A DNA stretch of 64,000 nt, taken from assembly GCA_025056455.1 (NCBI GenBank), contig JANWVY010000006.1, positions 62,001 to 126,000 of the forward strand. Direction: 5' to 3'. A program made the translations under genes and the position numbers. Shown here piece by piece: positions 1 through 64,000 of this stretch; the first letter of the stretch is position 1; each line of letters begins with the position of its first letter. Below the pieces are notes generated by a model. It was not told where the DNA came from and did no database searches. It saw nothing but the letters and a program-made list of their open reading frames with translations. The DNA comes from Bryobacteraceae bacterium (lineage in GTDB: Bacteria > Acidobacteriota > Terriglobia > Bryobacterales > Bryobacteraceae).

Positions 1-2
1 CG

Positions 3-719
3 CCGAACCAAAAGGGCGGCGGCACGGCGATGTTGTCTCGCGAAGAGCCCATCCAAGCGAAGGCCGCGCGCATGTGGACGCGCCAGCGCCAAACCGTGAT
101 CACCTACGAAGGCCAAGCAGTCCTCTGGCAGGGAGCAAGCCGTTTACAAGCGGACCGGATTGAAATTGATCGCGCCCGTTCCCTCCTCCTCGCCTACGGA
201 GGGGTCTTCAGCCAGTTGTTGGATCAACCAAGTGACGCCCCTCGCTCCGAACCTTCCAACAGCCCAAAAAATCGAGCCGCCCGCCCTGGCTCGCCGGTCT
301 TCACCCTCATCCGGGCCTCATCCTTGGTTTACAGCGACCAAGAGCGCATGGCTCACTACAGCGGAGGCGTAAGCCTAAAACGCGGAGACCTCGACGTCAA
401 ATCCCAACAGTTGCGAGCGTTTTTTAAGGATTCCTCGCAAACGAAACCAGGCGAATCGTCACTTGAGCGGGCCGTGGCCGATGGCTCGGTTCTCATTATT
501 CAAGATCTGGCTGGCCGTACCAAACGAGGGTCCTCCGAACATGCTGAATACTTCGTCGCCGAGGGACGCGTGGTTCTCGAAGGAGGCCAGCCGCAACTTG
601 AAGATTCCGTGCAAGGCCTGACCCGCGGCAAACAATTGATCTACTATGCCAACGATGATAGGCTGCTCGTGAATGGGGTCCCTCAACATCCAGCCGTGAG
701 CAAAGTTCGGCGCAAATAG
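3..719 (+). CDS. OstA/LptA-like LPS transport protein, 5' end cut off by the window
   Basis: Probable periplasmic OstA/LptA-family protein, which carries lipopolysaccharide from the inner to the outer membrane. The frame is open to the left edge of the window (no stop before the first ATG at 30), so the N-terminus and any signal peptide lie outside. What is visible has two OstA-like beta repeats, each with an 'A..M......V.Y.G.AVLWQG.....A..I..' pattern of alternating hydrophobic residues: one near residues 10-60, the second around the VADGSVLIIQD and EGRVVLEGGQPQ stretches. A proline- and serine-rich linker lies between them. The stop is 3 nt before an lptB start, and this gene order is the usual one for LPS-export loci. 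The call rests on pattern plus neighbour. It could instead be the C-terminal part of a longer LptC-LptA fusion. Confidence 0.75.
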   Translation, partial: PNQKGGGTAMLSREEPIQAKAARMWTRQRQTVITYEGQAVLWQGASRLQADRIEIDRARSLLLAYGGVFSQLLDQPSDAPRSEPSNSPKNRAARPGSPVFTLIRASSLVYSDQERMAHYSGGVSLKRGDLDVKSQQLRAFFKDSSQTKPGESSLERAVADGSVLIIQDLAGRTKRGSSEHAEYFVAEGRVVLEGGQPQLEDSVQGLTRGKQLIYYANDDRLLVNGVPQHPAVSKVRRK

Positions 720-722
720 ATC

Positions 723-1445
723 ATGCCCGTTCTGCAAGCTTCTGAGCTTTCCAAAAGTTATCGCGGACGCAAGGTTGTGGACGGCGTTTCTCTTTCGGTG
801 TCCAACGGAGAAGTGGTCGGGCTGCTCGGCCCGAACGGCGCTGGTAAGACCACATCCTTCTACATGATTGTTGGGCTCATCACTCCCGACTCGGGAAAAG
901 TGCTTCTGGATAACGAAGACATCACTTCCCTGGCCATGTACCAGCGCGCACGGAAAGGCATTAGCTACTTGCCCCAGGAGGCCTCCGTCTTCCGCCGTCT
1001 GACGGTTGAAGAAAACCTCATGGCAGTGCTCGAAACCATGCCCTTAAGCAATGCCAAGCGACGGGAGCGCATGACCAAGTTAGTGGAAATGCTGGGTCTT
1101 GGCGCTGTGCGCCAAAGCAAGGGCTATGTTCTTTCGGGCGGAGAACGTCGGCGCGTGGAAATCGCCCGCTCCTTAGTCATTGAGCCGAACTTCCTCCTAC
1201 TAGACGAGCCTTTTTCCGGCATCGACCCCATTCAAGTGATGGAATTACAGCGCATCGTCTTCGATCTGAAGCGCGCCGGCATCGGCATTCTCGTCACGGA
1301 CCATAACGTACGCGAAACGCTGGCTGTCACCGACCGTGCCTACATTATCAACGAGGGCAGAATTTTTCGCGCCGGCACGCCCGAGGCCTTGGGCCGGGAC
1401 CCCGAAGTGAAACGCGTCTATCTGGGCGAAAGTTTTGCGCTTTGA
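723..1445 (+). CDS. lptB: LPS export ABC transporter ATP-binding protein LptB
   Basis: Cytoplasmic ATPase of the LptBFG complex, which extracts LPS from the inner membrane and pushes it along the Lpt bridge. The 240 aa protein has normal family length. Walker A is GPNGAGKTT (about residues 36-44), the Q-loop is YLPQEASVF, the ABC signature is LSGGERRR, Walker B is [12 protein letters not shown], and the switch histidine is in [10 protein letters not shown]. The last two blocks are characteristic of LptB rather than of a generic importer ATPase. The ATG at 723 follows the stop of the OstA-like gene by 3 nt, so the two are probably co-transcribed. A TonB-dependent receptor starts 48 nt downstream with no terminator seen between them. 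Confidence 0.95.
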
Positions 1446-1493
1446 GCGCGCATTAGCCCTTTCATTCCCCACCAATACTGGTAGTCTAAAGCC

Positions 1494-4400
1494 ATGAGTC
1501 GAGTTTTCGGGGTTTTCTCTCTTCTTTGGGCGCTCGCAAGCGCGCAAACCTTTAATGCCCGCATTACGGGAACCATCAAAGACGCAACCGACGCCGTTGT
1601 CCCGGGCGCCACGGTAACGGCCATAGAAGTCTCTACGAGGGTGCGTAAAACGGCGGTTTCCGAAGCCTCCGGTGTGTACAACATTCCCTTACTTCTGCCC
1701 GGGACCTATGAGGTGACCGTCGAACTTGCGGGTTTTCAAACACAAGTGCGCCGCGACGTCCGCCTCGAAGTCAACCAGACGGCCACACTTGACTTCCAGC
1801 TTGCTCCCTCGCAGGTGGCCTCTCGTGTGGAAGTAACGGCCGAGATCCCGCTGCTTCAATCCGAGACTTCCAGTGTCGGCGCCACGCTGGAAAACAAGCT
1901 AATCACCCAGTTCCCTCTCATTCAACGCGACATCATGGGCTTGTTGCGCAGCATTCCGGGAGTGATTTCGGCCTCCCAAGTCGGCGACGCTCGGGGTGGA
2001 CGCAATGTCTTTAACTCCAACTTTTCAGTCGCCGGCGGCCGCACTTCAACCAACGAGGTGCTCCTCGATGGCGCGCCGAATACGATTGGCGATTTCAACG
2101 GTGTGGCCATCGTCCCGCCGCAAGATTCGGTGCAAGAGTTTCGCGTCGAGACATCTACCTATTCCGCGGAGTTCGGCCGTAGCGGCGGCGGCGCCGTCAA
2201 TATCGTCACTAAAAATGGAACCAACGATTTTCGCGGCACTGTCAACTACTATCACCAAAACGATGCTTTCAACGCCAACAGCTTTACCAATAACCGCAAC
2301 CGTCTTGCAAAACCCATCGTACGGCGGCACCAGTATGGGATGACCTTTGGCGGCCCGGTGCTCGTTCCCCGTCTCTACAATGGCAAAAACAAAACATTTT
2401 TCTTTACCAGCTTTGAAGGGCGACGGGAAAACGATCCCATCGGTCCGAGCCTCTTCAGCTCTCCCACCGAACGCGAGCGCGCGGGAGATTTTTCCCAAAC
2501 CGTTGCTGTGATCAACAACCAGCCCCAGGTAATCCGCATCTTCGATCCCGCCACCTCGCGAATTGTCGGTGGGGTCCGCACCCGCGATCCCTTCCCGGGT
2601 AACATCATTCCGGGCTCGCGGATCCATCCCGTCGCACGGCGGGTCTTGCAGGATTACCCTCTCGGCAATATCGAAGGCAATCCGGTCACCAACCGCCAGA
2701 ACTACTTCTTTCGTGACGTGTTGAGATTTAGCCGGGACCTGTTTTCTACGCGGATTGACCAGTTCTTCAGCGAAAAACACCGCCTCTTTGGCCGTTTCAA
2801 CATCCAGGAAAATCTCCAGGCGTTTCCTGGCAAGATCGTGCGTTTCGCCGACACGACTTCGGTCCGCGACACCTTCCGCAATGTGGGCCTGGATGACACC
2901 TACCAGATCACCTCGCGGCTTTCCAATGTTTTCCGCTTGAGCTGGGCACGCTTCCGCGCCAATCAATTTCCCAAGGCGACCTTAGGCTTCGACCCCACAA
3001 CCCTTGGCTTGCCCTCTTATCTGCGCGATAACGCCGCGGTGCTGTTTTATCCCAACTTCAGTTTTGGCTTCACCGACATGGGCGGGCGGGCCTACAACAA
3101 TCAACCTCGAGACACCTATGGCGCGCAAGAGCAAATGGTGTACGTCAAGGGCGGACACAACATGCGCTTCGGCGGGGAATGGCGCATTTACAAGTTCTAT
3201 CCTTTTCAAATTTTCAATCCCACCGGAGCATTTAGTTTCGGCGCCAGCTTCACCCAGCAGGATCACCAAGCTGCGACGCGTCCAAACGAAGGCTTCGGTC
3301 TTGCCAGCTTCTTGCTCGGTGTCGGCTCGTTCTCCTTTGAACGGGTGGAGCCGCTGAGCGCCTACAGCCACTACTATGGCGTCTACTTCCAGGACGACTG
3401 GAAGATCACGCCGCGTCTCACCCTAAATCTCGGCCTGCGCTGGGAGACCGAGACGGGTACGGCAGAATCCCACAACCGGCTCACCTATTTCGACGCCCAG
3501 GCGCAAAATCCTCTGGTCAACCGCCCGGGCGCCATTTTCTTTACAGGTGGCGGCAAGCCTCGTTCCGTCCGTGACCCCAATTTCCGCAACTTCGGTCCCC
3601 GTCTCGGTTTTGCCTACCGCCTGAACAACAAAAGTGTCGTGCGCGGTGGTTACGGCATTTTCTATCTGCCCATCGGACTTGAGACTGGCGTTGTCAGCAC
3701 CCCCTTTGACTTCAACATTCCAGCCGTTTCGGTGAATCCCGACTTTACGCCTCGCACCACGCTCAGCGATCCTTTCGGTGGCGGTCTGAATCTCACCGTG
3801 AACCGGATCACGGATGGCACCTACTTGACGGGCAGCTTCCCAAGCCGGGGTACGGTCGTGCGCCGCGTTCCTGCTGGCTACATCCAACAGTGGAATTTCG
3901 CGCTCTCGCGCCAGCTCGGCCGCAGCAATGTTGTGGACGCTACGTATTTTGGCTCGCGCGGCGTGAAACTGCCGCTGCCTAGCGTGCAATTAAACCAAAT
4001 CCACCCCGACAATCTCGCCCGGGGCGGAGCCTTCTTGAACGAACGCGTCCCCAACCCCTTTCTGGGTCAAATCACTACTGGCCCCCTGGCGCAGCCGACC
4101 GTTTTCCGCATGCAGCTTCTCAAACCTTATCCCCACTATGCGACCCCGAGCCTGACCGACGCCTATGGAGGCAGTCTGCTCGCCAACCGCTATCCCGCTG
4201 GCGACAGCATTTTTCACGCCGCGACTTTCAAATTCGAACGCCGGTTTTCTGCGGGCCTTTCGGTGAGCGCCCACTACACGATCTCCAAACTCATCGATAT
4301 TGGCGGCGTCGGCAACGGCAATGCCTTCAACGATCCTTCTGCTTTGCGCGATATTTACAACATCCGGCTGGAGCGCTCGGTCTCGCGTTGGGACGTACCG

Positions 4401-4982
4401 CAACGGCTCATCATCACCTACGCCTATGAATTGCCTTTCGGCAAGGGAAAGAGGCTACTCAACCGCGGCGGCCTGCTCGATTACCTGGTTGGCGGCTGGA
4501 CGCTGTTTGGCTTCCATACTTATGAGAGCGGACGCCCAATCGACATCGGTGGCCCCAACCTATCGCGGCTCGGCGGCGCTGAGCCTTCGCGAGCCAGCGT
4601 GGTTGCCGGCCAGCAGCCAAAGCTGCCGCTCGCGCAATCACGCGCCAATGCACGCGACTTTGACCCCATTTGTTTCTGCACCAAACCTTGGTTCAACACG
4701 GCCGCCTTTACCGTTACTCCCGAATTTGTCATCCCTAACGGACCGCGGTTTCTACCCAATGTGCGGCAAGACACGACCAAGAACTGGGACCTCTCTGTGG
4801 ACAAGAACGTACGGCTCAAGGAGCGCTGGACCCTCATCTTGCAAGGGCGCTTCTTTAATGCGCTGAATCAAGTTTACTTTGCTGGACCGGTCACGGCAGT
4901 GAATTCCGCAGTGTTCGGCTCGACGACTGCGGTCAATTCGGCCCCGCGCCGGATCGAAGTTGGCGCTAAGATCGCTTTCTAA
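1494..4982 (+). CDS. Oar-like TonB-dependent outer-membrane receptor 1
   Basis: Large (1162 aa) outer-membrane receptor of the Oar/acidobacterial type. It starts with a short signal peptide (hydrophobic FGVFSLLWALASA, cleavage near ASAQ). A carboxypeptidase-regulatory-like (CarboxypepD_reg) domain follows at about residues 22-100, with DATDAVVPGATVTA and GVYNIPLLLPGTYEVTVE. The plug domain comes next (TNEVLLDGAPN; FRVETSTYSAEFGRSGGGAVNIVT at about 185-240), then a long 22-strand-type barrel ending in KIAF, an aromatic C-terminus typical of outer-membrane proteins. The substrate cannot be read from sequence; such receptors in Acidobacteria are usually assigned to complex carbohydrates or peptides. 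A TAGTCT hexamer (1482-1487) lies 6 nt before the ATG, and no Shine-Dalgarno sequence is visible. Confidence 0.92.
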   Translation: MSRVFGVFSLLWALASAQTFNARITGTIKDATDAVVPGATVTAIEVSTRVRKTAVSEASGVYNIPLLLPGTYEVTVELAGFQTQVRRDVRLEVNQTATLDFQLAPSQVASRVEVTAEIPLLQSETSSVGATLENKLITQFPLIQRDIMGLLRSIPGVISASQVGDARGGRNVFNSNFSVAGGRTSTNEVLLDGAPNTIGDFNGVAIVPPQDSVQEFRVETSTYSAEFGRSGGGAVNIVTKNGTNDFRGTVNYYHQNDAFNANSFTNNRNRLAKPIVRRHQYGMTFGGPVLVPRLYNGKNKTFFFTSFEGRRENDPIGPSLFSSPTERERAGDFSQTVAVINNQPQVIRIFDPATSRIVGGVRTRDPFPGNIIPGSRIHPVARRVLQDYPLGNIEGNPVTNRQNYFFRDVLRFSRDLFSTRIDQFFSEKHRLFGRFNIQENLQAFPGKIVRFADTTSVRDTFRNVGLDDTYQITSRLSNVFRLSWARFRANQFPKATLGFDPTTLGLPSYLRDNAAVLFYPNFSFGFTDMGGRAYNNQPRDTYGAQEQMVYVKGGHNMRFGGEWRIYKFYPFQIFNPTGAFSFGASFTQQDHQAATRPNEGFGLASFLLGVGSFSFERVEPLSAYSHYYGVYFQDDWKITPRLTLNLGLRWETETGTAESHNRLTYFDAQAQNPLVNRPGAIFFTGGGKPRSVRDPNFRNFGPRLGFAYRLNNKSVVRGGYGIFYLPIGLETGVVSTPFDFNIPAVSVNPDFTPRTTLSDPFGGGLNLTVNRITDGTYLTGSFPSRGTVVRRVPAGYIQQWNFALSRQLGRSNVVDATYFGSRGVKLPLPSVQLNQIHPDNLARGGAFLNERVPNPFLGQITTGPLAQPTVFRMQLLKPYPHYATPSLTDAYGGSLLANRYPAGDSIFHAATFKFERRFSAGLSVSAHYTISKLIDIGGVGNGNAFNDPSALRDIYNIRLERSVSRWDVPQRLIITYAYELPFGKGKRLLNRGGLLDYLVGGWTLFGFHTYESGRPIDIGGPNLSRLGGAEPSRASVVAGQQPKLPLAQSRANARDFDPICFCTKPWFNTAAFTVTPEFVIPNGPRFLPNVRQDTTKNWDLSVDKNVRLKERWTLILQGRFFNALNQVYFAGPVTAVNSAVFGSTTAVNSAPRRIEVGAKIAF

Positions 4983-5069
4983 CGAGAAACGCGTTCTGGT
5001 ACCGGCGCCCGCTGGCTGTCGAATGAGGACGCACTGCCGCAGCGCGCGGCGAGTGTTAAGCTGACAGCT

Positions 5070-5699
5070 GTGGCTGGGAACACCCAAAAACTCGTTTCGG
5101 CCTGCGCCGAATGCGTCACCACCTTGCAGTCCCACCGAATCGAGGGCCTGCAGCAATATCCTTCTCGACTGTTTCGTTCCGCCGACGGGAGGATGCGGGC
5201 CGACTTTGGCGATACCTCCGTGTTGACCAAGCTGGGCGATCCGCGAGCCTACATCCTCGACCATCTCAGAAAGGAAGTACGCGTCCTTGAACCACCACCC
5301 ATGCCCCAAGCGCCGCTGCCTTCCTGGAATCCTTCCTCCTTACCCGCTTGGCAACCACCGGCTGACGCTGCAACCGTCGAAGAGCTAGGCCGCAAAATGA
5401 TCGACGGCATCGAGGCTGAGGGCAAACGATACCGCATCGCCTTACCCAATCCGCCGCAACTGCCTGATGCTCCGCAAACGCCGCAGCCGGCGGCGATGAT
5501 CACCGAAGTTTGGACCGCAGTCCAGTCGCAGTTACCCGTGTTGACCCGCATCACCGGACCTTTTGGCGAGCAGTTGTGCCGCTGCCGCATCGTGGAATCG
5601 ATGGAGCCCGATCCCAAGCTATTCCAGATCCCCTCGGATTACACTCAGGTGCCCGAGATCCCTCCACCTCCCAAGATGGCGGCGCCTTTGACCCGGTAA
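5070..5699 (+). CDS. Proline-rich protein of an acidobacterial 'RxxxGRxRxE'-type family
   Basis: A 209 aa protein of unknown function, GTG start. The first half has the order FRSADGRMRADFGD ... ITKL-like ... DPRAYILDHLRKEVRVL. The end has ITGPFGEQLCRCRIVESMEPDPKLFQIPSDYT. From memory these match a family common in Acidobacteria, with consensus 'yRDsaGRtRrE ... I.DP...Y.LD...K' and '.G....RL..I...EPdpsLF.vP..Y'. Its role is unknown. The middle (about 75-150) is proline-rich. No signal peptide is visible from the GTG. The reading frame is the same as that of the preceding receptor and stays open from its TAA (4980-4982), so the real start may be a non-standard codon upstream. Confidence 0.6.
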   Translation: MAGNTQKLVSACAECVTTLQSHRIEGLQQYPSRLFRSADGRMRADFGDTSVLTKLGDPRAYILDHLRKEVRVLEPPPMPQAPLPSWNPSSLPAWQPPADAATVEELGRKMIDGIEAEGKRYRIALPNPPQLPDAPQTPQPAAMITEVWTAVQSQLPVLTRITGPFGEQLCRCRIVESMEPDPKLFQIPSDYTQVPEIPPPPKMAAPLTR

Positions 5700-5830
5700 G
5701 GATTGCTGCTCGGAGCGGCCTTCCGGTGTCTGAAAGCCTGCGCGGAATGCTGCAAGAGGCCGAAGCTCCCCGCTTTCGGGCGCGCGGCGAAGGATGGGCC
5801 CTTCCCTCTGTCAGCTTGCATCGCTGTGCC

Positions 5831-5839
5831 TGTTAGAAT
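5831..5839 (+). promoter_or_regulatory. Extended -10 promoter for the cytochrome operon
   Basis: TGTTAGAAT fits an extended -10 (TG-n-TAGAAT, five of six matches to TATAAT). It ends 9 nt before the GTG at 5849, and no ribosome-binding site intervenes. The expected transcription start lies within about 3 nt of the start codon. No convincing -35 was found, which is acceptable for an extended -10 element. Confidence 0.5.
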
Positions 5840-5848
5840 CGAATCGCA

Positions 5849-7363
5849 GTGCTGTGGCTTTGCTGGCTTGTGAGCTTGGCCTATGCGGATGCTCGCTGTG
5901 CGAATTGCCATGCCGAAATCGTCGCCAGCTACCTCCAAACGGGCATGGGGCGGAGCCTTGGTCCCGCTGTCGACGAGGCGCAAACCAGCCGGCAGTGGAG
6001 ACATCCGTTGTCTGGGAGAGAGTTGTTTGTTGAGGGTGGCCTGCGCCATGGAATCCGCTTCCGCCACCTTCGCGCCAGCTACCGGATGGAGTTCGCGATT
6101 GGATCAGGAAACCAGGGCAAAAGCTACGCTTGGCGGCAAGGCGACGCGCTCTTTCAATCCCCAATTGCTTGGTACACAGAGCGGCGCCAGTGGGATTTTT
6201 CTCCCGGTTATCAAGAGGATCCAGCACCGGATTTCTATCGCCCGATCACCACAGAGTGCCTTTTTTGTCATGCTGGCGCCGTGCGGCCCATCGACGGTAC
6301 GCAGAACCGCTATCAGGACCCGCCCTTCCTGCCGGCCGCCATCTCCTGCGACCGCTGTCACGGCGATGGTTCTGACCACATCCGCAGACCGCTTGCTGGC
6401 AACATCGTGAATCCCTCGCGCCTGCCCGCCATCGAGCGCGACAGCGTCTGCGAGGCCTGCCATCTCTCTGGCGAAGCTCGCATTCCTAACCCGGGCAAAG
6501 ACTTTCTGGATTTCCGTCCGGGTCGGAAGCTAGAGGATGTGTTTACTGTTTACGTCCCGGCTCACACCCCGCAGCGGGATTTCAAGGTCGTCAGCCACTC
6601 CGAACAGCTAGCGGCCAGCCGGTGCGCTCAGCACAGCAAGGGGCGCCTTTGGTGTGTCTCCTGTCATGATCCGCATCGCAGGCCGGCTGTTGAAACGCGT
6701 GCCGTCTACTACCGGGCAAAATGCCTGGCCTGTCATCCCAACACGGAAACCAGGCACCAAGGTGTCAGCAGCGATGATTGCACCGGGTGTCATATGCCCC
6801 GCAGGCGGGCCTACGATGGTGGTCATACGGCGTTCACGGACCACCAGATCCGTCGACGGGGCGAGTCCTCGCAGGCGGAGGCGCCTGAGGTTAGATTGCG
6901 GGCTTGGCGGGAACCAGCCTCACCCCTGCGAACGCGGAATTTAGCGCTGGCCTATATCGCCAGTTCGGAAAAACTTCGTGCCCAGCCCGATCTGGCTTTG
7001 GCCCGCTTGCAACAAGGTGTTCTGCTCCTCAACCAGGTGCTGGCCTCTGGCGCTGTCGACGGAGCCGTGGCCCAGGCAGCCGGGTTGCTGTTCCTCAAAC
7101 AAGGCAAGAACGCAGAGGCGGTACGCTGGTTCCGCTTCGCGGTTCAACAGCAGCCCACTCATTCACTCCGGCGATTGAACCTTGCCGCCGCTCTGCTGGC
7201 TCGAGGAGATCGCTCCGCAGCGCGCGCTGAGGCTGTTGAAGCCATCCGGCTCGAGCCTCTTCTCGAGGGAGCCTATGCCCTGCTTGCCGAAATCGAGCCC
7301 GCTCGCGCATCCTACTGGAAAGCGGAGTATCTCAAACGGCTTCCCCAGCGGATCTTGCCATGA
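5849..7363 (+). CDS. Seven-haem c-type cytochrome fused to a TPR domain
   Basis: Exported multihaem protein of 504 aa. A short signal peptide (VLWLCWLVSLAYADA) is followed by seven CxxCH haem c sites: CANCH, CLFCH, CDRCH, CEACH, CVSCH, CLACH and CTGCHMPR. These span roughly residues 17-320. From about 365 to the end there are tetratricopeptide-like helices (NLALAYIASSEK, AGLLFLKQGKNAEAVRWFRFA, LNLAAALLARGDRSAARAEA). Cytochrome-TPR proteins like this occur next to FG-GAP/ASPIC-UnbV proteins in Acidobacteria and Planctomycetes. A periplasmic electron-transfer role is inferred; the partner is unknown. The stop overlaps the next start by 4 nt (ATGA), so the pair is an operon. A seven-haem relative without TPRs lies at 23703. 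Confidence 0.85.
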   Translation: MLWLCWLVSLAYADARCANCHAEIVASYLQTGMGRSLGPAVDEAQTSRQWRHPLSGRELFVEGGLRHGIRFRHLRASYRMEFAIGSGNQGKSYAWRQGDALFQSPIAWYTERRQWDFSPGYQEDPAPDFYRPITTECLFCHAGAVRPIDGTQNRYQDPPFLPAAISCDRCHGDGSDHIRRPLAGNIVNPSRLPAIERDSVCEACHLSGEARIPNPGKDFLDFRPGRKLEDVFTVYVPAHTPQRDFKVVSHSEQLAASRCAQHSKGRLWCVSCHDPHRRPAVETRAVYYRAKCLACHPNTETRHQGVSSDDCTGCHMPRRRAYDGGHTAFTDHQIRRRGESSQAEAPEVRLRAWREPASPLRTRNLALAYIASSEKLRAQPDLALARLQQGVLLLNQVLASGAVDGAVAQAAGLLFLKQGKNAEAVRWFRFAVQQQPTHSLRRLNLAAALLARGDRSAARAEAVEAIRLEPLLEGAYALLAEIEPARASYWKAEYLKRLPQRILP

Positions 7364-9510
7364 AAACCTTGCTCGCCTTCTTCGCCGCGGCCCTCCTACT
7401 TGCACAAGGGAGTGCTGTGCGCGAGCAAGCAACACGCCTATTTCGAGAACAGAAATTTCGGGAAGCCGCGGCAGCGCTGGAGGCGTGGCTCCGCGAGGAC
7501 CCGAACGACAAACAGGCACGCTACCTACTTGCCTTAAGCTGGCAACAAGCCGGCGATTACGCCAAGGCCGAAGCGGAACTTCTGACCCTCGTTCAGCGCG
7601 AGCCTGCGTGGGCCCAAGCCCAATACGCCTTGGCCCGGTTACTTTTTTTTCGCGGGCGGTTTGAGGAGGCTCTAAGCTGGAACGCCCGGGCTGAAAAGCT
7701 CGGCGAACCGCGTGTTCGCACCCGGCACCTTCAAGCTCGCATCGAGGAGGAGCGCGGCAATTATCTCGAAGCGCTTGAGGCCTACCGCAGCGCGGTTGCC
7801 GCCGACCGCAAACACGCCGATTCCTTATCTGGTGAAGCTTCGGTGCTGTTTAAGCTCGGCCGCTGGGCGGAAGCGAAATCCTCAGCTCAGTCCGCTCTCC
7901 GGTTGGATCCATCCCACACCGAAGCCAAGCGGATTCTCGAACAGGTGGAACGCGCTGCCACTCTACCACCTTCTCCCTCCCAACCTGCCGCCGGCGTTCG
8001 CTTTGAGCGCAAATCAATCCCTTTCCGGTTGGAACACTTCCCAACGCCTGACAAACAGCTGGTTTCTACGATGGCGGGCGGACTCGCCATCTTTGACTAC
8101 GATCAGGACGGGCGGTTGGATCTGTTTTTTACCAACGGCGCAGAGTTGCCAGCTCTGCGCAAAACTGGCCCGCGTTTCTTTAACCGTCTGTACCGCAACC
8201 TCGGCGACTGGCAGTTTGAGGACGTAACCGAGCAAGCTGGACTTCAAGGTGACGGCTTCTCAATCGGCGCCGCCGTTGGTGATTTCGACAGAGACGGCTG
8301 GCTCGACCTGTTTGTGGCCGGGGCAGGACGAAACCTTCTCTATCACAATCGCGGGGGACGCTTCGATTTGCTCCGTGACTCTGGCATCCGCGACGAAAAG
8401 TTCAGCGTCGCCGCCGCCTGGCTGGACTACGATTTCGACGGCCTCCTCGATCTCTTTGTTGTCAATTATCTGGATTGGACCCCCAAAATCGACCGCTTCT
8501 GCGGCGACCCTTCCCGCGGGTTGCGCGTCTACTGCCATCCAAGCGAATTCCGCGGAACTTCCAACAAACTTTACCGTAACCTCGGCGGGGGAAGATTTGA
8601 AGATGTCAGCGAGCGAGCCGGCATCGCCCAGCATACAGGCAAAGGAATGAGCGTCGCCGTTGCCGATTACGATGCGGATGGCAGGCCGGACTTGTTTGTC
8701 ACGAATGATACCCTGCCGAATTTCTTGTTTCGCAACACGGGTCAAGGCTTTGAGGAGGTGGCGCTTGCCGCGGGCGTTGCCTTCAATGACATGGGTAAGC
8801 CAGTCTCATCGATGGGTGCCGAGTTTACGGATTATGACAACGACGGCCGGCCTGATATTCTCTTTACGGCGCTAGTGGGCGAGACCTTTCCTTTGTTTCG
8901 CAATTTGGGCGGCAGCTTTCGTGACGTCACCTATCCCTCCCGAGTCGGACTTTTCACCGTGCGCCGCAGCGGCTGGGGTGTCGCGCTTGCCGATCTCAAC
9001 AACGACGGCCTTAAGGATATCGCCACGGCCAATTCGCACGTCACCGATAACATCGAGCAGTTTCGCTCCGAACGCTACCGCGAGCCCAACCTCATCCTGC
9101 TCAACGAGGGCGGGGCATTCCGTTTTGGCGGCGAACTCGGCCCGCCAGCCGCAAACCGCGGCTTGGCGGCTGCCGATCTCGACGGAGATGGCCTGCTGGA
9201 CTTGGTGGTAACCGTACTCGGCGAGCCAGCCCAAATCTGGCGGAACACCACGCCACGAGCTGGCAACTGGATTTCCGTTCAAGCTCCCTATGGGGCGCGG
9301 GTCCGAGCGGGCCGGCAATGGCAACAGATGTACTCCTCCCGCGGCTACGCCTCGAGCGTTTGCTGCCTCCTGCATTTTGGAATCGCAACAGCGGCAGAGA
9401 CGGACCTCGAGGTCCTCTCGCCCAACGGGCAAAAACAACTCTTCGAGAAGGTTACAGCCGGCCAGACCCTCATCCTCACGCCTCCCAGCCGGCCTCCCTC
9501 CCGGCCGTAA
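7360..9510 (+). CDS. TPR + FG-GAP/VCBS propeller + ASPIC/UnbV protein (CRTAC1-like)
   Basis: Secreted 716 aa protein. A signal peptide (MKTLLAFFAAALLLAQGSA) is followed by TPRs over about residues 20-195 (FREQKFREAAAALEAWL; ARYLLALSWQQAGDYAKAEAEL; YLEALEAYRSAVAAD). An integrin-like beta-propeller spans about 225-630, with repeated calcium-binding FG-GAP/VCBS motifs such as DYDQDGRLDLFF, DFDRDGWLDLFV, DYDFDGLLDLFV, DYDADGRPDLFV, DYDNDGRPDILF, DLNNDGLKDIAT and DLDGDGLLDLVV. A C-terminal ASPIC/UnbV module follows (GARVRAGRQW ... SSRGYASSV ... LHFGIA). Its role is unknown; a surface binding or scaffolding partner of the upstream cytochrome is plausible because they overlap by 4 nt. It ends 8 nt from the end of the convergent receptor gene. 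Confidence 0.88.
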   Translation: MKTLLAFFAAALLLAQGSAVREQATRLFREQKFREAAAALEAWLREDPNDKQARYLLALSWQQAGDYAKAEAELLTLVQREPAWAQAQYALARLLFFRGRFEEALSWNARAEKLGEPRVRTRHLQARIEEERGNYLEALEAYRSAVAADRKHADSLSGEASVLFKLGRWAEAKSSAQSALRLDPSHTEAKRILEQVERAATLPPSPSQPAAGVRFERKSIPFRLEHFPTPDKQLVSTMAGGLAIFDYDQDGRLDLFFTNGAELPALRKTGPRFFNRLYRNLGDWQFEDVTEQAGLQGDGFSIGAAVGDFDRDGWLDLFVAGAGRNLLYHNRGGRFDLLRDSGIRDEKFSVAAAWLDYDFDGLLDLFVVNYLDWTPKIDRFCGDPSRGLRVYCHPSEFRGTSNKLYRNLGGGRFEDVSERAGIAQHTGKGMSVAVADYDADGRPDLFVTNDTLPNFLFRNTGQGFEEVALAAGVAFNDMGKPVSSMGAEFTDYDNDGRPDILFTALVGETFPLFRNLGGSFRDVTYPSRVGLFTVRRSGWGVALADLNNDGLKDIATANSHVTDNIEQFRSERYREPNLILLNEGGAFRFGGELGPPAANRGLAAADLDGDGLLDLVVTVLGEPAQIWRNTTPRAGNWISVQAPYGARVRAGRQWQQMYSSRGYASSVCCLLHFGIATAAETDLEVLSPNGQKQLFEKVTAGQTLILTPPSRPPSRP

Positions 9511-9518
9511 TCTGCGTT

Positions 9519-12500
9519 TCAAAAGATCAACTTCATGCCAAATTGAATGTTGCGCGGCTCGATCTGCGTACCACTGATTCGTCCAAAAGCGGCGGAAGTG
9601 AAGTCCATGATCGGATTGCCAAACACGACACGGTTGAGCGGGTTCTGCATTTCCACACGGAATTGATGCGTGAGCCGCTCCGTAATTTTGGTGTTCTTCA
9701 GCAGCGCCAAGGACTCGTCCAAGCGCATCGGACCCCGCTCTTCCAGAGCTCTCGGCGCAGTTCCGAGCCTCCCGGGAGCTGGCGTAGCAAAGGCCGACCG
9801 CAGGAGATAGGCGTTGCGTCGTGGATCGTTCGGATCATACTCCGCCATCGAAATGTTCGACCGGATCGGACCGGAAACATAATCTGGCCGGAGCCCAAGA
9901 TTAAACCAGGGCAGCGTATTTGACGTCGTGATGAACAAGCGCCCCCCTGAGGTGTAGCTATTCACCACAGCGATGTTCCAACCCCCAGCCAATTGATTCA
10001 CTACGGTATTCTTTGGCTTCCAACGGCGGCCGTTGCCGATCGGCAGGTCATAGTTCAGCGAAAAGGTGAAGACGTGAGGATAGTCGCTCGGATGGTAGGA
10101 CTTTTCCCGGAAGTAGGCGGTTTGTTGCGCCGGGTTGCCATCGAACATGGCGGCGTCAGTTAAGAATTTGGACCACGTGTAGGCGACCGTTCCAGAAAGG
10201 CCGCGTCCGTACCGCTTGTCCAGCTTGTATTGAAAGGACTGGTAATTCGAATTGCCATAGGTCGAGCCGTAAATCGTGACTCCCTGAAATTGCGGGAAGG
10301 CCCGCAGGGCCTGGTTCACCCGGGCCGCCGCTCCGTATAAGGCCGCAAAGCCCGGGAATGGCTCACGGAAGCCGGCTGCACGCGCTGTTTCCGAATTGAT
10401 ATTCGCCGTTAGCAAAGACACCGGCAGGCTCTTGTATTGATCTGGCAGTTCGTTCAGCGCCTGTGCATTATACAAGTGTCGCCCCACGCTGGCCACGTAG
10501 CCAAAGCTCATGGAGAGATCATCGGCGAATTGGTGCTCGATGAGAAAGTTCCACTGAAGTTTATAGGGAAGCTGATACTCGGTTGGATACACGGCCGTAA
10601 CGCTTTGTCCGTTAGCGGCCACTGGGTCCTTCACCGGAGGACGCCGGAAGTTTTGCGGAAAGCCTCCATCCCAATTGAAAGCCGCTGTTGTCCCTCCGTC
10701 GGCGGAAACAAAGGAAGCCGTAGTGGCGTAACCGAAAGCCGGGAGCCCCAAGCCTTGATTGATGTAGTTGGAGTTAAAGATGCCCGCTCCGCCCCGTAAA
10801 ACCGTGCGATTCGTGAGCCGGAAGGCGAGCCCAAACCGTGGCGCATAGTTGTGCCACAGCATATTGAGATAGCGGTTGCCGTTTCCGGGGCTGCCTCCAA
10901 AGCGCATGGCGCCCAACAGGTTTCCTGCCGCTGCATTCGGTAAGGTCGGATCCATATACGAGATCCGGCCCACTGGATCGCTATGAGGCGTCACGGGTTC
11001 CCATCGGAAGCCCAGGGTAAGCGTCAACCTGCTCGTTAGCTTCCAAGTGTCGTCGATGAAGAAGCCATAGACGGTGTAACGGCCCCCAGGGAGCGAATCG
11101 CGGAAGAAGGCGCTCGCGGAGTAGGTTTCGCCTAAAAGAAAGCTCGCAAACGCATCGCCAGAGTTTGCCACCCCAGGCAATCCAGTCGTTTCCCGCCGGT
11201 AACGGAACGTGCCGCCACCGTTGCCAAAGTTCCGGTAATTATCGCGGTGGCGCTGAACTTCACCGCCCAGCTTCAAGGTGTGATTCCCGCGAATCACCGT
11301 GACCGTGTCTAACACGGTGAAGGTGTGGAAATAATTGTCGCTAGCAATATCGTCGCCAAAGCGCGTATAACCCTCCGTGTCAAACAAGACCGTGGGTGAA
11401 AGATCAAATTGCAGACCGCGTAACCCTAATTTGCCTCCGTCCGGCTGAGTCCAACCCTGATTGAAGCCGAGTGAGAAATTTGGATTGCGGAAGCGACTAT
11501 AGCCCAGGCCGATATGGTTCAACACGGTGGGCGAGAGATTCGAGTCAATGTTGATGTGCAGAACGTTGGTGCGGACCTTTTGCAGATTGTAGTTCAGAAT
11601 CAAGGTTTCCTTGATGCCGCCAACTGGAATCAGGCGCGATGGCCCAGGACTTTTGATCGAGGGCCGGAACGTGTCGTTGTACATGCCGCTAGCTCGGTGC
11701 TTGGCGCTAAACAAATGGTTGATCTTGAAACCAGTCGTTCGTTCATCCGCAGTCGGACTCGCCAGCGGCGCAATCGAGTTGTTGGCCAGACCCGGCAGCT
11801 CCGGATCTGGAATGTAGGGGACCATTTTCGATGACACAGCGCTCCACCTGCTCACGGGAATGCGATTGGCAGGGAAGGGCGTACGCTGTGCCGTACTTGT
11901 CGAGCTGGCAGGATCGTAAATTAAGCGGTTCAATTCGCCGAAGTCGCCAGCTTGCATTCGCGCCGTGGGCAAGGTGTTTAATCCACCCAAGGCGCCCCCG
12001 CGGCGGTAGAACTGATCGAAGGAGAAAAACCAGAAGGTCTTGTCTTTGCCGTTGTAGAGCTTGGGGATCAGAACGGGTCCGCCGAGCGTGCCGCCCCACT
12101 CGTTCTGTTTCGACGGCGCTCGTACGGCCGGAAAAAATCCACGCGCATCCAGCTTCTCATTGCGGAGGAAATGGAAGCCGGTTCCGTGCAGCTGGTTGGT
12201 TCCCGACTTCATAGTAAAGCTCGTGACGCCACCCATCGCGTGCGCATACTCGGCCGAGTAATTGTTGGTGATCAATTTGAATTCCGCAATCGCGTCCACC
12301 GAAGGATTCACTTCGGCGTCATTGGAAAGGTCGCCGCGGCTTAAAGCGATCCCGTCGTAATAAACTTGATCCTGAAAGCCCCCGCCACCGGAAATCGACT
12401 TCGTCCAGGTGCCGGTGGGCGCAACGCCCGGCGAGAGCTTGATAAAGGTGGACGGATTACGGATTCCGCCCCCAAGGGCCAGGGGCAAATCTAGAAATTG

Positions 12501-12860
12501 CTTCGCCTCCACCACCATGCCAACGTCGGCCGACTCGGTTTGGATCAAAGGGACCCCGCCTTCTACCGTCACGCTTTCTGTCAGTGCACCGACCGACAAC
12601 GTAATATCGATCGTGGCCGTTTGGTTGGTTTGAATTTGAATACCACGCTGAATATAGGTGCTGAAACCGTTCGCTTTGGCGATTAAATCGTAGATGCCAA
12701 TCGGTAAGCCGACCAGACGGTAGGCTCCCGTTCCTGTTGAAATCGTTTCCGTACGAACGTTGGTCGCAGTGTGGACGACTTCGATGGTGACATTGGGTAT
12801 GGATGCCCCAGTGCGGTCGGTAATCACTCCGGTGATCGCCCCTCGGTCGCCTTGCCCCAA
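9519..12860 (-). CDS. Oar-like TonB-dependent outer-membrane receptor 2, signal peptide out of frame
   Basis: Outer-membrane receptor, 1113 aa as annotated from a TTG codon. Domains in order: CarboxypepD_reg (about 5-90, ITDRTGASIPNVTIEV, GAYRLVGLPIGIYDLIAKA), plug (QVYYDGIALSRGD, SAEYAHAMGGVTSFTMKSGT), then a barrel ending NIQFGMKLIF. The body is intact, but the TTG start lacks a signal peptide. In this frame a TAG sits at 12876-12878. A good promoter (13010-13037), a Shine-Dalgarno sequence and an ATG (12934) lie upstream in another frame. They encode a hydrophobic leader that would join the body after a single -1 shift near 12860. So either one base has been lost, in the genome or the assembly, or the protein is made by frameshifting. 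Confidence 0.85.
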   Translation of the reverse strand: MGQGDRGAITGVITDRTGASIPNVTIEVVHTATNVRTETISTGTGAYRLVGLPIGIYDLIAKANGFSTYIQRGIQIQTNQTATIDITLSVGALTESVTVEGGVPLIQTESADVGMVVEAKQFLDLPLALGGGIRNPSTFIKLSPGVAPTGTWTKSISGGGGFQDQVYYDGIALSRGDLSNDAEVNPSVDAIAEFKLITNNYSAEYAHAMGGVTSFTMKSGTNQLHGTGFHFLRNEKLDARGFFPAVRAPSKQNEWGGTLGGPVLIPKLYNGKDKTFWFFSFDQFYRRGGALGGLNTLPTARMQAGDFGELNRLIYDPASSTSTAQRTPFPANRIPVSRWSAVSSKMVPYIPDPELPGLANNSIAPLASPTADERTTGFKINHLFSAKHRASGMYNDTFRPSIKSPGPSRLIPVGGIKETLILNYNLQKVRTNVLHINIDSNLSPTVLNHIGLGYSRFRNPNFSLGFNQGWTQPDGGKLGLRGLQFDLSPTVLFDTEGYTRFGDDIASDNYFHTFTVLDTVTVIRGNHTLKLGGEVQRHRDNYRNFGNGGGTFRYRRETTGLPGVANSGDAFASFLLGETYSASAFFRDSLPGGRYTVYGFFIDDTWKLTSRLTLTLGFRWEPVTPHSDPVGRISYMDPTLPNAAAGNLLGAMRFGGSPGNGNRYLNMLWHNYAPRFGLAFRLTNRTVLRGGAGIFNSNYINQGLGLPAFGYATTASFVSADGGTTAAFNWDGGFPQNFRRPPVKDPVAANGQSVTAVYPTEYQLPYKLQWNFLIEHQFADDLSMSFGYVASVGRHLYNAQALNELPDQYKSLPVSLLTANINSETARAAGFREPFPGFAALYGAAARVNQALRAFPQFQGVTIYGSTYGNSNYQSFQYKLDKRYGRGLSGTVAYTWSKFLTDAAMFDGNPAQQTAYFREKSYHPSDYPHVFTFSLNYDLPIGNGRRWKPKNTVVNQLAGGWNIAVVNSYTSGGRLFITTSNTLPWFNLGLRPDYVSGPIRSNISMAEYDPNDPRRNAYLLRSAFATPAPGRLGTAPRALEERGPMRLDESLALLKNTKITERLTHQFRVEMQNPLNRVVFGNPIMDFTSAAFGRISGTQIEPRNIQFGMKLIF

Positions 12861-12945
12861 GAGAGACGAATGAGGCTAAAGCTTGACACCAAGAACGCCC
12901 GCAAAGCCCAGAGATACAACTTGCTCGCTCGCATTCCACCCTCCT
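12861..12945 (-). other. Out-of-frame start and signal peptide of receptor 2
   Basis: On the minus strand AGGAGG (12945-12940) stands 5 nt before an ATG (12934-12932). The codons read M-R-A-S-K-L-Y-L-W-A-L-R-A-F-L-V-S-S-F-S, a basic then hydrophobic leader. They continue into W-G-K-A-T-E-G rather than the expected L-G-Q-G-D-R-G. The latter, a typical mature N-terminus of this receptor type, is present in the -1 frame. The break falls at or just before the CTCTCTTGGGG run at about 12856-12866. Confidence 0.6.
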
Positions 12946-13009
12946 GTGAGGTATTCCACGCGTGGCGCCGCCTGCAGCACGGCGGAAGTCCACCCACGGC
13001 TTTCGAGGC

Positions 13010-13037
13010 ATTCTATGCCAAGGCGAGGGAAAAGCAA
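13010..13037 (-). promoter_or_regulatory. Sigma-70-type promoter for receptor 2
   Basis: On the minus strand TTGCTT (13037-13032), a 16-nt spacer and TAGAAT (13015-13010). The predicted start is near 13003, which gives a leader of about 70 nt to the AGGAGG/ATG at 12945-12932. The rest of the 12935-13184 gap holds nothing else convincing. Confidence 0.5.
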
Positions 13038-13184
13038 GCCCACCGAACTTGGAGTCCAGCCGCCGGGACAAATTCTTGCGCCGCGGGACAAGCGGACGCT
13101 CCTGGCATACGAGTCGGCCAGCGGGACCTGCAAACACGGCGGTTGCAACATAGGCAAGCGCGGGGCGGAGGGGCCGCCGCCACG

Positions 13185-14153
13185 CTACTCAACCGGGCGG
13201 TACAAATCGGAAATTTGCAAGGCTTTTTTTCTGCCTTGCGTGGCCAGCCTGCCCCGGTATTTGAGTTTGCCGTTGACCAGCAAGTCCAGCGGCTTTTCCA
13301 GTGGGTAATCGAAGGTGAGGACGTCCCCCTCTTCGATGGCCAAAAGGTCTTCTAAGGTGAGCGTCGGGCCCTGCAGGCGGGCGTCGAGGTGAAGAATCGA
13401 GGGCTTGATCAAAGAGAACATTCGCTCCCGCTCGGTCGGCGTCGACTCGGACTTGCGCATCGACCACTGCTGGTCAAATCTTTGACGCAACATCTTAATG
13501 ATGATCGAGGGCATGCCGATGTTCATTCTTCCCGAGTTTTCCCCCACGCGAACTTCCAGACTCACTGCCACGACAGCCTCGGTAGGGGCCAGGATTTGTA
13601 GCAGCTGGGCCTCGGACTTAAAAGCTTCGATCGTGAAGCTCATCGACGTCACCGTCGACCAGGCCTCTTTCAAATCGTGGAGCACAATCCGGAACAAGCT
13701 TTCGAGAATGCTCTGCTCAATTTCGGTGACTTCCCGATTGGGCCGCGCAGTGCCCTTGCCCGTGCCTCCCAGCAGCATCTCCAAGATGGGAAACACCAGG
13801 GAGGGATTAATCTCCAGAATGGCGTTTCCATCAAAAGGCCGGATCCCGATGGAAACAATGCAAGTCGGCGCCGGGAGCGAACGCGAAAACTCGATGAAAG
13901 ACAACTGCTCGACAGATCTTAAGGTCACCAGCGCGTAGTTCCGGAGGTAAGCTGAAAGACTCGCCGAGAGGCTGCGCGAGAAGGATTCATGCAGAAGGTG
14001 GATGGCCCGCAACTGGTCCTTGGCGATCCGGTCGGGACGTCGGAAATCATATACCTGGGCTTTCTTGGCGAGATCATCCTCGGCGAACTGACTGCCCATC
14101 TTGCCAGAAACACGCTCCTCTCCCGCTTGCCTCGGACCGCGATCCGTCGACAT
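13185..14153 (-). CDS. fliM: FliM-like flagellar motor switch protein, orphan
   Basis: Homologue of FliM, the C-ring protein that takes the CheY-P signal and sets rotation. The 322 aa protein has normal length. The FliM signature YDFRRPDRIAKDQLRAIHLL and SASLSAYLR are at about 35-75. The middle CheC-like domain has LLGGTGKGT near 128 and TEIEQSILESLF. The C-terminal SpoA/FliN-like domain has LEDLLAIEEGDVLTFD. The conserved N-terminal CheY-binding peptide (EIDALL) is absent; the first 35 residues are MSTDRGPRQAG... with no match. No other flagellar gene lies in the window, although fliM usually sits in a large cluster. The start ATG follows GAGAGGT by about 14 nt. It may work in a motor encoded elsewhere or in a CheY-independent switch. 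Confidence 0.88.
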   Translation of the reverse strand: MSTDRGPRQAGEERVSGKMGSQFAEDDLAKKAQVYDFRRPDRIAKDQLRAIHLLHESFSRSLSASLSAYLRNYALVTLRSVEQLSFIEFSRSLPAPTCIVSIGIRPFDGNAILEINPSLVFPILEMLLGGTGKGTARPNREVTEIEQSILESLFRIVLHDLKEAWSTVTSMSFTIEAFKSEAQLLQILAPTEAVVAVSLEVRVGENSGRMNIGMPSIIIKMLRQRFDQQWSMRKSESTPTERERMFSLIKPSILHLDARLQGPTLTLEDLLAIEEGDVLTFDYPLEKPLDLLVNGKLKYRGRLATQGRKKALQISDLYRPVE

Positions 14154-14185
14154 ACTTTCACCATCGACCTCTCACCAGCGAAAGC

Positions 14186-14668
14186 TTAGTCCAACAACCA
14201 GAAAGACGGTTCGATCGGCCCTAGCTCCACCATCACCGCTTTTACTCGGTCCGGGTATCCCTCATGCGGGTTATAGGTAGCTAAGAACTGCTCGAGCCGC
14301 TTGCCTTGGTAAGGCCGGGCGTTGGCCATCCGCTCGGCAACCGCATAGATGCCGTCTCTTACCGAAGGGAAGGGAATCTCCGCGTTCCCCCAACCGAAGA
14401 TATTGTTGTTGCGATAATTCTTCCCCCCGCTCGACTCCACAAAGGCGATACTGGGCAAAAGTCTCCAGTCCAGCTGATAGGCATCTGCAGCTTGGAGAAA
14501 ATCCCGCGACAGGGGCGTGATCGGGCAGGAGTATTTGCGGAAGAAGCGCTCCAGACGGATCAGCCTTGGATCCTTGCGGAAAACACTTTGCGTCCAAGGC
14601 GCGCTCGCCTCTTGCGTGAAAAGAATGAACAACCATACCCCGAGGACCGGTTTCCATTTCGAGTGCAT
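14186..14668 (-). CDS. Small exported lysozyme/transglycosylase-like protein
   Basis: A 160 aa protein read from the ATG at 14668, preceded by GAAAGGCAGC. The longer frame to 14770 would run through a terminator hairpin and is not chosen. A signal peptide or anchor (KPVLGVWLFILFTQEASA) leads. A lysozyme-like core follows, with the catalytic-glutamate block AFVESSGGKNYRNNNIFGWG at about 90-110, then MANARPYQGKRLEQFLATYNP and YPDRVKAVMVEL. This matches the glucosaminidase/SLT-like fold that cleaves peptidoglycan glycan strands. The FVESSGGKN ... N.FGWGN arrangement is typical. It stands directly downstream of the minus-strand RNA unit and its terminator. An enzyme that makes room for envelope structures is an inference. 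Confidence 0.7.
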   Translation of the reverse strand: MHSKWKPVLGVWLFILFTQEASAPWTQSVFRKDPRLIRLERFFRKYSCPITPLSRDFLQAADAYQLDWRLLPSIAFVESSGGKNYRNNNIFGWGNAEIPFPSVRDGIYAVAERMANARPYQGKRLEQFLATYNPHEGYPDRVKAVMVELGPIEPSFWLLD

Positions 14669-14736
14669 GCTGCCTTTCGAGCTCCACAGCGCAAAATCGA
14701 CTAATCGGCATCGCTTCTGGCGGTCTCTAGAGCCCG

Positions 14737-14785
14737 AAAAAACGAAATCCCCGCTGGCGCGACGGAGCACGCCGGCAGGGATTTC
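14737..14785 (-). terminator. Intrinsic terminator of the small RNA unit
   Basis: On the minus strand GAAATCCC (14785-14778) pairs with GGGATTTC (14751-14744). Additional GC pairs lie inside, and a GTTTTTT tract follows at 14743-14737. It ends the transcript that starts near 15029 and insulates the lysozyme-like gene at 14668. Confidence 0.75.
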
Positions 14786-14948
14786 GCTGAGCCGTGAGGA
14801 GAGAAATTAAGTGACTAACCCGGAGGCGCGACCCTCAATCGCTCCATGCCTACGGGGCACCGGTCTCCTCCCTCGCGCAGTAGGCGGCCGGTCCACAGGA
14901 ACTTAGGTTCGCCACTGAACGAAACCAGCTACGTTAACAACGCTCGCT

Positions 14949-14996
14949 TCAACAGTCGGCCACCTCACGCGTGGAAGATCTACTACCAGTACTCAT
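14949..14996 (-). CDS. 15-aa peptide ORF with a super-extended Shine-Dalgarno
   Basis: ATG at 14996, stop TGA at 14951-14949, encoding MSTGSRSSTREVADC. The peptide is hydrophilic, rich in Ser, Thr and Arg, and ends in Cys. Its ATG lies 6 nt after the 20-nt 16S-complementary element, whose AAGGAGG core is about 16 nt from the ATG. That is wider than usual for a Shine-Dalgarno sequence, so translation may be inefficient or the ORF a coincidence. No homologue is recognised. It could be a leader peptide that senses translation and alters the downstream hairpins. Confidence 0.3.
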   Translation of the reverse strand: MSTGSRSSTREVADC

Positions 14997-15002
14997 ATCT
15001 AT

Positions 15003-15022
15003 GACTGGACCACCTCCTTTCT
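15003..15022 (-). promoter_or_regulatory. 20-nt element complementary to the 16S rRNA 3' end
   Basis: Minus-strand AGAAAGGAGGTGGTCCAGTC. Pairing with the common bacterial 16S tail GGCTGGATCACCTCCTTTCT is continuous over all 20 positions, with G-U wobbles at two. An ordinary ribosome-binding site uses 4-8 of these. The organism's own 16S is not in the window, so the match is to general knowledge of the tail. Confidence 0.6.
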
Positions 15023-15035
15023 CAGTGATAGCCAC

Positions 15036-15065
15036 ATACTAAGCGGGAAACGGCAAGCCTGTCAA
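15036..15065 (-). promoter_or_regulatory. Promoter of the small RNA unit
   Basis: On the minus strand a perfect -35 TTGACA (15065-15060), an 18-nt spacer and TAGTAT (15041-15036). It is the only exact TTGACA noted with a properly spaced -10 in the window. It lies 51 nt downstream of the hydrolase stop, so the RNA is independently transcribed. Confidence 0.65.
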
Positions 15066-15115
15066 ATGAAAATTTGGGAACTTGGCCACTAGATGATGTA
15101 TGCCAGCTCAGCGTG

Positions 15116-16135
15116 CTACAGGTGGCGGCGTAGGTAGCGACACATCGCAAGACCGTCCATCCAATTGAAAGGGAACCTTCCTGTCGTGTAATGCGCGCAG
15201 GGAAGCGTGAAGACCTCGTGCGGGAGCCGGTATCGCTTGAAGCTTTCTAACACCTGAAGGGAATACTCGGGAAGAAACGTCGTGTCGTACTTGGCCCATA
15301 CGAGCAAGGACTTCATCCCTCTTCCTTTGAGCCGTTCCAGGTAGGTGGCAGGACTAATCACCGCCCAAAGTTTCCGCAGTTGATCTTGCGTAACGTGTCC
15401 TTCGAAGCCTTGCCTGACGTGGCGGGTGGAGAGTCCGGTCCAGACGACGTCGGAAAAGTACATGGAAACATGATTAAATACGCCCACTTGGATCCTTTCA
15501 TCATGAGCCGCTGCAATAAAGGCGATACACGAACCTAGGCTCGTCCCCAGGATCCCCAACCGGCGGTAGCCTTGCTGCTCCAGCCAGCTCAAGCACGAGC
15601 GCACGTCGATGACGCTTTGCCGCGAGGCGTGGATGGTGCGGCCGATGTTGCTCGACACGGCGTAGTCGGCCCGTTGAAGCTCCGGTGGCATGCGCCGGTC
15701 ATGGTAGGCCATGCTCATCCGCAAGGCAGTTAACCCAAATCGATTCAGAAGTTTGCAAAGCCCGACGTGTCCCTTCACGTCACTGTTCCACTGAGGTAAA
15801 ACGACCACGGCCCGCCCGCGGTCCCCGGAGACGGGAAAGAAGTCCGCATGCACGGTGTTATTTTCTGGATAGGGCGAGGCTAGCGCGCTAGTGAACGTCA
15901 GGTGATTCCCGTCGAGACGAAAATCTCGCGGCGTCTCAAAGTGATAAAAGTGATCCGAACGCCGCGCCGCCTCCTCCGCTAAGCGGTAGACGACTTCCTT
16001 GGCTTGGCCATTGACGGGCTGATCCGTGAGCCATTCGACGCCCCACTCAAAGGGGCGGACCACTCGATTCTTATCTGCCGTGGCCAGCTTATATTCCCAC
16101 TGATCAATCCACTTGGCGTAGAGATCCCCAATCAT
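15116..16135 (-). CDS. Alpha/beta hydrolase (ABHD18-like)
   Basis: A 339 aa alpha/beta-hydrolase-fold protein without a signal peptide, probably cytoplasmic. After an N-terminal cap of about 110 residues the core begins with AVVVLPQWNSD. The nucleophile elbow is GTSLGS (GxSxG, about residue 197). The acid is probably the Asp in WAKYDTTFLPEY, and the histidine is in PCAHYTTGRFPF. The long N-terminal region and the PQWNSD oxyanion strand resemble ABHD18/DUF2048-type hydrolases rather than lipases. The substrate is unknown. The ATG follows GGGGAAGA closely. Upstream is a terminator-bounded segment, and downstream is the small RNA promoter. Confidence 0.7.
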   Translation of the reverse strand: MIGDLYAKWIDQWEYKLATADKNRVVRPFEWGVEWLTDQPVNGQAKEVVYRLAEEAARRSDHFYHFETPRDFRLDGNHLTFTSALASPYPENNTVHADFFPVSGDRGRAVVVLPQWNSDVKGHVGLCKLLNRFGLTALRMSMAYHDRRMPPELQRADYAVSSNIGRTIHASRQSVIDVRSCLSWLEQQGYRRLGILGTSLGSCIAFIAAAHDERIQVGVFNHVSMYFSDVVWTGLSTRHVRQGFEGHVTQDQLRKLWAVISPATYLERLKGRGMKSLLVWAKYDTTFLPEYSLQVLESFKRYRLPHEVFTLPCAHYTTGRFPFNWMDGLAMCRYLRRHL

Positions 16136-16250
16136 TCTTCCCCATCCATCCTAGCGGCTGGTCCCTTGGCGAAGCAATCAAGCCGGGCGCAAACAGGGTC
16201 TGGGAACACTACGGGACTCGCTGGGAACCTCAAGAAGAGCGGGAGTGCCG

Positions 16251-16295
16251 AAAAGAAAAAGCCCGGAAGCTGCCATCACACATCGCATTCCGGGC
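16251..16295 (-). terminator. Intrinsic terminator in the 16.1-16.6 kb gap
   Basis: On the minus strand GCCCGGAA (16295-16288) pairs with TTCCGGGC (16268-16261), with a 19-nt loop, followed by TTTTTCTTTT (16260-16251). It would end a short minus-strand transcript that begins between here and 16511. It lies 116 nt before the hydrolase start. Confidence 0.6.
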
Positions 16296-16512
16296 ACAAA
16301 CTCGTTTGGCTGGAGGCAACTGCCACCACCAAGCGAAATACCTCTATCAACCCTGCCAGCGCGGGTGCAATCTGATAGCCATAGCTAAACGCTTGAAAAT
16401 ACAAATCCCGACGAACCGCCGATCTGAAGAATCGTAGCGCCCAACCGAGCCTGCTACCAAATTCCATAGACGAATCAACGTAAGCCGGTACAGAGCGGCG
16501 CCCGGCACCCAA
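16276..16512 (-). CDS. Hypothetical small protein between two terminators
   Basis: Possible 78 aa protein from a TTG, or 63 aa from the ATG at 16467. It has a basic, amphipathic region followed by a hydrophobic segment (PALAGLIEVFRLVVAVA) and ends in SLCPECDV, half of a zinc-ribbon-like CxxC. The stop lies within the loop of the downstream terminator, and another terminator ends exactly where the frame begins. That suggests a real short transcript on this strand. There is no Shine-Dalgarno sequence and no family is recognised. It may be a remnant or only an RNA. Confidence 0.25.
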   Translation of the reverse strand: MGAGRRSVPAYVDSSMEFGSRLGWALRFFRSAVRRDLYFQAFSYGYQIAPALAGLIEVFRLVVAVASSQTSLCPECDV

Positions 16513-16536
16513 AAAACACCTTAGGCGGCCTAAGGT
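16511..16536 (-). terminator. Perfect 8-bp hairpin with T-tract, minus strand
   Basis: ACCTTAGG (16536-16529 on the minus strand) pairs with CCTAAGGT (16525-16518) around a 3-nt loop, followed by GTTTTTT (to 16511). It is oriented to stop minus-strand transcription entering from the amidase side. No recognised minus-strand gene lies upstream of it. It sits 28 nt before the amidase frame. Confidence 0.6.
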
Positions 16537-16564
16537 TCCTCGCCCCAGCGGACGATTTCTAAGC

Positions 16565-17881
16565 TTGCGAAGGCGGCCAGTGCGAAGGCTTTACTCTGGC
16601 GGAAAGACTCCCAACGTGCCCACTCCTCCACCACTCCGGATGCCCCCGGATCAGTCTGTCTGGCCGGGGAGGGAGCCCGTGGCCTGCGGGGAGCCAGGCA
16701 GTCAAAACCGGACCGCCTCCCGCGATTTCGCTCGCTGGTGGATTGAGTGGAGAGCGAGGCGAATCTCGGATCCCATCGAGCGTCTTCGATTCCTACGCCG
16801 GTCGGCCCCCTACGCTGGAATATCGTGGAAACCACATCGCCGCATGGTCTTGTTCCTTGGTTTTGCCTTGGTGACGCTGGGGTGGACGCTTTCGCCGCCA
16901 GTCGGCCGTTTTCGTGAGCTGACTGGCGCAACTGCACCCCCGCTGGAGGTGCTCCGGCCTGAGGCTCGAGGCGTGCTCCGGCCCCCTGAGGTGTGGTTGG
17001 TCGAAACCAAAACAAGCTACGAGATCTATTCCAACGGCCTCCGGATTGAAACCCATGGCGCCGTTCACGAGGCGCCCCGGAAGTATTTCCTCATTCCAAA
17101 ACCTGAGAGCCCGGACGATAATCCGATGTCCCACCTGCCTTGGCGCACTGAAACTGCTCCTGCGGGCATCGTCTATCACACAACCGAAAGCCACATCGCG
17201 CCGTTCCGTTCCACCGAAACGCAGACTCTCCAGCGGCTCGCTCAGGGTGTATTGTCCTACGTCCGCCAGGCCAGGTCTTACCACTACTTAATCGACCGCT
17301 TCGGCCGCGTGCATCGCGTGGTGGACGAAAAAAGCATCGCCCATCATTCCGGCTGGTCGGTCTGGGCAGACGCCCGTCACATCTATCTGAATTTGAATGA
17401 CAGTTTCCTGGGAGTCGCCTTCGAAGCTCAAACCACACCCCAAGATGGCTCAGAGTCGATCAATCCGGCACAAGTTCGGGCCGGGCAGATGATCACCGAA
17501 ATGCTGCGCAGCAAATACCAGATCCCGGCCGAAAACTGCGTAACGCATGCCCAGGTGTCGGTGAATCCGGACAATTTTTTGGTGGGTGCGCACACCGATT
17601 GGGCCCAGCGTTTTCCTTTCGCCGCCTTCGGATTGCCCGACAACTATTCAATCCCGCTGCCCAGCATCACGCTGTTTGGGTTCCAGTATGACAACCTCTA
17701 CTGGCGAATGTCAGAGGCCAGTTTATGGAAAAGCCTGCTGTGGGCCAACGAACAGCTCCGCCAGAGCGCCGCTCAGCGAGGTGTCCGCTTGCCGGCTTAC
17801 CGCGCAATTCTCAACCGGCGCTACCTCGAACTCCTGGAAGTTTCGCGGAAACAGAAAACAGAGGAGGGTAACCAACGATGA
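16565..17881 (+). CDS. Membrane-anchored N-acetylmuramoyl-L-alanine amidase (Amidase_2)
   Basis: Peptidoglycan amidase that cuts the bond between N-acetylmuramic acid and L-alanine. The Amidase_2 domain spans about residues 195-345. Zinc ligands are expected in GIVYHTTESH (first His) and GAHTDWAQRFPF (last His). IAHHSGWS and FLGVAFEAQT are the middle blocks. A single transmembrane segment (MVLFLGFALVTLGW, residues 94-107) places the domain in the periplasm. The start is uncertain. The first 60 residues are low-complexity and proline-rich, and conserved-looking sequence begins only at RRISDPIERLRFLRR, so initiation at 16640 or further in is possible. The stop overlaps the next start (ATGA), coupling it to an actin-like ATPase. 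Confidence 0.8.
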   Translation: MRRRPVRRLYSGGKTPNVPTPPPLRMPPDQSVWPGREPVACGEPGSQNRTASRDFARWWIEWRARRISDPIERLRFLRRSAPYAGISWKPHRRMVLFLGFALVTLGWTLSPPVGRFRELTGATAPPLEVLRPEARGVLRPPEVWLVETKTSYEIYSNGLRIETHGAVHEAPRKYFLIPKPESPDDNPMSHLPWRTETAPAGIVYHTTESHIAPFRSTETQTLQRLAQGVLSYVRQARSYHYLIDRFGRVHRVVDEKSIAHHSGWSVWADARHIYLNLNDSFLGVAFEAQTTPQDGSESINPAQVRAGQMITEMLRSKYQIPAENCVTHAQVSVNPDNFLVGAHTDWAQRFPFAAFGLPDNYSIPLPSITLFGFQYDNLYWRMSEASLWKSLLWANEQLRQSAAQRGVRLPAYRAILNRRYLELLEVSRKQKTEEGNQR

Positions 17882-18870
17882 AAGACGCTCCATGCTTCGG
17901 TCTCGACGTGGGCACCAGCCGCGTCGTACTCGCCTATCAAGCCGGCGGGGGTTTTTCCTTCCGCAGCCAGCTCAATGCATTTGTCCAAATCCCTTATTCA
18001 AAAATCACCGAGGGTGTACTCAAAAAGGAACAAGTACCTTACACGGTGGCTCAAGGCGATTTGGTCATTCACGGCAACGAATCGGAGCGATTCGCTGACC
18101 TGCTCGGCCAGGAGGCGCGACGTCCCATGCGGAGCGGCCTGCTGAACCCAGCAGAGGTTGAAGGTGAGAAGCAGCTCGGCCTCATCTTTCGTGCTTTGCT
18201 CGGAGAGGAGGACGGAAACGGGCGGAAGATTTACTTCACCGTGCCAGCTGCTCCCTTGGGAGCCGAGGAAAATCTCACCTACCACGAGGCCACGATTCGA
18301 AACCTGCTATCCGGGATGGGCTACCAAGTCGAGGCCATAAACGAGGGCCTAGCCGTTGTCTACGGTGAACTTGAATCGTCCAACTTCACGGGCATTGGCG
18401 TAAGCTGTGGCGGCGGGCTCTGCAACGTCTGTCTCGCTTACTTGTCCGTGCCTGTATTGAGTTTTAGTGTTCCCAAGGCGGGGGATTTTATTGACTCAAG
18501 CGCCGCCGCAGCCATGGGAGAGCTTGCCACACGCATCCGCATTGCCAAAGAAACCGACTTTCACTTCAACGGAAACTACAGCGATAAGGCCCACCAGGTG
18601 CTCAGTGTCTTCTATGACGACATGATCACAACGCTCGTCACGGCCATGAAAGAGGCATTCTCCAACACCAAAAAACTGCCTCGGCTAGGACGCCCGGTTC
18701 CGCTCGTGCTGAGTGGAGGGAGCGTGATGCCGCGTGGTTTCCGCGAACGCTTCGAACAGGTTCTTCGCAACTCCAATTTTCCGCTGGCCCTGTCCGAGGT
18801 GCGTGTTGCCTCTGAACCCCTTCATTCGACAGCCAAGGGCGCTCTTGTGGCCGCGCTCAGCGAAGCCTAA
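17878..18870 (+). CDS. Actin-like ATPase (MreB/Hsp70 fold)
   Basis: A 330 aa cytoplasmic protein with the nucleotide-binding blocks of the actin/Hsp70 superfamily: phosphate-1 FGLDVGTSRVVLAY (7-20), a connect region around NEGLAVVYGE (160), phosphate-2 GIGVSCGGGLCNVCLA (about 172-187) and the adenosine motif LVLSGGSVMPRGF (about 280). KLPRLGRPVPLVLSGG and STAKGALVAAL are like the C-terminus of MreB/DnaK relatives. It is clearly divergent from MreB, FtsA and ParM, and I cannot assign a subfamily. The 4-nt overlap with the amidase implies one message and perhaps one process, such as positioning cell-wall hydrolysis. No partner adaptor or ParR-like gene is next to it. Confidence 0.75.
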   Translation: MKDAPCFGLDVGTSRVVLAYQAGGGFSFRSQLNAFVQIPYSKITEGVLKKEQVPYTVAQGDLVIHGNESERFADLLGQEARRPMRSGLLNPAEVEGEKQLGLIFRALLGEEDGNGRKIYFTVPAAPLGAEENLTYHEATIRNLLSGMGYQVEAINEGLAVVYGELESSNFTGIGVSCGGGLCNVCLAYLSVPVLSFSVPKAGDFIDSSAAAAMGELATRIRIAKETDFHFNGNYSDKAHQVLSVFYDDMITTLVTAMKEAFSNTKKLPRLGRPVPLVLSGGSVMPRGFRERFEQVLRNSNFPLALSEVRVASEPLHSTAKGALVAALSEA

Positions 18871-18882
18871 AACGTGGAGCTG

Positions 18883-20139
18883 CTAGCGCCGCTCTCGAAT
18901 GGACTCGAAAAGCCACTGTTTGTTCGCTGAAACCGCGGCTTCGAGCTTTTGGCGCAAATCCTGGCGCCGTTCAAACAGGCGATAGCCCGCTGGCTCGCGC
19001 AGGTACCCGCGCGCCTCCGGATGCCGGACAAATAGCTCTTCTTCGCCTAGCTCGGCCCGCAGCCGTTGAAATTTTGCTCGTTTGTCCAGAAGCGCCTTCA
19101 CGAGAAAAGGCATCAGCATCGAATAATCGGCTTGCAGGCTTTCGGTGGTTTTTTGATAACTATCCTTGTCCACCTTCCCCCAGGTCACAGCCTCAGCGGG
19201 AGGGCAGGAGGAAAGCGATCCGTCGGTAACCGGCGCCGACACAATCTGAACATCAAAATAGTAGCCACGGACGTCGGGCAAGCCCAAAACCTGGCCCAAG
19301 GCTGGCTCGGGCTGCAAATTGTAGTTTTTGGGGACGCCTCCGCCCAGGATCAGCGTGGCCAGCCGCCCGACGGGGTGCTCGAACAATCCCCACCAATGGT
19401 AGGCGCACGCTTCAAATACTTCGGCATGCAGATCCAGCTCAAAGCGGTAGTCCTCGATCAACCCAGTATTCCGCATGGCCCACAGCTTCATGGAATTTAA
19501 AAACACGCTGCCGTCAGCTGGCGCGCCCACCAGTACGGGAATCGCCAGCCGGTGACAGGTTGCGAGCAAACCGGGACGCACTCCCATCTGTGTTTCCTGC
19601 TCGGCGTAAAAACCCCCTAACAAGTAGCGCATCTCGGTTCCGGTCATCTTGCGCTGAAACTCTGGCCGCAGCAGAATTTGGGAAAGAAAAGCATCTTGAT
19701 CGAGAAGTACTTGCTCGTCGAAGGCCATGTCCGTAACCCGAATCGTGCCCTCGTGCCGCAGCGCTGCGTCATCCCCAAAGATGGGGACTTCAAAGATCGG
19801 GTCTTGTGTGTGGTGGCGTAGCGAGCGGTGGCCGTCGTGATAGCAAACTGCGTCGGTGGTGCTTAAGTAGGCAACCCAACCAGTTTCCAGCAACGGTATC
19901 AACCACGTTTGGTGCTGGCCTGATACCGTAACGGGGCCTGAAATCGAAATCGTGAGTGGACAGCCCATGCCAATGGCGGCATCCAAGATTTCATAAATGC
20001 GCCGCAAATAGGCGCCTCCAAAGGCTGGCAGACAATTCAAAAAAACTTCTTCTAGGGTGCGGCATTCATCGACCCGTCGCACTCGCACGGGCCGTCGCCG
20101 CTGCTCGTGTTTTCCCTGCGTCATTCCGAATCCGACCAT
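18883..20139 (-). CDS. Deoxyhypusine synthase-family protein
   Basis: A 418 aa member of the deoxyhypusine/homospermidine synthase family, NAD-dependent aminobutyl transferases that use spermidine. Family blocks: LTISISGPVTVSGQ (substrate/NAD loop), STTDAVCYHDGHRS, the ILGGGVPKNYNLQPEP loop near 268 carrying the lysine that in eukaryotic DHS forms the imine, and VQIVSAPVTDGSLS followed by AEAVTWGKVDKDS. Bacteria lack eIF5A, so the product is probably homospermidine or another modified polyamine; that is an inference. The protein is longer than typical DHS because of a C-terminal extension (FVRHPEARGYLREPAG...) rich in charged residues. The gene converges on the actin-like gene with a 12-nt gap. 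The start is ATG at 20139. Confidence 0.82.
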   Translation of the reverse strand: MVGFGMTQGKHEQRRRPVRVRRVDECRTLEEVFLNCLPAFGGAYLRRIYEILDAAIGMGCPLTISISGPVTVSGQHQTWLIPLLETGWVAYLSTTDAVCYHDGHRSLRHHTQDPIFEVPIFGDDAALRHEGTIRVTDMAFDEQVLLDQDAFLSQILLRPEFQRKMTGTEMRYLLGGFYAEQETQMGVRPGLLATCHRLAIPVLVGAPADGSVFLNSMKLWAMRNTGLIEDYRFELDLHAEVFEACAYHWWGLFEHPVGRLATLILGGGVPKNYNLQPEPALGQVLGLPDVRGYYFDVQIVSAPVTDGSLSSCPPAEAVTWGKVDKDSYQKTTESLQADYSMLMPFLVKALLDKRAKFQRLRAELGEEELFVRHPEARGYLREPAGYRLFERRQDLRQKLEAAVSANKQWLFESIRERR

Positions 20140-20247
20140 AGCAATCGCCCCTGCCAGAAGGCAATTTGGGCGCAGCCGGCAAATGACAGGCTCTACCCAA
20201 AATGTTAAGTTGTGTTCGCTCGCTCCCCTTTTCTCCGCTGGCTGTTA

Positions 20248-20253
20248 TATACT
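20248..20253 (+). promoter_or_regulatory. Possible -10 element for receptor 3
   Basis: TATACT 36 nt before the receptor ATG, with no good -35 at the right distance. It is weak evidence in a 150-nt divergent gap that otherwise shows no structure. Confidence 0.3.
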
Positions 20254-20289
20254 AGGGGCCACGCTCTGTAAGTCGAGGGGTTTACAATC

Positions 20290-23200
20290 ATGACGAAGAT
20301 TCAGCTCTGTTTGCTTTTTCTCGTGTCCCTAGCGTTGCCAGCCCGTGCCCAAGATGTCCGGGGCCGCGTTCAGGGCGTGGTGACAGATTCTTCGCAAGCT
20401 GTCATCGTCGGGGCGCGCGTCACGCTTACCAATGAAGGGACCAATGTCAGCGCCACCACGTCAACCAACAGTAACGGCCAGTATCTGTTTGATTACGTGA
20501 TCGGAGGCAACTACACCATTACGGTCGAAATGCAAGGATTCCGGAAATTCGTCCAGCGTGGCGTCCTGGTTCAAAGCCGCGGCGATGTCACGGTGAACGC
20601 GACGCTTGATATTGGGTCGGCAACGGAGACCGTAACTGTGCAAGCATCGCCTGTTTCGGTGCAATTCAACACGTCCACCATGGCCTTGACGCTGGACAAG
20701 AAAATGGCCAATGAGCTTCCGGTGATTAATCGCAACCCCTTCCTCCTTGCGCAGCTCAACCCGGCGGCTGTGTTGCGTTCGACAACCGAGCAGAGTCCTT
20801 ATCACCACTGGGCTGCTACGCAGATTGATGTGGGCGGAAACACCACAACAAAAAACGACGTGATCGTCGACGGGGTGCCGAACATGGCCTCTGAGAAATC
20901 CTCTTACACCCCGGCCATGGACGCCGTGCAAGAGGTCACGGTACAGCAAAACGCCGTCGATGCCGAGTTTGGCCATTCTGCTGGAGGCATTGTCGCCGTA
21001 CAGATGAAGTCCGGCACCAACGAGTACCACGGCACAGCTTATTATTTGGGCCGCAACCCGGCGATTAACGCTGTCGCCGACCACATTACGCGGCGGGCAA
21101 ACCTCACCCGCAACCATATCTTCGGCGGCACGCTCGGTTCACCGATCATCAAGAACCGCCTGTTCAATTTCTTCTCTTACGAGGCCTGGCGAAGCCAAGA
21201 CCCGCGTTCGGTCGCTTTTACCTTGCCGACAGACGCTGAACGAACAGGCGATTTTTCACGGTCCATCAACGCCCGGGGCGGCCTGCGGGTCATCTACAAC
21301 CCATTCACGACCGTGCTGAATCCCGACGGCACGGCGACGCGCCAGCCTTACCCCAACAACATCATCCCGGTGAGCCAGCAAGATCCGGTCGGGCGCCGCG
21401 TGATGAATGACATTTGGAAGCCCAATCTTCCCGGAGAAGGTGCTGATGGCGTCAACAACTACCGCATGGGGTTCGCCGAGCGCGTGAAATATTGGAACCT
21501 GTCGGACCGCGTGGACTGGAACATTTCTGAGAAGCTCAAAATCTTCGGTCGCTACTCCATGTTCAAAACCTACGTGGCCCAGGATAATTACGCTGGCACG
21601 CGGGCGGTGCAGCCCAATGGCAGCGAGCGTCACGCCTGGACCTCAGTGGCCGACGCCGTCTATACGATCAGTCCCTCAACTGTGTTCAACGTGCGGGCCG
21701 GCTATAACCGGATCTTTGATTCTTTCGCCGTTAAGGAGGCCCAGATCACTTCCGCCCAGCTTACCGAGATTCTCGGCAGTGACTGGCACGTGCCCTACAC
21801 CAAGGATGCTCCAGCGCTCTACTATCCTGGATTCATCGTTCGCCGCGGCCCCTTTCCGACGAATTTAGGGCGAACCGGCTTCTGGTATCAGGATCCGGAG
21901 ACCTACAGCCTTCAGTCAAAAATCAGCCGTGCCCAGGGCCGGCATTATTTCAAGGTGGGAGGCGAGTGGCGCTCGCAGCGCGTTGTCGCCGTGCGCCCGC
22001 GTCCTGTCGCTTTTGATATCCGTCCGGAAATGACGGCTGCTACCTTCCTGAATCCGGATTTGAATCTTAGCGGCGATGCCTGGGCGACCTTGCTAGTCGG
22101 GGCCATCGACAACAATACGCTGATTCAAAATTTACCCATCCAGCTCCACCGCAACACCTTCTACGGCCTTTACTTCCAGGATGACCTGAAACTCACCCAG
22201 AAACTAACGCTGAATCTTGGAATTCGCTATGAATACGAATCGCCCATGGTGGATCCTCAAAACCGGCTGTCGCGCTATTTGGATTTGACCTCTCCCATTC
22301 CAGAATTTCAGGGTCCAAATACTCCCGTGCTGCCGGCTGCTGCGCAGGCGCTTCGCACGAGCGACCCTATCTACAACGGGGCTTGGATCTTCACGGATTC
22401 GAAAAATCGTGGCTCTTGGAACGCTCAGAAGCTTTTGTTTATGCCGAGGGTGGGCTTAGCCTATCGCTTGAATGACAAGACCGCGCTCCGCTTGGGCTGG
22501 GCTCGTTATCTTGTGCCGCCAACGCTTACTGATGGCCTGGATGTTTTAGGAAGCGTCTTTTATCCTGGCTTTGAGGCAACGACCCGGGGATTGCCCCTGC
22601 TGACCGGCGTGCCCCAGTCGCGCCTCAGCAATCCGTTCCCGGGCGGTTTAGTTCCTGTCATTGGCAAGAGCTTAGGTCGATACACCGATTTGGGAGGCTC
22701 GCCCATCTTCTACTTCCAGGATTTCCGGGTTGGCGCCAACGACCGCATCAATCTGAGCCTTCAACGGGCGCTTCCTGGCCAGTTGCTGCTTGATGCCACC
22801 TACTTTGTGAATCTTGGACGCTACGGTCCTGTCACTCGCAATCTCAACCAAGTGGATCCGCGGATTATCTACACGCGAGGGGCAGCCACGGCCGCCAATG
22901 TGCCGAATCCTTTCTTTAACCGGCTGCCCGCAGATAAAATGCCAGGCCAGCTGCGTACCCAGGCCAACGTCCCGGTAACCCAGTTGCTGCGTCCCTATCC
23001 GCATTATGGAGACATTCAACAGCGGCTGACCGGTCAAGCCGACAGCCGTTACCAGGCCCTGCAGCTCTCGGTCCAGCGCCCCTTTGTCAACGGCTTCAAT
23101 CTCGTTTTCGGCTATAACTACAACCGCGAGCGAAACGAAGAATATTACGATGAGCTCGACAACTTTCTTGACAACCTCACCTTCCAACCATCGGTGAATC

Positions 23201-23709
23201 CCCGCCACCGCCTGACCGCGGCCTCCATCTACCAGCTGCCGTTTGGCCGGGATCGAAAATTTCTTTCCAACGCGAACCGGGTGGTGGACGGCATCTTGGG
23301 AGGCTGGTCGCTGACCGGATTGTTCACCTTCAACAGCGGGCAATATCTCCGTTTTGGGGGCCTGCTGGTGGATGGGGATCCTTCCATCAAGAATCCGACC
23401 AAGCAGCGAGCCTTCGATACGTCGAAATTCCGTGCGCTGCCTCCTTTCACTCGACGCACCAATCCTTTGCAGTACGACGGCGTCAAAGGCATGCGCTTTA
23501 AGAATCTCGACATGACTTTGGCCAAATCCTTTGTCGTTACCGAACGCGTCAAGTTCGAATTGCGCATGGAAAGCTACAACGTGCCGAACAACTTCAACGG
23601 TGACTTACCGAGCACAAACTTCGGCACGTCTGCCTTTGGCGCCATTACGGCGCAGCGTCCCGGATACTTCGGACGCCAGTTCCAATATAGCGGCCGCTTT
23701 ACTTGGTAG
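20290..23709 (+). CDS. Oar-like TonB-dependent outer-membrane receptor 3
   Basis: Outer-membrane receptor of 1139 aa. Signal peptide KIQLCLLFLVSLALPARAQ. CarboxypepD_reg domain at about 25-105 (TDSSQAVIVGARVTLT, GQYLFDYVIGGNYTITVE). Plug at about 120-245 with NDVIVDGVPNM and VDAEFGHSAGGIVAVQMKSGT. The barrel runs to the C-terminal QFQYSGRFTW, an aromatic end. It shares architecture with the receptors at 1494 and 9519, but the sequences differ throughout, so these are old paralogues and not a recent duplication. It overlaps the start of the next gene, a seven-haem cytochrome, by 7 nt, which suggests co-expression. Confidence 0.92.
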   Translation: MTKIQLCLLFLVSLALPARAQDVRGRVQGVVTDSSQAVIVGARVTLTNEGTNVSATTSTNSNGQYLFDYVIGGNYTITVEMQGFRKFVQRGVLVQSRGDVTVNATLDIGSATETVTVQASPVSVQFNTSTMALTLDKKMANELPVINRNPFLLAQLNPAAVLRSTTEQSPYHHWAATQIDVGGNTTTKNDVIVDGVPNMASEKSSYTPAMDAVQEVTVQQNAVDAEFGHSAGGIVAVQMKSGTNEYHGTAYYLGRNPAINAVADHITRRANLTRNHIFGGTLGSPIIKNRLFNFFSYEAWRSQDPRSVAFTLPTDAERTGDFSRSINARGGLRVIYNPFTTVLNPDGTATRQPYPNNIIPVSQQDPVGRRVMNDIWKPNLPGEGADGVNNYRMGFAERVKYWNLSDRVDWNISEKLKIFGRYSMFKTYVAQDNYAGTRAVQPNGSERHAWTSVADAVYTISPSTVFNVRAGYNRIFDSFAVKEAQITSAQLTEILGSDWHVPYTKDAPALYYPGFIVRRGPFPTNLGRTGFWYQDPETYSLQSKISRAQGRHYFKVGGEWRSQRVVAVRPRPVAFDIRPEMTAATFLNPDLNLSGDAWATLLVGAIDNNTLIQNLPIQLHRNTFYGLYFQDDLKLTQKLTLNLGIRYEYESPMVDPQNRLSRYLDLTSPIPEFQGPNTPVLPAAAQALRTSDPIYNGAWIFTDSKNRGSWNAQKLLFMPRVGLAYRLNDKTALRLGWARYLVPPTLTDGLDVLGSVFYPGFEATTRGLPLLTGVPQSRLSNPFPGGLVPVIGKSLGRYTDLGGSPIFYFQDFRVGANDRINLSLQRALPGQLLLDATYFVNLGRYGPVTRNLNQVDPRIIYTRGAATAANVPNPFFNRLPADKMPGQLRTQANVPVTQLLRPYPHYGDIQQRLTGQADSRYQALQLSVQRPFVNGFNLVFGYNYNRERNEEYYDELDNFLDNLTFQPSVNPRHRLTAASIYQLPFGRDRKFLSNANRVVDGILGGWSLTGLFTFNSGQYLRFGGLLVDGDPSIKNPTKQRAFDTSKFRALPPFTRRTNPLQYDGVKGMRFKNLDMTLAKSFVVTERVKFELRMESYNVPNNFNGDLPSTNFGTSAFGAITAQRPGYFGRQFQYSGRFTW

Positions 23710-24575
23710 TTTTTGCTCTTTTATTCGCATCGCCAGAATTTGCGGGCTCCCCGATCTGCGCGGGGTGCCACGCGGAGATCGCGCAAACGCAGGCCAAGAC
23801 GCATCACGCACGGGCGCTAAGCGAAGCGCCCGGCGGTCGCTGGGCTTTCGGGGCAGGGGCGCAAGCCATCACCTACGTTTCCCAGTCAACGGAGGACACC
23901 TACGTCGAACATGGACTTTCCTGGTATCGGAAGATTGATGGACTGGCCCTGACCCCGGGCCATCCCGACAGCCGTGGTGTGACCTACCGCACCTTCGCCC
24001 CGGACGCCGCCATTTTGCGCTGCTTCCAATGCCATTCCACGGGAATGCTGCGCCTGGGTGCGCAACGCCGCATCGAACCTGCGGAACTTGGCGTACGCTG
24101 CGAGGCCTGTCACGGGCCCGCCGCGGCGCACGCCCGGATGCCCTCTCGCCACAACATCCGGAATCCTGCCCGGTTCACCGCAGCCGAACTCAACCAGCTC
24201 TGTGGACAATGCCACCGGATGCCGCCAGCCCAAGGCGAGGAGACGAATTTTGAGAATCCTTGGAATGTCCGGCACCAACCGGTCTACTTCACGCAAAGCG
24301 CTTGCTTCCGCAAATCGGACGGCAAGCTGTCCTGCCTTTCCTGCCACCGGCCGCACTCGGACCAGCCAGCTAGCGCCAGCCTGAAGTGTGCCGAATGTCA
24401 CCCCAAACCAAAACACCAATCTAATGTTTCAAACAGGTCCTGCGTGAGTTGTCATATGCCCGTGGTGAACCCTTCTCCCTGGCTCAGCTTTCACAACCAC
24501 TGGATCGGAATTTACCAGTTAACGGGTCCTCAAGCGAATCCGCTGCGCCCGCTCAAGCAGTGGCCGGGCCGATAA
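23703..24575 (+). CDS. Seven-haem c-type cytochrome
   Basis: Exported 290 aa multihaem protein. From the TTG at 23703 the product begins MVVFALLFASPEFAGS, a short signal peptide, then immediately CAGCH. Seven CxxCH sites: CAGCH, CFQCH, CEACH, CGQCH, CLSCH, CAECH and CVSCHM. Motif order, spacing and the final CxxCHMP resemble the N-terminal haem region of the 5849 protein, but there is no TPR tail. An electron-transfer role in the periplasm is inferred. The start overlaps the stop of receptor 3, and no Shine-Dalgarno sequence is separable from the receptor coding sequence. The 3' end overlaps a convergent TPR gene by 57 nt, unusual for genes on opposite strands. Confidence 0.8.
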   Translation: MVVFALLFASPEFAGSPICAGCHAEIAQTQAKTHHARALSEAPGGRWAFGAGAQAITYVSQSTEDTYVEHGLSWYRKIDGLALTPGHPDSRGVTYRTFAPDAAILRCFQCHSTGMLRLGAQRRIEPAELGVRCEACHGPAAAHARMPSRHNIRNPARFTAAELNQLCGQCHRMPPAQGEETNFENPWNVRHQPVYFTQSACFRKSDGKLSCLSCHRPHSDQPASASLKCAECHPKPKHQSNVSNRSCVSCHMPVVNPSPWLSFHNHWIGIYQLTGPQANPLRPLKQWPGR

Positions 24576-25232
24576 CTCCCTTCCTGTTTGCTGGAGCAAT
24601 TCGGCGAGGTTCTCCAAGGCGGCGGCTGTTTGTTCGGACTCCGGGCCATGCACTTTTTCGGCAATGGACAAGCCGCGGCGAAATAGCTGTTCCGCCGCCA
24701 CAACCTTGCCCCGAGTCGCCTGCACCGCTCCTAGAACCTGACAAGCGGCGCCGACACGCGTATCCACCGGCCCAAATTTTTTTTCAAACGCCGCGAGCGC
24801 CTGAGAGGCGAGCGCTTCGGCCTCAGAGCCGCTGCGCGCCATCAGCAAGGCTGCCAAGTTTAACTTCGTTGCCGCCAGTTCCACGTCCTGAGGCGGCAGG
24901 AGCTTGCTTCGAATTTCGAGCACTCGCCGGTACATCCGCTCTGCGCCGGGCGGATCCTGTTGTTCCAGAGCAACCGCCCAGTTGTGGAGCGCCGTCGCCG
25001 CTTCAAGCGTATCCGCCAGCGCTAGGGCTGTCTCGCGGTAGGGTTCTGCCTTGGCATACTCGCCGCGATGAGCTAAATACAAGGCGAGATCTCGCTCGCT
25101 TTCCCGCGTTTTTCGATCCCCTTTGCCGAGCTTTTGCTCTCTTTCTGCGAGCGCTTGGCGGTAAAGGGGCTCAAAATCTGGTTGCTGCGCCGCAAGGATG
25201 GCCGCTAGCAAGCTTACGGCGCGCCCGGCCAT
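24519..25232 (-). CDS. Small exported TPR protein
   Basis: A 237 aa protein built of tetratricopeptide repeats of the kinesin-light-chain type (about 42-residue units). Examples are FEPLYRQALAEREQKLG, DLALYLAHRGEYAKAEPYRETAL, AERMYRRVLEIRSKLLPPQ, KLNLAALLMARSGSEAEAL and AEQLFRRGLSIAEKVHGPES. The N-terminus MAGRAVSLLAAILAAQQ may be a short signal peptide. TPRs mediate protein contacts; the partner is not identifiable. Its ATG lies 19 nt inside the end of the upstream dihaem peroxidase gene, so it is translated from the same message, and it may assist that protein. Confidence 0.7.
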   Translation of the reverse strand: MAGRAVSLLAAILAAQQPDFEPLYRQALAEREQKLGKGDRKTRESERDLALYLAHRGEYAKAEPYRETALALADTLEAATALHNWAVALEQQDPPGAERMYRRVLEIRSKLLPPQDVELAATKLNLAALLMARSGSEAEALASQALAAFEKKFGPVDTRVGAACQVLGAVQATRGKVVAAEQLFRRGLSIAEKVHGPESEQTAAALENLAELLQQTGRELSARPLLERAQRIRLRTR

Positions 25233-26245
25233 CCTTCCCTCACTTTCCCGCTGAGACTATGAAGAAAAGCCACCAAAGCGCGTTTTTCTTCGAGGGTTAA
25301 TCCCAACTTGCGAATCTCGGTATCCAGGTTTGGATTTTCCCTCCCGCCTTGATCGTAAAAATCGATCACTTCCTCAAGCGTCTTCAAACTTCCATCATGC
25401 ATATAGGGAGCTGTCCGGGCGACTTCTCGTAAGCCAGGCGTCTTAAAAGCTCCCCGGTCCTCCGCCCTCCCAGTGATACCGGCCCGCCCTTGGTCCAACC
25501 AGCGGCCGTCGCGCCAGCCAGTCCCTGTGTTGTGGAAGCGCTCATCGGTGAAATTGACGCCCACATGGCAGGCCACGCAATTCGCTTTGCCGCGAAACAA
25601 CTTCAGCCCCCATTTTTGTTGCTCGTCGAGGGCCGAAACATCTCCGGCGACAAACCGGTCATAGGGAGAATCGCCACTCAGGATGGATCGCACATAGCTG
25701 GCGAGCGCGAGCTGAATGTCCTCGAGCGTGACCTCGCGGCCAAAGGCTGATTGCATCTGTGCTCTTAAAACCTCGTCTTCGCGCACACGCCGGGTGATTT
25801 CCTCAAGCGATAAGCCCATTTCTTTGGGATTCAACACGGGCTGGAGCACCTGATCTTCTAAGGACGCCGCGCGTCCATCCCAGAAAAAAGATTTTCCCCA
25901 CGCCCGGTTGATGAGCGGCGGCGTACGGCGGCCAATCACCTGGCCCCTTACCCCGGTGGCTTGCGATCGGCCATCCGTGAAAGCGCGCTCCGGCTGATGG
26001 CAGCCTGCACAGGACAAGCTTCGGTCCGCGGAGAGACCTCGAAAGTGGAAGAGAGCTTTTCCCACTTCAACCCGTTCCGGCTTGAGCGGATTGCTCTCAG
26101 GAGCCGGCACGTAGGCATCTAAGCCGAGTAAGACGGGGAGGGTTTGTGGTGCGGCTGGCCGCAGGGCGAAGGCCGCGAGTACCGCCAGGCGCCACCCAGA
26201 GCCAGTCAGGATACGCCACCAGGACCCAGTCACCGCTCTCATCAT
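25214..26245 (-). CDS. Dihaem cytochrome c peroxidase/MauG-family protein
   Basis: Periplasmic dihaem protein, 343 aa, of the bacterial CCP/MauG family. A signal peptide (WRLAVLAAFALRPAAPQ) is followed by haem 1 CAGCH (about residue 83) with DGRSQATGVRGQ and RRTPPLINRAWGKSFFWDGR downstream. Haem 2 CVACH is near 222. TAPYMHDGSLKTLEEVIDFY supplies the methionine ligand, typical of CCP-type members. The family reduces hydrogen peroxide or performs long-range oxidations; which applies cannot be told. It is the first gene of a two-gene unit with the TPR protein. A separate CxxCH surface protein ends 64 nt upstream on the same strand. Confidence 0.88.
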   Translation of the reverse strand: MMRAVTGSWWRILTGSGWRLAVLAAFALRPAAPQTLPVLLGLDAYVPAPESNPLKPERVEVGKALFHFRGLSADRSLSCAGCHQPERAFTDGRSQATGVRGQVIGRRTPPLINRAWGKSFFWDGRAASLEDQVLQPVLNPKEMGLSLEEITRRVREDEVLRAQMQSAFGREVTLEDIQLALASYVRSILSGDSPYDRFVAGDVSALDEQQKWGLKLFRGKANCVACHVGVNFTDERFHNTGTGWRDGRWLDQGRAGITGRAEDRGAFKTPGLREVARTAPYMHDGSLKTLEEVIDFYDQGGRENPNLDTEIRKLGLTLEEKRALVAFLHSLSGKVREGWPGAP

Positions 26246-26309
26246 AGCGCGGGCCCACAGGCTTTCCCGCGCAGCGATTGGGTTGCTCGAGTTCGGTCCT
26301 CCTGCCTAG

Positions 26310-27623
26310 CTACTGCACCAGCAGAAAAACGTTCGGGGCGCTCGTCATGCCATGGACTTCGAGCGTCAAAGCGACTTCACCCGCCGCTAGCGACTCCGGT
26401 GCTTTCACTCGAACCAGATAAAGGCCAGGCGCGATCATCGCCGCCAGGCTCGGCGTGGCCGTCAGCTCGCCAAAGCGAACCGTGGGCAGCGTCGCCAGTG
26501 GAACCGGATTCGCAAACAGGCGGTCGGTTGTTGTTTCCCCCTCCGTTTTTCCCAGACCTATGGCATAGATATCAATTTCCTCGCCGGCGCGCACGCCGCG
26601 CAAGGCGCGGTTGTCTACCGCTGGATTGCCCAGGATCCAACCACGAGGGTTCAATAGGGCCAGGCTAGTTCCCGCTCCCGCCGAAGTCACCGAGGCAAAG
26701 AAGCGGTTGCCTGATGGATCGGGCACACAATGAATCGCCGGTAGCGCGGCCGACACCCGCACGTTTACGGTTGAGGGGGCGGCGCCCTCTCGCTCAATCA
26801 CGACAGGTACTTCGCCTTCAGGCGTGTTGCCCGGAACGAGCATCGTAATTCGGGTCGGACTCACAAATGACAGCACCGCTGGCGCGTCATTCACCTTCAC
26901 CGTCACGCCCCCAAGTCGTGTATCGAGAGTCCGTCCTCCCACAGGAGTCCAGTGTGTCTCGCTTCCGGCAAGCTCGGATCCCTGGATCGTGACCCAGGCT
27001 CCTGGGGCCATCCCCGGGCGCGCCGTAAAGGCGTCCACTACCGAGGAAGCCGTGAACGTTGGCCTTGCGCCTCCGCCGCTTTCTGCGGCCACCCGTAGCG
27101 AAGTTGTGTAGATGTTGTCCCCAGTTACGGTGCCATTGCCGTTGGCGGCATTCCCGGCGGCGTAAAACACAACGGCTCCGGCGTCGGTTGCCGGTGCAGT
27201 CCAGTTGAATTCAAACGTCACCGAACCAGTTGTGCCACGTCGCGTCCCGGCGGCGGTGTGGGTAATCCACTGCATCGCTCCCGCGGTGTTAACCATTGTG
27301 TTTCCATCTACGCTGGCCAGCGTGCCGGCGCGAGTTTGTGGGGCGCTCTCCAAGCGAGCGGTGAGCTCAAAACCCCACCGCGAGGCTGCCGGATCCTCCA
27401 GAATGACCCGCATGCGCGAGGTTTGCCCGGGTGTATATCCAGCGCTTGGGAACTCGATGCGCAGCCGGCCTCGCCCAGAATTCACCGTGCCTGTGTGGCA
27501 AACGGTGCAGGTCTGCTCGCCCGGGGCGCCAGTATGCCCCTCAGGCGCACCGCTGCTGTTGGCCCAGCAAGTCAGAGACAAGAAGAGAAACACAAGCCCC
27601 TTGCCCAACGGAAGATGGATCAT
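26310..27623 (-). CDS. CxxCH Reeler-like protein with Solibacter-type TIGR03437 C-terminal domain
   Basis: A 437 aa secreted protein read from the ATG at 27623; the frame extends to 28070 but would overrun the divergent neighbour. Signal peptide GLVFLFLSLTCWANS. The N-terminal domain (about 22-165) starts APGEQTCTVCHTG, a single CxxCH, then has a Reeler or choice-of-anchor-V-like beta pattern (GYTPGQTSRMRVILED, VFYAAGNAANGNG, GDNIYTT). The C-terminal 230 residues (FTARPGMAPGAWVTIQGSEL, VNDAPAVLSFVSPTRI, GEEIDIYAIGLGKTEG, ESLAAGEVALTLEVHG) match what I know of TIGR03437, a domain typical of Solibacter and relatives. Function is unknown, and whether the CxxCH binds haem is open. Confidence 0.72.
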   Translation of the reverse strand: MIHLPLGKGLVFLFLSLTCWANSSGAPEGHTGAPGEQTCTVCHTGTVNSGRGRLRIEFPSAGYTPGQTSRMRVILEDPAASRWGFELTARLESAPQTRAGTLASVDGNTMVNTAGAMQWITHTAAGTRRGTTGSVTFEFNWTAPATDAGAVVFYAAGNAANGNGTVTGDNIYTTSLRVAAESGGGARPTFTASSVVDAFTARPGMAPGAWVTIQGSELAGSETHWTPVGGRTLDTRLGGVTVKVNDAPAVLSFVSPTRITMLVPGNTPEGEVPVVIEREGAAPSTVNVRVSAALPAIHCVPDPSGNRFFASVTSAGAGTSLALLNPRGWILGNPAVDNRALRGVRAGEEIDIYAIGLGKTEGETTTDRLFANPVPLATLPTVRFGELTATPSLAAMIAPGLYLVRVKAPESLAAGEVALTLEVHGMTSAPNVFLLVQ

Positions 27624-27729
27624 GGTTGAAGTACCCCTGTCAGTTTTTGAAAATCCCGAGTACTTGTAAAGATACACGAATCTGACCTCTTGTAGGAAGG
27701 TTTCGACCTCAACCGCGTTTCCCCCAAGG

Positions 27730-27735
27730 TATAAT
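27730..27735 (+). promoter_or_regulatory. Perfect TATAAT immediately before the amidohydrolase start
   Basis: TATAAT ends 9 nt before the ATG at 27745. Transcription would begin at or within 3 nt of the ATG, so the mRNA is probably leaderless. No Shine-Dalgarno sequence and no clear -35 are seen. Confidence 0.55.
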
Positions 27736-27744
27736 CCCACCGTC

Positions 27745-29466
27745 ATGTCGCACGTGCTCCCATCTGGCATCGTTCTCTGGATTGGTTTCGCCACAGTGGT
27801 GGCCGCGCTGCCGCCTGAAGCAATTTTTTTTAACGGCAAGATTATCACCGTCAACAACCGCTTCGAGATCGTGCAAGCGATGGCCACCGCGGGTGAGCGC
27901 ATTCTAGCTGTGGGCTCCAATCCGGAAATTTTGAAATTGGCCGGGCCTAGCACGCGCAAGGTCGACTTGCGCGGGCGGACCGTCCTACCTGGCTTAATGG
28001 ATAGCCACACCCATGCCTCAGATGCCGCGATGTATGAGTGGACGCATCCGGTGCCAGAAATGGAGTCCATCGACGATGTGCTGCGCTACATCGCCAACCG
28101 CGCTAAGGCCTTGCCAGAAGGGGAATGGATCTTCGTCTCTCAAGTTTTTATCACCCGGCTCCGACAACAACGCTTTCCCACACGCTCCGAACTCGATCAG
28201 GTCGCCCCCAAACATCCCGTCGTCTTTCGGACTGGTCCTGATGCATCCCTGAACTCCCTGGCCCTTCAACGCAGCGGAATCGACCGAAATTTTCAAGTAA
28301 CGGACGGAGCACCCTGCCGGCTGGAGCGTGACTCAACCGGCGAATTAACGGGAATCCTGCGCAACTGTGCCCGCTTTATCAAGTACACGCCGAGCGGTCC
28401 CGCTCCCACCGAGAAAGATAAGCTCGAGCAGATCAAGCTTTTGTTCAAGGACTACAATGCGGTCGGTCTCACCTCAATTGCGGATCGCGACGCGGATGAT
28501 GAGGCTGTCGAGCTTTACCGCAAGCTCCGCGACTCGGGCCAACTTACAGTTCGCATTTTCCTCAACCTCTCCGTCAATCCACACACGACGATGGAAAAAA
28601 TTCGCGAACGCATCGAGCAGGCAAGCCAAAGTCCGCTTCATCGCTACAACAACCAGTTGTGGCTGCGTGCCATCAAAGTCTATTTAGATGGCGGGATGCT
28701 CACTGGCAGCGCCTACATGCTCCAGCCGTGGGGCGTCAGTGCCGTCTATTCCATCACCGATCCAAGCTACCGCGGCATGCGTTATATCGAGCCAGACAAA
28801 CTCTACGAGATCTTCAAGCTTGCGCTCGCAAACGGCTTGCAACCCACAGCGCACGCAGTTGGAGATGGCGCTGTCACCACCATGGTCGACGTCTACGAAC
28901 GCATCGACCAGCACATGCCCGTGCGCCCGGGTCGCCCCTGCATTACGCACGCCAATTTCATGACTCTTGAAGCCATCCGGCGGATGAAGAAACTCGGCGT
29001 GGTCGCAGACTTACAGCCCGCTTGGCTGGAACGCGATGGCGCAACCCTACTCAAACAGTTCGGCTATGCGCGGCTGGCCTATTTCCAGCCCTACAAGACC
29101 CTGTTTGACGAAGGCGTCATGGTTGGCGGGGGATCCGACCATATGCAAAAGATCGGAGGGATGCGCTCGATCAACCCCTACAATCCATTCTTTGGCATGT
29201 GGATCACCCTCACGCGCCAGCCGCGGTGGACTCACCAGGTGCTCCACCCAGAACAGCGGATTAGCCGGGAACAAGCCATCCGCCTCTATACAATCCAGAA
29301 CGCCTTCCTCACTTTTGAAGAGAAGGAAAAGGGCTCGCTCGAGCCTGGCAAGCTCGCCGACTTCATTGTGCTTGACCGCGATATCCTCACCTGTCCTATC
29401 GACCAGGTCAGGTCGGTCCAAGTTCTCGAAACCTATCTTGGCGGCAAACGCGTGTACGCCCGCTAA
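27745..29466 (+). CDS. Amidohydrolase family 3 protein (YtcJ-like), exported
   Basis: Metal-dependent hydrolase of 573 aa. An N-terminal hydrophobic stretch (GIVLWIGFATVVAAL) may be a signal peptide. The amidohydrolase pattern then appears: AIFFNGKIITVN, GRTVLPGLMDSHTHA with the metal-binding HxH at about 90, KVYLDGGMLTGSAYM, PTAHAVGDGAV, ITHANFM, VGGGSDHMQ with the conserved Asp, and the closing EEKEKGSLEPGKLADFIVLD. This order is that of the Amidohydro_3/YtcJ group, whose substrates are mostly unknown. The gene is monocistronic by context: divergent from the TIGR03437 protein and convergent with an aldehyde dehydrogenase 29 nt away. Confidence 0.87.
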   Translation: MSHVLPSGIVLWIGFATVVAALPPEAIFFNGKIITVNNRFEIVQAMATAGERILAVGSNPEILKLAGPSTRKVDLRGRTVLPGLMDSHTHASDAAMYEWTHPVPEMESIDDVLRYIANRAKALPEGEWIFVSQVFITRLRQQRFPTRSELDQVAPKHPVVFRTGPDASLNSLALQRSGIDRNFQVTDGAPCRLERDSTGELTGILRNCARFIKYTPSGPAPTEKDKLEQIKLLFKDYNAVGLTSIADRDADDEAVELYRKLRDSGQLTVRIFLNLSVNPHTTMEKIRERIEQASQSPLHRYNNQLWLRAIKVYLDGGMLTGSAYMLQPWGVSAVYSITDPSYRGMRYIEPDKLYEIFKLALANGLQPTAHAVGDGAVTTMVDVYERIDQHMPVRPGRPCITHANFMTLEAIRRMKKLGVVADLQPAWLERDGATLLKQFGYARLAYFQPYKTLFDEGVMVGGGSDHMQKIGGMRSINPYNPFFGMWITLTRQPRWTHQVLHPEQRISREQAIRLYTIQNAFLTFEEKEKGSLEPGKLADFIVLDRDILTCPIDQVRSVQVLETYLGGKRVYAR

Positions 29467-29495
29467 CTCGGTCTTCAAGGAAGCGGACCTGGGAA

Positions 29496-30914
29496 CTAGA
29501 GCTTCCAGCAAATCAGCTTGGGTTCCGTCATTTCCTCGATGGCGTATTTGGGGCCTTCCCGTCCCATACCGCTCAGCTTCACGCCCCCATAGGGCATTTG
29601 ATCCACGCGATATTGTGGGATCTCGTTGATCAGGAATCCCCCTACGTGCACTTTCCGCGCCGCCCAAAACGCCTTCTGGATGTCGCGCGTATAAATTCCC
29701 GCCTGAAGGCCATAGGGGGAATCGTTCACCATGGCGATGGCGTCTTCAAGCTGTCGGTAGCGGTTGACTCCCACCACAGGACCAAACGCTTCGCGGCAGG
29801 CCAGCTGCACCCAGGGCGGAACATCGGCAAGCACGGCTGGCTCAAGCGTGGCCCGGGTGCGTTTCCCTCCGATAAGCAGCCGGGCGCCCGCCTTCACTGC
29901 CTCCTCAATCCAGCTTTCTACGCGCTCGGCCTCTTGCTGCGTGATTAGCGAGCTGATGTCCGTGCTCAGCTCCAGCGGATGGCCGAGCTTCAACTTGCGC
30001 GTGTGAGCAAGGACGCGCTCGAGAAACTCGTCCCGGACCTTTTCCTGTACAAAGATGCGTTGTACGGAAATGCAAACCTGTCCGGAGTGCGCGAAGCTGC
30101 CAGCCACGCATCGCGCAGCTGCTTCATCAAGATCTGCGTCTGCCTCGACAATCACCGCTGAGTTGTTGCCAAGCTCCAAGGTGACACGCTTCATGCCCGC
30201 CAGGTTGCGAAGCCGCAGGCCAACTTCCGCGCTCCCCGTAAATGTGATCATGGCGACATCGTTGTGCAGCGCCAGCTGCTCGCCAATCGAGCCGCCCGGT
30301 CCCGTAATCACATTCAGCGCACCCTGGGGCAGTCCGCATTCTAGGAACAGCTCCGCCATCAAGACGGCGCTGATCGGGGTCGCCGAGGCAGGTTTATGCA
30401 CCACGGTGTTTCCTCCGGCCAGCGCCGGTCCAATCTTATGCAGGGCCAGGTTCAGCGGGAAGTTAAATGGGGTAATGGCCGCAATTACACCAACTGGCTC
30501 GCGAACGGTCATGGCCATATGACCTTTGCCCGCTGGTGAGGCCTCCATCGGTACGACCTCCCCGCTCAGCCGGTGAGCTTCCTCCGAGGAGAACAGCAGG
30601 GTAAGGGCGGCGCGCTCTACCTCGAGACGCGCCTCCTTGAGCGGCTTGCCAGATTCTGAGCTCACGGCCTGAGCGAAGGATTCCGCGCGCTCGAGTAACT
30701 TCTGATGAGCTTTGCGCAAAATGCTGGCTCGCTCGCTCAAAGTCATCTCTCGCATGAGGGGCGCCGCGGCCTGAGCCGCCTTCACCGCTCTGTGCACTTC
30801 TTGCTGGCCAGCTTGAAACACTACACCCACTGGCGAACCGTCAAAGGGAAGGCGGACCTCTTGGGTGGTTTCCGTGCGCACGGCTTCACCGCCGATCCGC
30901 ATGGGATATTCCAT
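29496..30914 (-). CDS. NAD(P)-dependent aldehyde dehydrogenase
   Basis: A 472 aa cytoplasmic aldehyde dehydrogenase. The Rossmann and catalytic blocks are complete: AAITPFNFPLNLALHK (Asn that stabilises the oxyanion), HKPASATP (cofactor lysine), ITFTGSAEVGLRL (nucleotide loop), VTLELGNNSAV (general-base Glu, about 242), SGQVCISVQR (catalytic Cys, about 276), CREAFGPVVGV and PYGGVKLSGMGREG. The length and the EEMTEPKLICW end resemble lactaldehyde or succinate-semialdehyde-type dehydrogenases, but the substrate is not readable. The ATG has only a weak TAGCAT-like element upstream. The next gene on this strand upstream (YdjM-like) ends 43 nt before it. Confidence 0.9.
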   Translation of the reverse strand: MEYPMRIGGEAVRTETTQEVRLPFDGSPVGVVFQAGQQEVHRAVKAAQAAAPLMREMTLSERASILRKAHQKLLERAESFAQAVSSESGKPLKEARLEVERAALTLLFSSEEAHRLSGEVVPMEASPAGKGHMAMTVREPVGVIAAITPFNFPLNLALHKIGPALAGGNTVVHKPASATPISAVLMAELFLECGLPQGALNVITGPGGSIGEQLALHNDVAMITFTGSAEVGLRLRNLAGMKRVTLELGNNSAVIVEADADLDEAAARCVAGSFAHSGQVCISVQRIFVQEKVRDEFLERVLAHTRKLKLGHPLELSTDISSLITQQEAERVESWIEEAVKAGARLLIGGKRTRATLEPAVLADVPPWVQLACREAFGPVVGVNRYRQLEDAIAMVNDSPYGLQAGIYTRDIQKAFWAARKVHVGGFLINEIPQYRVDQMPYGGVKLSGMGREGPKYAIEEMTEPKLICWKL

Positions 30915-30957
30915 ATCGGTTCTATGCTAGCGCGGCCCGACCGGAGCCGCGCGCCTA

Positions 30958-31931
30958 CTAGCGAGCACGCAACCAGCCAAACGAAAAATCTTCCCTCACC
31001 ACTTGGTTGTTGCGATCCACAAGGACGGAAACGAAGAAACGAGACGAGCCCGGCGTGCCGAATCTCAGGTCAAATACGCTGACCTTCACTGCACCCTCCG
31101 GCCGGTCCACAGGAGTGACCTGCCACAACGGTAGCTGAGAAAACTGGAGAAAGCCGCGAACGGTGGGATGACGTTTCGCTGCTTCAAACGCAGGGCCCGG
31201 CCGGGGTGGATCGTAGCGCTTCCCTGTCTCTGGATCGAAACGCGTGAGGAGATTGACGGCGTAGATGGAAGTGAAATCGCGCGTCTCTACGATTCCTGTC
31301 CAGGCGAACGGATTGATGGGATCCGGGAGTGCTGTAACCCGCACTGCTGGGGCTCCCGCATAGACGTGCGAGTCGAGCGTGTTCACTGCGCGCGCATGCA
31401 GCAGCAGGCGTCCGTATTCGTAGAGGACCACAAACAGGAGTACAGCAATGGCCGGGCCACGGCCCGGGCCCGCCTTGGCCCCAATCTCTGAGCTCACCAA
31501 ACGCGAGAGGGCTCCTGCTGCGAGGCCGAACAACAGCGCCGCCCACAGCCAAACATCGATGATAAACGTGCTATCGAGCCGGCACCAGTCGGAGCGAAAA
31601 GGAACGAGCAGCCGGATGCCGTAAACGTTTGTCCAATCTAACAGCAAGTGACTCAACACACCCAGCCACCCGCACAACATGGATCGCGCCCACGACCACG
31701 GCCCCTTCGAAAACAGCCTTACGATGGCAGCTGCCGCGGCTCCCACCAGCGGCGACGCCATCAAGCTGTGCGACAGTCCCCGGTGATGATCCAGGTAGGC
31801 CAGCGGGCCTCCGACCAGCGTGACTAGGTCTGCATCCGGCAGGTTCGCTGCCACAACCAGCACGGCCGTAGCTTGCGAACACCACGGGCGCAGGCCCGCG
31901 CGCGACAGTGTCCATCCCAGTAAGGAGTGCG

Positions 31932-31944
<13 letters not shown>
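30958..31944 (-). CDS. YdjM/YfhO-like membrane-bound metal-dependent hydrolase
   Basis: Inner-membrane protein of 328 aa. It begins with the family signature MDNLTHSLLGWTLSRAGL, followed by LPDADLVTLVGG and HRGLSHSL. The His and Asp residues (THS, PDAD, HHRGLSHS) are the presumed metal ligands of the PF04307 family. SHLLLDWTNVYGIRLLVPF completes the pattern. Four or five transmembrane segments are visible before residue 185, then a C-terminal soluble region of about 150 residues with DPINPFAWTGIVET. The biochemical role is unknown. The start lies 13 nt inside the end of the diacylglycerol-kinase-like gene, so translation is probably coupled; a lipid-related job is possible. Confidence 0.82.
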
Positions 31945-34903
<2,959 letters not shown>

Positions 34904-34907
34904 GACG

Positions 34908-35519
34908 TTGAAGGCAATCGTCGCAGTTCTAACCTCGTGGGGTGCGGCCGGCGTCTTTGTGCTGGCCATTCTCGACTCGGCGGGAATTCCCTTGCCCGCC
35001 GCGGTCGATGCGCTGCTGGTGGCCACGGCCGCGGTTAATCCCGCCCAGGCTTTCTGGTGCGCGACGCTCGCAGTAGCGGGCTCTGTCACCGGTTGTCTTG
35101 GGCTGTTTTATTTGGCGCGGCAGGGTGGGCAGGCCTATCTTGACGCGCGAGCCCGGGGTGCTCGGGCGCAACGGCTTCGTGCTTGGTTCCACACCTACGG
35201 CTTGATCACTGTTTTTATCCCCTGTTTGCTGCCCGTTCCCATGCCGCTGAAAGTCTTTGTGCTGTGTTCCGGCGCTCTGGGAGTGTCACCACGCCGCTTT
35301 TTCTTCACGGTGTTGGCCGCCCGCATTCCTCGATATTTCGGACTGGCGTTTCTTGGGGCCCAGCTAGGGGACAACTCCGGCCTGTGGCTGAAACAGCATG
35401 CCCCCCACCTCGCTATTTTCGCTGTGTTGCTGGCCGCTTGCTTAGCCGGGCTGATTCGCTTCGTTGCCCGTCGTAAGGCCACGCCAGGCTATTCGCCTGT
35501 CTCGCAACCCTCGAAGTAA
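34908..35519 (+). CDS. DedA/VTT-type membrane protein
   Basis: A 203 aa inner-membrane protein of the SNARE-associated/VTT (DedA, YqaA) superfamily. Start TTG at 34908, 4 nt after ligA, is chosen because the earlier ATG at 34806 lies deep within ligA. Hydrophobic segments: IVAVLTSWGAAGVFVLAILDSAGIPLP, ALLVATAAVNPAQAFW, TLAVAGSVTGCLGLFYLARQGG, a GLITVFIPCLLPVPMPLKVFVLCSGALGVS re-entrant region, and LAIFAVLLAACLAGLIRFVA. The glycine- and proline-rich G.P.P and R-containing re-entrant loops match the family. Members are proposed to be lipid flippases or proton-dependent transporters; the substrate here is unknown. Confidence 0.75.
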   Translation: MKAIVAVLTSWGAAGVFVLAILDSAGIPLPAAVDALLVATAAVNPAQAFWCATLAVAGSVTGCLGLFYLARQGGQAYLDARARGARAQRLRAWFHTYGLITVFIPCLLPVPMPLKVFVLCSGALGVSPRRFFFTVLAARIPRYFGLAFLGAQLGDNSGLWLKQHAPHLAIFAVLLAACLAGLIRFVARRKATPGYSPVSQPSK

Positions 35520-35549
35520 GCGCCAACTTTGGCGCCGGTAATGCCAACT

Positions 35550-36914
35550 TTAGATCCAAAATTGCAAATAAGGTTGATTTTCCGCCAGGCGCTGCACATA
35601 AAGCGCCACTTCGCGCAAATGATAATCGCCCCACATGCTCGACTCCCCGCAGGGCGTTCTTTTACCTGGCGGAACGTAATCCCAGCCATTCGGGCGGTGG
35701 TAAACCGAGTGTAGAAGCAGACCCTGGTGCTCTTTGCTCGTGCTCAGATAAGGCTCCTCAAGCAGGGTGGCTAAGACGGTGAGTCCGGCTTGCCGGAACC
35801 GCGCGCCATCTTCTCCCTGCCGCTCCATCCACCGGCCAAAACGCAGTAGTCCCTGCGCGGCAATGGCCGCAGCGGAAGCGTCTACGGGCTCCCAGGGGTT
35901 GAAGGGATCAGCGACGGCCTGCGTGTAATCTCCCAGACGGTGGAGATTGGGTGCTCCCGTGTCCCAATAGGGAATACCGTCCAAGCTCGTATGGGCGAGA
36001 TAAAATTCGCAGGTCGCAAGCGCCGCCTTGCGCATCATGACCGTAATGCGAGCTCGCCCTCCGTAGGCTTCGAGTTCCGCGTCCTCCACCGTGTCTAGAA
36101 ACTCCAATTGCTCCGCAAAGCCTAGCATCGCCCACGCCAGCCCCCGGGTCCAAGTCGTAAAAGGGGAAAAGCCCTGCTGGGAATTCGGGCAGCGATAGTT
36201 GCCATCCTTTGTGTTGAAGATCGACTCGTGGGCCGTGCGTCCCCAGACGTCGTACGCATCCCGGCCTTCGCCATAGTAGACCGAATAGCTCGCCGTCGCG
36301 CTCGCATGCTGAATCAACCGCTCGAGCAGCGAAATTCTCCGGTCGTTTTCCCCCATCAGGACATGGCCCAGCCGGTGGGCAACGGCTAAAGCTCGTAACG
36401 ACCGAATCGTGTCCACAAAGAGCGAATGGGGTCCGTTGAAAGAGTGGATGAAGCCACCCCCGGCAATCGCTGTCCAGCGCGAGGCCTGCACGGCGCCTGA
36501 TATTTTCAGCGCGAGCTCGCAAAAATGAGCCTCCCACTCGCTTGACTCGTAACGACCTTCGGCAAGTAAACGCCTAAGGTTGCCATAGGTGCTGATATTG
36601 TTAAAACCATGATCATGCACTCCCACATGCGAGACATGCGGGGCCATCAGGGTCAGCGTCCGGACCCGTCCGGTTTCTAAAAAAGAGCGCTCCCCCGTAG
36701 CGTCAAATTGCAGCAGAGCCGAACCAAACTGAAAGCCTTGTGTCCACTCCGTCCAGCCCCGGCTCGTGTAGCGGCCTTCACGGGTAAAAACAGGCGTCCC
36801 TTGTGCAGGTTGATAACTAGCTTCAATGGACTCGATCTTGACTGCCGACAGTTCCCAGCAGCGTCGAATCTTGGGCAGTAAGGCGACGGGAGAAACCGAG
36901 AAATCAATGCGCAT
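35550..36914 (-). CDS. Glycoside hydrolase family 88 (unsaturated glucuronyl hydrolase-like)
   Basis: A 454 aa (alpha/alpha)6-barrel hydrolase acting on oligosaccharides with an unsaturated uronic acid made by polysaccharide lyases. Diagnostic blocks: TEWTQGFQFGSALLQFDATG, VGVHDHGFNNISTYG with the first acidic residue, GGGFIHSFNGPHSLFVDTIRSLR with the catalytic Asp, FTTWTRGLAWAMLGFA, IPYWDTGAP, DASAAAIAAQGLL, and the final CGESSMWGDYHLREVALY. No signal peptide, so it acts on imported oligosaccharides in the cytoplasm. No lyase or dedicated receptor is next to it. Lies downstream of the UPF0104 gene on the same strand with a 63-nt gap. Confidence 0.87.
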   Translation of the reverse strand: MRIDFSVSPVALLPKIRRCWELSAVKIESIEASYQPAQGTPVFTREGRYTSRGWTEWTQGFQFGSALLQFDATGERSFLETGRVRTLTLMAPHVSHVGVHDHGFNNISTYGNLRRLLAEGRYESSEWEAHFCELALKISGAVQASRWTAIAGGGFIHSFNGPHSLFVDTIRSLRALAVAHRLGHVLMGENDRRISLLERLIQHASATASYSVYYGEGRDAYDVWGRTAHESIFNTKDGNYRCPNSQQGFSPFTTWTRGLAWAMLGFAEQLEFLDTVEDAELEAYGGRARITVMMRKAALATCEFYLAHTSLDGIPYWDTGAPNLHRLGDYTQAVADPFNPWEPVDASAAAIAAQGLLRFGRWMERQGEDGARFRQAGLTVLATLLEEPYLSTSKEHQGLLLHSVYHRPNGWDYVPPGKRTPCGESSMWGDYHLREVALYVQRLAENQPYLQFWI

Positions 36915-36977
36915 GAACTAAACAAATTACCTCGAATGCAGGGAGGAACGCTGGCGCGATCAAAACCAGGGGGCCCG

Positions 36978-37994
36978 TTAGGAGACTGATTCGGGCGCTT
37001 GCCGCAAGTGGGACTGCGCGCGGCGCTGAATTTCTTTCAATTTGGCGCCCGTGACAAACAGCGCTAAGCACCCCGCAATCAGAAGTGGGACCGTGATGAT
37101 GAAAAACATCACCCCGGAAAGCCCAGCCGCCGTTTGCCGGTCGACGCCGAGCATCATCAGTCCCGCGACCGCAAAAGCATTGAACACGCCAATATTGCCC
37201 GGCGGCCCGGGGATGACCGTTCCCAAGCGCAGCACCACCAAAACGGCGGCCGCGTGGCCGAAGGTGAGATCGAGACCGTAGCCGCGGATCATGGCGTAGA
37301 TCGGGACAACCTGGAGCCCGAGATAGAGCAGGCTTGCAAGCGCCGCCACCCAGAAGGAGGGCGACCGTCCCATGGCGTGCAATCCTTCGATGAGATGCCG
37401 CAGCACGCCAAGCCACCGGTTCCGCGCCAGCATGTCCTGCGCCTCATCTCGTCGATGAACGGCATAAGCCAGAAGTACGCCCAACGCCGCCACCAGCACC
37501 GCCAGCACGCTGGCTCCGTACTTCAAATTCGCATCCAAGTCCACAAAGAAGGCCGTGACAAAAAATCCGAGAATCAGCCAGATGCCATCGAAAAGACGCT
37601 CAATCAGGGCGCTTGAGATCGCCACCGGAAAGGAGATGCCGCTCCATAAGTGCTGCAAATAGCAACGAATCGCCTCGCCGCTGCGCAAAGGCAACACTTC
37701 GTTGGCGAATAGGCCGATGTAAATGGCGCGAACCGAGCGGCCGAGCGGCGCCTGGACCACCGGCGTAAGCAGAATATTCCAACGCCAGGCCTGGCTCACG
37801 TAGACCAAAATGTCGCACGTAACCGCCAGCAGAATCCACAACCAATGGATTTGCTTCAATCGTGGGAGTTCAGCGTGCCAGTCGAAGTCGTGGTACACCC
37901 ACACCAGGCAACCGATCGAGATGCCGTAGACGATCGCGGGCCCCAACCACGACGGGAAAAATCGACGCACGCCGTTAATCACGGCGCCGCTCAT
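36978..37994 (-). CDS. UPF0104/LPG-synthase-TM-type membrane protein (flippase-like)
   Basis: A 338 aa polytopic membrane protein of the UPF0104 (AglD/MprF flippase-domain) family. Read from the ATG at 37994; the longer frame to 38411 runs antisense through the neighbouring gene and is rejected. Eight or so transmembrane segments. Conserved blocks: SQAWRWNILLTPVVQAPLGRSVRAIYIGLFANEVLPLRSGEAIRCYL, SALIERLFDGIWLILG, LRLGTVIPGPPGNIGVFNAF. The NE.LP.R.GE and PGPPGNIGVFN motifs are the family signature. Members move lipid-linked intermediates or lysyl-phosphatidylglycerol across the membrane. There is no attached aminoacyl-transferase domain, so a flippase-like role is inferred. Divergent from the beta-oxidation gene with an AT-rich promoter region between. 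Confidence 0.8.
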   Translation of the reverse strand: MSGAVINGVRRFFPSWLGPAIVYGISIGCLVWVYHDFDWHAELPRLKQIHWLWILLAVTCDILVYVSQAWRWNILLTPVVQAPLGRSVRAIYIGLFANEVLPLRSGEAIRCYLQHLWSGISFPVAISSALIERLFDGIWLILGFFVTAFFVDLDANLKYGASVLAVLVAALGVLLAYAVHRRDEAQDMLARNRWLGVLRHLIEGLHAMGRSPSFWVAALASLLYLGLQVVPIYAMIRGYGLDLTFGHAAAVLVVLRLGTVIPGPPGNIGVFNAFAVAGLMMLGVDRQTAAGLSGVMFFIITVPLLIAGCLALFVTGAKLKEIQRRAQSHLRQAPESVS

Positions 37995-38006
37995 GCCTTC
38001 CCTTCC

Positions 38007-38016
38007 ATCATATAAT
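38007..38016. promoter_or_regulatory. Divergent promoter core between the UPF0104 and beta-oxidation genes
   Basis: ATCATATAAT contains TATAAT for the plus strand (38011-38016, about 70 nt before the ATG at 38086). It also contains TATGAT for the minus strand (38012-38007, 12 nt before the ATG at 37994). No clear -35 elements are seen. Confidence 0.45.
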
Positions 38017-38085
38017 CGAGGTTGTTGCAATCGCACTTTCACTGCGCGAATTTCCGTTGACTTCCTCATCCGGCAGGTAACATTC

Positions 38086-40413
38086 ATGAACAACATCCGC
38101 CGTGTGGCCGTTCTTGGCGCGGGCGTTATGGGCTCTCGCATCGCTGCCCACTTCGCAAACGCCGGCATTCCCTCGCTGCTGCTCGATCTGGTGATCCCCA
38201 ACCAGCCTGACCGCAACGCGGCCGCGAAAAAAGGAATCGAGTCGGCTCTCAAACAAAAGCCTGGCGCCTTCTTTACCGAAGCAGGCGCTTCCCTCATACA
38301 GCCTGGGAATTTTGAAGACGATCTTCCCAAAATCGCCGAAGCCGATTGGGTGATTGAAGCAATCGTCGAACAGCTTGAGCCCAAGCGAGATTTGTGGAAA
38401 CGCGTCGACATCTACCGCCGTCCCGATGCCATCCTTTCCACCAACACCAGCGGTATTCCGCTAGCGAAGATTTGCGAAGGCTTTTCTCCCACCTTCTGCC
38501 GCAATTTCTTTGGTGCTCACTTCTTCAACCCGCCGCGTTATCTGCATCTGCTCGAACTCATCCCCGGGCCTGGCACCGACGCCCAGTTGCTGGATTTCGT
38601 AGCCGGATTCTGTGACCGCCGCCTGGGTAAAGGCGTGGTCCGATGTAAGGATACCCCCAACTTCATTGCCAACCGCTTGGGAAGTTTCTTCGGCTGTACG
38701 ATTGGCAAGATCACGCTCGAAGAGGGCTGGAGCGTGGAAGAGGTAGATGCCATTACCGGCAGCCTCATCGGCCTGCCCAACAGCGCCAGCTACCGCCTGC
38801 TGGATATCGTCGGCATCGATGTCATGTATATGGTCAACCGCAACCTCTATGAGGCTGTTCCTCATGATCCGTGGCGCGAGCGTTTCTTGCCAAATTCGGT
38901 TCTCCAGACCCTCGTTGACCGGGGCTGGCTGGGCGAAAAAACGGGCCAGGGCTTCTACAAACGCGTGGGCCCGAACAAGGAAATCCACGCTCTCGATCTC
39001 AAGACGTTTGAGTACCGTCCTGTAGCCAAGGTGAGCTTTCCCTCCGTCGAAGCCGCGCGCCAGGTGGAAGATCTCGCCACGCGTTTGAAGATGCTGGTCC
39101 AGGGCAAAGATCGCGTAGCGAGTTTTCTTTGGAAGCTGTTCAGCGATTACGTTCTTTATTCCGCATCCACGGCCCTTGAAATCGCTGATCGCATCGTCGA
39201 GATCGATCAGGCCATGCGCTGGGGTTACGCCCACCAGCTCGGCCCCTTTGAGCTGTGGGACGCGCTGGGTTTCCGGCAAACGGCCGAACGAATCGAGTCT
39301 GAAGGCCGCTCCCTTCCCCCTGCCGTTGAAAGAATGTTGCGCCAAGGCGAAACCAGCTTCTATCGCCCGGCAGACCAGAATGGTCAACCGCGTACGGAGT
39401 ACTTTGATCTCGCCAGGCTCGGCTACGCTCCCCTGGCTGAGCGCGAAGGAATCATCTCGCTAGCGGCTCTCAAGCGCGCTCGCGGTGTAGTGAAATCGAA
39501 TCCGGGCGCCTCTTTAATTGATTTGGGCGACGGCGTTCTTTGCTTGGAATTCCACAGCAAGATGAACGCTCTGGGCGAAGATCAAATCGGCATGATTTAT
39601 GCCGGCATCGAAGAAACCACGAAAAACTTCGAAGCGATGGTCATCGCGAACCAGGCGCCGGATTTTAGCGCGGGCGCCAACCTGGTGTTGGTCTTGCTGG
39701 CCGCTCAGGAAGGCGAATGGGAGGAGCTAAACGCCGCCATCCACCGCTTCCAGCAAGCCAATATGGCCATCAAGTACGCTCCCAAACCTGTTGTCGTCGC
39801 ACCGCACGGGCGCACGCTCGGTGGCGGCTGCGAAATCTCGCTGCATGCGGTGCGCTGCCAGGCTGCGGCGGAACTCTACATGGGACTCGTCGAGGTGGGC
39901 GTCGGCGTCATCCCTGCTGGCGGCGGCTGCAAAGAACTTCTCATCCGTCTCAAAAACCCGCAAAAGGTGTTCGAACTGGCCGGAATGGCGAAAGTCTCCT
40001 CCAGCGCAGAAGATGCGAAAAACCTCGGTTTACTCAACAAGGCAGATCCCATCACTATGAACTACGAGCGCCTGGTTGCCGACGCCAAGGCGCTGGCCTT
40101 GTCGCTGGCTCCGGGCTATGCGCCCGGACTTCCGCGCGCCGATATCAAGGTCGGCGGTGAGAGCGTCTTCGCCACCCTAAAGTTAATGGCATGGTCCATG
40201 CGTCAAGGCAATTTCATCAGCGACCACGACCTGTTGATCGCCGAAAAGTTGGCCCATGTGCTCGCGGGCGGGCGCCTGACCGGGGAACATTTGGTTAGCG
40301 AGCAGTATTTGCTCGACCTGGAGCGAGAGGCTTTCCTCAGTCTCTGCGGGACGGCGAAAACACAGGAGCGTATGCAATATATGCTCAAAACTGGCAAGCC
40401 GCTTCGCAACTAA
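38086..40413 (+). CDS. 3-hydroxyacyl-CoA dehydrogenase / enoyl-CoA hydratase fusion
   Basis: Bifunctional fatty-acid beta-oxidation enzyme of 775 aa, read from the ATG at 38086 (GGCAGGTAAC lies just before it). The dehydrogenase is N-terminal: the NAD-binding VAVLGAGVMGSRIAAHFANAG (GxGxxG) is at the start, then LSTNTSGIPLAKI, FGAHFFNPPRYLHLLELIPG with the catalytic His, and RCKDTPNFIANRLG. The hydratase/isomerase module follows at about 480-700: FSAGANLVLVL oxyanion region, PVVVAPHGRTLGGGCEISLHA and GLVEVGVGVIPAGGGCKELL. This order, dehydrogenase first, is that of the FadN-type family and the reverse of FadB/FadJ. No thiolase or acyl-CoA dehydrogenase gene is adjacent. The downstream dap genes look unrelated. 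Confidence 0.9.
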   Translation: MNNIRRVAVLGAGVMGSRIAAHFANAGIPSLLLDLVIPNQPDRNAAAKKGIESALKQKPGAFFTEAGASLIQPGNFEDDLPKIAEADWVIEAIVEQLEPKRDLWKRVDIYRRPDAILSTNTSGIPLAKICEGFSPTFCRNFFGAHFFNPPRYLHLLELIPGPGTDAQLLDFVAGFCDRRLGKGVVRCKDTPNFIANRLGSFFGCTIGKITLEEGWSVEEVDAITGSLIGLPNSASYRLLDIVGIDVMYMVNRNLYEAVPHDPWRERFLPNSVLQTLVDRGWLGEKTGQGFYKRVGPNKEIHALDLKTFEYRPVAKVSFPSVEAARQVEDLATRLKMLVQGKDRVASFLWKLFSDYVLYSASTALEIADRIVEIDQAMRWGYAHQLGPFELWDALGFRQTAERIESEGRSLPPAVERMLRQGETSFYRPADQNGQPRTEYFDLARLGYAPLAEREGIISLAALKRARGVVKSNPGASLIDLGDGVLCLEFHSKMNALGEDQIGMIYAGIEETTKNFEAMVIANQAPDFSAGANLVLVLLAAQEGEWEELNAAIHRFQQANMAIKYAPKPVVVAPHGRTLGGGCEISLHAVRCQAAAELYMGLVEVGVGVIPAGGGCKELLIRLKNPQKVFELAGMAKVSSSAEDAKNLGLLNKADPITMNYERLVADAKALALSLAPGYAPGLPRADIKVGGESVFATLKLMAWSMRQGNFISDHDLLIAEKLAHVLAGGRLTGEHLVSEQYLLDLEREAFLSLCGTAKTQERMQYMLKTGKPLRN

Positions 40414-40455
40414 CGGCTCTCGTAAGCGGCGCAATCTTGAAAGGGGGGGAACCAT

Positions 40456-41358
40456 ATGTTTACAGGCTGTGGTACGGCTCTCGTAACTCCGTTTACACCC
40501 GACCGGTCCCTAGATGAAAATACGCTCCGGTCCCTGGTCCGGCGGCAAATCGACAACGGCGTCAATTTCCTTGTCCCGTGCGGAACCACGGGTGAGAGCC
40601 CGACGCTCGAACGAGCAGAGCACTTGCGCGTGGTTGAAATTACCTTGGAGGAAGCCAAAGGCACGGTGCCTGTGCTGGCCGGCGCAGGCGGCTATAACAC
40701 GGGCGAGGTGATCGAGCTTGCGCGCGAGCTCCAATCCATGGGCGTCGACGGCATTCTTTCTGTAACTCCTTACTACAATAAGCCGACCCAAGAAGGGCTC
40801 TACCAGCACTACCACGCCATCGCTTCCTCCCTGTCGATCCCCATCATCATCTACAACGTCCCGGGCCGTACGGGCGTGAACGTCGAGCCAGCAACGCTCG
40901 CCCGCCTGGCGCAAATCGACAATATCATCGGCGTGAAGGAAGCCAGTGGCAACATCGCCCAAATGGCCCGCGTCATTCACGAAGTGCCCGAACGCTTCCT
41001 TGTGCTCTCCGGAGATGACGCCGTCACCCTTCCCCTGATGGCCCTCGGCGGACGGGGCGTCATCTCCGTTGTGTCCAATCAAATTCCCGCGGAGATGACG
41101 CGACTGACGGCGCACTGCGCAGCCGGCGACTTTGCCTCGGCGCGGGTGCTCCAGCGCAAATATCTCCCGCTCATGGAAGTGAACTTCCTCGAGTCCAATC
41201 CCATTCCCGTGAAAGCGGCTCTGGCGCTCATGGGGTTGCTCGAACCTGTCTGGAGGTTGCCTCTGTGTCCTCCCTCGCCAGCCAATCTCGCCAAGATCGA
41301 AGCCGTGCTCATCGACACAGGTTTGTTAAGCGGCAGGAGCGCCCATGCTGCAGACTGA
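40456..41358 (+). CDS. dapA: 4-hydroxy-tetrahydrodipicolinate synthase
   Basis: First committed enzyme of lysine and diaminopimelate synthesis; condenses pyruvate with aspartate semialdehyde. 300 aa, normal length. Blocks: [28 protein letters not shown] (substrate loop), [32 protein letters not shown] with the catalytic Tyr (about 136), and [14 protein letters not shown] with the Schiff-base Lys (about 164). [18 protein letters not shown] follows. A strong AAAGGGGGGG ribosome-binding site precedes the ATG. The end overlaps dapD by 14 nt, so the two are co-translated and supply meso-DAP for peptidoglycan. Confidence 0.96.
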
Positions 41359-42184
41359 GATTGAAGAACTTTTTGACCATCCCCCTGGAAGCTATCAGGA
41401 AGCTCATTTCCAGCTGTTTGAGCGGTTCAAACAAGCTCTCAATGAGGGCGTCGTGCGCTCGGCGGAGCCAGACCCAGATTCACCCACTGGCTGGCGCGTG
41501 AATGCCTGGGTGAAAAAAGGCATTCTCTTAGGCTTCCGGCTCGGAGCCGTGGTAGATATGTCCATCGATGCGCACCGCCAGCCATTCTTCGACAAAGCTA
41601 CCTATCCCGTGAAACAGTTTCAGCTCGCAAGCGGAGTGCGCATTGTGCCAGGCGGCTCCAGCATTCGCGATGGCTGCTATGTGGGCCGCGGCGTCACCTG
41701 TATGCCTCCCATGTACATCAACGTCGGCGCTTATGTGGGGGATGGAACGATGGTGGACTCGCACGCCTTGATTGGAAGCTGCGCGCAGGTGGGAAAAAAC
41801 TGCCATATCTCGGCTGCCGCGCAAATCGGCGGCGTTCTCGAGCCTGTCGGAGCCATGCCTGTCATTATTGAGGACGAAGTCTTGATTGGTGGAAACTGCG
41901 GCGTTTACGAAGGAACCATCGTCAAACGGCGCGCTGTTCTTGGCACGGGCACTATTCTCAACCGTTCCACCCCTGTGTATGACTTGGTGAAACAAACGGT
42001 GTTGACCGCCTCCGCGGATCAGCCTCTAGTGATCCCCGAAGGCGCGGTCGTCGTGGCTGGCGCACGCGCCGTAACCTCCAGTCCAGGCAAGGAGTGGGGC
42101 ATCTCGCTGTACACTCCGGTCATTGTCAAATACCGCGACGAAAAGACCGACGCAAAAATCCAGCTCGAAGAACTGTTGCGCTAG
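41345..42184 (+). CDS. dapD: Tetrahydrodipicolinate N-succinyltransferase
   Basis: Acts after DapA/DapB in the succinylase branch of DAP-lysine synthesis. 279 aa, typical of the long proteobacterial-type DapD. N-terminal helical region with the [14 protein letters not shown] block at about 55-68. A left-handed beta-helix of hexapeptide repeats follows: [69 protein letters not shown]. Then the succinyl-CoA-binding [20 protein letters not shown]. Translation is coupled to dapA. The stop overlaps the convergent glycosyltransferase by 4 nt. Confidence 0.95.
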
Positions 42185-43302
42185 CCGCGCGCTGCCAGCT
42201 CCAGAATTCGCAAGGTTTGTTCGGCTGCTGTTTTCCAGCTGAAGCGAGAGGCTTGCTGCGGCCCAGCACGCACCAGCCGGGCGCGGAGCTGCTTATCCTC
42301 AACCACTTGCCGGAGCGCTTCCGCAATGGCTTCTTCGGAAAACGGATCGAACTGGAGCGCGGCTGGACCCGCAACGGAACGGATGGGCTCGATATTCGAA
42401 ACCGCGGATGGAATGGCTGATGCAAGCGCTTCGAGAACCGGCATGCCGAAACCTTCAAACGTCGAAGGGTAGACGAAGGCAAAGGCGCGGTGATACAGAT
42501 CCAGCAATTCTTCTCGCGGAATCCAGCCTGTAATGTGTACGTGAGCCCCCATCCCGCACTCAATAATTGTTTTTTCGATGGCGCTGGTCTGAAAGCCATG
42601 CATGCCGGCAATCACCAAGCGAAACTCTGGCCATCGCTGGTGTACCTGCCGGAAGGCGCGGACCAGGCGATCTAAATTTTTGTGCGGGTGCAGCGTCGAC
42701 ACACAGAGAATATAGGGCCGCAACTCGCTTTCCTGGCGACGCCGTCCAACTTCAAAAAACGCCTCCTCTACGCCATGCTGCACCACGCGCAGCGAAGCGC
42801 CGGGAAGACCATAGAATTTTTGAAGATCGTCACGCGTGGCTTCAGAGACTGCCACGATGTACTTGGAATGTTTCGCTGACCAGTAGAGGAAAAATTGCCA
42901 AAACGGCAGATCAAACCAGCGAAAATATTCCGGATGGCGCTTGTGCTGAAGATCATGAAACACCGTTACTTGGGGACAAGGCGCAAGAAAAGGAGACGTA
43001 AAGCCAGGATTAAATAGGACATCGAGGCGCTGCCGCCGCGCCTGCCATGGCAACAGAGTTTGCTCCCAGAGCAACCTTGCCGGGCGGACAGAAGCTCGCA
43101 CATGTTGCGGAACGACATGAAAATTCGGTGCTCCCGGCGCTAAGTCGGCACCAGTTTCCCGGTTCGTAAATACAAAATAGTGATTTGCCCGGTCAACCAA
43201 GGCGAGCGCGGCCATCAAGTTCCGCAGATAGATTTCCGTACCGCCGACCCCTCCTGGGATCAAATACAGCGCATTGACGCCAATGCGCAGCGCCTCAGGC
43301 AT
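42181..43302 (-). CDS. Glycosyltransferase family 4-type (GT-B fold)
   Basis: A 373 aa retaining glycosyltransferase. N-terminal acceptor domain with [20 protein letters not shown]-terminal GT1/GT4 Rossmann domain: [22 protein letters not shown] (nucleotide-sugar phosphate contact), [34 protein letters not shown], and the EX7E block [15 protein letters not shown]. No membrane segment, so it is cytoplasmic or peripheral. It is the last gene of the minus-strand polysaccharide operon. Its start is 2 nt after the stop of the TPR membrane glycosyltransferase. Probably adds a sugar to an undecaprenyl-linked glycan; donor and linkage unknown. Confidence 0.88.
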
Positions 43303-43304
43303 GG

Positions 43305-45017
43305 TTAGCGCGCCAGCCCCTTTCGCCCGGCGATTTCCGCCAATCCCTGACGAGCCGTCTCGTTGTCTGGCTTCAGAGCCAGCGCTCGCCGGAAATCCGC
43401 CTCCGCTTTCTCAAGCTCGCCCTGGATGAGAAAGATCCGGCCACGGTAAGCAAAGGTCATGTCGTAATTGCTATCCAGTTTAGCCGCCTCATTGAGTTCG
43501 GCGAGCGCTTCGGCATACTTTTGCTGGCGGGCGAGCACCATGCCAATTTGCGACCGCACGTGCCCGGTGTTTTCGAGCGCAGCCGCTTGGCGAAGCTTCG
43601 CTAGCGCTTCTTCAAACTGGTTCAAACACAGATGGGCAAGACCCCAGTCGACATACAAGCTGTGTTCTCGGTAGCCAGCCTTCTCTGCATTGGCGAAGTG
43701 TTTTAAGGACTCGGCGCAACGCTCCTGCGTGTAGTGCACCATCGCGAGGTGAAAATGAGCTCGCGCATTGTGCGGCGATTTCGAAACGGTATCCTCCCAC
43801 AATTTTTGCGGGTCGCCCCACACCGCACTCCGCGCATAACTGAGGTAAGCAAAGAGCGCCAACCACACTCCCATGACGGTGAGCTTGGCCGTTTTCGAGG
43901 CCTTCCAACTCCGCAAAAGATCGCAAGTCACAAGCAGCAAACCAAAAAAGGGCAAATAGAGCCGTCTTTCAGCAACTGCGTCTTTGATGGGTACAACCGA
44001 TGAAGTCGGAGCAAGTAGAAGCAAAAATGCGACCAAGCCAAACAAGGCCAGGGGCAGGTGTTTGCGGAAAGCGATGGCCGTGGCTAGCAGTAGGACTAGC
44101 CCCATGAGGCCGACAATCGCCATATGGTCAAACGGGGTGCGTGAAATCGGAAAATCGTAGTCGGCATTTAAACCAATGGGTAGAACATAGAGCCGCAAGT
44201 ACACCCAAATCGCGCGCCATTGCGTGTAGAAGTAGTGCTGCCAGGGCATGACTCGGAAGCCCGCTGAATCGGCGGCAGCGAGCACCCGCCACACGAACAG
44301 GCCTCCAACGGCCGCCATCAGGGCTAGAGGAGCGTACAGCCGCCAGTTGCGCCAGATGGCCTCTCGCCAGTCTCTCGTGCGGAAATACAGGTCGGTCCAG
44401 AGGATCAACGCTGGTAAAACCACTGCATGCTCTTTGCTCAGAAACGCCGCCCCAAACAGGAGAATCACGGCCGCCGAAGCTCCCCAGGAAAGCCCTTGCT
44501 CGCGCCTGCCTAAGAAGACGAGATAGGAAGCCAGGAAAAAAGCCACTGAAAGCGTTTCTGACCGTCCCGCGATGTACGCCACCGATTCGGTGTGCACCGG
44601 ATGGACCAAAAAAAGCAGAGCCGAGAAGGCCGCCAGCAACCGCCTTTCACCTGGCTCCAGCGATACCCACTCCAGGGCTTTCTTCATCAAGAAAAATACG
44701 AGACAAGAGTTCACAAAGTGCAGCGTGATGTTAACCAGGTGATAGGAGAACGGCTCGAGACCCGATTGTTTTAAGTTCAGCCAGTAGCTGACCATTAACA
44801 GCGGCCGCTGCAAGAGACCCAAGCGCGACAATCCGTGTTCGAGAAACCCCGGATCGAAAAAAGGCAAATATTCATCGTCGAAAACGAACGGTCCGTTCAC
44901 CGCGGGCCAGTAAATTTCCAGGAGAAGGAAAAACGCGGCGGCAAACCCGGCAACCCACCACCAGGCTGGCGTGGCTTTCGGCGCCGCGGTCCCGACCTTA
45001 GCTTTTGTTGCCTTCAT
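43305..45017 (-). CDS. Polytopic GT-C/TMTC-like protein with C-terminal TPRs
   Basis: A 570 aa inner-membrane protein. The N-terminal 390 residues hold about ten transmembrane helices and a GT-C pattern: GPFVFDDEYLPFF (catalytic acidic pair in the first loop), PLLMVSYWLNLKQSGLEPFSYHLVNITLHFVNS and FLVHPVHTESVAYIAGRSETL. The last two are characteristic of the TMTC/PMT-like family of lipid-linked-sugar mannosyltransferases. From about 405 to the end are TPRs (ARAHFHLAMVHYTQERCAESL, YVDWGLAHLCLNQFEEALAKL, GMVLARQQKYAEALAEL). It probably transfers a sugar from a polyprenyl carrier outside the cytoplasm. It overlaps the DUF2304 gene upstream by 20 nt. Confidence 0.8.
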   Translation of the reverse strand: MKATKAKVGTAAPKATPAWWWVAGFAAAFFLLLEIYWPAVNGPFVFDDEYLPFFDPGFLEHGLSRLGLLQRPLLMVSYWLNLKQSGLEPFSYHLVNITLHFVNSCLVFFLMKKALEWVSLEPGERRLLAAFSALLFLVHPVHTESVAYIAGRSETLSVAFFLASYLVFLGRREQGLSWGASAAVILLFGAAFLSKEHAVVLPALILWTDLYFRTRDWREAIWRNWRLYAPLALMAAVGGLFVWRVLAAADSAGFRVMPWQHYFYTQWRAIWVYLRLYVLPIGLNADYDFPISRTPFDHMAIVGLMGLVLLLATAIAFRKHLPLALFGLVAFLLLLAPTSSVVPIKDAVAERRLYLPFFGLLLVTCDLLRSWKASKTAKLTVMGVWLALFAYLSYARSAVWGDPQKLWEDTVSKSPHNARAHFHLAMVHYTQERCAESLKHFANAEKAGYREHSLYVDWGLAHLCLNQFEEALAKLRQAAALENTGHVRSQIGMVLARQQKYAEALAELNEAAKLDSNYDMTFAYRGRIFLIQGELEKAEADFRRALALKPDNETARQGLAEIAGRKGLAR

Positions 45018-45354
45018 TCTGGGACCGTAAGTAAAACTCGAGAATCGCGAGCCGCTGAGTGAGAGCGATGTTCGCGTCTTTTAAATTCGAGACCATCACC
45101 GAGAACCGGTAGAACACAAACAAAAACACCGCCATGCAAGTAGCCAGCAGCGCCAGCGGCGGATCGTCGATGCCTAGCGCGTCCGCAAGCCAGCGCATCA
45201 AGGAAGGCGAGCGCGAAACCACAAACAGGACTGCGGCCGCGCCCAACCAGCTCACCGAATACTCGACGCGGATGTGCGCCCGTCGCAGCGAGGAAAGCAC
45301 CAGAACAAAGAGGCCCAAACTGAATAGCGAAAGCGCATTCGAAAGCCGATCCAT
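44998..45354 (-). CDS. DUF2304 membrane protein
   Basis: A 118 aa inner-membrane protein of the DUF2304 family. Read from the ATG at 45354, 4 nt after the glycosyltransferase stop, with GGAGG 7 nt upstream. It starts with a transmembrane helix (ALSLFSLGLFVLVLSSLRR), then RVEYSVSWLGAAAVLFVVSRSPSLMRWLADALGI and a second pair of helices ending in a coiled-coil-like tail (NLKDANIALTQRLAILEFYL). DUF2304 genes are commonly paired with dolichyl-phosphate-sugar-synthase-like GT2 genes, exactly as here. A role supporting that enzyme or flipping its product is inferred. Confidence 0.8.
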   Translation of the reverse strand: MDRLSNALSLFSLGLFVLVLSSLRRAHIRVEYSVSWLGAAAVLFVVSRSPSLMRWLADALGIDDPPLALLATCMAVFLFVFYRFSVMVSNLKDANIALTQRLAILEFYLRSQNEGNKS

Positions 45355-45358
45355 TCCT

Positions 45359-46090
45359 CTACCTCCGCCAGCGGTGGCGTTCAAATTTCAGGATATTGAC
45401 AAACACTCCCAGAAGCACATGGATGATGTAGTAAAGCGAACGCGTGGCCGTGATCGTGCTGCGTCCTGTACGTCGAGGCCGCATCTGGCAGGGCACTTCT
45501 TCAAAGCGAAACGCCCGCCGTTGCAGCACGACAAGCGCCTCAATCTCGGGATATTCCAGCGGGAAACTTTTGCTGAACAAGGCCAACGCCTCGCGGTTGA
45601 CTCCCACAAATCCCGAAGTCGGATCGCGCACCGGTTTGCCGAGAATTGGGCGCAAAATGGCCCGGAAAAAATAGATTCCCCACTTGCGCACCCAGCTGGT
45701 GTAGGGGGTGTCTTCATCCAGAAACCGGGAGCCAATCACCATTTGCGCTCCCGATTCTTTTAGCTTTTCCAAGATCTGCGGGATGTAGCGAGGATCATGC
45801 TGGCCGTCGCCATCCAGACGGATCACATAGTCAAAACCGAGCTCAAAGGCTAACCGGTAGCCGGCTTGCACGCATCCGCCGAGTCCCAGGTGGGTGGGCA
45901 AAGAAAGCACATCTGCCCCCGCTTGACGCGCAACCGCTGCCGTTGAGTCCGCCGAGCAGTCGTCAATCACCAAGATCGGCACGCCGGGGATGACCTGACG
46001 CACTTCTTGAATCACAGCTCCAATGGCCGCTTCTTCATTCAAAGCTGGCACGAGAATCATCAGCTCCCCGGGTTTTGAAGCTGCGGTCAC
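45359..46090 (-). CDS. GT2 glycosyltransferase, polyprenyl-phosphate sugar synthase type
   Basis: A 243 aa inverting GT-A glycosyltransferase. The start is the GTG at 46090, which overlaps the previous stop as GTGA; the longer frame to 46513 is antisense noise over the neighbour. Blocks: LMILVPALNEEAAIGAVIQEV, ILVIDDCSADSTAAVARQAG, HLGLGGCVQAGYRLAFELG, YVIRLDGDGQHDP (DxD-like metal site), GSRFLDEDT, DPTSGFVGVNREAL. This is the DPM1/GT2 pattern that makes polyprenyl-phosphate-linked sugars, the donor for GT-C enzymes such as the gene at 43305. A hydrophobic tail segment (LYYIIHVLLGVFVNIL) may anchor it. Confidence 0.87.
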   Translation of the reverse strand: MTAASKPGELMILVPALNEEAAIGAVIQEVRQVIPGVPILVIDDCSADSTAAVARQAGADVLSLPTHLGLGGCVQAGYRLAFELGFDYVIRLDGDGQHDPRYIPQILEKLKESGAQMVIGSRFLDEDTPYTSWVRKWGIYFFRAILRPILGKPVRDPTSGFVGVNREALALFSKSFPLEYPEIEALVVLQRRAFRFEEVPCQMRPRRTGRSTITATRSLYYIIHVLLGVFVNILKFERHRWRR

Positions 46091-47100
46091 TGGGCAGCCA
46101 CCTGTCGCGGGGAGATGAAATGCTGCTGAGTAATCTGACGGAATTCCTCCGCGCAAATGCGGGCGAAACGCCGAATCTGCCGGCGTTGCCGCAGCAGCCG
46201 CGGTCCGTGCTTCAGCAAGGAAACATGCGCCCGAAACACAATAAACACGAGTTGCCAGGCCGAGTTGCCCTGTTGGAGAAATCCGTGAGCGGCGCCTGCG
46301 CCTGTAAAAATCGACACGCCATGCCAAAAATAACGCTCTAGGGCCGCCCAAGGTGTCCGCCACAGCATCGTCCCGGGAAAATTCTTGATCACCACGAACA
46401 GGCGGTTTCGCTCCACATAATAGGCTTTTAAAGGAGACGACGCGCCCGCCGTGGCCGAGTAGCGGTGCTCGACCACCGCACCCGGCGCGTAGGCGCACTT
46501 CCAGCCCGCCCACGTGGCCCGCAACCCGAGATCGGTTTCCTCGCAGTAGAGAAAGAAACTCTCGTCAAAGCCATCCAACTCCTCCAGCATCGTGCGGCGA
46601 TAGAGCGCCGCGCACCCCGAGGGAAACAACACGGCCTGGCCAGAGGCGAATTCCGAAGGAGGCTGACCATGACCGCGCTGTTTGCTGCTACCGTCCGAGC
46701 TGAGCAACATACCGGCTGAATCCAGGACGCCCTTTCCGGCCAAAAGTATCTGGCTTGCGCACATCCCGATTCTCTGGTCCTTCTCCATGGGCAAAATGAG
46801 TTCTTGAAGCCATTCCGGGCTGGCCACGGCATCGTCGTTCAGGGCCGCTACAAACGGCGTGTCCGTGGCGCGCCAAGCCTGGTTGATCGCCGCACCATAG
46901 CCCACATTCTGCGGATTCTCGATCAGCTCCACGCTCGGCGGCAGATCTTTCATCTGCCGGACTAACCTCTGGCCGCTGTTGTCAACCACCACGATCCGAA
47001 AATCGGAGCGGGTTTGCCGCATCACCGACCAAATACAATCTTCTAGTAAAGGCCCAGCCCGCAGCGTGGGAATCACGACGGTTACGCTCGGCGTCGACAA
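46087..47100 (-). CDS. GT2 glycosyltransferase, WbbL/rhamnosyltransferase-like
   Basis: A 337 aa GT-A family 2 enzyme and the first gene of the minus-strand glycan operon. TTG start at 47100. Blocks: VTVVIPTLRAGPLLEDCIWSV, RIVVVDNSGQR, NVGYGAAINQAWRAT, FVAALNDDAVASPEWLQEL (DxD-type), FPSGCAALYRRTMLEELDGFDESFFLYCEETDLGLRATWAGW, and YVERNRLFVVIKNFP. These are typical of enzymes that add rhamnose or galactose to lipid-linked glycans. TAAAAT on this strand (47112-47107) ends 6 nt before the TTG, so the message may be leaderless. The gene is divergent from the patatin gene 44 nt away. Confidence 0.87.
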   Translation of the reverse strand: MSTPSVTVVIPTLRAGPLLEDCIWSVMRQTRSDFRIVVVDNSGQRLVRQMKDLPPSVELIENPQNVGYGAAINQAWRATDTPFVAALNDDAVASPEWLQELILPMEKDQRIGMCASQILLAGKGVLDSAGMLLSSDGSSKQRGHGQPPSEFASGQAVLFPSGCAALYRRTMLEELDGFDESFFLYCEETDLGLRATWAGWKCAYAPGAVVEHRYSATAGASSPLKAYYVERNRLFVVIKNFPGTMLWRTPWAALERYFWHGVSIFTGAGAAHGFLQQGNSAWQLVFIVFRAHVSLLKHGPRLLRQRRQIRRFARICAEEFRQITQQHFISPRQVAAQ

Positions 47101-47144
47101 CCTTCGATTTTACGTCATACTTTGGGGTAGAAGATTTCCTGGCC

Positions 47145-47888
47145 ATGAAGCGAGCCTTGATTCTCTCTGGGGGTGGGATGTTCGGGGCCTGGCAAGCAGG
47201 GGCCTGGAGCGTGTTACGCGAGCGATTCCAGCCGCAAGTGGTCATCGGCGTCTCCGTGGGGAGCCTGAATGGATGGGCCATTGCCGGCGGATGTGATCCG
47301 CGAGAGCTCGAGGCGCGGTGGCTTGAGGCTTCCTCCACCTTGCGGGTCCGCTTGCGCCTTCCCCGCCGTGCCTGGGATGGCCTCCTCGAATTCTCCGAGA
47401 TCGAACCCTGGATCCGCCGCCTGCATGCCGACTACCAGCCCAAAATGGAGTACTACGCTATCCTGACCGATTTGCTGCGCATGAAGCCGCGGATGGTGGA
47501 GGGCCGGGAGGTCAGCTGGCGGCACCTGGCGGCCTCTTGCGCGCTGTTTGGACTGTTACCCCAACAGCGTATTGACCAGCGCATCTACACCGACGGCGGC
47601 GTAACCGGCGCCTTGCCGCTTTGGGCCGCTGATCCCGTCCACGCAACTCATGTCATCGCGCTCTCTTCCATGCCTCGCATGCCCTGGCTCATCCGAACTG
47701 CGCTCCGTCCCTTTCGTGCTTCGAAGTTCAACCGCCGACCCGCGCACACCGTGATCCTTTCCCCTTCCCACCAGCTTGGCGGCTGGCGCGATGCCATCTT
47801 CTTCGGGACACGCAACGTGCGCGAGTGGATCGAACAGGGCAAGCGCGACGCAAAAGCCTTTCTCGCCACCCAAAACATTTCGTTTTAG
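47145..47888 (+). CDS. Patatin-like phospholipase
   Basis: A 247 aa lipid acyl hydrolase of the patatin/RssA type. It starts almost at the oxyanion loop (KRALILSGGGMFGAWQAGA), then the nucleophile elbow VVIGVSVGSLNGWAIAGG (GxSxG, Ser about residue 38) and the catalytic Asp in RIYTDGGVTGALPLWAA (DGG). No signal peptide, so it is cytoplasmic or acts at the inner leaflet. The substrate is probably a phospholipid or acyl ester. The ATG lies 44 nt from the divergent glycosyltransferase start. The next gene begins 47 nt downstream. Confidence 0.85.
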   Translation: MKRALILSGGGMFGAWQAGAWSVLRERFQPQVVIGVSVGSLNGWAIAGGCDPRELEARWLEASSTLRVRLRLPRRAWDGLLEFSEIEPWIRRLHADYQPKMEYYAILTDLLRMKPRMVEGREVSWRHLAASCALFGLLPQQRIDQRIYTDGGVTGALPLWAADPVHATHVIALSSMPRMPWLIRTALRPFRASKFNRRPAHTVILSPSHQLGGWRDAIFFGTRNVREWIEQGKRDAKAFLATQNISF

Positions 47889-47935
47889 GTATGTTTCGTG
47901 GATGCCGTTTTGCGATAATGACGGTTCGCCTTGCC

Positions 47936-48292
47936 ATGCCTACTTACCGCATCTTCCGCCTGAAAGAACGAGAGCGCGAGAAATTCCGCTGGCTGCCGCA
48001 CACCTGCGGGGTCTCGCTGGTCAAGCCCAAGGAGTATGAGGAATCAGGCGTTGTAGAAGCCGAATCGCCTTACGCCGCATGGGCTGCACTGCGAAATACC
48101 GAGAAGCGGCTAGAAGTTGGAGACTTGCTAGAGGCGCCCGGTGGCTTGCTTCAAATTCTCAAATACATTGGCTTTGAAGAAGCAAAGTGGCAGGTCGCTG
48201 ACGCCAAGACGGAACCCGTGACACTGCCTGCTGCCTCGCCCGCTTCTTCTGCTGGCGCGACGGCTCAGACTTCTGGACAACCCGGAGATTGA
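47936..48292 (+). CDS. Conserved small acidic protein of unknown function
   Basis: A 118 aa soluble protein read from MPTYRIFRLKE at 47936 (an ATG at 47918 is an alternative). It has RWLPHTCGVSLVKPKEYEESGVVEAESPYAAWAALRN, then EVGDLLEAPGGLLQILKYIGFEEAKWQVAD, and an Ala/Ser/Pro-rich tail. The pattern resembles a small family I associate with Acidobacteria in which PYAAW and VGDLLE are constant; no function is known to me. GATAAT at 47914-47919 lies just upstream. The stop is 1 nt before the SDR start, so both are probably one operon. Confidence 0.6.
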   Translation: MPTYRIFRLKEREREKFRWLPHTCGVSLVKPKEYEESGVVEAESPYAAWAALRNTEKRLEVGDLLEAPGGLLQILKYIGFEEAKWQVADAKTEPVTLPAASPASSAGATAQTSGQPGD

Positions 48293-48293
48293 G

Positions 48294-48992
48294 ATGGCGC
48301 GGTTCGAAGGCAAAAATGTCCTCATTACCGGTCCCAAAGGGGGATTAGGAAGTGCCGTGACCCAGGCCTTCCTGGACGCTGGCGCCCGGGTGGCCGGCGT
48401 CTCTCGATCTATTCGCTCAGATGATTTCCCGTCGCCGAATTTTTTCGCCATCCCCGGCGAAATATCCAGTCTTGAGGCCGCTCGGCAGATTGTTGCCGCG
48501 GCCCAGCAGCGTCTCGGAGCCATTCATGCCCTCGTGCATCTGGTAGGGGCGTGGGAAGGAGGCCGGTCCGTCGCGGAGACCGATGACGCCACCTTTGAAC
48601 GCATGCTTCAGGTGAATCTTTGGTCAGCCATCCATATGATTCGCGCGGTCTTGCCTGGGATGCAAGCTAGCCGCCAAGGCCGCATTCTCGCCGTGGGCAG
48701 CAAGGCCGCGCTCGAGCCCCAAGCCAGCTCCTGCGCTTACAACGCTTCGAAAGCCGCGCTCCTGTCCCTGATTCGCACCACAGCCCTGGAGAACCGCCGC
48801 TTCGGAATTAGCGCAAACATTGTTCTTCCCGCCACCATTGATACTCCCGCCAACCGGCAAGCCATGCCCCAGGCGGACCCCAGTCAATGGGTTCAGCCAG
48901 CGCAAATCGCTGCTCTCCTCCTTCATTTGGCCTCCGAAGAAAGCGAGCAAATTTCTGGCGCAGCAATCCCCATCTATGGCCACAATCTCTGA
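48294..48992 (+). CDS. Short-chain dehydrogenase/reductase
   Basis: A 232 aa classical SDR. Cofactor loop VLITGPKGGLGSAVTQAF (TGxxxGxG), a LVHLVGAWEGG strand where NAG usually stands (here LVG), and the active site YNASKAALLSLIRT (YxxxK, about 155) with a serine in QASSCAYN before it. The C-terminal IPIYGHNL closes the Rossmann fold. NAD or NADP preference and substrate are not readable. The start follows the previous stop by 1 nt. Downstream it converges on the ATP-grasp gene, 51 nt away, with no terminator hairpin seen. Confidence 0.85.
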   Translation: MARFEGKNVLITGPKGGLGSAVTQAFLDAGARVAGVSRSIRSDDFPSPNFFAIPGEISSLEAARQIVAAAQQRLGAIHALVHLVGAWEGGRSVAETDDATFERMLQVNLWSAIHMIRAVLPGMQASRQGRILAVGSKAALEPQASSCAYNASKAALLSLIRTTALENRRFGISANIVLPATIDTPANRQAMPQADPSQWVQPAQIAALLLHLASEESEQISGAAIPIYGHNL

Positions 48993-49043
48993 ACACGCGC
49001 CTGACGCGTGGGCGGGGGAAAACAACTTGCGGCCCCCTTTCCT

Positions 49044-50255
49044 CTAGTCGGCGGGGCGGTCGCGCGGCGGCTGCGTCGCCATGAAATCCACTCGAACTCG
49101 CTGCGCATAGCTGGCCAGCAAGTCTTGCACCCGGGCGTAACTTGGCGAGCGCACGATCATCCCCACGTGGTGCCTCTTGCTCATGCGCCAAACGACTTCC
49201 GGATCATCATAAGCCGACGTGTCCGGGTGTTCTTGTCTTGCAAGCGACACCAGAAGTCCGGCGTATTCCTCTCGCAAAGGTTTTACCGAATAGGGTTGTT
49301 TGCCTCGAGCAAGCTCGAGTTTGGCCCACTCCGCCCAAAGATTCACCCCCGTGGCTGCCTCAATGAGCTCAGCGATATGAGCGCCTCCCACACGCGCGGA
49401 GGTCTCCAAAAAATACACCCTCCCATCGTGCCGGCTGCGAATAAATTCCGTATGCGAGACGCCGCGCACCATTCCCATCGCCTGGAGAACCATCCGGTTC
49501 TTTGCCAGCAGGGATTGTTCTTCCTCGGAGCCGCGTTCCAAAAGACTGGTCGTGAAGACCCCTCCCTTGTGGGACACATCAAGCGGCGGATGACCATAGC
49601 GGCTTGCCACGGCAAACAGAATTTCGCGTTCGTAAACGATCGTATCGACGTGATACACATCACCTGGAACGTAGCGTTCCACGAGATAGTAAGACTGCTC
49701 ATCGCCGAGCCGGTTCACGAAATTCCAAAACTCCTCTTGCGAGTGCGCCAGCTTGATGCCCATCGCCCCCGCGCTCAGCCGAGGCTTGAGCACCCAGGGC
49801 GGCGGCACGCGGTCCAGAAACTCCTGGATTTTGCGGTAATTCAACACGTGCACGAAGTCCGGAACATTCAACCCTTTTTCGAGCGCCTGCATGCGCATGG
49901 CGAGCTTATCGCGAAAATAGCGAGTCGTGGTTTGCCCCATGCCCGGAATCCGCAAATGCTCGCGGAGCGCCGCCGCCATCTCGAGATCAAAATCATCGAG
50001 CGGCACGAGAAGGTCGATGAACTGCGTGCGCGCAAGGTAGCTGACGGCCCGAATCGTATCGGCTTGATTCCACCGCTTGTCGTCATCGGGCATGTAGAAA
50101 ATCTCATCAATGCTTTCCTTCGGCCAGCGCGCTTTTTCCTTCAGGCTGAGCGAGGTGAGCAGCAGTAGGCGGGCGCCTTGGCGCTTGGCCTCCCGCAAGA
50201 AGTCATGGCCTTTTTCGTAACTGGCTAAGCAGAGAATCGTGGGAGCAGAGCACAT
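49044..50255 (-). CDS. ATP-grasp family ligase
   Basis: A 403 aa ATP-grasp enzyme, of the kind that joins a carboxylate to an amine or thiol through an acyl-phosphate. N-terminal Rossmann-like domain (ILCLASYEKGHDFLREAKRQGARLLLLT). Core with VPPPWVLKPRLSAGAMGIKLAHS (ATP-binding Lys and Gly-rich loop), YLVERYVPGDVYHVDTIVYE, GVSHTEFIRSRHDGRVYFLETSARVGGAHIAELIEAATGVNLWAE (the Glu and Asn/Ala-Arg metal/ATP block). Substrates are unknown; the architecture resembles the carbamoyl-phosphate-synthase-like and amino-acid ligase groups. It is downstream of rsmI with a 30-nt gap and GAGGG 9 nt before the ATG. There is a peptide-ligase-like feel but no biosynthetic neighbours. Confidence 0.82.
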   Translation of the reverse strand: MCSAPTILCLASYEKGHDFLREAKRQGARLLLLTSLSLKEKARWPKESIDEIFYMPDDDKRWNQADTIRAVSYLARTQFIDLLVPLDDFDLEMAAALREHLRIPGMGQTTTRYFRDKLAMRMQALEKGLNVPDFVHVLNYRKIQEFLDRVPPPWVLKPRLSAGAMGIKLAHSQEEFWNFVNRLGDEQSYYLVERYVPGDVYHVDTIVYEREILFAVASRYGHPPLDVSHKGGVFTTSLLERGSEEEQSLLAKNRMVLQAMGMVRGVSHTEFIRSRHDGRVYFLETSARVGGAHIAELIEAATGVNLWAEWAKLELARGKQPYSVKPLREEYAGLLVSLARQEHPDTSAYDDPEVVWRMSKRHHVGMIVRSPSYARVQDLLASYAQRVRVDFMATQPPRDRPAD

Positions 50256-50285
50256 GCTTTTGGACCCTCAACAAATGCCGCCACG

Positions 50286-51131
50286 CTACTGGCGGCGCGA
50301 AGTTTTTTCAAGGAAGCGGTAAAGCTCCCGTTTGGACAGTCCGTGATCTTTGGCCACGGCCTTTAGGGCTTGCATCCGGCTCATACCTTGAGCCAAATAG
50401 CGTTCCAGGGCAGCGCTAGGGTCGGACGGGATTCGAGCGGCTGGTTCGGCTACCGGCCCGGCTTTGGCAATCAGCACCGTCATCTCGCCGCGTACGGCCG
50501 GGCGTTGCTCCAGCATTTGGCGGATCGAGGCTGCTGAGCCGCGCAGAAATTCCTCGTGCACCTTGGTGAGTTCGCGCGCTACCACGACCGGCCGCTCCCC
50601 CAGCACCTGGGCGACATCTTCCAGCGAAGCCAAAATGCGGTGCGGGCTCTCATAAAAAATTAGCGTTGCGGGGAGATCTTTGAGTTCTTTAAGCTGCTGG
50701 ACTCGCTGGTTGCGCTTGGCGGGGAAAAACCCACCAAAATAGAACGCATCCGTGGGCAAACCGCTCGCACAGAGCGCCGTCACCGCGGCATTTGGCCCGG
50801 GGATCGCCGTCACCGCAACGCCGCGGGCAATGGCCTGGCGCACCAGCCGGTAGCCCGGGTCGGAAATGGTCGGAGTTCCGGCATCGGAAACGAGCGCTAC
50901 CGACACGCCTTCTTCCAAACGCTCGAGCAGGTGTTCGCAACGCTCCTTCTCATTGTGTTCATGAAAACTTACCAGGGGACGCCGCAGGCCCAGATGCTCG
51001 AGCAATTTTCGCGTCTGGCGAGTATCCTCGCAAGCAATCAGTCCTACCTCGGCGAGAATGCGCGCCGCGCGAGGGGAGAGATCTTCTAGGTTTCCGATTG
51101 GGGTAGCAACGATATACAGTGTTCCGCTCAC
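50286..51131 (-). CDS. rsmI: 16S rRNA (cytidine-1402-2'-O)-methyltransferase RsmI
   Basis: Methylates C1402 of 16S rRNA in the decoding centre. 281 aa from the GTG at 51131, normal length; the longer frame to 51386 runs into the divergent gene. Tetrapyrrole-methylase fold with all RsmI blocks: LYIVATPIGNLEDLSPRA, CEDTRQTRKLLEHLG, SFHEHNE, VALVSDAGTPTISDPGYRLV, AIPGPNAAVTALCASGLPTD, FYFGGFFPAK, FYESPHRI and ELTKVHEEFLRG. A C-terminal extension of 50 residues carries a small helical domain (MQALKAVAKDHGLSKRELYRFL). First gene of a pair with the ATP-grasp enzyme. Confidence 0.95.
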   Translation of the reverse strand: MSGTLYIVATPIGNLEDLSPRAARILAEVGLIACEDTRQTRKLLEHLGLRRPLVSFHEHNEKERCEHLLERLEEGVSVALVSDAGTPTISDPGYRLVRQAIARGVAVTAIPGPNAAVTALCASGLPTDAFYFGGFFPAKRNQRVQQLKELKDLPATLIFYESPHRILASLEDVAQVLGERPVVVARELTKVHEEFLRGSAASIRQMLEQRPAVRGEMTVLIAKAGPVAEPAARIPSDPSAALERYLAQGMSRMQALKAVAKDHGLSKRELYRFLEKTSRRQ

Positions 51132-51305
51132 AATCCCAGCTAAGGTTTCTCGCCAAATCACCGATAGAATAGCTTGAGTCCGCCTAGGGTCGCACTTTAC
51201 GATAATCGTTGGTGGCGGCCCTAGCGGTACCACCTGGGACAGCAGCGCCCGCCAGTGGGCTAGGGTGGCACCTCCCAGGCGAGAATCGTTTGTGAGACGC
51301 CACTC

Positions 51306-52508
51306 ATGGAAACCGTGCAGGCGCCCGGACACAGCTCGACCGTTGGCACTTCCTATGTCTGGGAAGGCCAAGGGGTCACCATCCATTTGGACTTCGCCGT
51401 TATCGACCGTCTGCTTGTCGAGGTGATGCGAGGATTTGGAGCGATTCCTCGCCGCGGAGCCGAGGTCGGCGGCCTGTTGCTCGGCAGCATCGAGCGCGGC
51501 TCAGAGCTCGTCATCCGGGTCACGGACTTTGAGCCCATCGCCTGTGAATACCGTCGTGGTCCCTCCTTTCTTCTTTCCGACACCGACCTGCTCATCTATG
51601 AAGGCGCTTTACTTCGCTATCGCGAAAGCCCGGAAAATAAGCTCTATCCAGTGGGCTGTTACCGCAGCCACACGCGCGAAGGCCTATCGCTCACCGCCCA
51701 AGATGTAAGTCACTTTGACAAATACTTCCCCGAGCCCGGTCAGGTATTTCTCCTCATTAAGCCATTCGCCACGCGGGTGAGCGTAGCCGGTTACTTTGTT
51801 CGCAGCAAAGACGGAACGCTGGATGCCGAGACTCCGTGTCATGAATTTCCCTTCCGCCGTAGAGAATTAGGAGGTGGGGCCACCCCAGCCTCGCGAGGCA
51901 AAGAATCCAGTCCGGCGGGTGCGCCACCCTCTTCGCAGAGCTCGGGCGCCACGGCGTGGCAAGCTGCGGCCGATATCCCCCCTGGACCGGCTTCCTCCAC
52001 TCAACCGCCGCTCGAGGAGTCGAGTTTTCTGCCTCCACCAGAGACTCTCTCAACGCCAGACTTCACAGGCGGAGCGCCTCTTTCTACGGAGGATTCAGAT
52101 TCTCCCGTTGCGCGCTTCCGCAAGCGAAATGTCTGGATTCCGTTGTCGTTTCTTTTCTTGCTCCTCGGTGTGCTGGTGGGCATGCAACTGGCCATCTCCT
52201 ACCGTCCTGCCAAGACAGCCTCCATGCTCAACGATGCATTCCGGCTTTCTCTCGGGGTTAGCCGCGCCGGCAATGATCTTCATGTTCGATGGGACCGGAC
52301 AAGCGTCGCGATCAAAAACGCCCAGCGCGGTGTGCTTACGATCGAAGATGGCTCCTACCGTGGTGTCGTCGACCTCGACGCGTTGCAACTTCAAAATCCC
52401 AATGTCTACTACCGGCACATCACGCCCGTGGTGCGTTTTCGCCTCGAGGTTTTTATTAAAGACAATCTCACGCTCGTCGAAACCTTAGAATGGCGCCAGG
52501 GATCTTAG
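51306..52508 (+). CDS. Degenerate JAMM/MPN domain protein with one transmembrane helix
   Basis: A 400 aa protein. Residues about 20-175 look like a JAB/MPN domain: AEVGGLLLGSIERGSELVIRVTDFEP, then VGCYRSHTREGLSLTAQDVSHFDKYFPEPGQVFLLIKP. In active JAMM metalloproteases this block reads GWYHSHP...D; here the first His is Arg and the Pro is Thr, so the zinc site (HxH...D) is broken. A Pro/Ser-rich linker runs from about 185 to 265. A transmembrane helix (WIPLSFLFLLLGVLVGMQLAI) follows at about 277-297, then a C-terminal beta-rich domain (LHVRWDRTSVAIKNAQRGVLTIEDGSYRGVVDLD). Topology suggests an MPN domain in the cytoplasm joined to a periplasmic domain. Role unknown. Confidence 0.55.
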   Translation: METVQAPGHSSTVGTSYVWEGQGVTIHLDFAVIDRLLVEVMRGFGAIPRRGAEVGGLLLGSIERGSELVIRVTDFEPIACEYRRGPSFLLSDTDLLIYEGALLRYRESPENKLYPVGCYRSHTREGLSLTAQDVSHFDKYFPEPGQVFLLIKPFATRVSVAGYFVRSKDGTLDAETPCHEFPFRRRELGGGATPASRGKESSPAGAPPSSQSSGATAWQAAADIPPGPASSTQPPLEESSFLPPPETLSTPDFTGGAPLSTEDSDSPVARFRKRNVWIPLSFLFLLLGVLVGMQLAISYRPAKTASMLNDAFRLSLGVSRAGNDLHVRWDRTSVAIKNAQRGVLTIEDGSYRGVVDLDALQLQNPNVYYRHITPVVRFRLEVFIKDNLTLVETLEWRQGS

Positions 52509-52625
52509 TCCCCAGCTCGGATCAAACTCGGAATTGCCCTCCCCACAAGCAGTTATGCCCTAGGACCAGTTTGGCAATTGACGCCATCTAGCCGGGGGGG
52601 TAGTCTTAAAGTAGCGGGTGTCTCG

Positions 52626-53180
52626 ATGACGCGTTATCTGCCTTCAAAGCAATATCAGTATGCCGGCGTAGCAGCCCTCGTGCTTGCGCTTTTTTGCGCC
52701 ATCCTGGCCTGGCAATGGCCCTTAATCTGGATTCCGGCCGGGCTGTTTCTGATCACGGGCGGCTTCATCCTAATCCTCGGATTCATGCCGGCCATCGAAC
52801 TTCACGAGACACATCTCGCCATCGGCGATCGCCTGATCGCTTGGGACGACATCAAACGGTTGGACCGCACTGGATTTATTAGCCCCTTGGTGCTTCACCT
52901 CACGCTCACTTCGAATCGGCGGATTCTATTGATTTATCCGGGCGGTCTTGAAGCATCTCATGCCTTGCTGCGCCACCTGCGCCGGATGTGCCGTCAAGCT
53001 CTCATTGACGGTATCCCCTACCGCCAGTTTTGGGGCGAAGCCATCCCCACACAAAACGAGCGCAAGCAAGCGCTTGCCGCCCCGAAGTATCACCTTTTGT
53101 TGCCCGACGACGAGGCCGAGGTAGAACGTCTTTATCAACGGCTGAAGTCGGTTGGTCATCTCGATCGTACGGAAGACTGA
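52626..53180 (+). CDS. Small membrane protein with PH-like domain, unknown
   Basis: A 184 aa protein from the ATG at 52626. Two adjacent transmembrane helices (YAGVAALVLALFCAILAWQW, LIWIPAGLFLITGGFILILGFM) are followed by a soluble region of alternating beta-strands and a final helix: AIELHETHLAIGDRLIAWDDIKRLDRTG, LVLHLTLTSNRRILLIYP. This resembles bacterial PH domains (YdbS/bPH type) in layout, but no motif is diagnostic. A second soluble part (YHLLLPDDEAEVERLYQRLKS) ends it. It lies 117 nt after the JAMM-like gene on the same strand. No function assigned. Confidence 0.5.
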   Translation: MTRYLPSKQYQYAGVAALVLALFCAILAWQWPLIWIPAGLFLITGGFILILGFMPAIELHETHLAIGDRLIAWDDIKRLDRTGFISPLVLHLTLTSNRRILLIYPGGLEASHALLRHLRRMCRQALIDGIPYRQFWGEAIPTQNERKQALAAPKYHLLLPDDEAEVERLYQRLKSVGHLDRTED

Positions 53181-53238
53181 GCGGCTTTTTGGGGTGCTGG
53201 AGCCGGTCTCTCGCCTGCCGCACAGCCGATCCTGCTTT

Positions 53239-53299
53239 ACCCCCAATTTCACCCCCAATTTTCTGGGTGGCCCAGTTTGCCTGACGGCCCAAGTTGCCT
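53239..53299 (+). repeat. Short degenerate direct repeats upstream of the tol operon
   Basis: ACCCCCAATTT occurs twice at 53239-53249 and 53251-53261 (12-bp period). GGCCCAGTTTGCCT (53269-53282) is then repeated as GGCCCAAGTTGCCT (53286-53299). CTGGG-TGG-CCCAG forms a hairpin across 53263-53275. No known element is recognised. They fill much of the 241-nt gap before tolQ. Confidence 0.5.
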
Positions 53300-53389
53300 C
53301 ATGCCCCAGTCAGCTTCCCGCTGCCATGCTGCGCGGTTCAGCGCTGTCAGCTCTTTCTCGCAACTCAACGCACTTGGGTACGCGTCCGT

Positions 53390-53395
53390 TATGAT
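53390..53395 (+). promoter_or_regulatory. -10 element of the tol-pal operon
   Basis: TATGAT followed by a predicted start near 53402. The leader carries AGAAAGGAGAC ending about 5 nt before the TTG at 53422. A matching -35 is not obvious. Confidence 0.4.
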
Positions 53396-53421
53396 AAGAA
53401 GCGGTACAGAAAGGAGACGGA

Positions 53422-54099
53422 TTGACGCCTGTTTGTGCGCTTTTCCAGGTCAGCCTATCGCAGTTAATTAACCTTCAAAAGCCCATTCCTCTCGCAGTTC
53501 TTCTCTTCCTTTTGGCCTTCTCGATTTTTTCCTGGTCACTCGTCTTCGCCAAATGGAGCATGCTCAAGAAGGCGCGGGCTGCCAATGTCCACTTTCTCCG
53601 GGCGTTCCGGAAAGCGCAGGGACTGGACGCGCTCGCCCTCGCCTCGGAGCAGTTCAAGGAGTCGCCGCTGGCGAATGTCTTCGGTTTCGGCTACGAAGAG
53701 GTGGAGCGGCAAGTCCGCACCGCAGGGCAACTCCGCAACAAAACCGCCATCGAACGCATGTTGCAGCTCGGGATCAGCCAAGAAACTGGACGGCTCGAAA
53801 ACCGCATGAACTGGCTTGCCACCACGGCCACGGTTTGTCCTTTTGTGGGGTTGTTTGGAACGGTGTGGGGCATCATCGAAGCGTTCAACGCCTTGAGCTT
53901 CTCCGGAGCCGCAAGTCTTCGAGCCGTAGGTCCGGGCATTGCTGATGCGCTCGTTGCCACTGCCATGGGCTTAGGAGCCGCCATCCCTGCCGCCATTTTT
54001 TATAACCACTTTGGTCACGTCATCAAGGAAATCGGTGTGCGCATGGATGAGTTCGCCCTCGAGTTCATGAACTTGACGGAAAGAACATTCGAGGAATAA
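53422..54099 (+). CDS. tolQ: TolQ/ExbB-type proton channel subunit
   Basis: Inner-membrane MotA/TolQ/ExbB protein that with TolR uses the proton gradient to energise TolA. 225 aa from a TTG with AGGAG just upstream. Transmembrane helix 1 is IPLAVLLFLLAFSIFSWSLVFAKW. Helices 2 and 3 are in WLATTATVCPFVGLFGTVWGIIEAF and GPGIADALVATAMGLGAAIPAAIFYN, the signature MotA_ExbB region (about 130-200). It is placed as TolQ because it is followed by tolR, tolA, tolB and pal. This is the first gene of that operon. Confidence 0.9.
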   Translation: MTPVCALFQVSLSQLINLQKPIPLAVLLFLLAFSIFSWSLVFAKWSMLKKARAANVHFLRAFRKAQGLDALALASEQFKESPLANVFGFGYEEVERQVRTAGQLRNKTAIERMLQLGISQETGRLENRMNWLATTATVCPFVGLFGTVWGIIEAFNALSFSGAASLRAVGPGIADALVATAMGLGAAIPAAIFYNHFGHVIKEIGVRMDEFALEFMNLTERTFEE

Positions 54100-54102
54100 C
54101 TC

Positions 54103-54555
54103 ATGGCGTTTTCGACCGGTGGGTTGGGAAACATGCGCCCTCGGCGCCGGGGCGACCTAGGCGTGATGTCGGAAATCAACGTCGTGCCCTTGGTGGACGT
54201 GGTGCTGGTCTTGCTCATCATTTTCATGCTGACCGCGCAAGTCATGGAATTTGGCCTTGAAATCGACGTGCCCAAGGTCAATCAGGAGCGGGCGAGTGCG
54301 CAGGAATTGCCAGTCATCTCAATGACCGCACAAGGCCTGGTCTATCTCAACGAGCGCGAGCTGAAGCTGGTCGATCTCAAAGATGAGGTTCTCCGCCGCT
54401 TCGGACCCCAGACGAAAGCTGTATACGTGCGAGCGGACAAAAACGTCACCTGGGATGTACTGGCGCAATTGGTCAGCGCGATCGGAGAGGCGAAACTCGA
54501 GGTGAGACTTGTCACCAAGCCTCAGGATCTCGCAGATCTCTCCCGGCGGCGCTAG
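54103..54555 (+). CDS. tolR: TolR/ExbD-type protein
   Basis: Partner of TolQ, anchored by one N-terminal transmembrane helix with the essential Asp: EINVVPLVDVVLVLLIIFMLTAQV (Asp at about residue 32). The periplasmic domain (EIDVPKVN, AVYVRADKNVTWDVLAQLVSAIGEAKLEVRLVTKP) has normal ExbD/TolR features. 150 aa, normal length. It starts 3 nt after tolQ. Confidence 0.93.
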   Translation: MAFSTGGLGNMRPRRRGDLGVMSEINVVPLVDVVLVLLIIFMLTAQVMEFGLEIDVPKVNQERASAQELPVISMTAQGLVYLNERELKLVDLKDEVLRRFGPQTKAVYVRADKNVTWDVLAQLVSAIGEAKLEVRLVTKPQDLADLSRRR

Positions 54556-54567
54556 CGAGACCCCGCC

Positions 54568-55356
54568 ATGTCCTACGCGGAACTGATGGATCGAGGCGAG
54601 CCGCTTCACAAGCCCCTAGCCGCTTCAATCGCCCTGCATCTGTTTGTAACCGGCGTCATCCTAGGCTGGACGTGGTATCACGAGCGGCGCAAAGCGACAC
54701 CCTTTGGCGATGAAATTGGGATTCCAGGTGCGGTTACCATCCAACCCACCAACGGGATTCCCATGATGAGCCGTGGCCCGCGTAACCCTGTCGCCAACGA
54801 TACGGAGAGTCAGGTGCCGGCTCCGTCCAAGCCCGAGCCCCGCCGCCGGAGCCAAGAAGATCCCGATGCCATTGCCATTGGTCGAAAGGATCTGAAAAAA
54901 CGCAGTCAGGCCGAACGGCGGGAGACTGCGATGAAGCGTTTCCGCGAAGAGGAGCAACCTTCCAATCAGCTTGCCAGCACAACTGGGGCCCGCGCCTCCT
55001 CATCCCTATTTGTTCCTTTGTCTTCGGGCGGAGGCGGTGTCGGCGTGGGGTCAGGGAACCCGTTCGGAGCGCAGTTTGGTTGGTATGCCCGGCTGATTTC
55101 CGAACGGATCTCCCAGAAATGGCGCACCCAGGACATTGACCCGCGCCTGCAGGAGGCGCCGCCCGCAGTGATCAGTTTCGAGATTTTGCGAGACGGCGCG
55201 GTCCGCAACGCCACCTTGATCCAGTCCAGCGGTAACTACCTTGTGGATGCGACCGCGCGCCGCGCCATCCAAGAGGCGAGCCCTTTGCCGCCTCTTCCTC
55301 AGGGTTTTGCGGGCAACACGGCAACTGTCGAAATTCGATTTCACTTCCGGCGATGA
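54568..55356 (+). CDS. tolA: TolA/TonB-like energy transducer with TonB C-terminal domain
   Basis: Bridges the TolQR motor to outer-membrane partners. 262 aa. One N-terminal transmembrane anchor (LAASIALHLFVTGVILGWTWY, about 17-37). A charged periplasmic linker follows (KPEPRRRSQEDPDAI, KKRSQAERRETAMKRFREEE) and a Gly-rich hinge (GGGGVGVGSGNPFG). The C-terminal TonB/TolA domain is at about 170-262: YARLISERISQKWRTQDID, VISFEILRDGAVRNATLIQSSGNYLVDATARRAIQEASPLPPLP and VEIRFHFRR. The linker is far shorter than the helical TolA of E. coli. The call as tolA rests on operon position. Confidence 0.85.
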   Translation: MSYAELMDRGEPLHKPLAASIALHLFVTGVILGWTWYHERRKATPFGDEIGIPGAVTIQPTNGIPMMSRGPRNPVANDTESQVPAPSKPEPRRRSQEDPDAIAIGRKDLKKRSQAERRETAMKRFREEEQPSNQLASTTGARASSSLFVPLSSGGGGVGVGSGNPFGAQFGWYARLISERISQKWRTQDIDPRLQEAPPAVISFEILRDGAVRNATLIQSSGNYLVDATARRAIQEASPLPPLPQGFAGNTATVEIRFHFRR

Positions 55357-55357
55357 A

Positions 55358-56707
55358 ATGAGAAAGCAAACGATGATTCTTGTCTTTACCACCGGGCTGC
55401 TGACGCTCCTGCATTACTTCGCGGCAGCCCAGAATTTGGTGATTGATGTCGTGAAAGGCGACCGCCCTGCCATTGCCATTCCTCAGTTTCGCGGCAGCGG
55501 CGACGCCAACAAATTCATGGCGATCTTTAACGATACCTTGAACGAGGAGATCGAGGACTCGGGCGTCCTGAAACTGGTCCCGCGAAGTCTGATGCCTCGC
55601 GCCAACCCGCAGACGCCGCAGGATTTTCGCCCGGCTCAGCCCAGAGGGAACGGCGGAGGCTACTGGATTACGGACTGGTCGTCGCCTCCTGTGAACGCCA
55701 AATACCTCGCCTTTGGATACACCGGAATTCAAGACGACCGCCTCGTGCTATTTGGCTGGTTGTACGACGTCACCCAGCCCTTAGAAAGTGCCCAAGTCAT
55801 TGGAAAACTTTATTTTGGCGCTATCTCCGCCGAGGGCGCCAAGCAGGTGGCGCGCGAATTTGCCGCCGACATCCTGGGGCAGTTTGGCGCAAAAAGCCTA
55901 GCCGGATCGAAAATCTACTTTGTTTCAAACCGGACGGGAGAAAAGCAGATCTGGGTGATGGACTACGACGGATCGAACCAAAGACAGTTCGCTAATTACC
56001 GGGAACTGTGCACCATGCCGTCGGTTTCGCCAGATGGTAGTAAAATCGCGTTTACACGTTTTACTCCGAATGGACCGCAGATTGTGATACATTCATCTGA
56101 GGGACGGAGATTATCATTTCTTAATCCGCCGGGCTCGTTGAATGCGACCCTGTCCTTTTCCCCTGACGGGAAAACCGTGGTGTTTGCGTCAAAGGTGGGG
56201 GGCTTCGCGCAGCTGCATGTGGCGAACGAGTACGGCGGAGAGCTCCGGCGGCTCTCAAATACGCGAGCGATTGAGGTGGAACCAAAGATCAATCCGAAAA
56301 CCGGAGCAGACTTGGTTTTTGTCTCGGGTCGTAGCGGCCCGCAGCAGATCTACAAGATGAATATGGACGGAGCAGACGTGATGAGGCTGACGACCGGGGA
56401 GGGTCAGGCCAGCAACCCATCCTGGCACCCCGACGGCCAGATCATCGCCTTTTCCTGGACCCGGGGCTACGAGCCGGGAAATTGGAATATCTTTCTCATG
56501 GATGTCACCACCCAAAAGTTCGTGCAACTGACTTCTGGGAAAGGCCGCAATGAGAATCCCAGTTGGGCTCCTGATGGACGGCACCTTGCATTCGCGTCCG
56601 ACCGCGGGGGCTCCATGCAGATTTACACCATGCTCGCCGATGGCACCAGGGTTCGGCGGCTGACGAGCGCGGGCCGCAATGAGATGCCCGTTTGGAGTCC
56701 ACGATAG
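55358..56707 (+). CDS. tolB: Tol-Pal system beta-propeller protein TolB
   Basis: Periplasmic TolB that binds Pal. 449 aa from the ATG at 55358; upstream in-frame start codons inside tolA are rejected. Signal peptide MRKQTMILVFTTGLLTLLHYFAAAQ. The N-terminal TolB domain (30-160) contains PAIAIPQFRGS. A six-bladed WD40-like propeller follows, with repeats such as SKIYFVSNRTGEKQIWVMDYDGSN, PSVSPDGSKIAFTRF, LSFSPDGKTVVFAS, PSWHPDGQIIAFSW and PSWAPDGRHLAFASDRGG. It starts 1 nt after the tolA stop. Confidence 0.94.
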   Translation: MRKQTMILVFTTGLLTLLHYFAAAQNLVIDVVKGDRPAIAIPQFRGSGDANKFMAIFNDTLNEEIEDSGVLKLVPRSLMPRANPQTPQDFRPAQPRGNGGGYWITDWSSPPVNAKYLAFGYTGIQDDRLVLFGWLYDVTQPLESAQVIGKLYFGAISAEGAKQVAREFAADILGQFGAKSLAGSKIYFVSNRTGEKQIWVMDYDGSNQRQFANYRELCTMPSVSPDGSKIAFTRFTPNGPQIVIHSSEGRRLSFLNPPGSLNATLSFSPDGKTVVFASKVGGFAQLHVANEYGGELRRLSNTRAIEVEPKINPKTGADLVFVSGRSGPQQIYKMNMDGADVMRLTTGEGQASNPSWHPDGQIIAFSWTRGYEPGNWNIFLMDVTTQKFVQLTSGKGRNENPSWAPDGRHLAFASDRGGSMQIYTMLADGTRVRRLTSAGRNEMPVWSPR

Positions 56708-56738
56708 GAACAGAAAAAAAACAAAATCCAGCAGTAGG

Positions 56739-56757
56739 CCCGGCAAGTTTGGCCGGG
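56739..56757 (+). other. Hairpin in the tolB-pal gap
   Basis: CCCGGC and GCCGGG pair around a 7-nt loop, 12 nt upstream of a GGGAGG ribosome-binding site for pal. No T-tract follows on the plus strand. It may stabilise the processed downstream message or allow higher pal expression. Confidence 0.4.
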
Positions 56758-56779
56758 TGACAGGGAGGCAAGTTTTAGG

Positions 56780-57556
56780 ATGAGCAAGCGACAACTTGGA
56801 GCGGTACTTTTAAGCTTTTCTCTTTTGATGGTTGCGGAAGGCTGTAAGAAGAAGGGTCCTGCGCCCCCGCCTCCGCCCGCCCCGGCAAAACCGGAGCCGC
56901 CACCACCACCTCCACCCAAGCGCCCAACCATTGCCAGCTTCACTGTGGAGCCTTCAACGATTGAGCGGGGTCAGTCGGCGATGTTGCGCTGGTCGACTCA
57001 GGATGCCGATTCCGTTACCATCAATCCGGGAATTGGAGCCGTCGACGCAAGCGGCTCCCGCTCGGTGTCTCCTTCAAGCACCACACAGTATGAATTAATT
57101 GCACGCGGTCCAGGCGGTGAGGCTCGTCAAACGGTTACCTTGCGGGTCACCGAACCCCCAGCGCCGCCGCCGCCACCGGCTGCACCAAAGGCTACCTTCG
57201 CCGAGGTCGTAGCTCGTGACATCCGCGACGCCTACTTTGATTTCGACAAGAGCGACATCAACGAAAACGCCCGCGCTGTTCTGACGGCCAACGCCGATCG
57301 CATCAAGCAAATCTTCCAAGAATACAGTGAAGGCGTGATCGTCATTGAAGGCCACTGCGATGAGCGCGGCTCCGCCGAGTACAACCTCGGACTGGGGGAC
57401 CGGCGCGCCACCGCGGCTCGCGATTTCCTCGTTCAGCTGGGCGTTCCCGCCGACCGCTTGAAGACGGTCAGTTACGGAAAAGAGCGCCCGCAGTGTATGG
57501 AATCGAACGAGGAGTGCTGGCAAAAGAACCGGCGCGCTCACTTCACTGCCCAGTAA
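56780..57556 (+). CDS. pal: Peptidoglycan-associated lipoprotein Pal with an inserted Ig-like domain
   Basis: Outer-membrane lipoprotein that ties the outer membrane to peptidoglycan through its OmpA domain. 258 aa, longer than the usual 150-190. A signal peptide ends in a lipobox-like VAEGC (Cys22), followed by KKKGP and a Pro-rich stretch. An Ig-like beta domain sits at about 47-115 (PTIASFTVEPSTIERGQSAMLRWST, YELIARGPGGEARQTVTLRV), then a second Pro-rich linker. The OmpA domain is at about 140-258: AYFDFDKSDINENARAVL, IEGHCDERGSAEYNLGLGDRRATAARDFLVQLGV, YGKERPQC. It has the DER and NLGLGDRRA motifs that hold diaminopimelate. The Ig-like insert is unusual. Confidence 0.92.
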   Translation: MSKRQLGAVLLSFSLLMVAEGCKKKGPAPPPPPAPAKPEPPPPPPPKRPTIASFTVEPSTIERGQSAMLRWSTQDADSVTINPGIGAVDASGSRSVSPSSTTQYELIARGPGGEARQTVTLRVTEPPAPPPPPAAPKATFAEVVARDIRDAYFDFDKSDINENARAVLTANADRIKQIFQEYSEGVIVIEGHCDERGSAEYNLGLGDRRATAARDFLVQLGVPADRLKTVSYGKERPQCMESNEECWQKNRRAHFTAQ

Positions 57557-57710
57557 GGTGAGCGCCGAGGAAGGTGTGTCGCAGCAAGGTTGGCGGCGCA
57601 GCAAGTGCCTCCAATCCGCCGCTAATCCTGCATTGCCGATGCCGCGTCTTACTTCCAGGGCCGGGGCGCAGTTGCCGCTCCGGTCCTTTTCTGCTTATCT
57701 GAGGAATAGC

Positions 57711-58610
57711 ATGCATTTCCGACGCTTTTGGCCACTGCTCGCCCTCCTCTCCAGCGCCTCTTCCTTGCTGGCGCAAAGAGAGCGCGACATGATCCGCGAG
57801 TTGCAACGCGACATGGCGCTGCTTCAGGAAAATGTCAAGACGCTAAACAGCAAATTCGACGAAAAAATCGCCGTCATCACCACGCTTCTTCAGCAAAGTC
57901 TCGAAGAGTCCAAGGCGGCCAACCGCGCCGTCGCCGTACTCGATCGCCAGTTGCGCGACGGATTGAGAGAGCAGCAGAACATGGTTGCGGCCCCCGTGGC
58001 CGGCCTAGGCAACAAAGTCGACCAGATGGGAATGGACTTCTCTGCCCTCAAGGAAACGGTCGCGGAATTGAACAGCCGCTTGGCGCGCATGCAAACCCAG
58101 CTTTCTGATGTCGCGGTGGCGGTGAAGATGATCGGCGCCAGCCAAGCACCGCCCCCGCCCCCTCCGACCCAAAGCGGTGGCCCGCCTCAGGGGCTCGACG
58201 CGCAAGAACTCTACAATAACGGCCTCCGGGACCGCCAGACAGGCAACCTCGACCTGGCCCTCGAACACTTCCAGAATTACTTGCGCTGGTTTCCCAAAAC
58301 TGAACTGGCGCCGAACGCGCAGTTCTACATCGGCGACATCCTTTACAACAAGGGAGACTATGAGGCGGCGATTCAGGCCTTCGATGCGGTTGTTGAGTCT
58401 TACCCCGAAAACAGCAAGAGTGCCGACGCGCTCTATATGAAAGGCCAAGCACAGCTGAAGGCGGACCGCAAAAGCCAAGCTTCTCAGACCCTCAACGAAG
58501 TCGTCCGGAGATACCCCAACAGTGAGGCCGCAGGAAAAGCAAAGCTGCTGTTACGAGGTTTAGGCCGGCCTGCTTCCTCCCCCGCCTCCACGGCCAGAAA
58601 ACGCCGCTGA
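57711..58610 (+). CDS. cpoB: CpoB/YbgF-type Tol-Pal coordinating protein
   Basis: Periplasmic partner of TolA that coordinates peptidoglycan synthesis with outer-membrane constriction. 299 aa from the ATG at 57711; the frame upstream to 57558 lacks a signal peptide. Signal peptide FWPLLALLSSASSLLAQ. N-terminal coiled coil with heptads (MIRELQRDMALLQENVKTLNSKFDEKIAVI, KETVAELNSRLARMQTQLSD), then a Pro-rich linker. C-terminal TPRs at about 160-285 (AQELYNNGLRDRQTGNLDLALEHFQNYLRWFP, AQFYIGDILYNKGDYEAAIQAFDAVV, ADALYMKGQAQLKADRKSQA). This is the standard architecture and position at the end of a tol-pal operon. Confidence 0.92.
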   Translation: MHFRRFWPLLALLSSASSLLAQRERDMIRELQRDMALLQENVKTLNSKFDEKIAVITTLLQQSLEESKAANRAVAVLDRQLRDGLREQQNMVAAPVAGLGNKVDQMGMDFSALKETVAELNSRLARMQTQLSDVAVAVKMIGASQAPPPPPPTQSGGPPQGLDAQELYNNGLRDRQTGNLDLALEHFQNYLRWFPKTELAPNAQFYIGDILYNKGDYEAAIQAFDAVVESYPENSKSADALYMKGQAQLKADRKSQASQTLNEVVRRYPNSEAAGKAKLLLRGLGRPASSPASTARKRR

Positions 58611-58612
58611 AC

Positions 58613-59587
58613 ATGAGCTGGCTCGTCCTGGCCTCGGTGTTGTTCCCGCTGGCTGTCTCGGCCCAACAAAATTCCCGCAACAGCCAAGTTCTTTACGCTT
58701 TCCCCGGCAAAACCCCAACTCTCGATGGACGCTTAGAGGCTGGTGAGTGGGAGGACGCCACACAATTTTTTGGCGTCCAAAACTGGGTGTCTCAATTCTC
58801 GCCCACCACCGACGACCGAGATCTCTCTCTCCACGGCTATGTCAAGCATGACGGCAAGCGCCTTTACTTCGCCTTCGATGTCGTCGACGACGTTCTCTAT
58901 GGCATCGACACCCCGCGCTGGTTGCCGGACCGCAATCCCCAAGCTCACGAACTCTCCCCACAGGGCTGGCCCTGGTTTGGAGACGAAATCGAGCTTCTGG
59001 TTAACGCCGCCAACAAGTGGGAAGGCGATGAGACGGCCGCCGGCAATGGTGCGAGCTGGCAAATGGTGTGTAATCTGACCAAATCCAGGCTTGGCGGAGT
59101 CGGCATAGGCGGTTTGCTCGAGGGTGAGCCCCGGACTAAACCGTCCGCCTGGCAGACCTACCAGAACTGGATTGAAACTCGGGCTATGGAATGCGTCGCC
59201 AAACCTAAGCCAACGGGCAAAGGCTATATCATGGAGTGGGCAGTCAGCTTCAATCCCTGCCTTGAAGTCGAACCGGGCAAATTCTACTCTCCTGAGCTTG
59301 GGAACCGCGCCATGGGCCTGAACATCGCCATCGGCGATCTTGACGAAAAAGAGCGGGGAGAGGGAAATTTCGCCAACTTCCATCACGAAAACTGGTTTGC
59401 CGGAGCAAAAGACGTCCGCACGCAGCTGCGGCACTGGGGGACACTATGGATCATGTCGGACCTCTACAAACCGCCGCCTCCCAAGGTGGAACCAACCAAA
59501 GCAGCCGCCAAGAATTCCGCAAGGAAAACCTCAAAGTCGAAGACTTCGTCAAAAAGGTCAACCTCTCCCTCCTCGAAGCGGCGCTGA
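58613..59587 (+). CDS. CBM9-like secreted carbohydrate-binding protein
   Basis: A 324 aa secreted protein starting 2 nt after cpoB. Signal peptide MSWLVLASVLFPLAVSAQ. A CBM9/DOMON-like beta-sandwich (about 25-285): PTLDGRLEAGEWEDATQF, LYFAFDVVDDV, WFGDEIELLVNAANKW, GYIMEWAVSFNPCLEV, MGLNIAIGDLDEKERG. The C-terminal 40 residues are low complexity, rich in Lys, Ser and Thr (KTSKSKTSSKRSTSPSSKRR). That tail overlaps the start of the next gene by 142 nt in another frame, so it may be an out-of-frame extension. Sugar ligand unknown. Confidence 0.75.
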   Translation: MSWLVLASVLFPLAVSAQQNSRNSQVLYAFPGKTPTLDGRLEAGEWEDATQFFGVQNWVSQFSPTTDDRDLSLHGYVKHDGKRLYFAFDVVDDVLYGIDTPRWLPDRNPQAHELSPQGWPWFGDEIELLVNAANKWEGDETAAGNGASWQMVCNLTKSRLGGVGIGGLLEGEPRTKPSAWQTYQNWIETRAMECVAKPKPTGKGYIMEWAVSFNPCLEVEPGKFYSPELGNRAMGLNIAIGDLDEKERGEGNFANFHHENWFAGAKDVRTQLRHWGTLWIMSDLYKPPPPKVEPTKAAAKNSARKTSKSKTSSKRSTSPSSKRR

Positions 59588-60195
59588 CCGAAAAGCAGCT
59601 CTATGACTGCTGTTTAGCCGCCCGCGCCCACGCCATTGCCGCCGTCGTCGTCCGGCCTTGCGATGTTGACAGCGCGTTGCGCTTCTTAGAGCGCAGCTCG
59701 GTCCGCGTGGCGAGCACCGTTGGTTTCCCCTGGGGTTCGAGCGCCACAGCAGTAAAAGTCTACGAATGTCGCGACCTCATCCGCCGCGGAGTCCGTGAAA
59801 TCTATGCCTTTCCAAACCCCGGCAAGATGGCCTCGCGGCAGTTCCAGCATCAGGAAATCGAACTCATTCAGATGGCTGATGATTGCTTGGAAGCTGGCGC
59901 AACGCTCAAGGTGGTCGTTGACCAGGCGCTGATGGATGAAGAAATGAGAATTATTCTCTGCCGGATGGCCAAGCGGGTGAATGCGCACTATGTCGCCTCC
60001 ACCCAGCCCGATGGCCTGGAACTCCTGCGAAAACATTGCGGGGACAGGGCTTTGTTGGAGGCGGGCGGGATCAAGACGCTGGATCAAGCCTGCGCCGCTT
60101 GGCAGCTCGGTTCTCAGCACGTTACCTGGAACTCGGTCGCTGGTCTGGATGCCGCTGTCGCCGAACTCGAGCGCCTGGCCCGCCACGCCAGTTAA
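59446..60195 (+). CDS. DeoC-family aldolase homologue lacking the catalytic residues
   Basis: A 249 aa TIM-barrel protein of the deoxyribose-phosphate aldolase family, but probably not an aldolase. Family blocks are clear: VNLSLLEAALTEKQL, AIAAVVVRPCDVDSA, VRVASTVGFPWGSSATAVKVYECRDLIRRGVREI, ATLKVVVDQALM, LLEAGGIKTLDQACAAW. Against E. coli DeoC, the proton-relay Asp102 (EVDVV) is Tyr (EIYAF), the Schiff-base Lys167 (DFIKTSTG) is Ala (HYVASTQP) and Lys201 (GFKPAGG) is Leu (ALLEAGG). The only standard in-frame start is the ATG at 59446, inside the CBM9-like gene. A terminator follows the stop. Confidence 0.75.
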   Translation: MDHVGPLQTAASQGGTNQSSRQEFRKENLKVEDFVKKVNLSLLEAALTEKQLYDCCLAARAHAIAAVVVRPCDVDSALRFLERSSVRVASTVGFPWGSSATAVKVYECRDLIRRGVREIYAFPNPGKMASRQFQHQEIELIQMADDCLEAGATLKVVVDQALMDEEMRIILCRMAKRVNAHYVASTQPDGLELLRKHCGDRALLEAGGIKTLDQACAAWQLGSQHVTWNSVAGLDAAVAELERLARHAS

Positions 60196-60199
60196 AGCT

Positions 60200-60229
60200 C
60201 GCGCGCCGGGGTCTGCGCGGTTGTTTTTT
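60200..60229 (+). terminator. Terminator after the tol-pal-deoC unit
   Basis: CGCGC (60200-60204) and GCGCG (60215-60219) with a 10-nt loop, then GTTGTTTTTT. It separates the long operon that begins at 53422 from DUF503. Confidence 0.55.
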
Positions 60230-60329
60230 GCGACTCGACGTCGAATCTCTCTTGCCAGTTTGCCGTCCTGCCAGCAACACTGAGGGGTACGGCCGCTGGC
60301 TTGTCCCAGCCCGCCGCTAGTTGTGAGCC

Positions 60330-60617
60330 ATGCCCGCAATTGGAGTTCTCACGCTTGAAATTTTCGTCCAAGACTCCCAGTCGTTGAAGGATAAACGGCA
60401 CGTTGTCAAAGGGTTAAAGGATCGGCTCCGGCACCGGTTCAATGTCGCCGTGGCTGAAATCGACGGCCTCGATAGTTGGCAACGGGCCACCGTCGCAGCC
60501 GTTACGGTCTCTAACGACCGCATCCACGCCGAGCAGATTCTTCAGACCGTGGAAACGGCCGCCGCCGATTTTCTGGCCGGCGCCCTGATCGGCTCCAACA
60601 TCGAGTGGATCGATTAA
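60330..60617 (+). CDS. DUF503 (YlxP-like) protein
   Basis: A 95 aa protein of the DUF503/YlxP family: GVLTLEIFVQDSQSLKDKRHVVKGLKDRLRHRFNVAVAEIDGLDSWQRATVAAVTVSND. The SLKDKR, FNVAVAE and W.R....AVTVS motifs are those of the family. It is almost always next to rbfA and infB, as here (rbfA 70 nt downstream), so a role in ribosome maturation or translation is inferred. Cytoplasmic. infB is not in the window between it and the tol genes. Confidence 0.9.
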   Translation: MPAIGVLTLEIFVQDSQSLKDKRHVVKGLKDRLRHRFNVAVAEIDGLDSWQRATVAAVTVSNDRIHAEQILQTVETAAADFLAGALIGSNIEWID

Positions 60618-60649
60618 GTTGCATTTTTTGTTGACTTTCCAGGGGTGAA

Positions 60650-60679
60650 TTGGGTCTTAGCGCCAAGCTGCAATACAAT
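60650..60679 (+). promoter_or_regulatory. Promoter for rbfA, possibly leaderless
   Basis: TTGGGT (60650-60655), an 18-nt spacer and TACAAT (60674-60679), which ends 8 nt before the rbfA ATG. No Shine-Dalgarno sequence. A T-run (60624-60629) after DUF503 could reduce read-through. Confidence 0.4.
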
Positions 60680-60687
60680 ACGGATAA

Positions 60688-61089
60688 ATGGATCCCCACC
60701 GCAGACAACGGGTTGAAGAGGCGCTCCGCGCCGAACTTACTGAACTTGTGGCCTTGGAGCTCGAAGATCCACGCCTGCAAGGCCTTGCCGTGAACCAGGT
60801 TCACCTTAGCCCGGACGGGAACCTGTTGTCGGTGCGCTTGTCCATCCCCGGGGACCGCCAGCAACAGAGGGATACGCTGGCCGCCATGGAGCGGGCTAAG
60901 CCCTTCCTCCGCCGCGAGATCGCCCACCGACTCGACCTGTTTCGCGTTCCCGACCTGCGCTTTGAAGCCGATCTCTCGCCAGAGTTGAGCGCGCGCATGG
61001 AGTACTTGTTCAAGCGAATTCGCAAGGGACGTCCCCGTCAAGACCAGCCCGAGGCGGAAATTCTAGAAAATTCAACAGAAACGAGTTAG
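60688..61089 (+). CDS. rbfA: Ribosome-binding factor A
   Basis: Cold-shock factor that binds the 30S subunit during maturation of the 16S 5' end. 133 aa, normal length. KH-type fold with QRVEEALRAELTELVALELEDPRLQGLAVNQVHLSPDGNLLSVRLSIPGD and KPFLRREIAHRLDLFRVPDLRFEADLSPELSARMEYLF. The R.E..L...L..L...ELEDPRL opening and the VPDL.F pattern are diagnostic. A charged tail (KGRPRQDQPEAEILENSTE) ends it. The apbE gene starts 1 nt after the stop, so apbE and hemE are probably on the same message. Confidence 0.93.
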   Translation: MDPHRRQRVEEALRAELTELVALELEDPRLQGLAVNQVHLSPDGNLLSVRLSIPGDRQQQRDTLAAMERAKPFLRREIAHRLDLFRVPDLRFEADLSPELSARMEYLFKRIRKGRPRQDQPEAEILENSTETS

Positions 61090-61090
61090 C

Positions 61091-62071
61091 GTGAAAGCCG
61101 TTGTGCTACTTTGGTTTTTGAAGGCCAGCACCGCTTGGCTGGCGGCGGGCGAGTTGCTGCGGCTCGAGCAGTCGCTAGATGCCATGGGCACCGTGTATAC
61201 GATTGTCGCCTATGGAGAGGAGCGGGGGGCGTTACTAGGGGCTGTGGATCAAGCCTTTGAAGAGGTCCGGCGCCTCGACCGCATGCTGTCGAACTACCGC
61301 CCGGACAGCGAGTTGAGCCGGGTAAACCGGGAAGCAGCACGCGGGCCCGTCGCCGTCAGCGCCGAACTGTTCGCGCTGCTTGAAGCCTGCCAGCGTTATA
61401 GCCAAGAAAGCGATGGAGCCTTCGATATTACCGTTGGCCCCTTGATGAAAATCTGGGGCTTTTATAAAGGTTCGGGCCGGTTGCCGCACCGTGCCGAGAT
61501 CCGAGGCGTACTGGGACGCATCGGGTATCGTCGGATGATTTTGGATCCCGCTCGGCGCACGGTTCGTTTCGAACGGGACGGCATGTCGCTCGACCCAGGG
61601 GGCATCGGAAAGGGTTACGCAGTGGACCGTGTGGCGGAAATCTTAAAAGCAGCCAAAGTCCACGCCGCCCTCATCTCTGCCGGCTCGAGCAGCATCGTCG
61701 CTCTGGGCTCGCCCCCGGGCGAGAAGGGCTGGAAAATCGGCATTCGCCACCCCAAAGACATTCGCCGGACCATCGAGGAGGTTCTCCTCAAAGACACCTC
61801 GCTCTCCACGTCCGGCACATCGGAGAAATTTTTCCGAGCAGAAGGCAAACTTTACAGCCATATCATGGATCCGCGGACGGGCTATCCCGCGCAAGGCATG
61901 CTCTCCGTGACCGTGATCGCGCCGAAAGGCATCGATAGCGAGGCTTGGACCAAGCCCGTCTTCATCAACGGACGGGCTTGGGCCTCTCGGCATTTGCGGA
62001 AGGAATTCCGCGTTTTTCTCTGTGAAGATAACAAAGGCGGGTTGGAACAGGCATGCGCGTGGCTCCAATGA
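61091..62071 (+). CDS. apbE: FAD:protein FMN transferase, ApbE-like
   Basis: Periplasmic enzyme that attaches FMN covalently to Thr or Ser of flavoproteins such as NqrC/RnfG. 326 aa from a GTG. Signal peptide region VVLLWFLKASTAWLAAG. Blocks: DAMGTVYTIVAYG (FAD binding), MLSNYRPDSELSRVNREA, SDGAFDITVGPLMKIWGF, LDPGGIGKGYAVDRV, SLSTSGTSEKFF, YSHIMDPRTGYPA and LSVTVIAPKGIDSEAWTKPVFINGR. The metal-binding block is unusual: family members have ADALATA, here SEAWTKP, with Glu for Asp and Lys at the Thr position. No target flavoprotein gene is adjacent. It overlaps hemE (ATGA). Confidence 0.87.
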   Translation: MKAVVLLWFLKASTAWLAAGELLRLEQSLDAMGTVYTIVAYGEERGALLGAVDQAFEEVRRLDRMLSNYRPDSELSRVNREAARGPVAVSAELFALLEACQRYSQESDGAFDITVGPLMKIWGFYKGSGRLPHRAEIRGVLGRIGYRRMILDPARRTVRFERDGMSLDPGGIGKGYAVDRVAEILKAAKVHAALISAGSSSIVALGSPPGEKGWKIGIRHPKDIRRTIEEVLLKDTSLSTSGTSEKFFRAEGKLYSHIMDPRTGYPAQGMLSVTVIAPKGIDSEAWTKPVFINGRAWASRHLRKEFRVFLCEDNKGGLEQACAWLQ

Positions 62072-63090
62072 ATTCTCGATTTCTCGACGCCTGCCGGAGG
62101 CGGCCAACTGACGTTCGCCCCGTGTGGTTTATGCGGCAGGCAGGCCGCTATATGAAACAATACCGGGAGATTCGGGCCAAACATTCGATCCTAGAAATCT
62201 GTAAACGCCCGGATCTAGCAGCGGCTGTGACCCTTCAGCCGGTTGAAATCCTCGACGTAGACGCGGCCATCATCTTTGCCGATCTCTTGCTCCCCGTCGA
62301 GCCCATGGGCTTAAAACTGGAATTCATTTCCGGCGAGGGACCCAGCATCGACAATCCGGTTCGTACCTCCACCGATGTTGATTCACTTTCAATTTCCAAT
62401 ACCGACGATTTGGCCTACGTTGGCGAAGCCATTCAAATCGTTGTCCGCGCTCTAGGCGGCAAAGTGCCTGTCATCGGCTTTGTGGGTGCCCCCTTCACCC
62501 TGGCAAGCTACATGATCGAAGGCGGTCCTTCTCGCACCTTCCTCCGCACCAAACAGCTGATGTATCGCGATGAGGTGCTCTGGCGCCGGCTGATGGGCAA
62601 AATTGTCGATGTGCTCGGTCCCTTCGCTCTCATGCAAGTTGGCGCCGGCGCCCGGGCCATCCAAGTGTTCGACAGCTGGGTGGGCGCCCTCGGTCCGGAT
62701 GACTATGTGCGTTACGTCGCCCCTTACTCTCGTGCGCTCATCGAGCGCATCCGCTCGGCTAGCGTGCCCGTCATTCACTTCGGTACAGGCGCTGCGGGCT
62801 TCTTCAAAGAGCTCCATGCCGCTGGCGGCGACGTCATGGGAGTTGACTGGAGAATCAACATTGACCAGGCCTGGATGGACATCAGCTACCGCTCGGCCGT
62901 ACAAGGCAACCTCGATCCTGCCGTTCTCTTTGCTCCGCTGCCTGAATTAAAGGCGCGCGTGCACGAGCTGCTCAAGCGTACCGGAACGCGACCCGGACAT
63001 ATCTTCAATCTTGGACATGGCATCTTGCCGGAAACCCCCGTAGAGAACGTCAAGGCTGTGGTCCAGATTGTGCGTGACTTTAAACCGTGA
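62068..63090 (+). CDS. hemE: Uroporphyrinogen decarboxylase
   Basis: Removes four carboxyl groups from uroporphyrinogen III to give coproporphyrinogen III in haem synthesis. 340 aa from the ATG at 62068, which overlaps the apbE stop; an in-frame ATG at 62053 is an alternative. Signature RPVWFMRQAGRYMKQYREI (catalytic Arg region), then AAIIFADLLLPVEPMG with the substrate Asp, VIGFVGAPFTLASYMIEG, QVFDSWVGALGPDDYVRYV and VMGVDWRINIDQA. The GHGI LPETPVENV end (FNLGHGILPETPVENV) is complete. The stop overlaps the start of the oxidase gene (GTGA). Confidence 0.96.
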   Translation: MNSRFLDACRRRPTDVRPVWFMRQAGRYMKQYREIRAKHSILEICKRPDLAAAVTLQPVEILDVDAAIIFADLLLPVEPMGLKLEFISGEGPSIDNPVRTSTDVDSLSISNTDDLAYVGEAIQIVVRALGGKVPVIGFVGAPFTLASYMIEGGPSRTFLRTKQLMYRDEVLWRRLMGKIVDVLGPFALMQVGAGARAIQVFDSWVGALGPDDYVRYVAPYSRALIERIRSASVPVIHFGTGAAGFFKELHAAGGDVMGVDWRINIDQAWMDISYRSAVQGNLDPAVLFAPLPELKARVHELLKRTGTRPGHIFNLGHGILPETPVENVKAVVQIVRDFKP

Positions 63091-64000
63091 TCGCCATTAT
63101 TGGAGGCGGCATTTCAGGGTTGTCCGCCGCCTGGCATCTTGCACAAACGGGGAAACCCTTTACCCTTTTTGAAAAGCAGCCGCGCTGGGGAGGCGTCATT
63201 GAAACCGCCTATTGGGAAGATTGTGTGCTCGAGGCTGGCCCGGACAGTTTTCTTGCCGCCAAGCCCGAGGCCTTCGAACTCATTCGCGAACTCGGCTTGC
63301 AAGCCGAACTAATCGCCTCCAACGACCATCAACGCGTCACCTTTGTTTGGAAAAACGGCCGCATGAGGCCCTTGCCGGACGGGCTTGTCATGATGGCTCC
63401 AACCCGCATTCTTCCTGTTGCCCTCTCGCCTTTGCTCAGCTGGCGCACGAAAGTCCGGATGGGATTGGAGCTATTTTCGGCGCGGCCAGGTCCAAAGTCA
63501 GAGCGCAGCGTCGCCGACTTCGTTCGGGAGCACTACGGCCAAGAAACTGTTGATTATCTCGCAGAGCCCCTGCTGTCCGGTGTTTACGGCGGCGATGTCG
63601 AGTCGCTCTCGGTCAATGCCGTCCTGCCGCGCTTTGTGGAACTCGAGGCGAAGTATGGCAGCTTGACCCGTGGCGTACTTCAATCGCGCAAATCTCAGCC
63701 TGCGGGACCATCGCCGTCCAAGGCTCTTTTTGCCACCTTGAAAGGCGGTCTTGGCCAGCTGGTCGAGGCCCTACACTCTCGCCTGGTCGCCTGCGGCAAA
63801 CTTGTTTGTGGTGAAGTGGAGGCCCTTGAGCGCAGCGCGCAAGGCTGGCGGCTCCGCCTCACCGGAGATTGGATGGAGGCTGATTCTGTTGTACTGGCCG
63901 TTCCCGCTTATCAGGCGGCAAAACTACTCGCTCCTCATGATGCCCGCTTAGCCAGCCTGCTTAATTCCATCGAATATTCCTCCTCGATCACCATGGCCCT
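63087..64000 (+). CDS. hemY: Protoporphyrinogen oxidase HemY-type, 3' end cut by the window
   Basis: FAD enzyme oxidising proto- or coproporphyrinogen. The GTG at 63087 overlaps the hemE stop by 4 nt. The frame stays open to the window end, so 304 residues are visible of an expected 450-480. FAD-binding Rossmann motif IAIIGGGISGLSAAWHLAQTG (GxGxxG) at the N-terminus, then PFTLFEKQPRWGGVIET, LEAGPDSFLAAKP (the GPDSF motif of PPOX), RPLPDGLVMMAPTRI, FVREHYGQETVDYLAEPLLSGVYGGDVESLS and ALFATLKGGLGQLVEAL. These are the HemY/PgoX set. Together with hemE it gives part of the haem pathway that feeds the many c-type cytochromes of the region. Confidence 0.9.
   Translation, partial: MIAIIGGGISGLSAAWHLAQTGKPFTLFEKQPRWGGVIETAYWEDCVLEAGPDSFLAAKPEAFELIRELGLQAELIASNDHQRVTFVWKNGRMRPLPDGLVMMAPTRILPVALSPLLSWRTKVRMGLELFSARPGPKSERSVADFVREHYGQETVDYLAEPLLSGVYGGDVESLSVNAVLPRFVELEAKYGSLTRGVLQSRKSQPAGPSPSKALFATLKGGLGQLVEALHSRLVACGKLVCGEVEALERSAQGWRLRLTGDWMEADSVVLAVPAYQAAKLLAPHDARLASLLNSIEYSSSITMA

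Follow-up and report, generated by a model that had tools for sequence, protein, structure and literature searches.

The window analysed here, a stretch of 64,000 nucleotides, comes from a Bryobacteraceae bacterium of the phylum Acidobacteriota (assembly GCA_025056455.1, contig JANWVY010000006.1, positions 62,001-126,000). Its forward strand carries a gene for a transmembrane N-acetylmuramoyl-L-alanine amidase of the Amidase_2 type (16565-17881; open reading frame of 438 amino acids, first possible start TTG), followed on the same strand by a gene for an actin-like ATPase of the Volactin family (17878-18870; 330 amino acids, start ATG). The stop of the first gene and the start of the second share the bases ATGA at 17878-17881 on the forward strand. 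This overlap had been pointed out in the initial annotation and is confirmed in the sequence, and a four-base overlapping start is also possible in 32 of the 77 co-directional relatives among the best 80 loci of a collection of named genomes. A deoxyhypusine-synthase-like gene follows on the reverse strand (18883-20139). It was considered as a third member and dropped because relatives lie close to volactin in only 2 of 20 loci and its cluster appears in 8 of 94 loci among the matches listed.

The product of the first gene passes the Pfam model Amidase_2 (PF01510) with 53.9 bits against a cut-off of 26, and the match at residues 198-331 (17156-17557, forward strand) delimits a catalytic domain that is presumably periplasmic. 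Hydropathy and an AlphaFold2 model (mean pLDDT 85.1) point to a predicted membrane-spanning helix at residues about 94-113 (16844-16903, forward strand); the hydropathy profile has a single peak, at residues 95-113 with a value of 1.68 and N-terminal to the catalytic part, and the model has a helix at residues 92-109. The Pfam match and the single hydrophobic helix agree with the earlier description of a membrane-anchored Amidase_2 enzyme. Because the N-terminal flank of this one hydrophobic stretch is rich in Arg and Lys, we infer an N-in/C-out topology. The likelier start of the protein is the ATG at 16640 rather than the TTG at 16565, since more than 80% of the 82 relatives in the alignment lack residues 46-52 of the long reading frame, and the AlphaFold2 model has low confidence over the first 45-50 residues; the part common to the aligned amidases starts near residue 53. 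Matches of the model in the PDB are AmpD, AmiD, AmpDh2 and T7 lysozyme, and a profile of 55 relatives matches AmiD as well as Pseudomonas AmpDh2 and AmpDh3. Residues H205, Y239, H261, H328, H343 and D345 are invariant in the 55-row alignment and, by analogy with T7 lysozyme and AmpD, are taken to be candidate metal-ligand or catalytic residues. The protein fails the AmpD equivalog model (NF008758; 26.9 bits against an NCBIfam cut-off of 143), and its genome has one further Amidase_2 gene.

The second product had initially been described as an MreB/Hsp70-fold ATPase belonging to no identifiable family. The family is Volactin (PF25216), whose model is passed with 261.7 bits against a cut-off of 35 over residues 7-326 (model positions 3-321 of 321), while the actin-like assignment is borne out both by this family and by the predicted fold. 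The AlphaFold2 model (pLDDT 88.5, pTM 0.87) is predicted to have an actin fold, and its PDB matches include MreB, MamK and actin. The best match by Foldseek is MreB; re-scoring of Foldseek's matches with VIA-align gives MamK (Z 27.5), BeeR (27.1) and MreB (25.7), a list from which the absence of a family does not exclude it. MamK is thus the nearest solved fold, tied with BeeR, but the protein fails the MamK model (NF040964; 22.7 bits against an NCBIfam cut-off of 400). The initial annotation would have been contradicted, on its own terms, by an ATPase from the standard MreB, FtsA, DnaK or sugar-kinase families that lacks a conserved link to the amidase. None of these families is among the Pfam matches, and the amidase link is conserved. 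Judged by its sequence, the window volactin is an additional actin of its genome because it has no match to MreB_Mbl (PF06723) at E<=1 and the genome encodes its own separate MreB (491.9 bits). The single hydropathy peak of volactin (residues 180-198) maps to core strands of the modelled actin fold, and as modelled the protein is without a membrane helix of its own.

The second phosphate loop of the window volactin reads SCGGGLCNV in alignment with DIGGGTTEV in C. crescentus MreB. With Ser in place of the MreB Asp, ATP hydrolysis by the window protein is not assured. Volactin of Haloarcula also has Ser at this position, so the residue looks like a trait of the Volactin family rather than a sign of decay. 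This divergent loop could be read as the mark of a non-polymerising, ATP-dependent switch of actin fold that senses the cytoplasm and controls the amidase through its tail, and a bacterial volactin polymer was not found described in the literature searched. Such a switch nevertheless appears quite improbable, since the same Ser is present in the Haloarcula protein, the closest folds (MamK, BeeR and MreB) are those of filament formers, and a haloarchaeal volactin polymerises in vivo. The latter is VolA (HVO_2015) of Haloferax volcanii, which belongs to the same family as the window protein by the curated cut-off of PF25216; it is reported to form dynamic filaments in vivo, to contact the membrane by the filament tips and to have a role in cell shape (PMC10869688).

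The initial annotation had proposed that co-occurrence of the two genes be examined in Acidobacteria, and the bacteria sampled by genome search are all from the phylum Acidobacteriota, to which a second search, centred on G206, also led. Among 61 genomes (the window's own and 60 relatives), 29 have volactin and 30 have a member of this amidase subfamily; both occur in 28, volactin only in 1 (G034), amidase only in 2 (G016 and G032) and neither in 30, i.e. 28 genomes with both against 3 with one only, so that the linkage proves conserved. In G034 and G016 the gene runs off the end of its contig. The amidase adjoins volactin in 28 of the 30 loci of these genomes, with 4 divergently oriented; the two exceptions are a volactin cut by the start of its contig (L028) and a second volactin copy (L030). 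Across 247 Acidobacteriota genomes, both genes were found in 8, volactin only in 2, amidase only in 1 and neither in 236, with volactin counted over the Pfam cut-off (10 genomes) and the amidase by a profile at E<=1e-30 (9 genomes). The amidase of the sole amidase-only genome (G208) lies at a contig start. By eye, an istA/istB-like transposase pair follows it. In other Acidobacteriota families (L085-L092), whose volactins are 44-49% identical to that of the window, the amidase is kept in 6 of 8 loci.

The collection of named genomes yielded at least 409 relatives, of which the best 80 were kept, so these loci represent the closest relatives; some of the contigs are identical to ones among the 61 genomes and the two sets overlap. 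In the best 80 of the at least 409, the amidase is beside volactin in 78 loci, upstream on the same strand in 77 and downstream in one (L188), and volactin stands without it in two (L134 and L191). Clustering of the neighbourhoods of 94 loci (the window, 13 further loci and the best 80 named-genome loci) placed the amidase cluster in 89. The largest other neighbour cluster reaches 22 of 94 among the matches listed, once antisense and out-of-frame shadows of the pair are set aside; also among the matches listed, the only clusters larger than or comparable to that of the amidase are volactin and these shadows. The pair stays together while the flanking genes change, and the arrangement is beyond chance, recurring across genera and families. 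Chance adjacency is ruled out by the linkage in 78 of 80 and 89 of 94 loci and by the co-occurrence within the phylum (8 of 247 genomes).

In a tree of 49 sequences, the volactins of Acidobacteriota form one clade (support 0.996), within which the 12 sampled amidase-linked volactins form a clade of their own (support 0.928). Outside the latter are a volactin linked to PBP1A (L086), one fused to a receiver domain (L091) and a second copy (L094). The amidase link therefore probably arose once, within the bacterial branch, as the nesting of the two clades suggests. A haloarchaeal pair falls among phage volactins, a placement given without a support value. A single distant MreB served as the root; we place no trust in the deep branching order, and L134 and L191 are not among the 49 sequences. 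In L088 and L092, two volactin relatives, the N-terminus is formed by a DNA-binding domain of the HU/IHF type (31.6 and 43.6 bits; cut-off 22.4), and the receiver domain of L091 (35.0 bits against 30.2) is found in a volactin beside a ParA/MinD-like ATPase. Because of these fusions, other roles of volactin exist. The two proteins of the window could accordingly serve the same process, cell shape or division, and be co-expressed with no contact between them; volactin would then have the nucleoid or other membrane proteins as its target, and routine turnover of the wall would be left to the amidase. The HU/IHF and receiver fusions, as well as the divergent orientation of the two genes in four loci, fit this alternative. 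It is nonetheless unlikely, and the evidence against it comes from the cytoplasmic tail of the amidase.

Within the presumed cytoplasmic part of the amidase, only residues 64-78 are conserved across 82 aligned sequences and the rest is variable. Column entropy is at most 1.1 bits at A64, I67, D69, P70, R73, L74, L77 and R78, and the order in the family is the conserved stretch, then a variable spacer, then the membrane helix. Column entropy and the matrix peak described below together define a conserved juxtamembrane motif, ISDPIERLRFLR, at residues 67-78 (16763-16798, forward strand), which is proposed as a volactin-binding peptide; the window amidase carries ISDPIERLRFLRR. For an enzyme that is presumably periplasmic, conservation of a cytoplasmic peptide has no obvious reason other than the binding of something on that side of the membrane, and this disfavours two proteins that never touch. 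The amidase of G032 (L206) is the only uninterrupted amidase gene found without volactin: no volactin was found in its assembly (87% complete) or beside the amidase, and the motif was not seen before the catalytic part in three frames. This one case also counts against a lack of contact. The amidase of G016, which is cut by the contig end, has DPVERLRFLRRA.

Volactins also occur outside Acidobacteriota. Plasmid records with volactin comprise three of Haloarcula and one of Natrinema, with proteins 37-38% identical to that of the window in full-length alignment. In 4 of 4, a gene of similar length lies directly upstream on the same strand, and in 2 of 2 tested its product is DUF7139, scoring 139.0 and 162.8 bits (cut-off 30); these two proteins combine a long charged tail with 3-4 hydrophobic stretches. 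The genome of H. volcanii encodes DUF7139 as well, a statement of presence rather than of position relative to volactin. The window volactin thus differs from those of archaea in being bacterial and adjoining a peptidoglycan amidase, whereas the archaeal ones adjoin DUF7139 in the two tested. To our knowledge, haloarchaea have no peptidoglycan to cut.

In viral contigs, 368 volactin relatives were found, and the best 80 of these 368 are 30-36% identical to the window protein, on contigs of up to 436 kb. One volactin each is also encoded in two records of uncultured phages, 485 and 595 kb long. Three phage volactins that were tested exceed the Volactin cut-off (263.7, 227.5 and 263.9 bits); the one with 263.9 bits as Volactin also exceeds the MreB_Mbl cut-off, with 30.3 bits against 27. 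Members of a single sequence cluster are encoded upstream of volactin, in the same orientation, in 46 of the best 80 viral loci; 28 of these 46 genes stop no more than 65 bases from the volactin match, and the others stop at distances of up to 2.5 kb. PHROGs returned no family for ten phage proteins, volactin and this partner included. The genes around phage volactins resemble a virion structural module, and one product downstream of volactin begins like a tail sheath protein, a likeness that the family searches of phage proteins did not confirm. Amidase_2 enzymes are common in phage lysis, and the presence of volactins in viral contigs could suggest a pair of lysis or defence type in which volactin gates a lytic amidase. 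This is very improbable, as 27 of the 29 volactin-bearing genomes contain a single copy, the pair is kept across genera and families, and no amidase relative was found in the best 80 of the 368 viral loci or in plasmid records. Nothing points to the lysis-like system that the initial annotation had offered as one possibility, while its other suggestion, a filament-guided role in the cell wall, is supported by the family, the predicted fold and the conserved linkage.

A motif like that of the amidase tail recurs in other proteins encoded next to volactin, which is again difficult to reconcile with an absence of contact. Examples are LDDAASALKALRKKK and IDESADALRRLRGKK at the ends of the upstream phage proteins, and VDDAVDGLRQLQ and VDDQTAKLKELR in the tails of DUF7139. 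Of the 35 phage partners remaining after dereplication, 30 had the seed pattern and were used to build a 12-column matrix; five lacked it. Scanned along full-length amidases, this matrix scores highest at aligned residues 67-78 in 53 of 82 proteins (42 of 66 after dereplication); with its columns permuted 200 times, the average was 0.4 of the 66 and the largest value 22. The mean score over the 66 dereplicated amidases is highest at residue 67, with 3.73 compared with -5.78 for the next best position, and an equally good result on the amidases is given by 51 of 5000 permutations of the columns (p about 0.01). A matrix derived from the amidases finds its top-scoring window among the final 45 residues in 29 of the 35 phage partners, where length alone predicts 22%; its shuffle p is at most 0.05 in 16 of the 35, partners make up 21 of the 50 best-scoring viral open reading frames (46 of 836 overall), and none of 1000 permutations does as well. 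On the two DUF7139 proteins, the true column order is equalled by 0 of 5000 permutations of the phage matrix and by 13 of 5000 of the amidase matrix. The permutation figures are the fairer ones because sequences inside one family are not independent.

The motif also appears beyond the 46-member phage cluster. Three other upstream proteins (L227, L243 and L288) have shuffle p<=0.001 with the phage matrix and 0.065, 0.044 and 0.013, respectively, with the amidase matrix, and L279 has the motif by the phage matrix only (p 0.005). The upstream proteins of L227 and L243 are related to each other. The partner in the 485-kb phage has the motif (p 0.0005) and is related to the training set. A loose form of the pattern is present in the last 40 residues of 36 of 60 close upstream open reading frames at viral loci against 8.7% of 762 forward viral open reading frames, a count that keeps near-identical contigs and leaves out 20 loci without a close upstream reading frame. 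The upstream proteins of L277, L289, L255 and L278 do not reach p 0.05 with either matrix. The motif is absent from the PBP1A-like neighbour of L086, the ParA-like neighbour of L091, the gene upstream of L094, the small membrane proteins encoded ahead of volactin in phages L213 and L215 and the reading frame upstream of the 595-kb phage volactin (L292). The matrix discriminates poorly between individual proteins: among 75 amidases and 410 control reading frames, scores of at least 8 are reached by 16% and 15%, respectively, and scores of at least 10 by 5% and 7%, although the overall shift in score has p 0.0001; the window amidase alone has a shuffle p of 0.036. The claim of a shared motif therefore rests on the coincidence of position, the permutation tests and the recurrence.

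Taken together with the conserved linkage, the tail motif makes it fairly probable that the pair is a two-gene morphogenesis module, in which volactin filaments would hold the amidase by its tail motif and so place the cutting of the wall. Volactin would form ATP-dependent filaments in the cytoplasm, while the amidase would be anchored by its one helix with the catalytic domain in the periplasm and the short tail in the cytoplasm. The tail motif, predicted as an amphipathic helix of about [ILV]-x-[DES]-[PA]-x-x-x-L-[RK]-x-[LM]-[RK], would dock on volactin. The filament would be joined to the membrane through the tail and would in turn set where the amidase cuts, concentrating or activating peptidoglycan cutting at chosen places such as the septum, a pole or a bend, much as a bactofilin recruits the M23 enzyme LmdC. 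A broader reading is possible, if somewhat short of an even prospect: volactins of bacteria, haloarchaea and huge phages may hold their partners by one short amphipathic helix motif in the protein of the upstream gene, with the partner swapped, the motif kept and one actin adapted to three jobs. From the sequences, the place of the motif would be the amidase tail in Acidobacteriota, the DUF7139 tail in haloarchaea and, in phages, the C-terminal end of an uncharacterised protein.

These results extend the Volactin family to a peptidoglycan-bearing bacterial phylum and to large phages, and provide volactin with a conserved membrane-enzyme partner and a candidate docking peptide. They also suggest DUF7139 as the membrane anchor for the tip-bound volactin filaments of H. 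volcanii. If the broader reading holds, partner binding could be addressed with one peptide in three kinds of organism. A search of mainly open-access journal papers revealed no previous description of the amidase link, nor of volactins in bacteria or phages, and the available portions of three haloarchaeal papers name no binding partner of volactin (PMC10869688, PMC12186497, PMC7617734).

The module proposed for the window would be the actin-fold counterpart of the link between a bactofilin and a hydrolase. Bactofilin BacA and LmdC of Hyphomonas neptunium and Rhodospirillum rubrum are reported to be encoded in an overlapping operon, with the N-terminal cytoplasmic tail of the hydrolase binding the polymer (PMC10945521). 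As in that system, the putative cytoskeletal protein of the window is encoded in overlap with a wall hydrolase that is predicted to be bitopic and to have a short N-terminal cytoplasmic tail. The window pair differs in having an actin fold in place of a bactofilin fold and Amidase_2 in place of an M23 endopeptidase; only Amidase_2 and Volactin pass the Pfam cut-offs in the two proteins, M23 peptidase and bactofilin domains being absent. Bactofilin polymers are nucleotide-free. By analogy, the pair may work like the bactofilin-LmdC module without being a member of it. In MreB-RodZ, an actin-fold protein is tethered by the cytoplasmic part of a bitopic membrane protein. RodZ is not known to have a hydrolase domain, in which it differs from the amidase, and the window volactin differs from MreB in its lack of an MreB Pfam match and in being encoded in a genome with a separate MreB. 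One PDB title among the matches of the volactin model names an MreB-RodZ complex.

Outside the bacterial amidase loci, volactins have been found beside other membrane proteins and in viruses. In two haloarchaeal loci (L194, 6917-7825; L204, 4971-5894), a gene for DUF7139 lies directly upstream of the volactin gene. DUF7139 is a multi-helix membrane protein whose tail in both loci bears a motif resembling the proposed volactin-binding peptide of the amidase, and it is a candidate membrane anchor for archaeal volactin. Volactin-family actins are also encoded on 368 viral contigs, and in 46 of the best 80 of these, which were examined (L211-L290), an upstream gene encodes a member of a single sequence cluster with a conserved C-terminal motif. 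Actins of this family are likewise encoded by a 485-kb and a 595-kb uncultured phage (L291, L292).

Various fusions and neighbours of volactin are seen in other families of Acidobacteriota. An HU/IHF DNA-binding domain is fused N-terminally to volactin in L088 (5587-6939) and L092 (5370-6800), where the amidase still adjoins, and this fusion is a possible link between filament and nucleoid. In L091 (5251-7858), a response-regulator receiver domain is joined to volactin, a gene for a ParA/MinD-like ATPase comes next, and the amidase is absent. Volactin in L086 (3871-7509) precedes a class A penicillin-binding protein with transglycosylase and transpeptidase, a neighbour that is wall-making rather than wall-cutting.

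Two amidase loci deserve comment. The amidase gene of L205 (G208:C90:1-6000) is truncated by the contig start and, by eye, is immediately followed by an istB/istA-like transposase pair. The amidase-volactin pair also occurs in L149 (CALQCC020000014.1), on a contig of 103258 bases, exactly as long as G035:C14 from the window's own family; the record's title, which names a Bordetella parapertussis MAG, is probably a mislabel.

Within the window, several minus-strand genes flank the pair. The gene at 18883-20139 encodes, in a bacterium, a deoxyhypusine-synthase-like protein (Pfam DS, 106.9 bits), which scores 178.2 bits against the NCBIfam homospermidine model, under the cut-off of 450. On the other side lie a putative quorum lactone hydrolase of the RcgR family (15116-16135; 205.8 bits, cut-off 182), the FliM flagellar switch protein (13185-14153; 201.1 bits) and, adjoining FliM, a protein of 194 aa (14186-14770) whose glucosaminidase match falls below the threshold.
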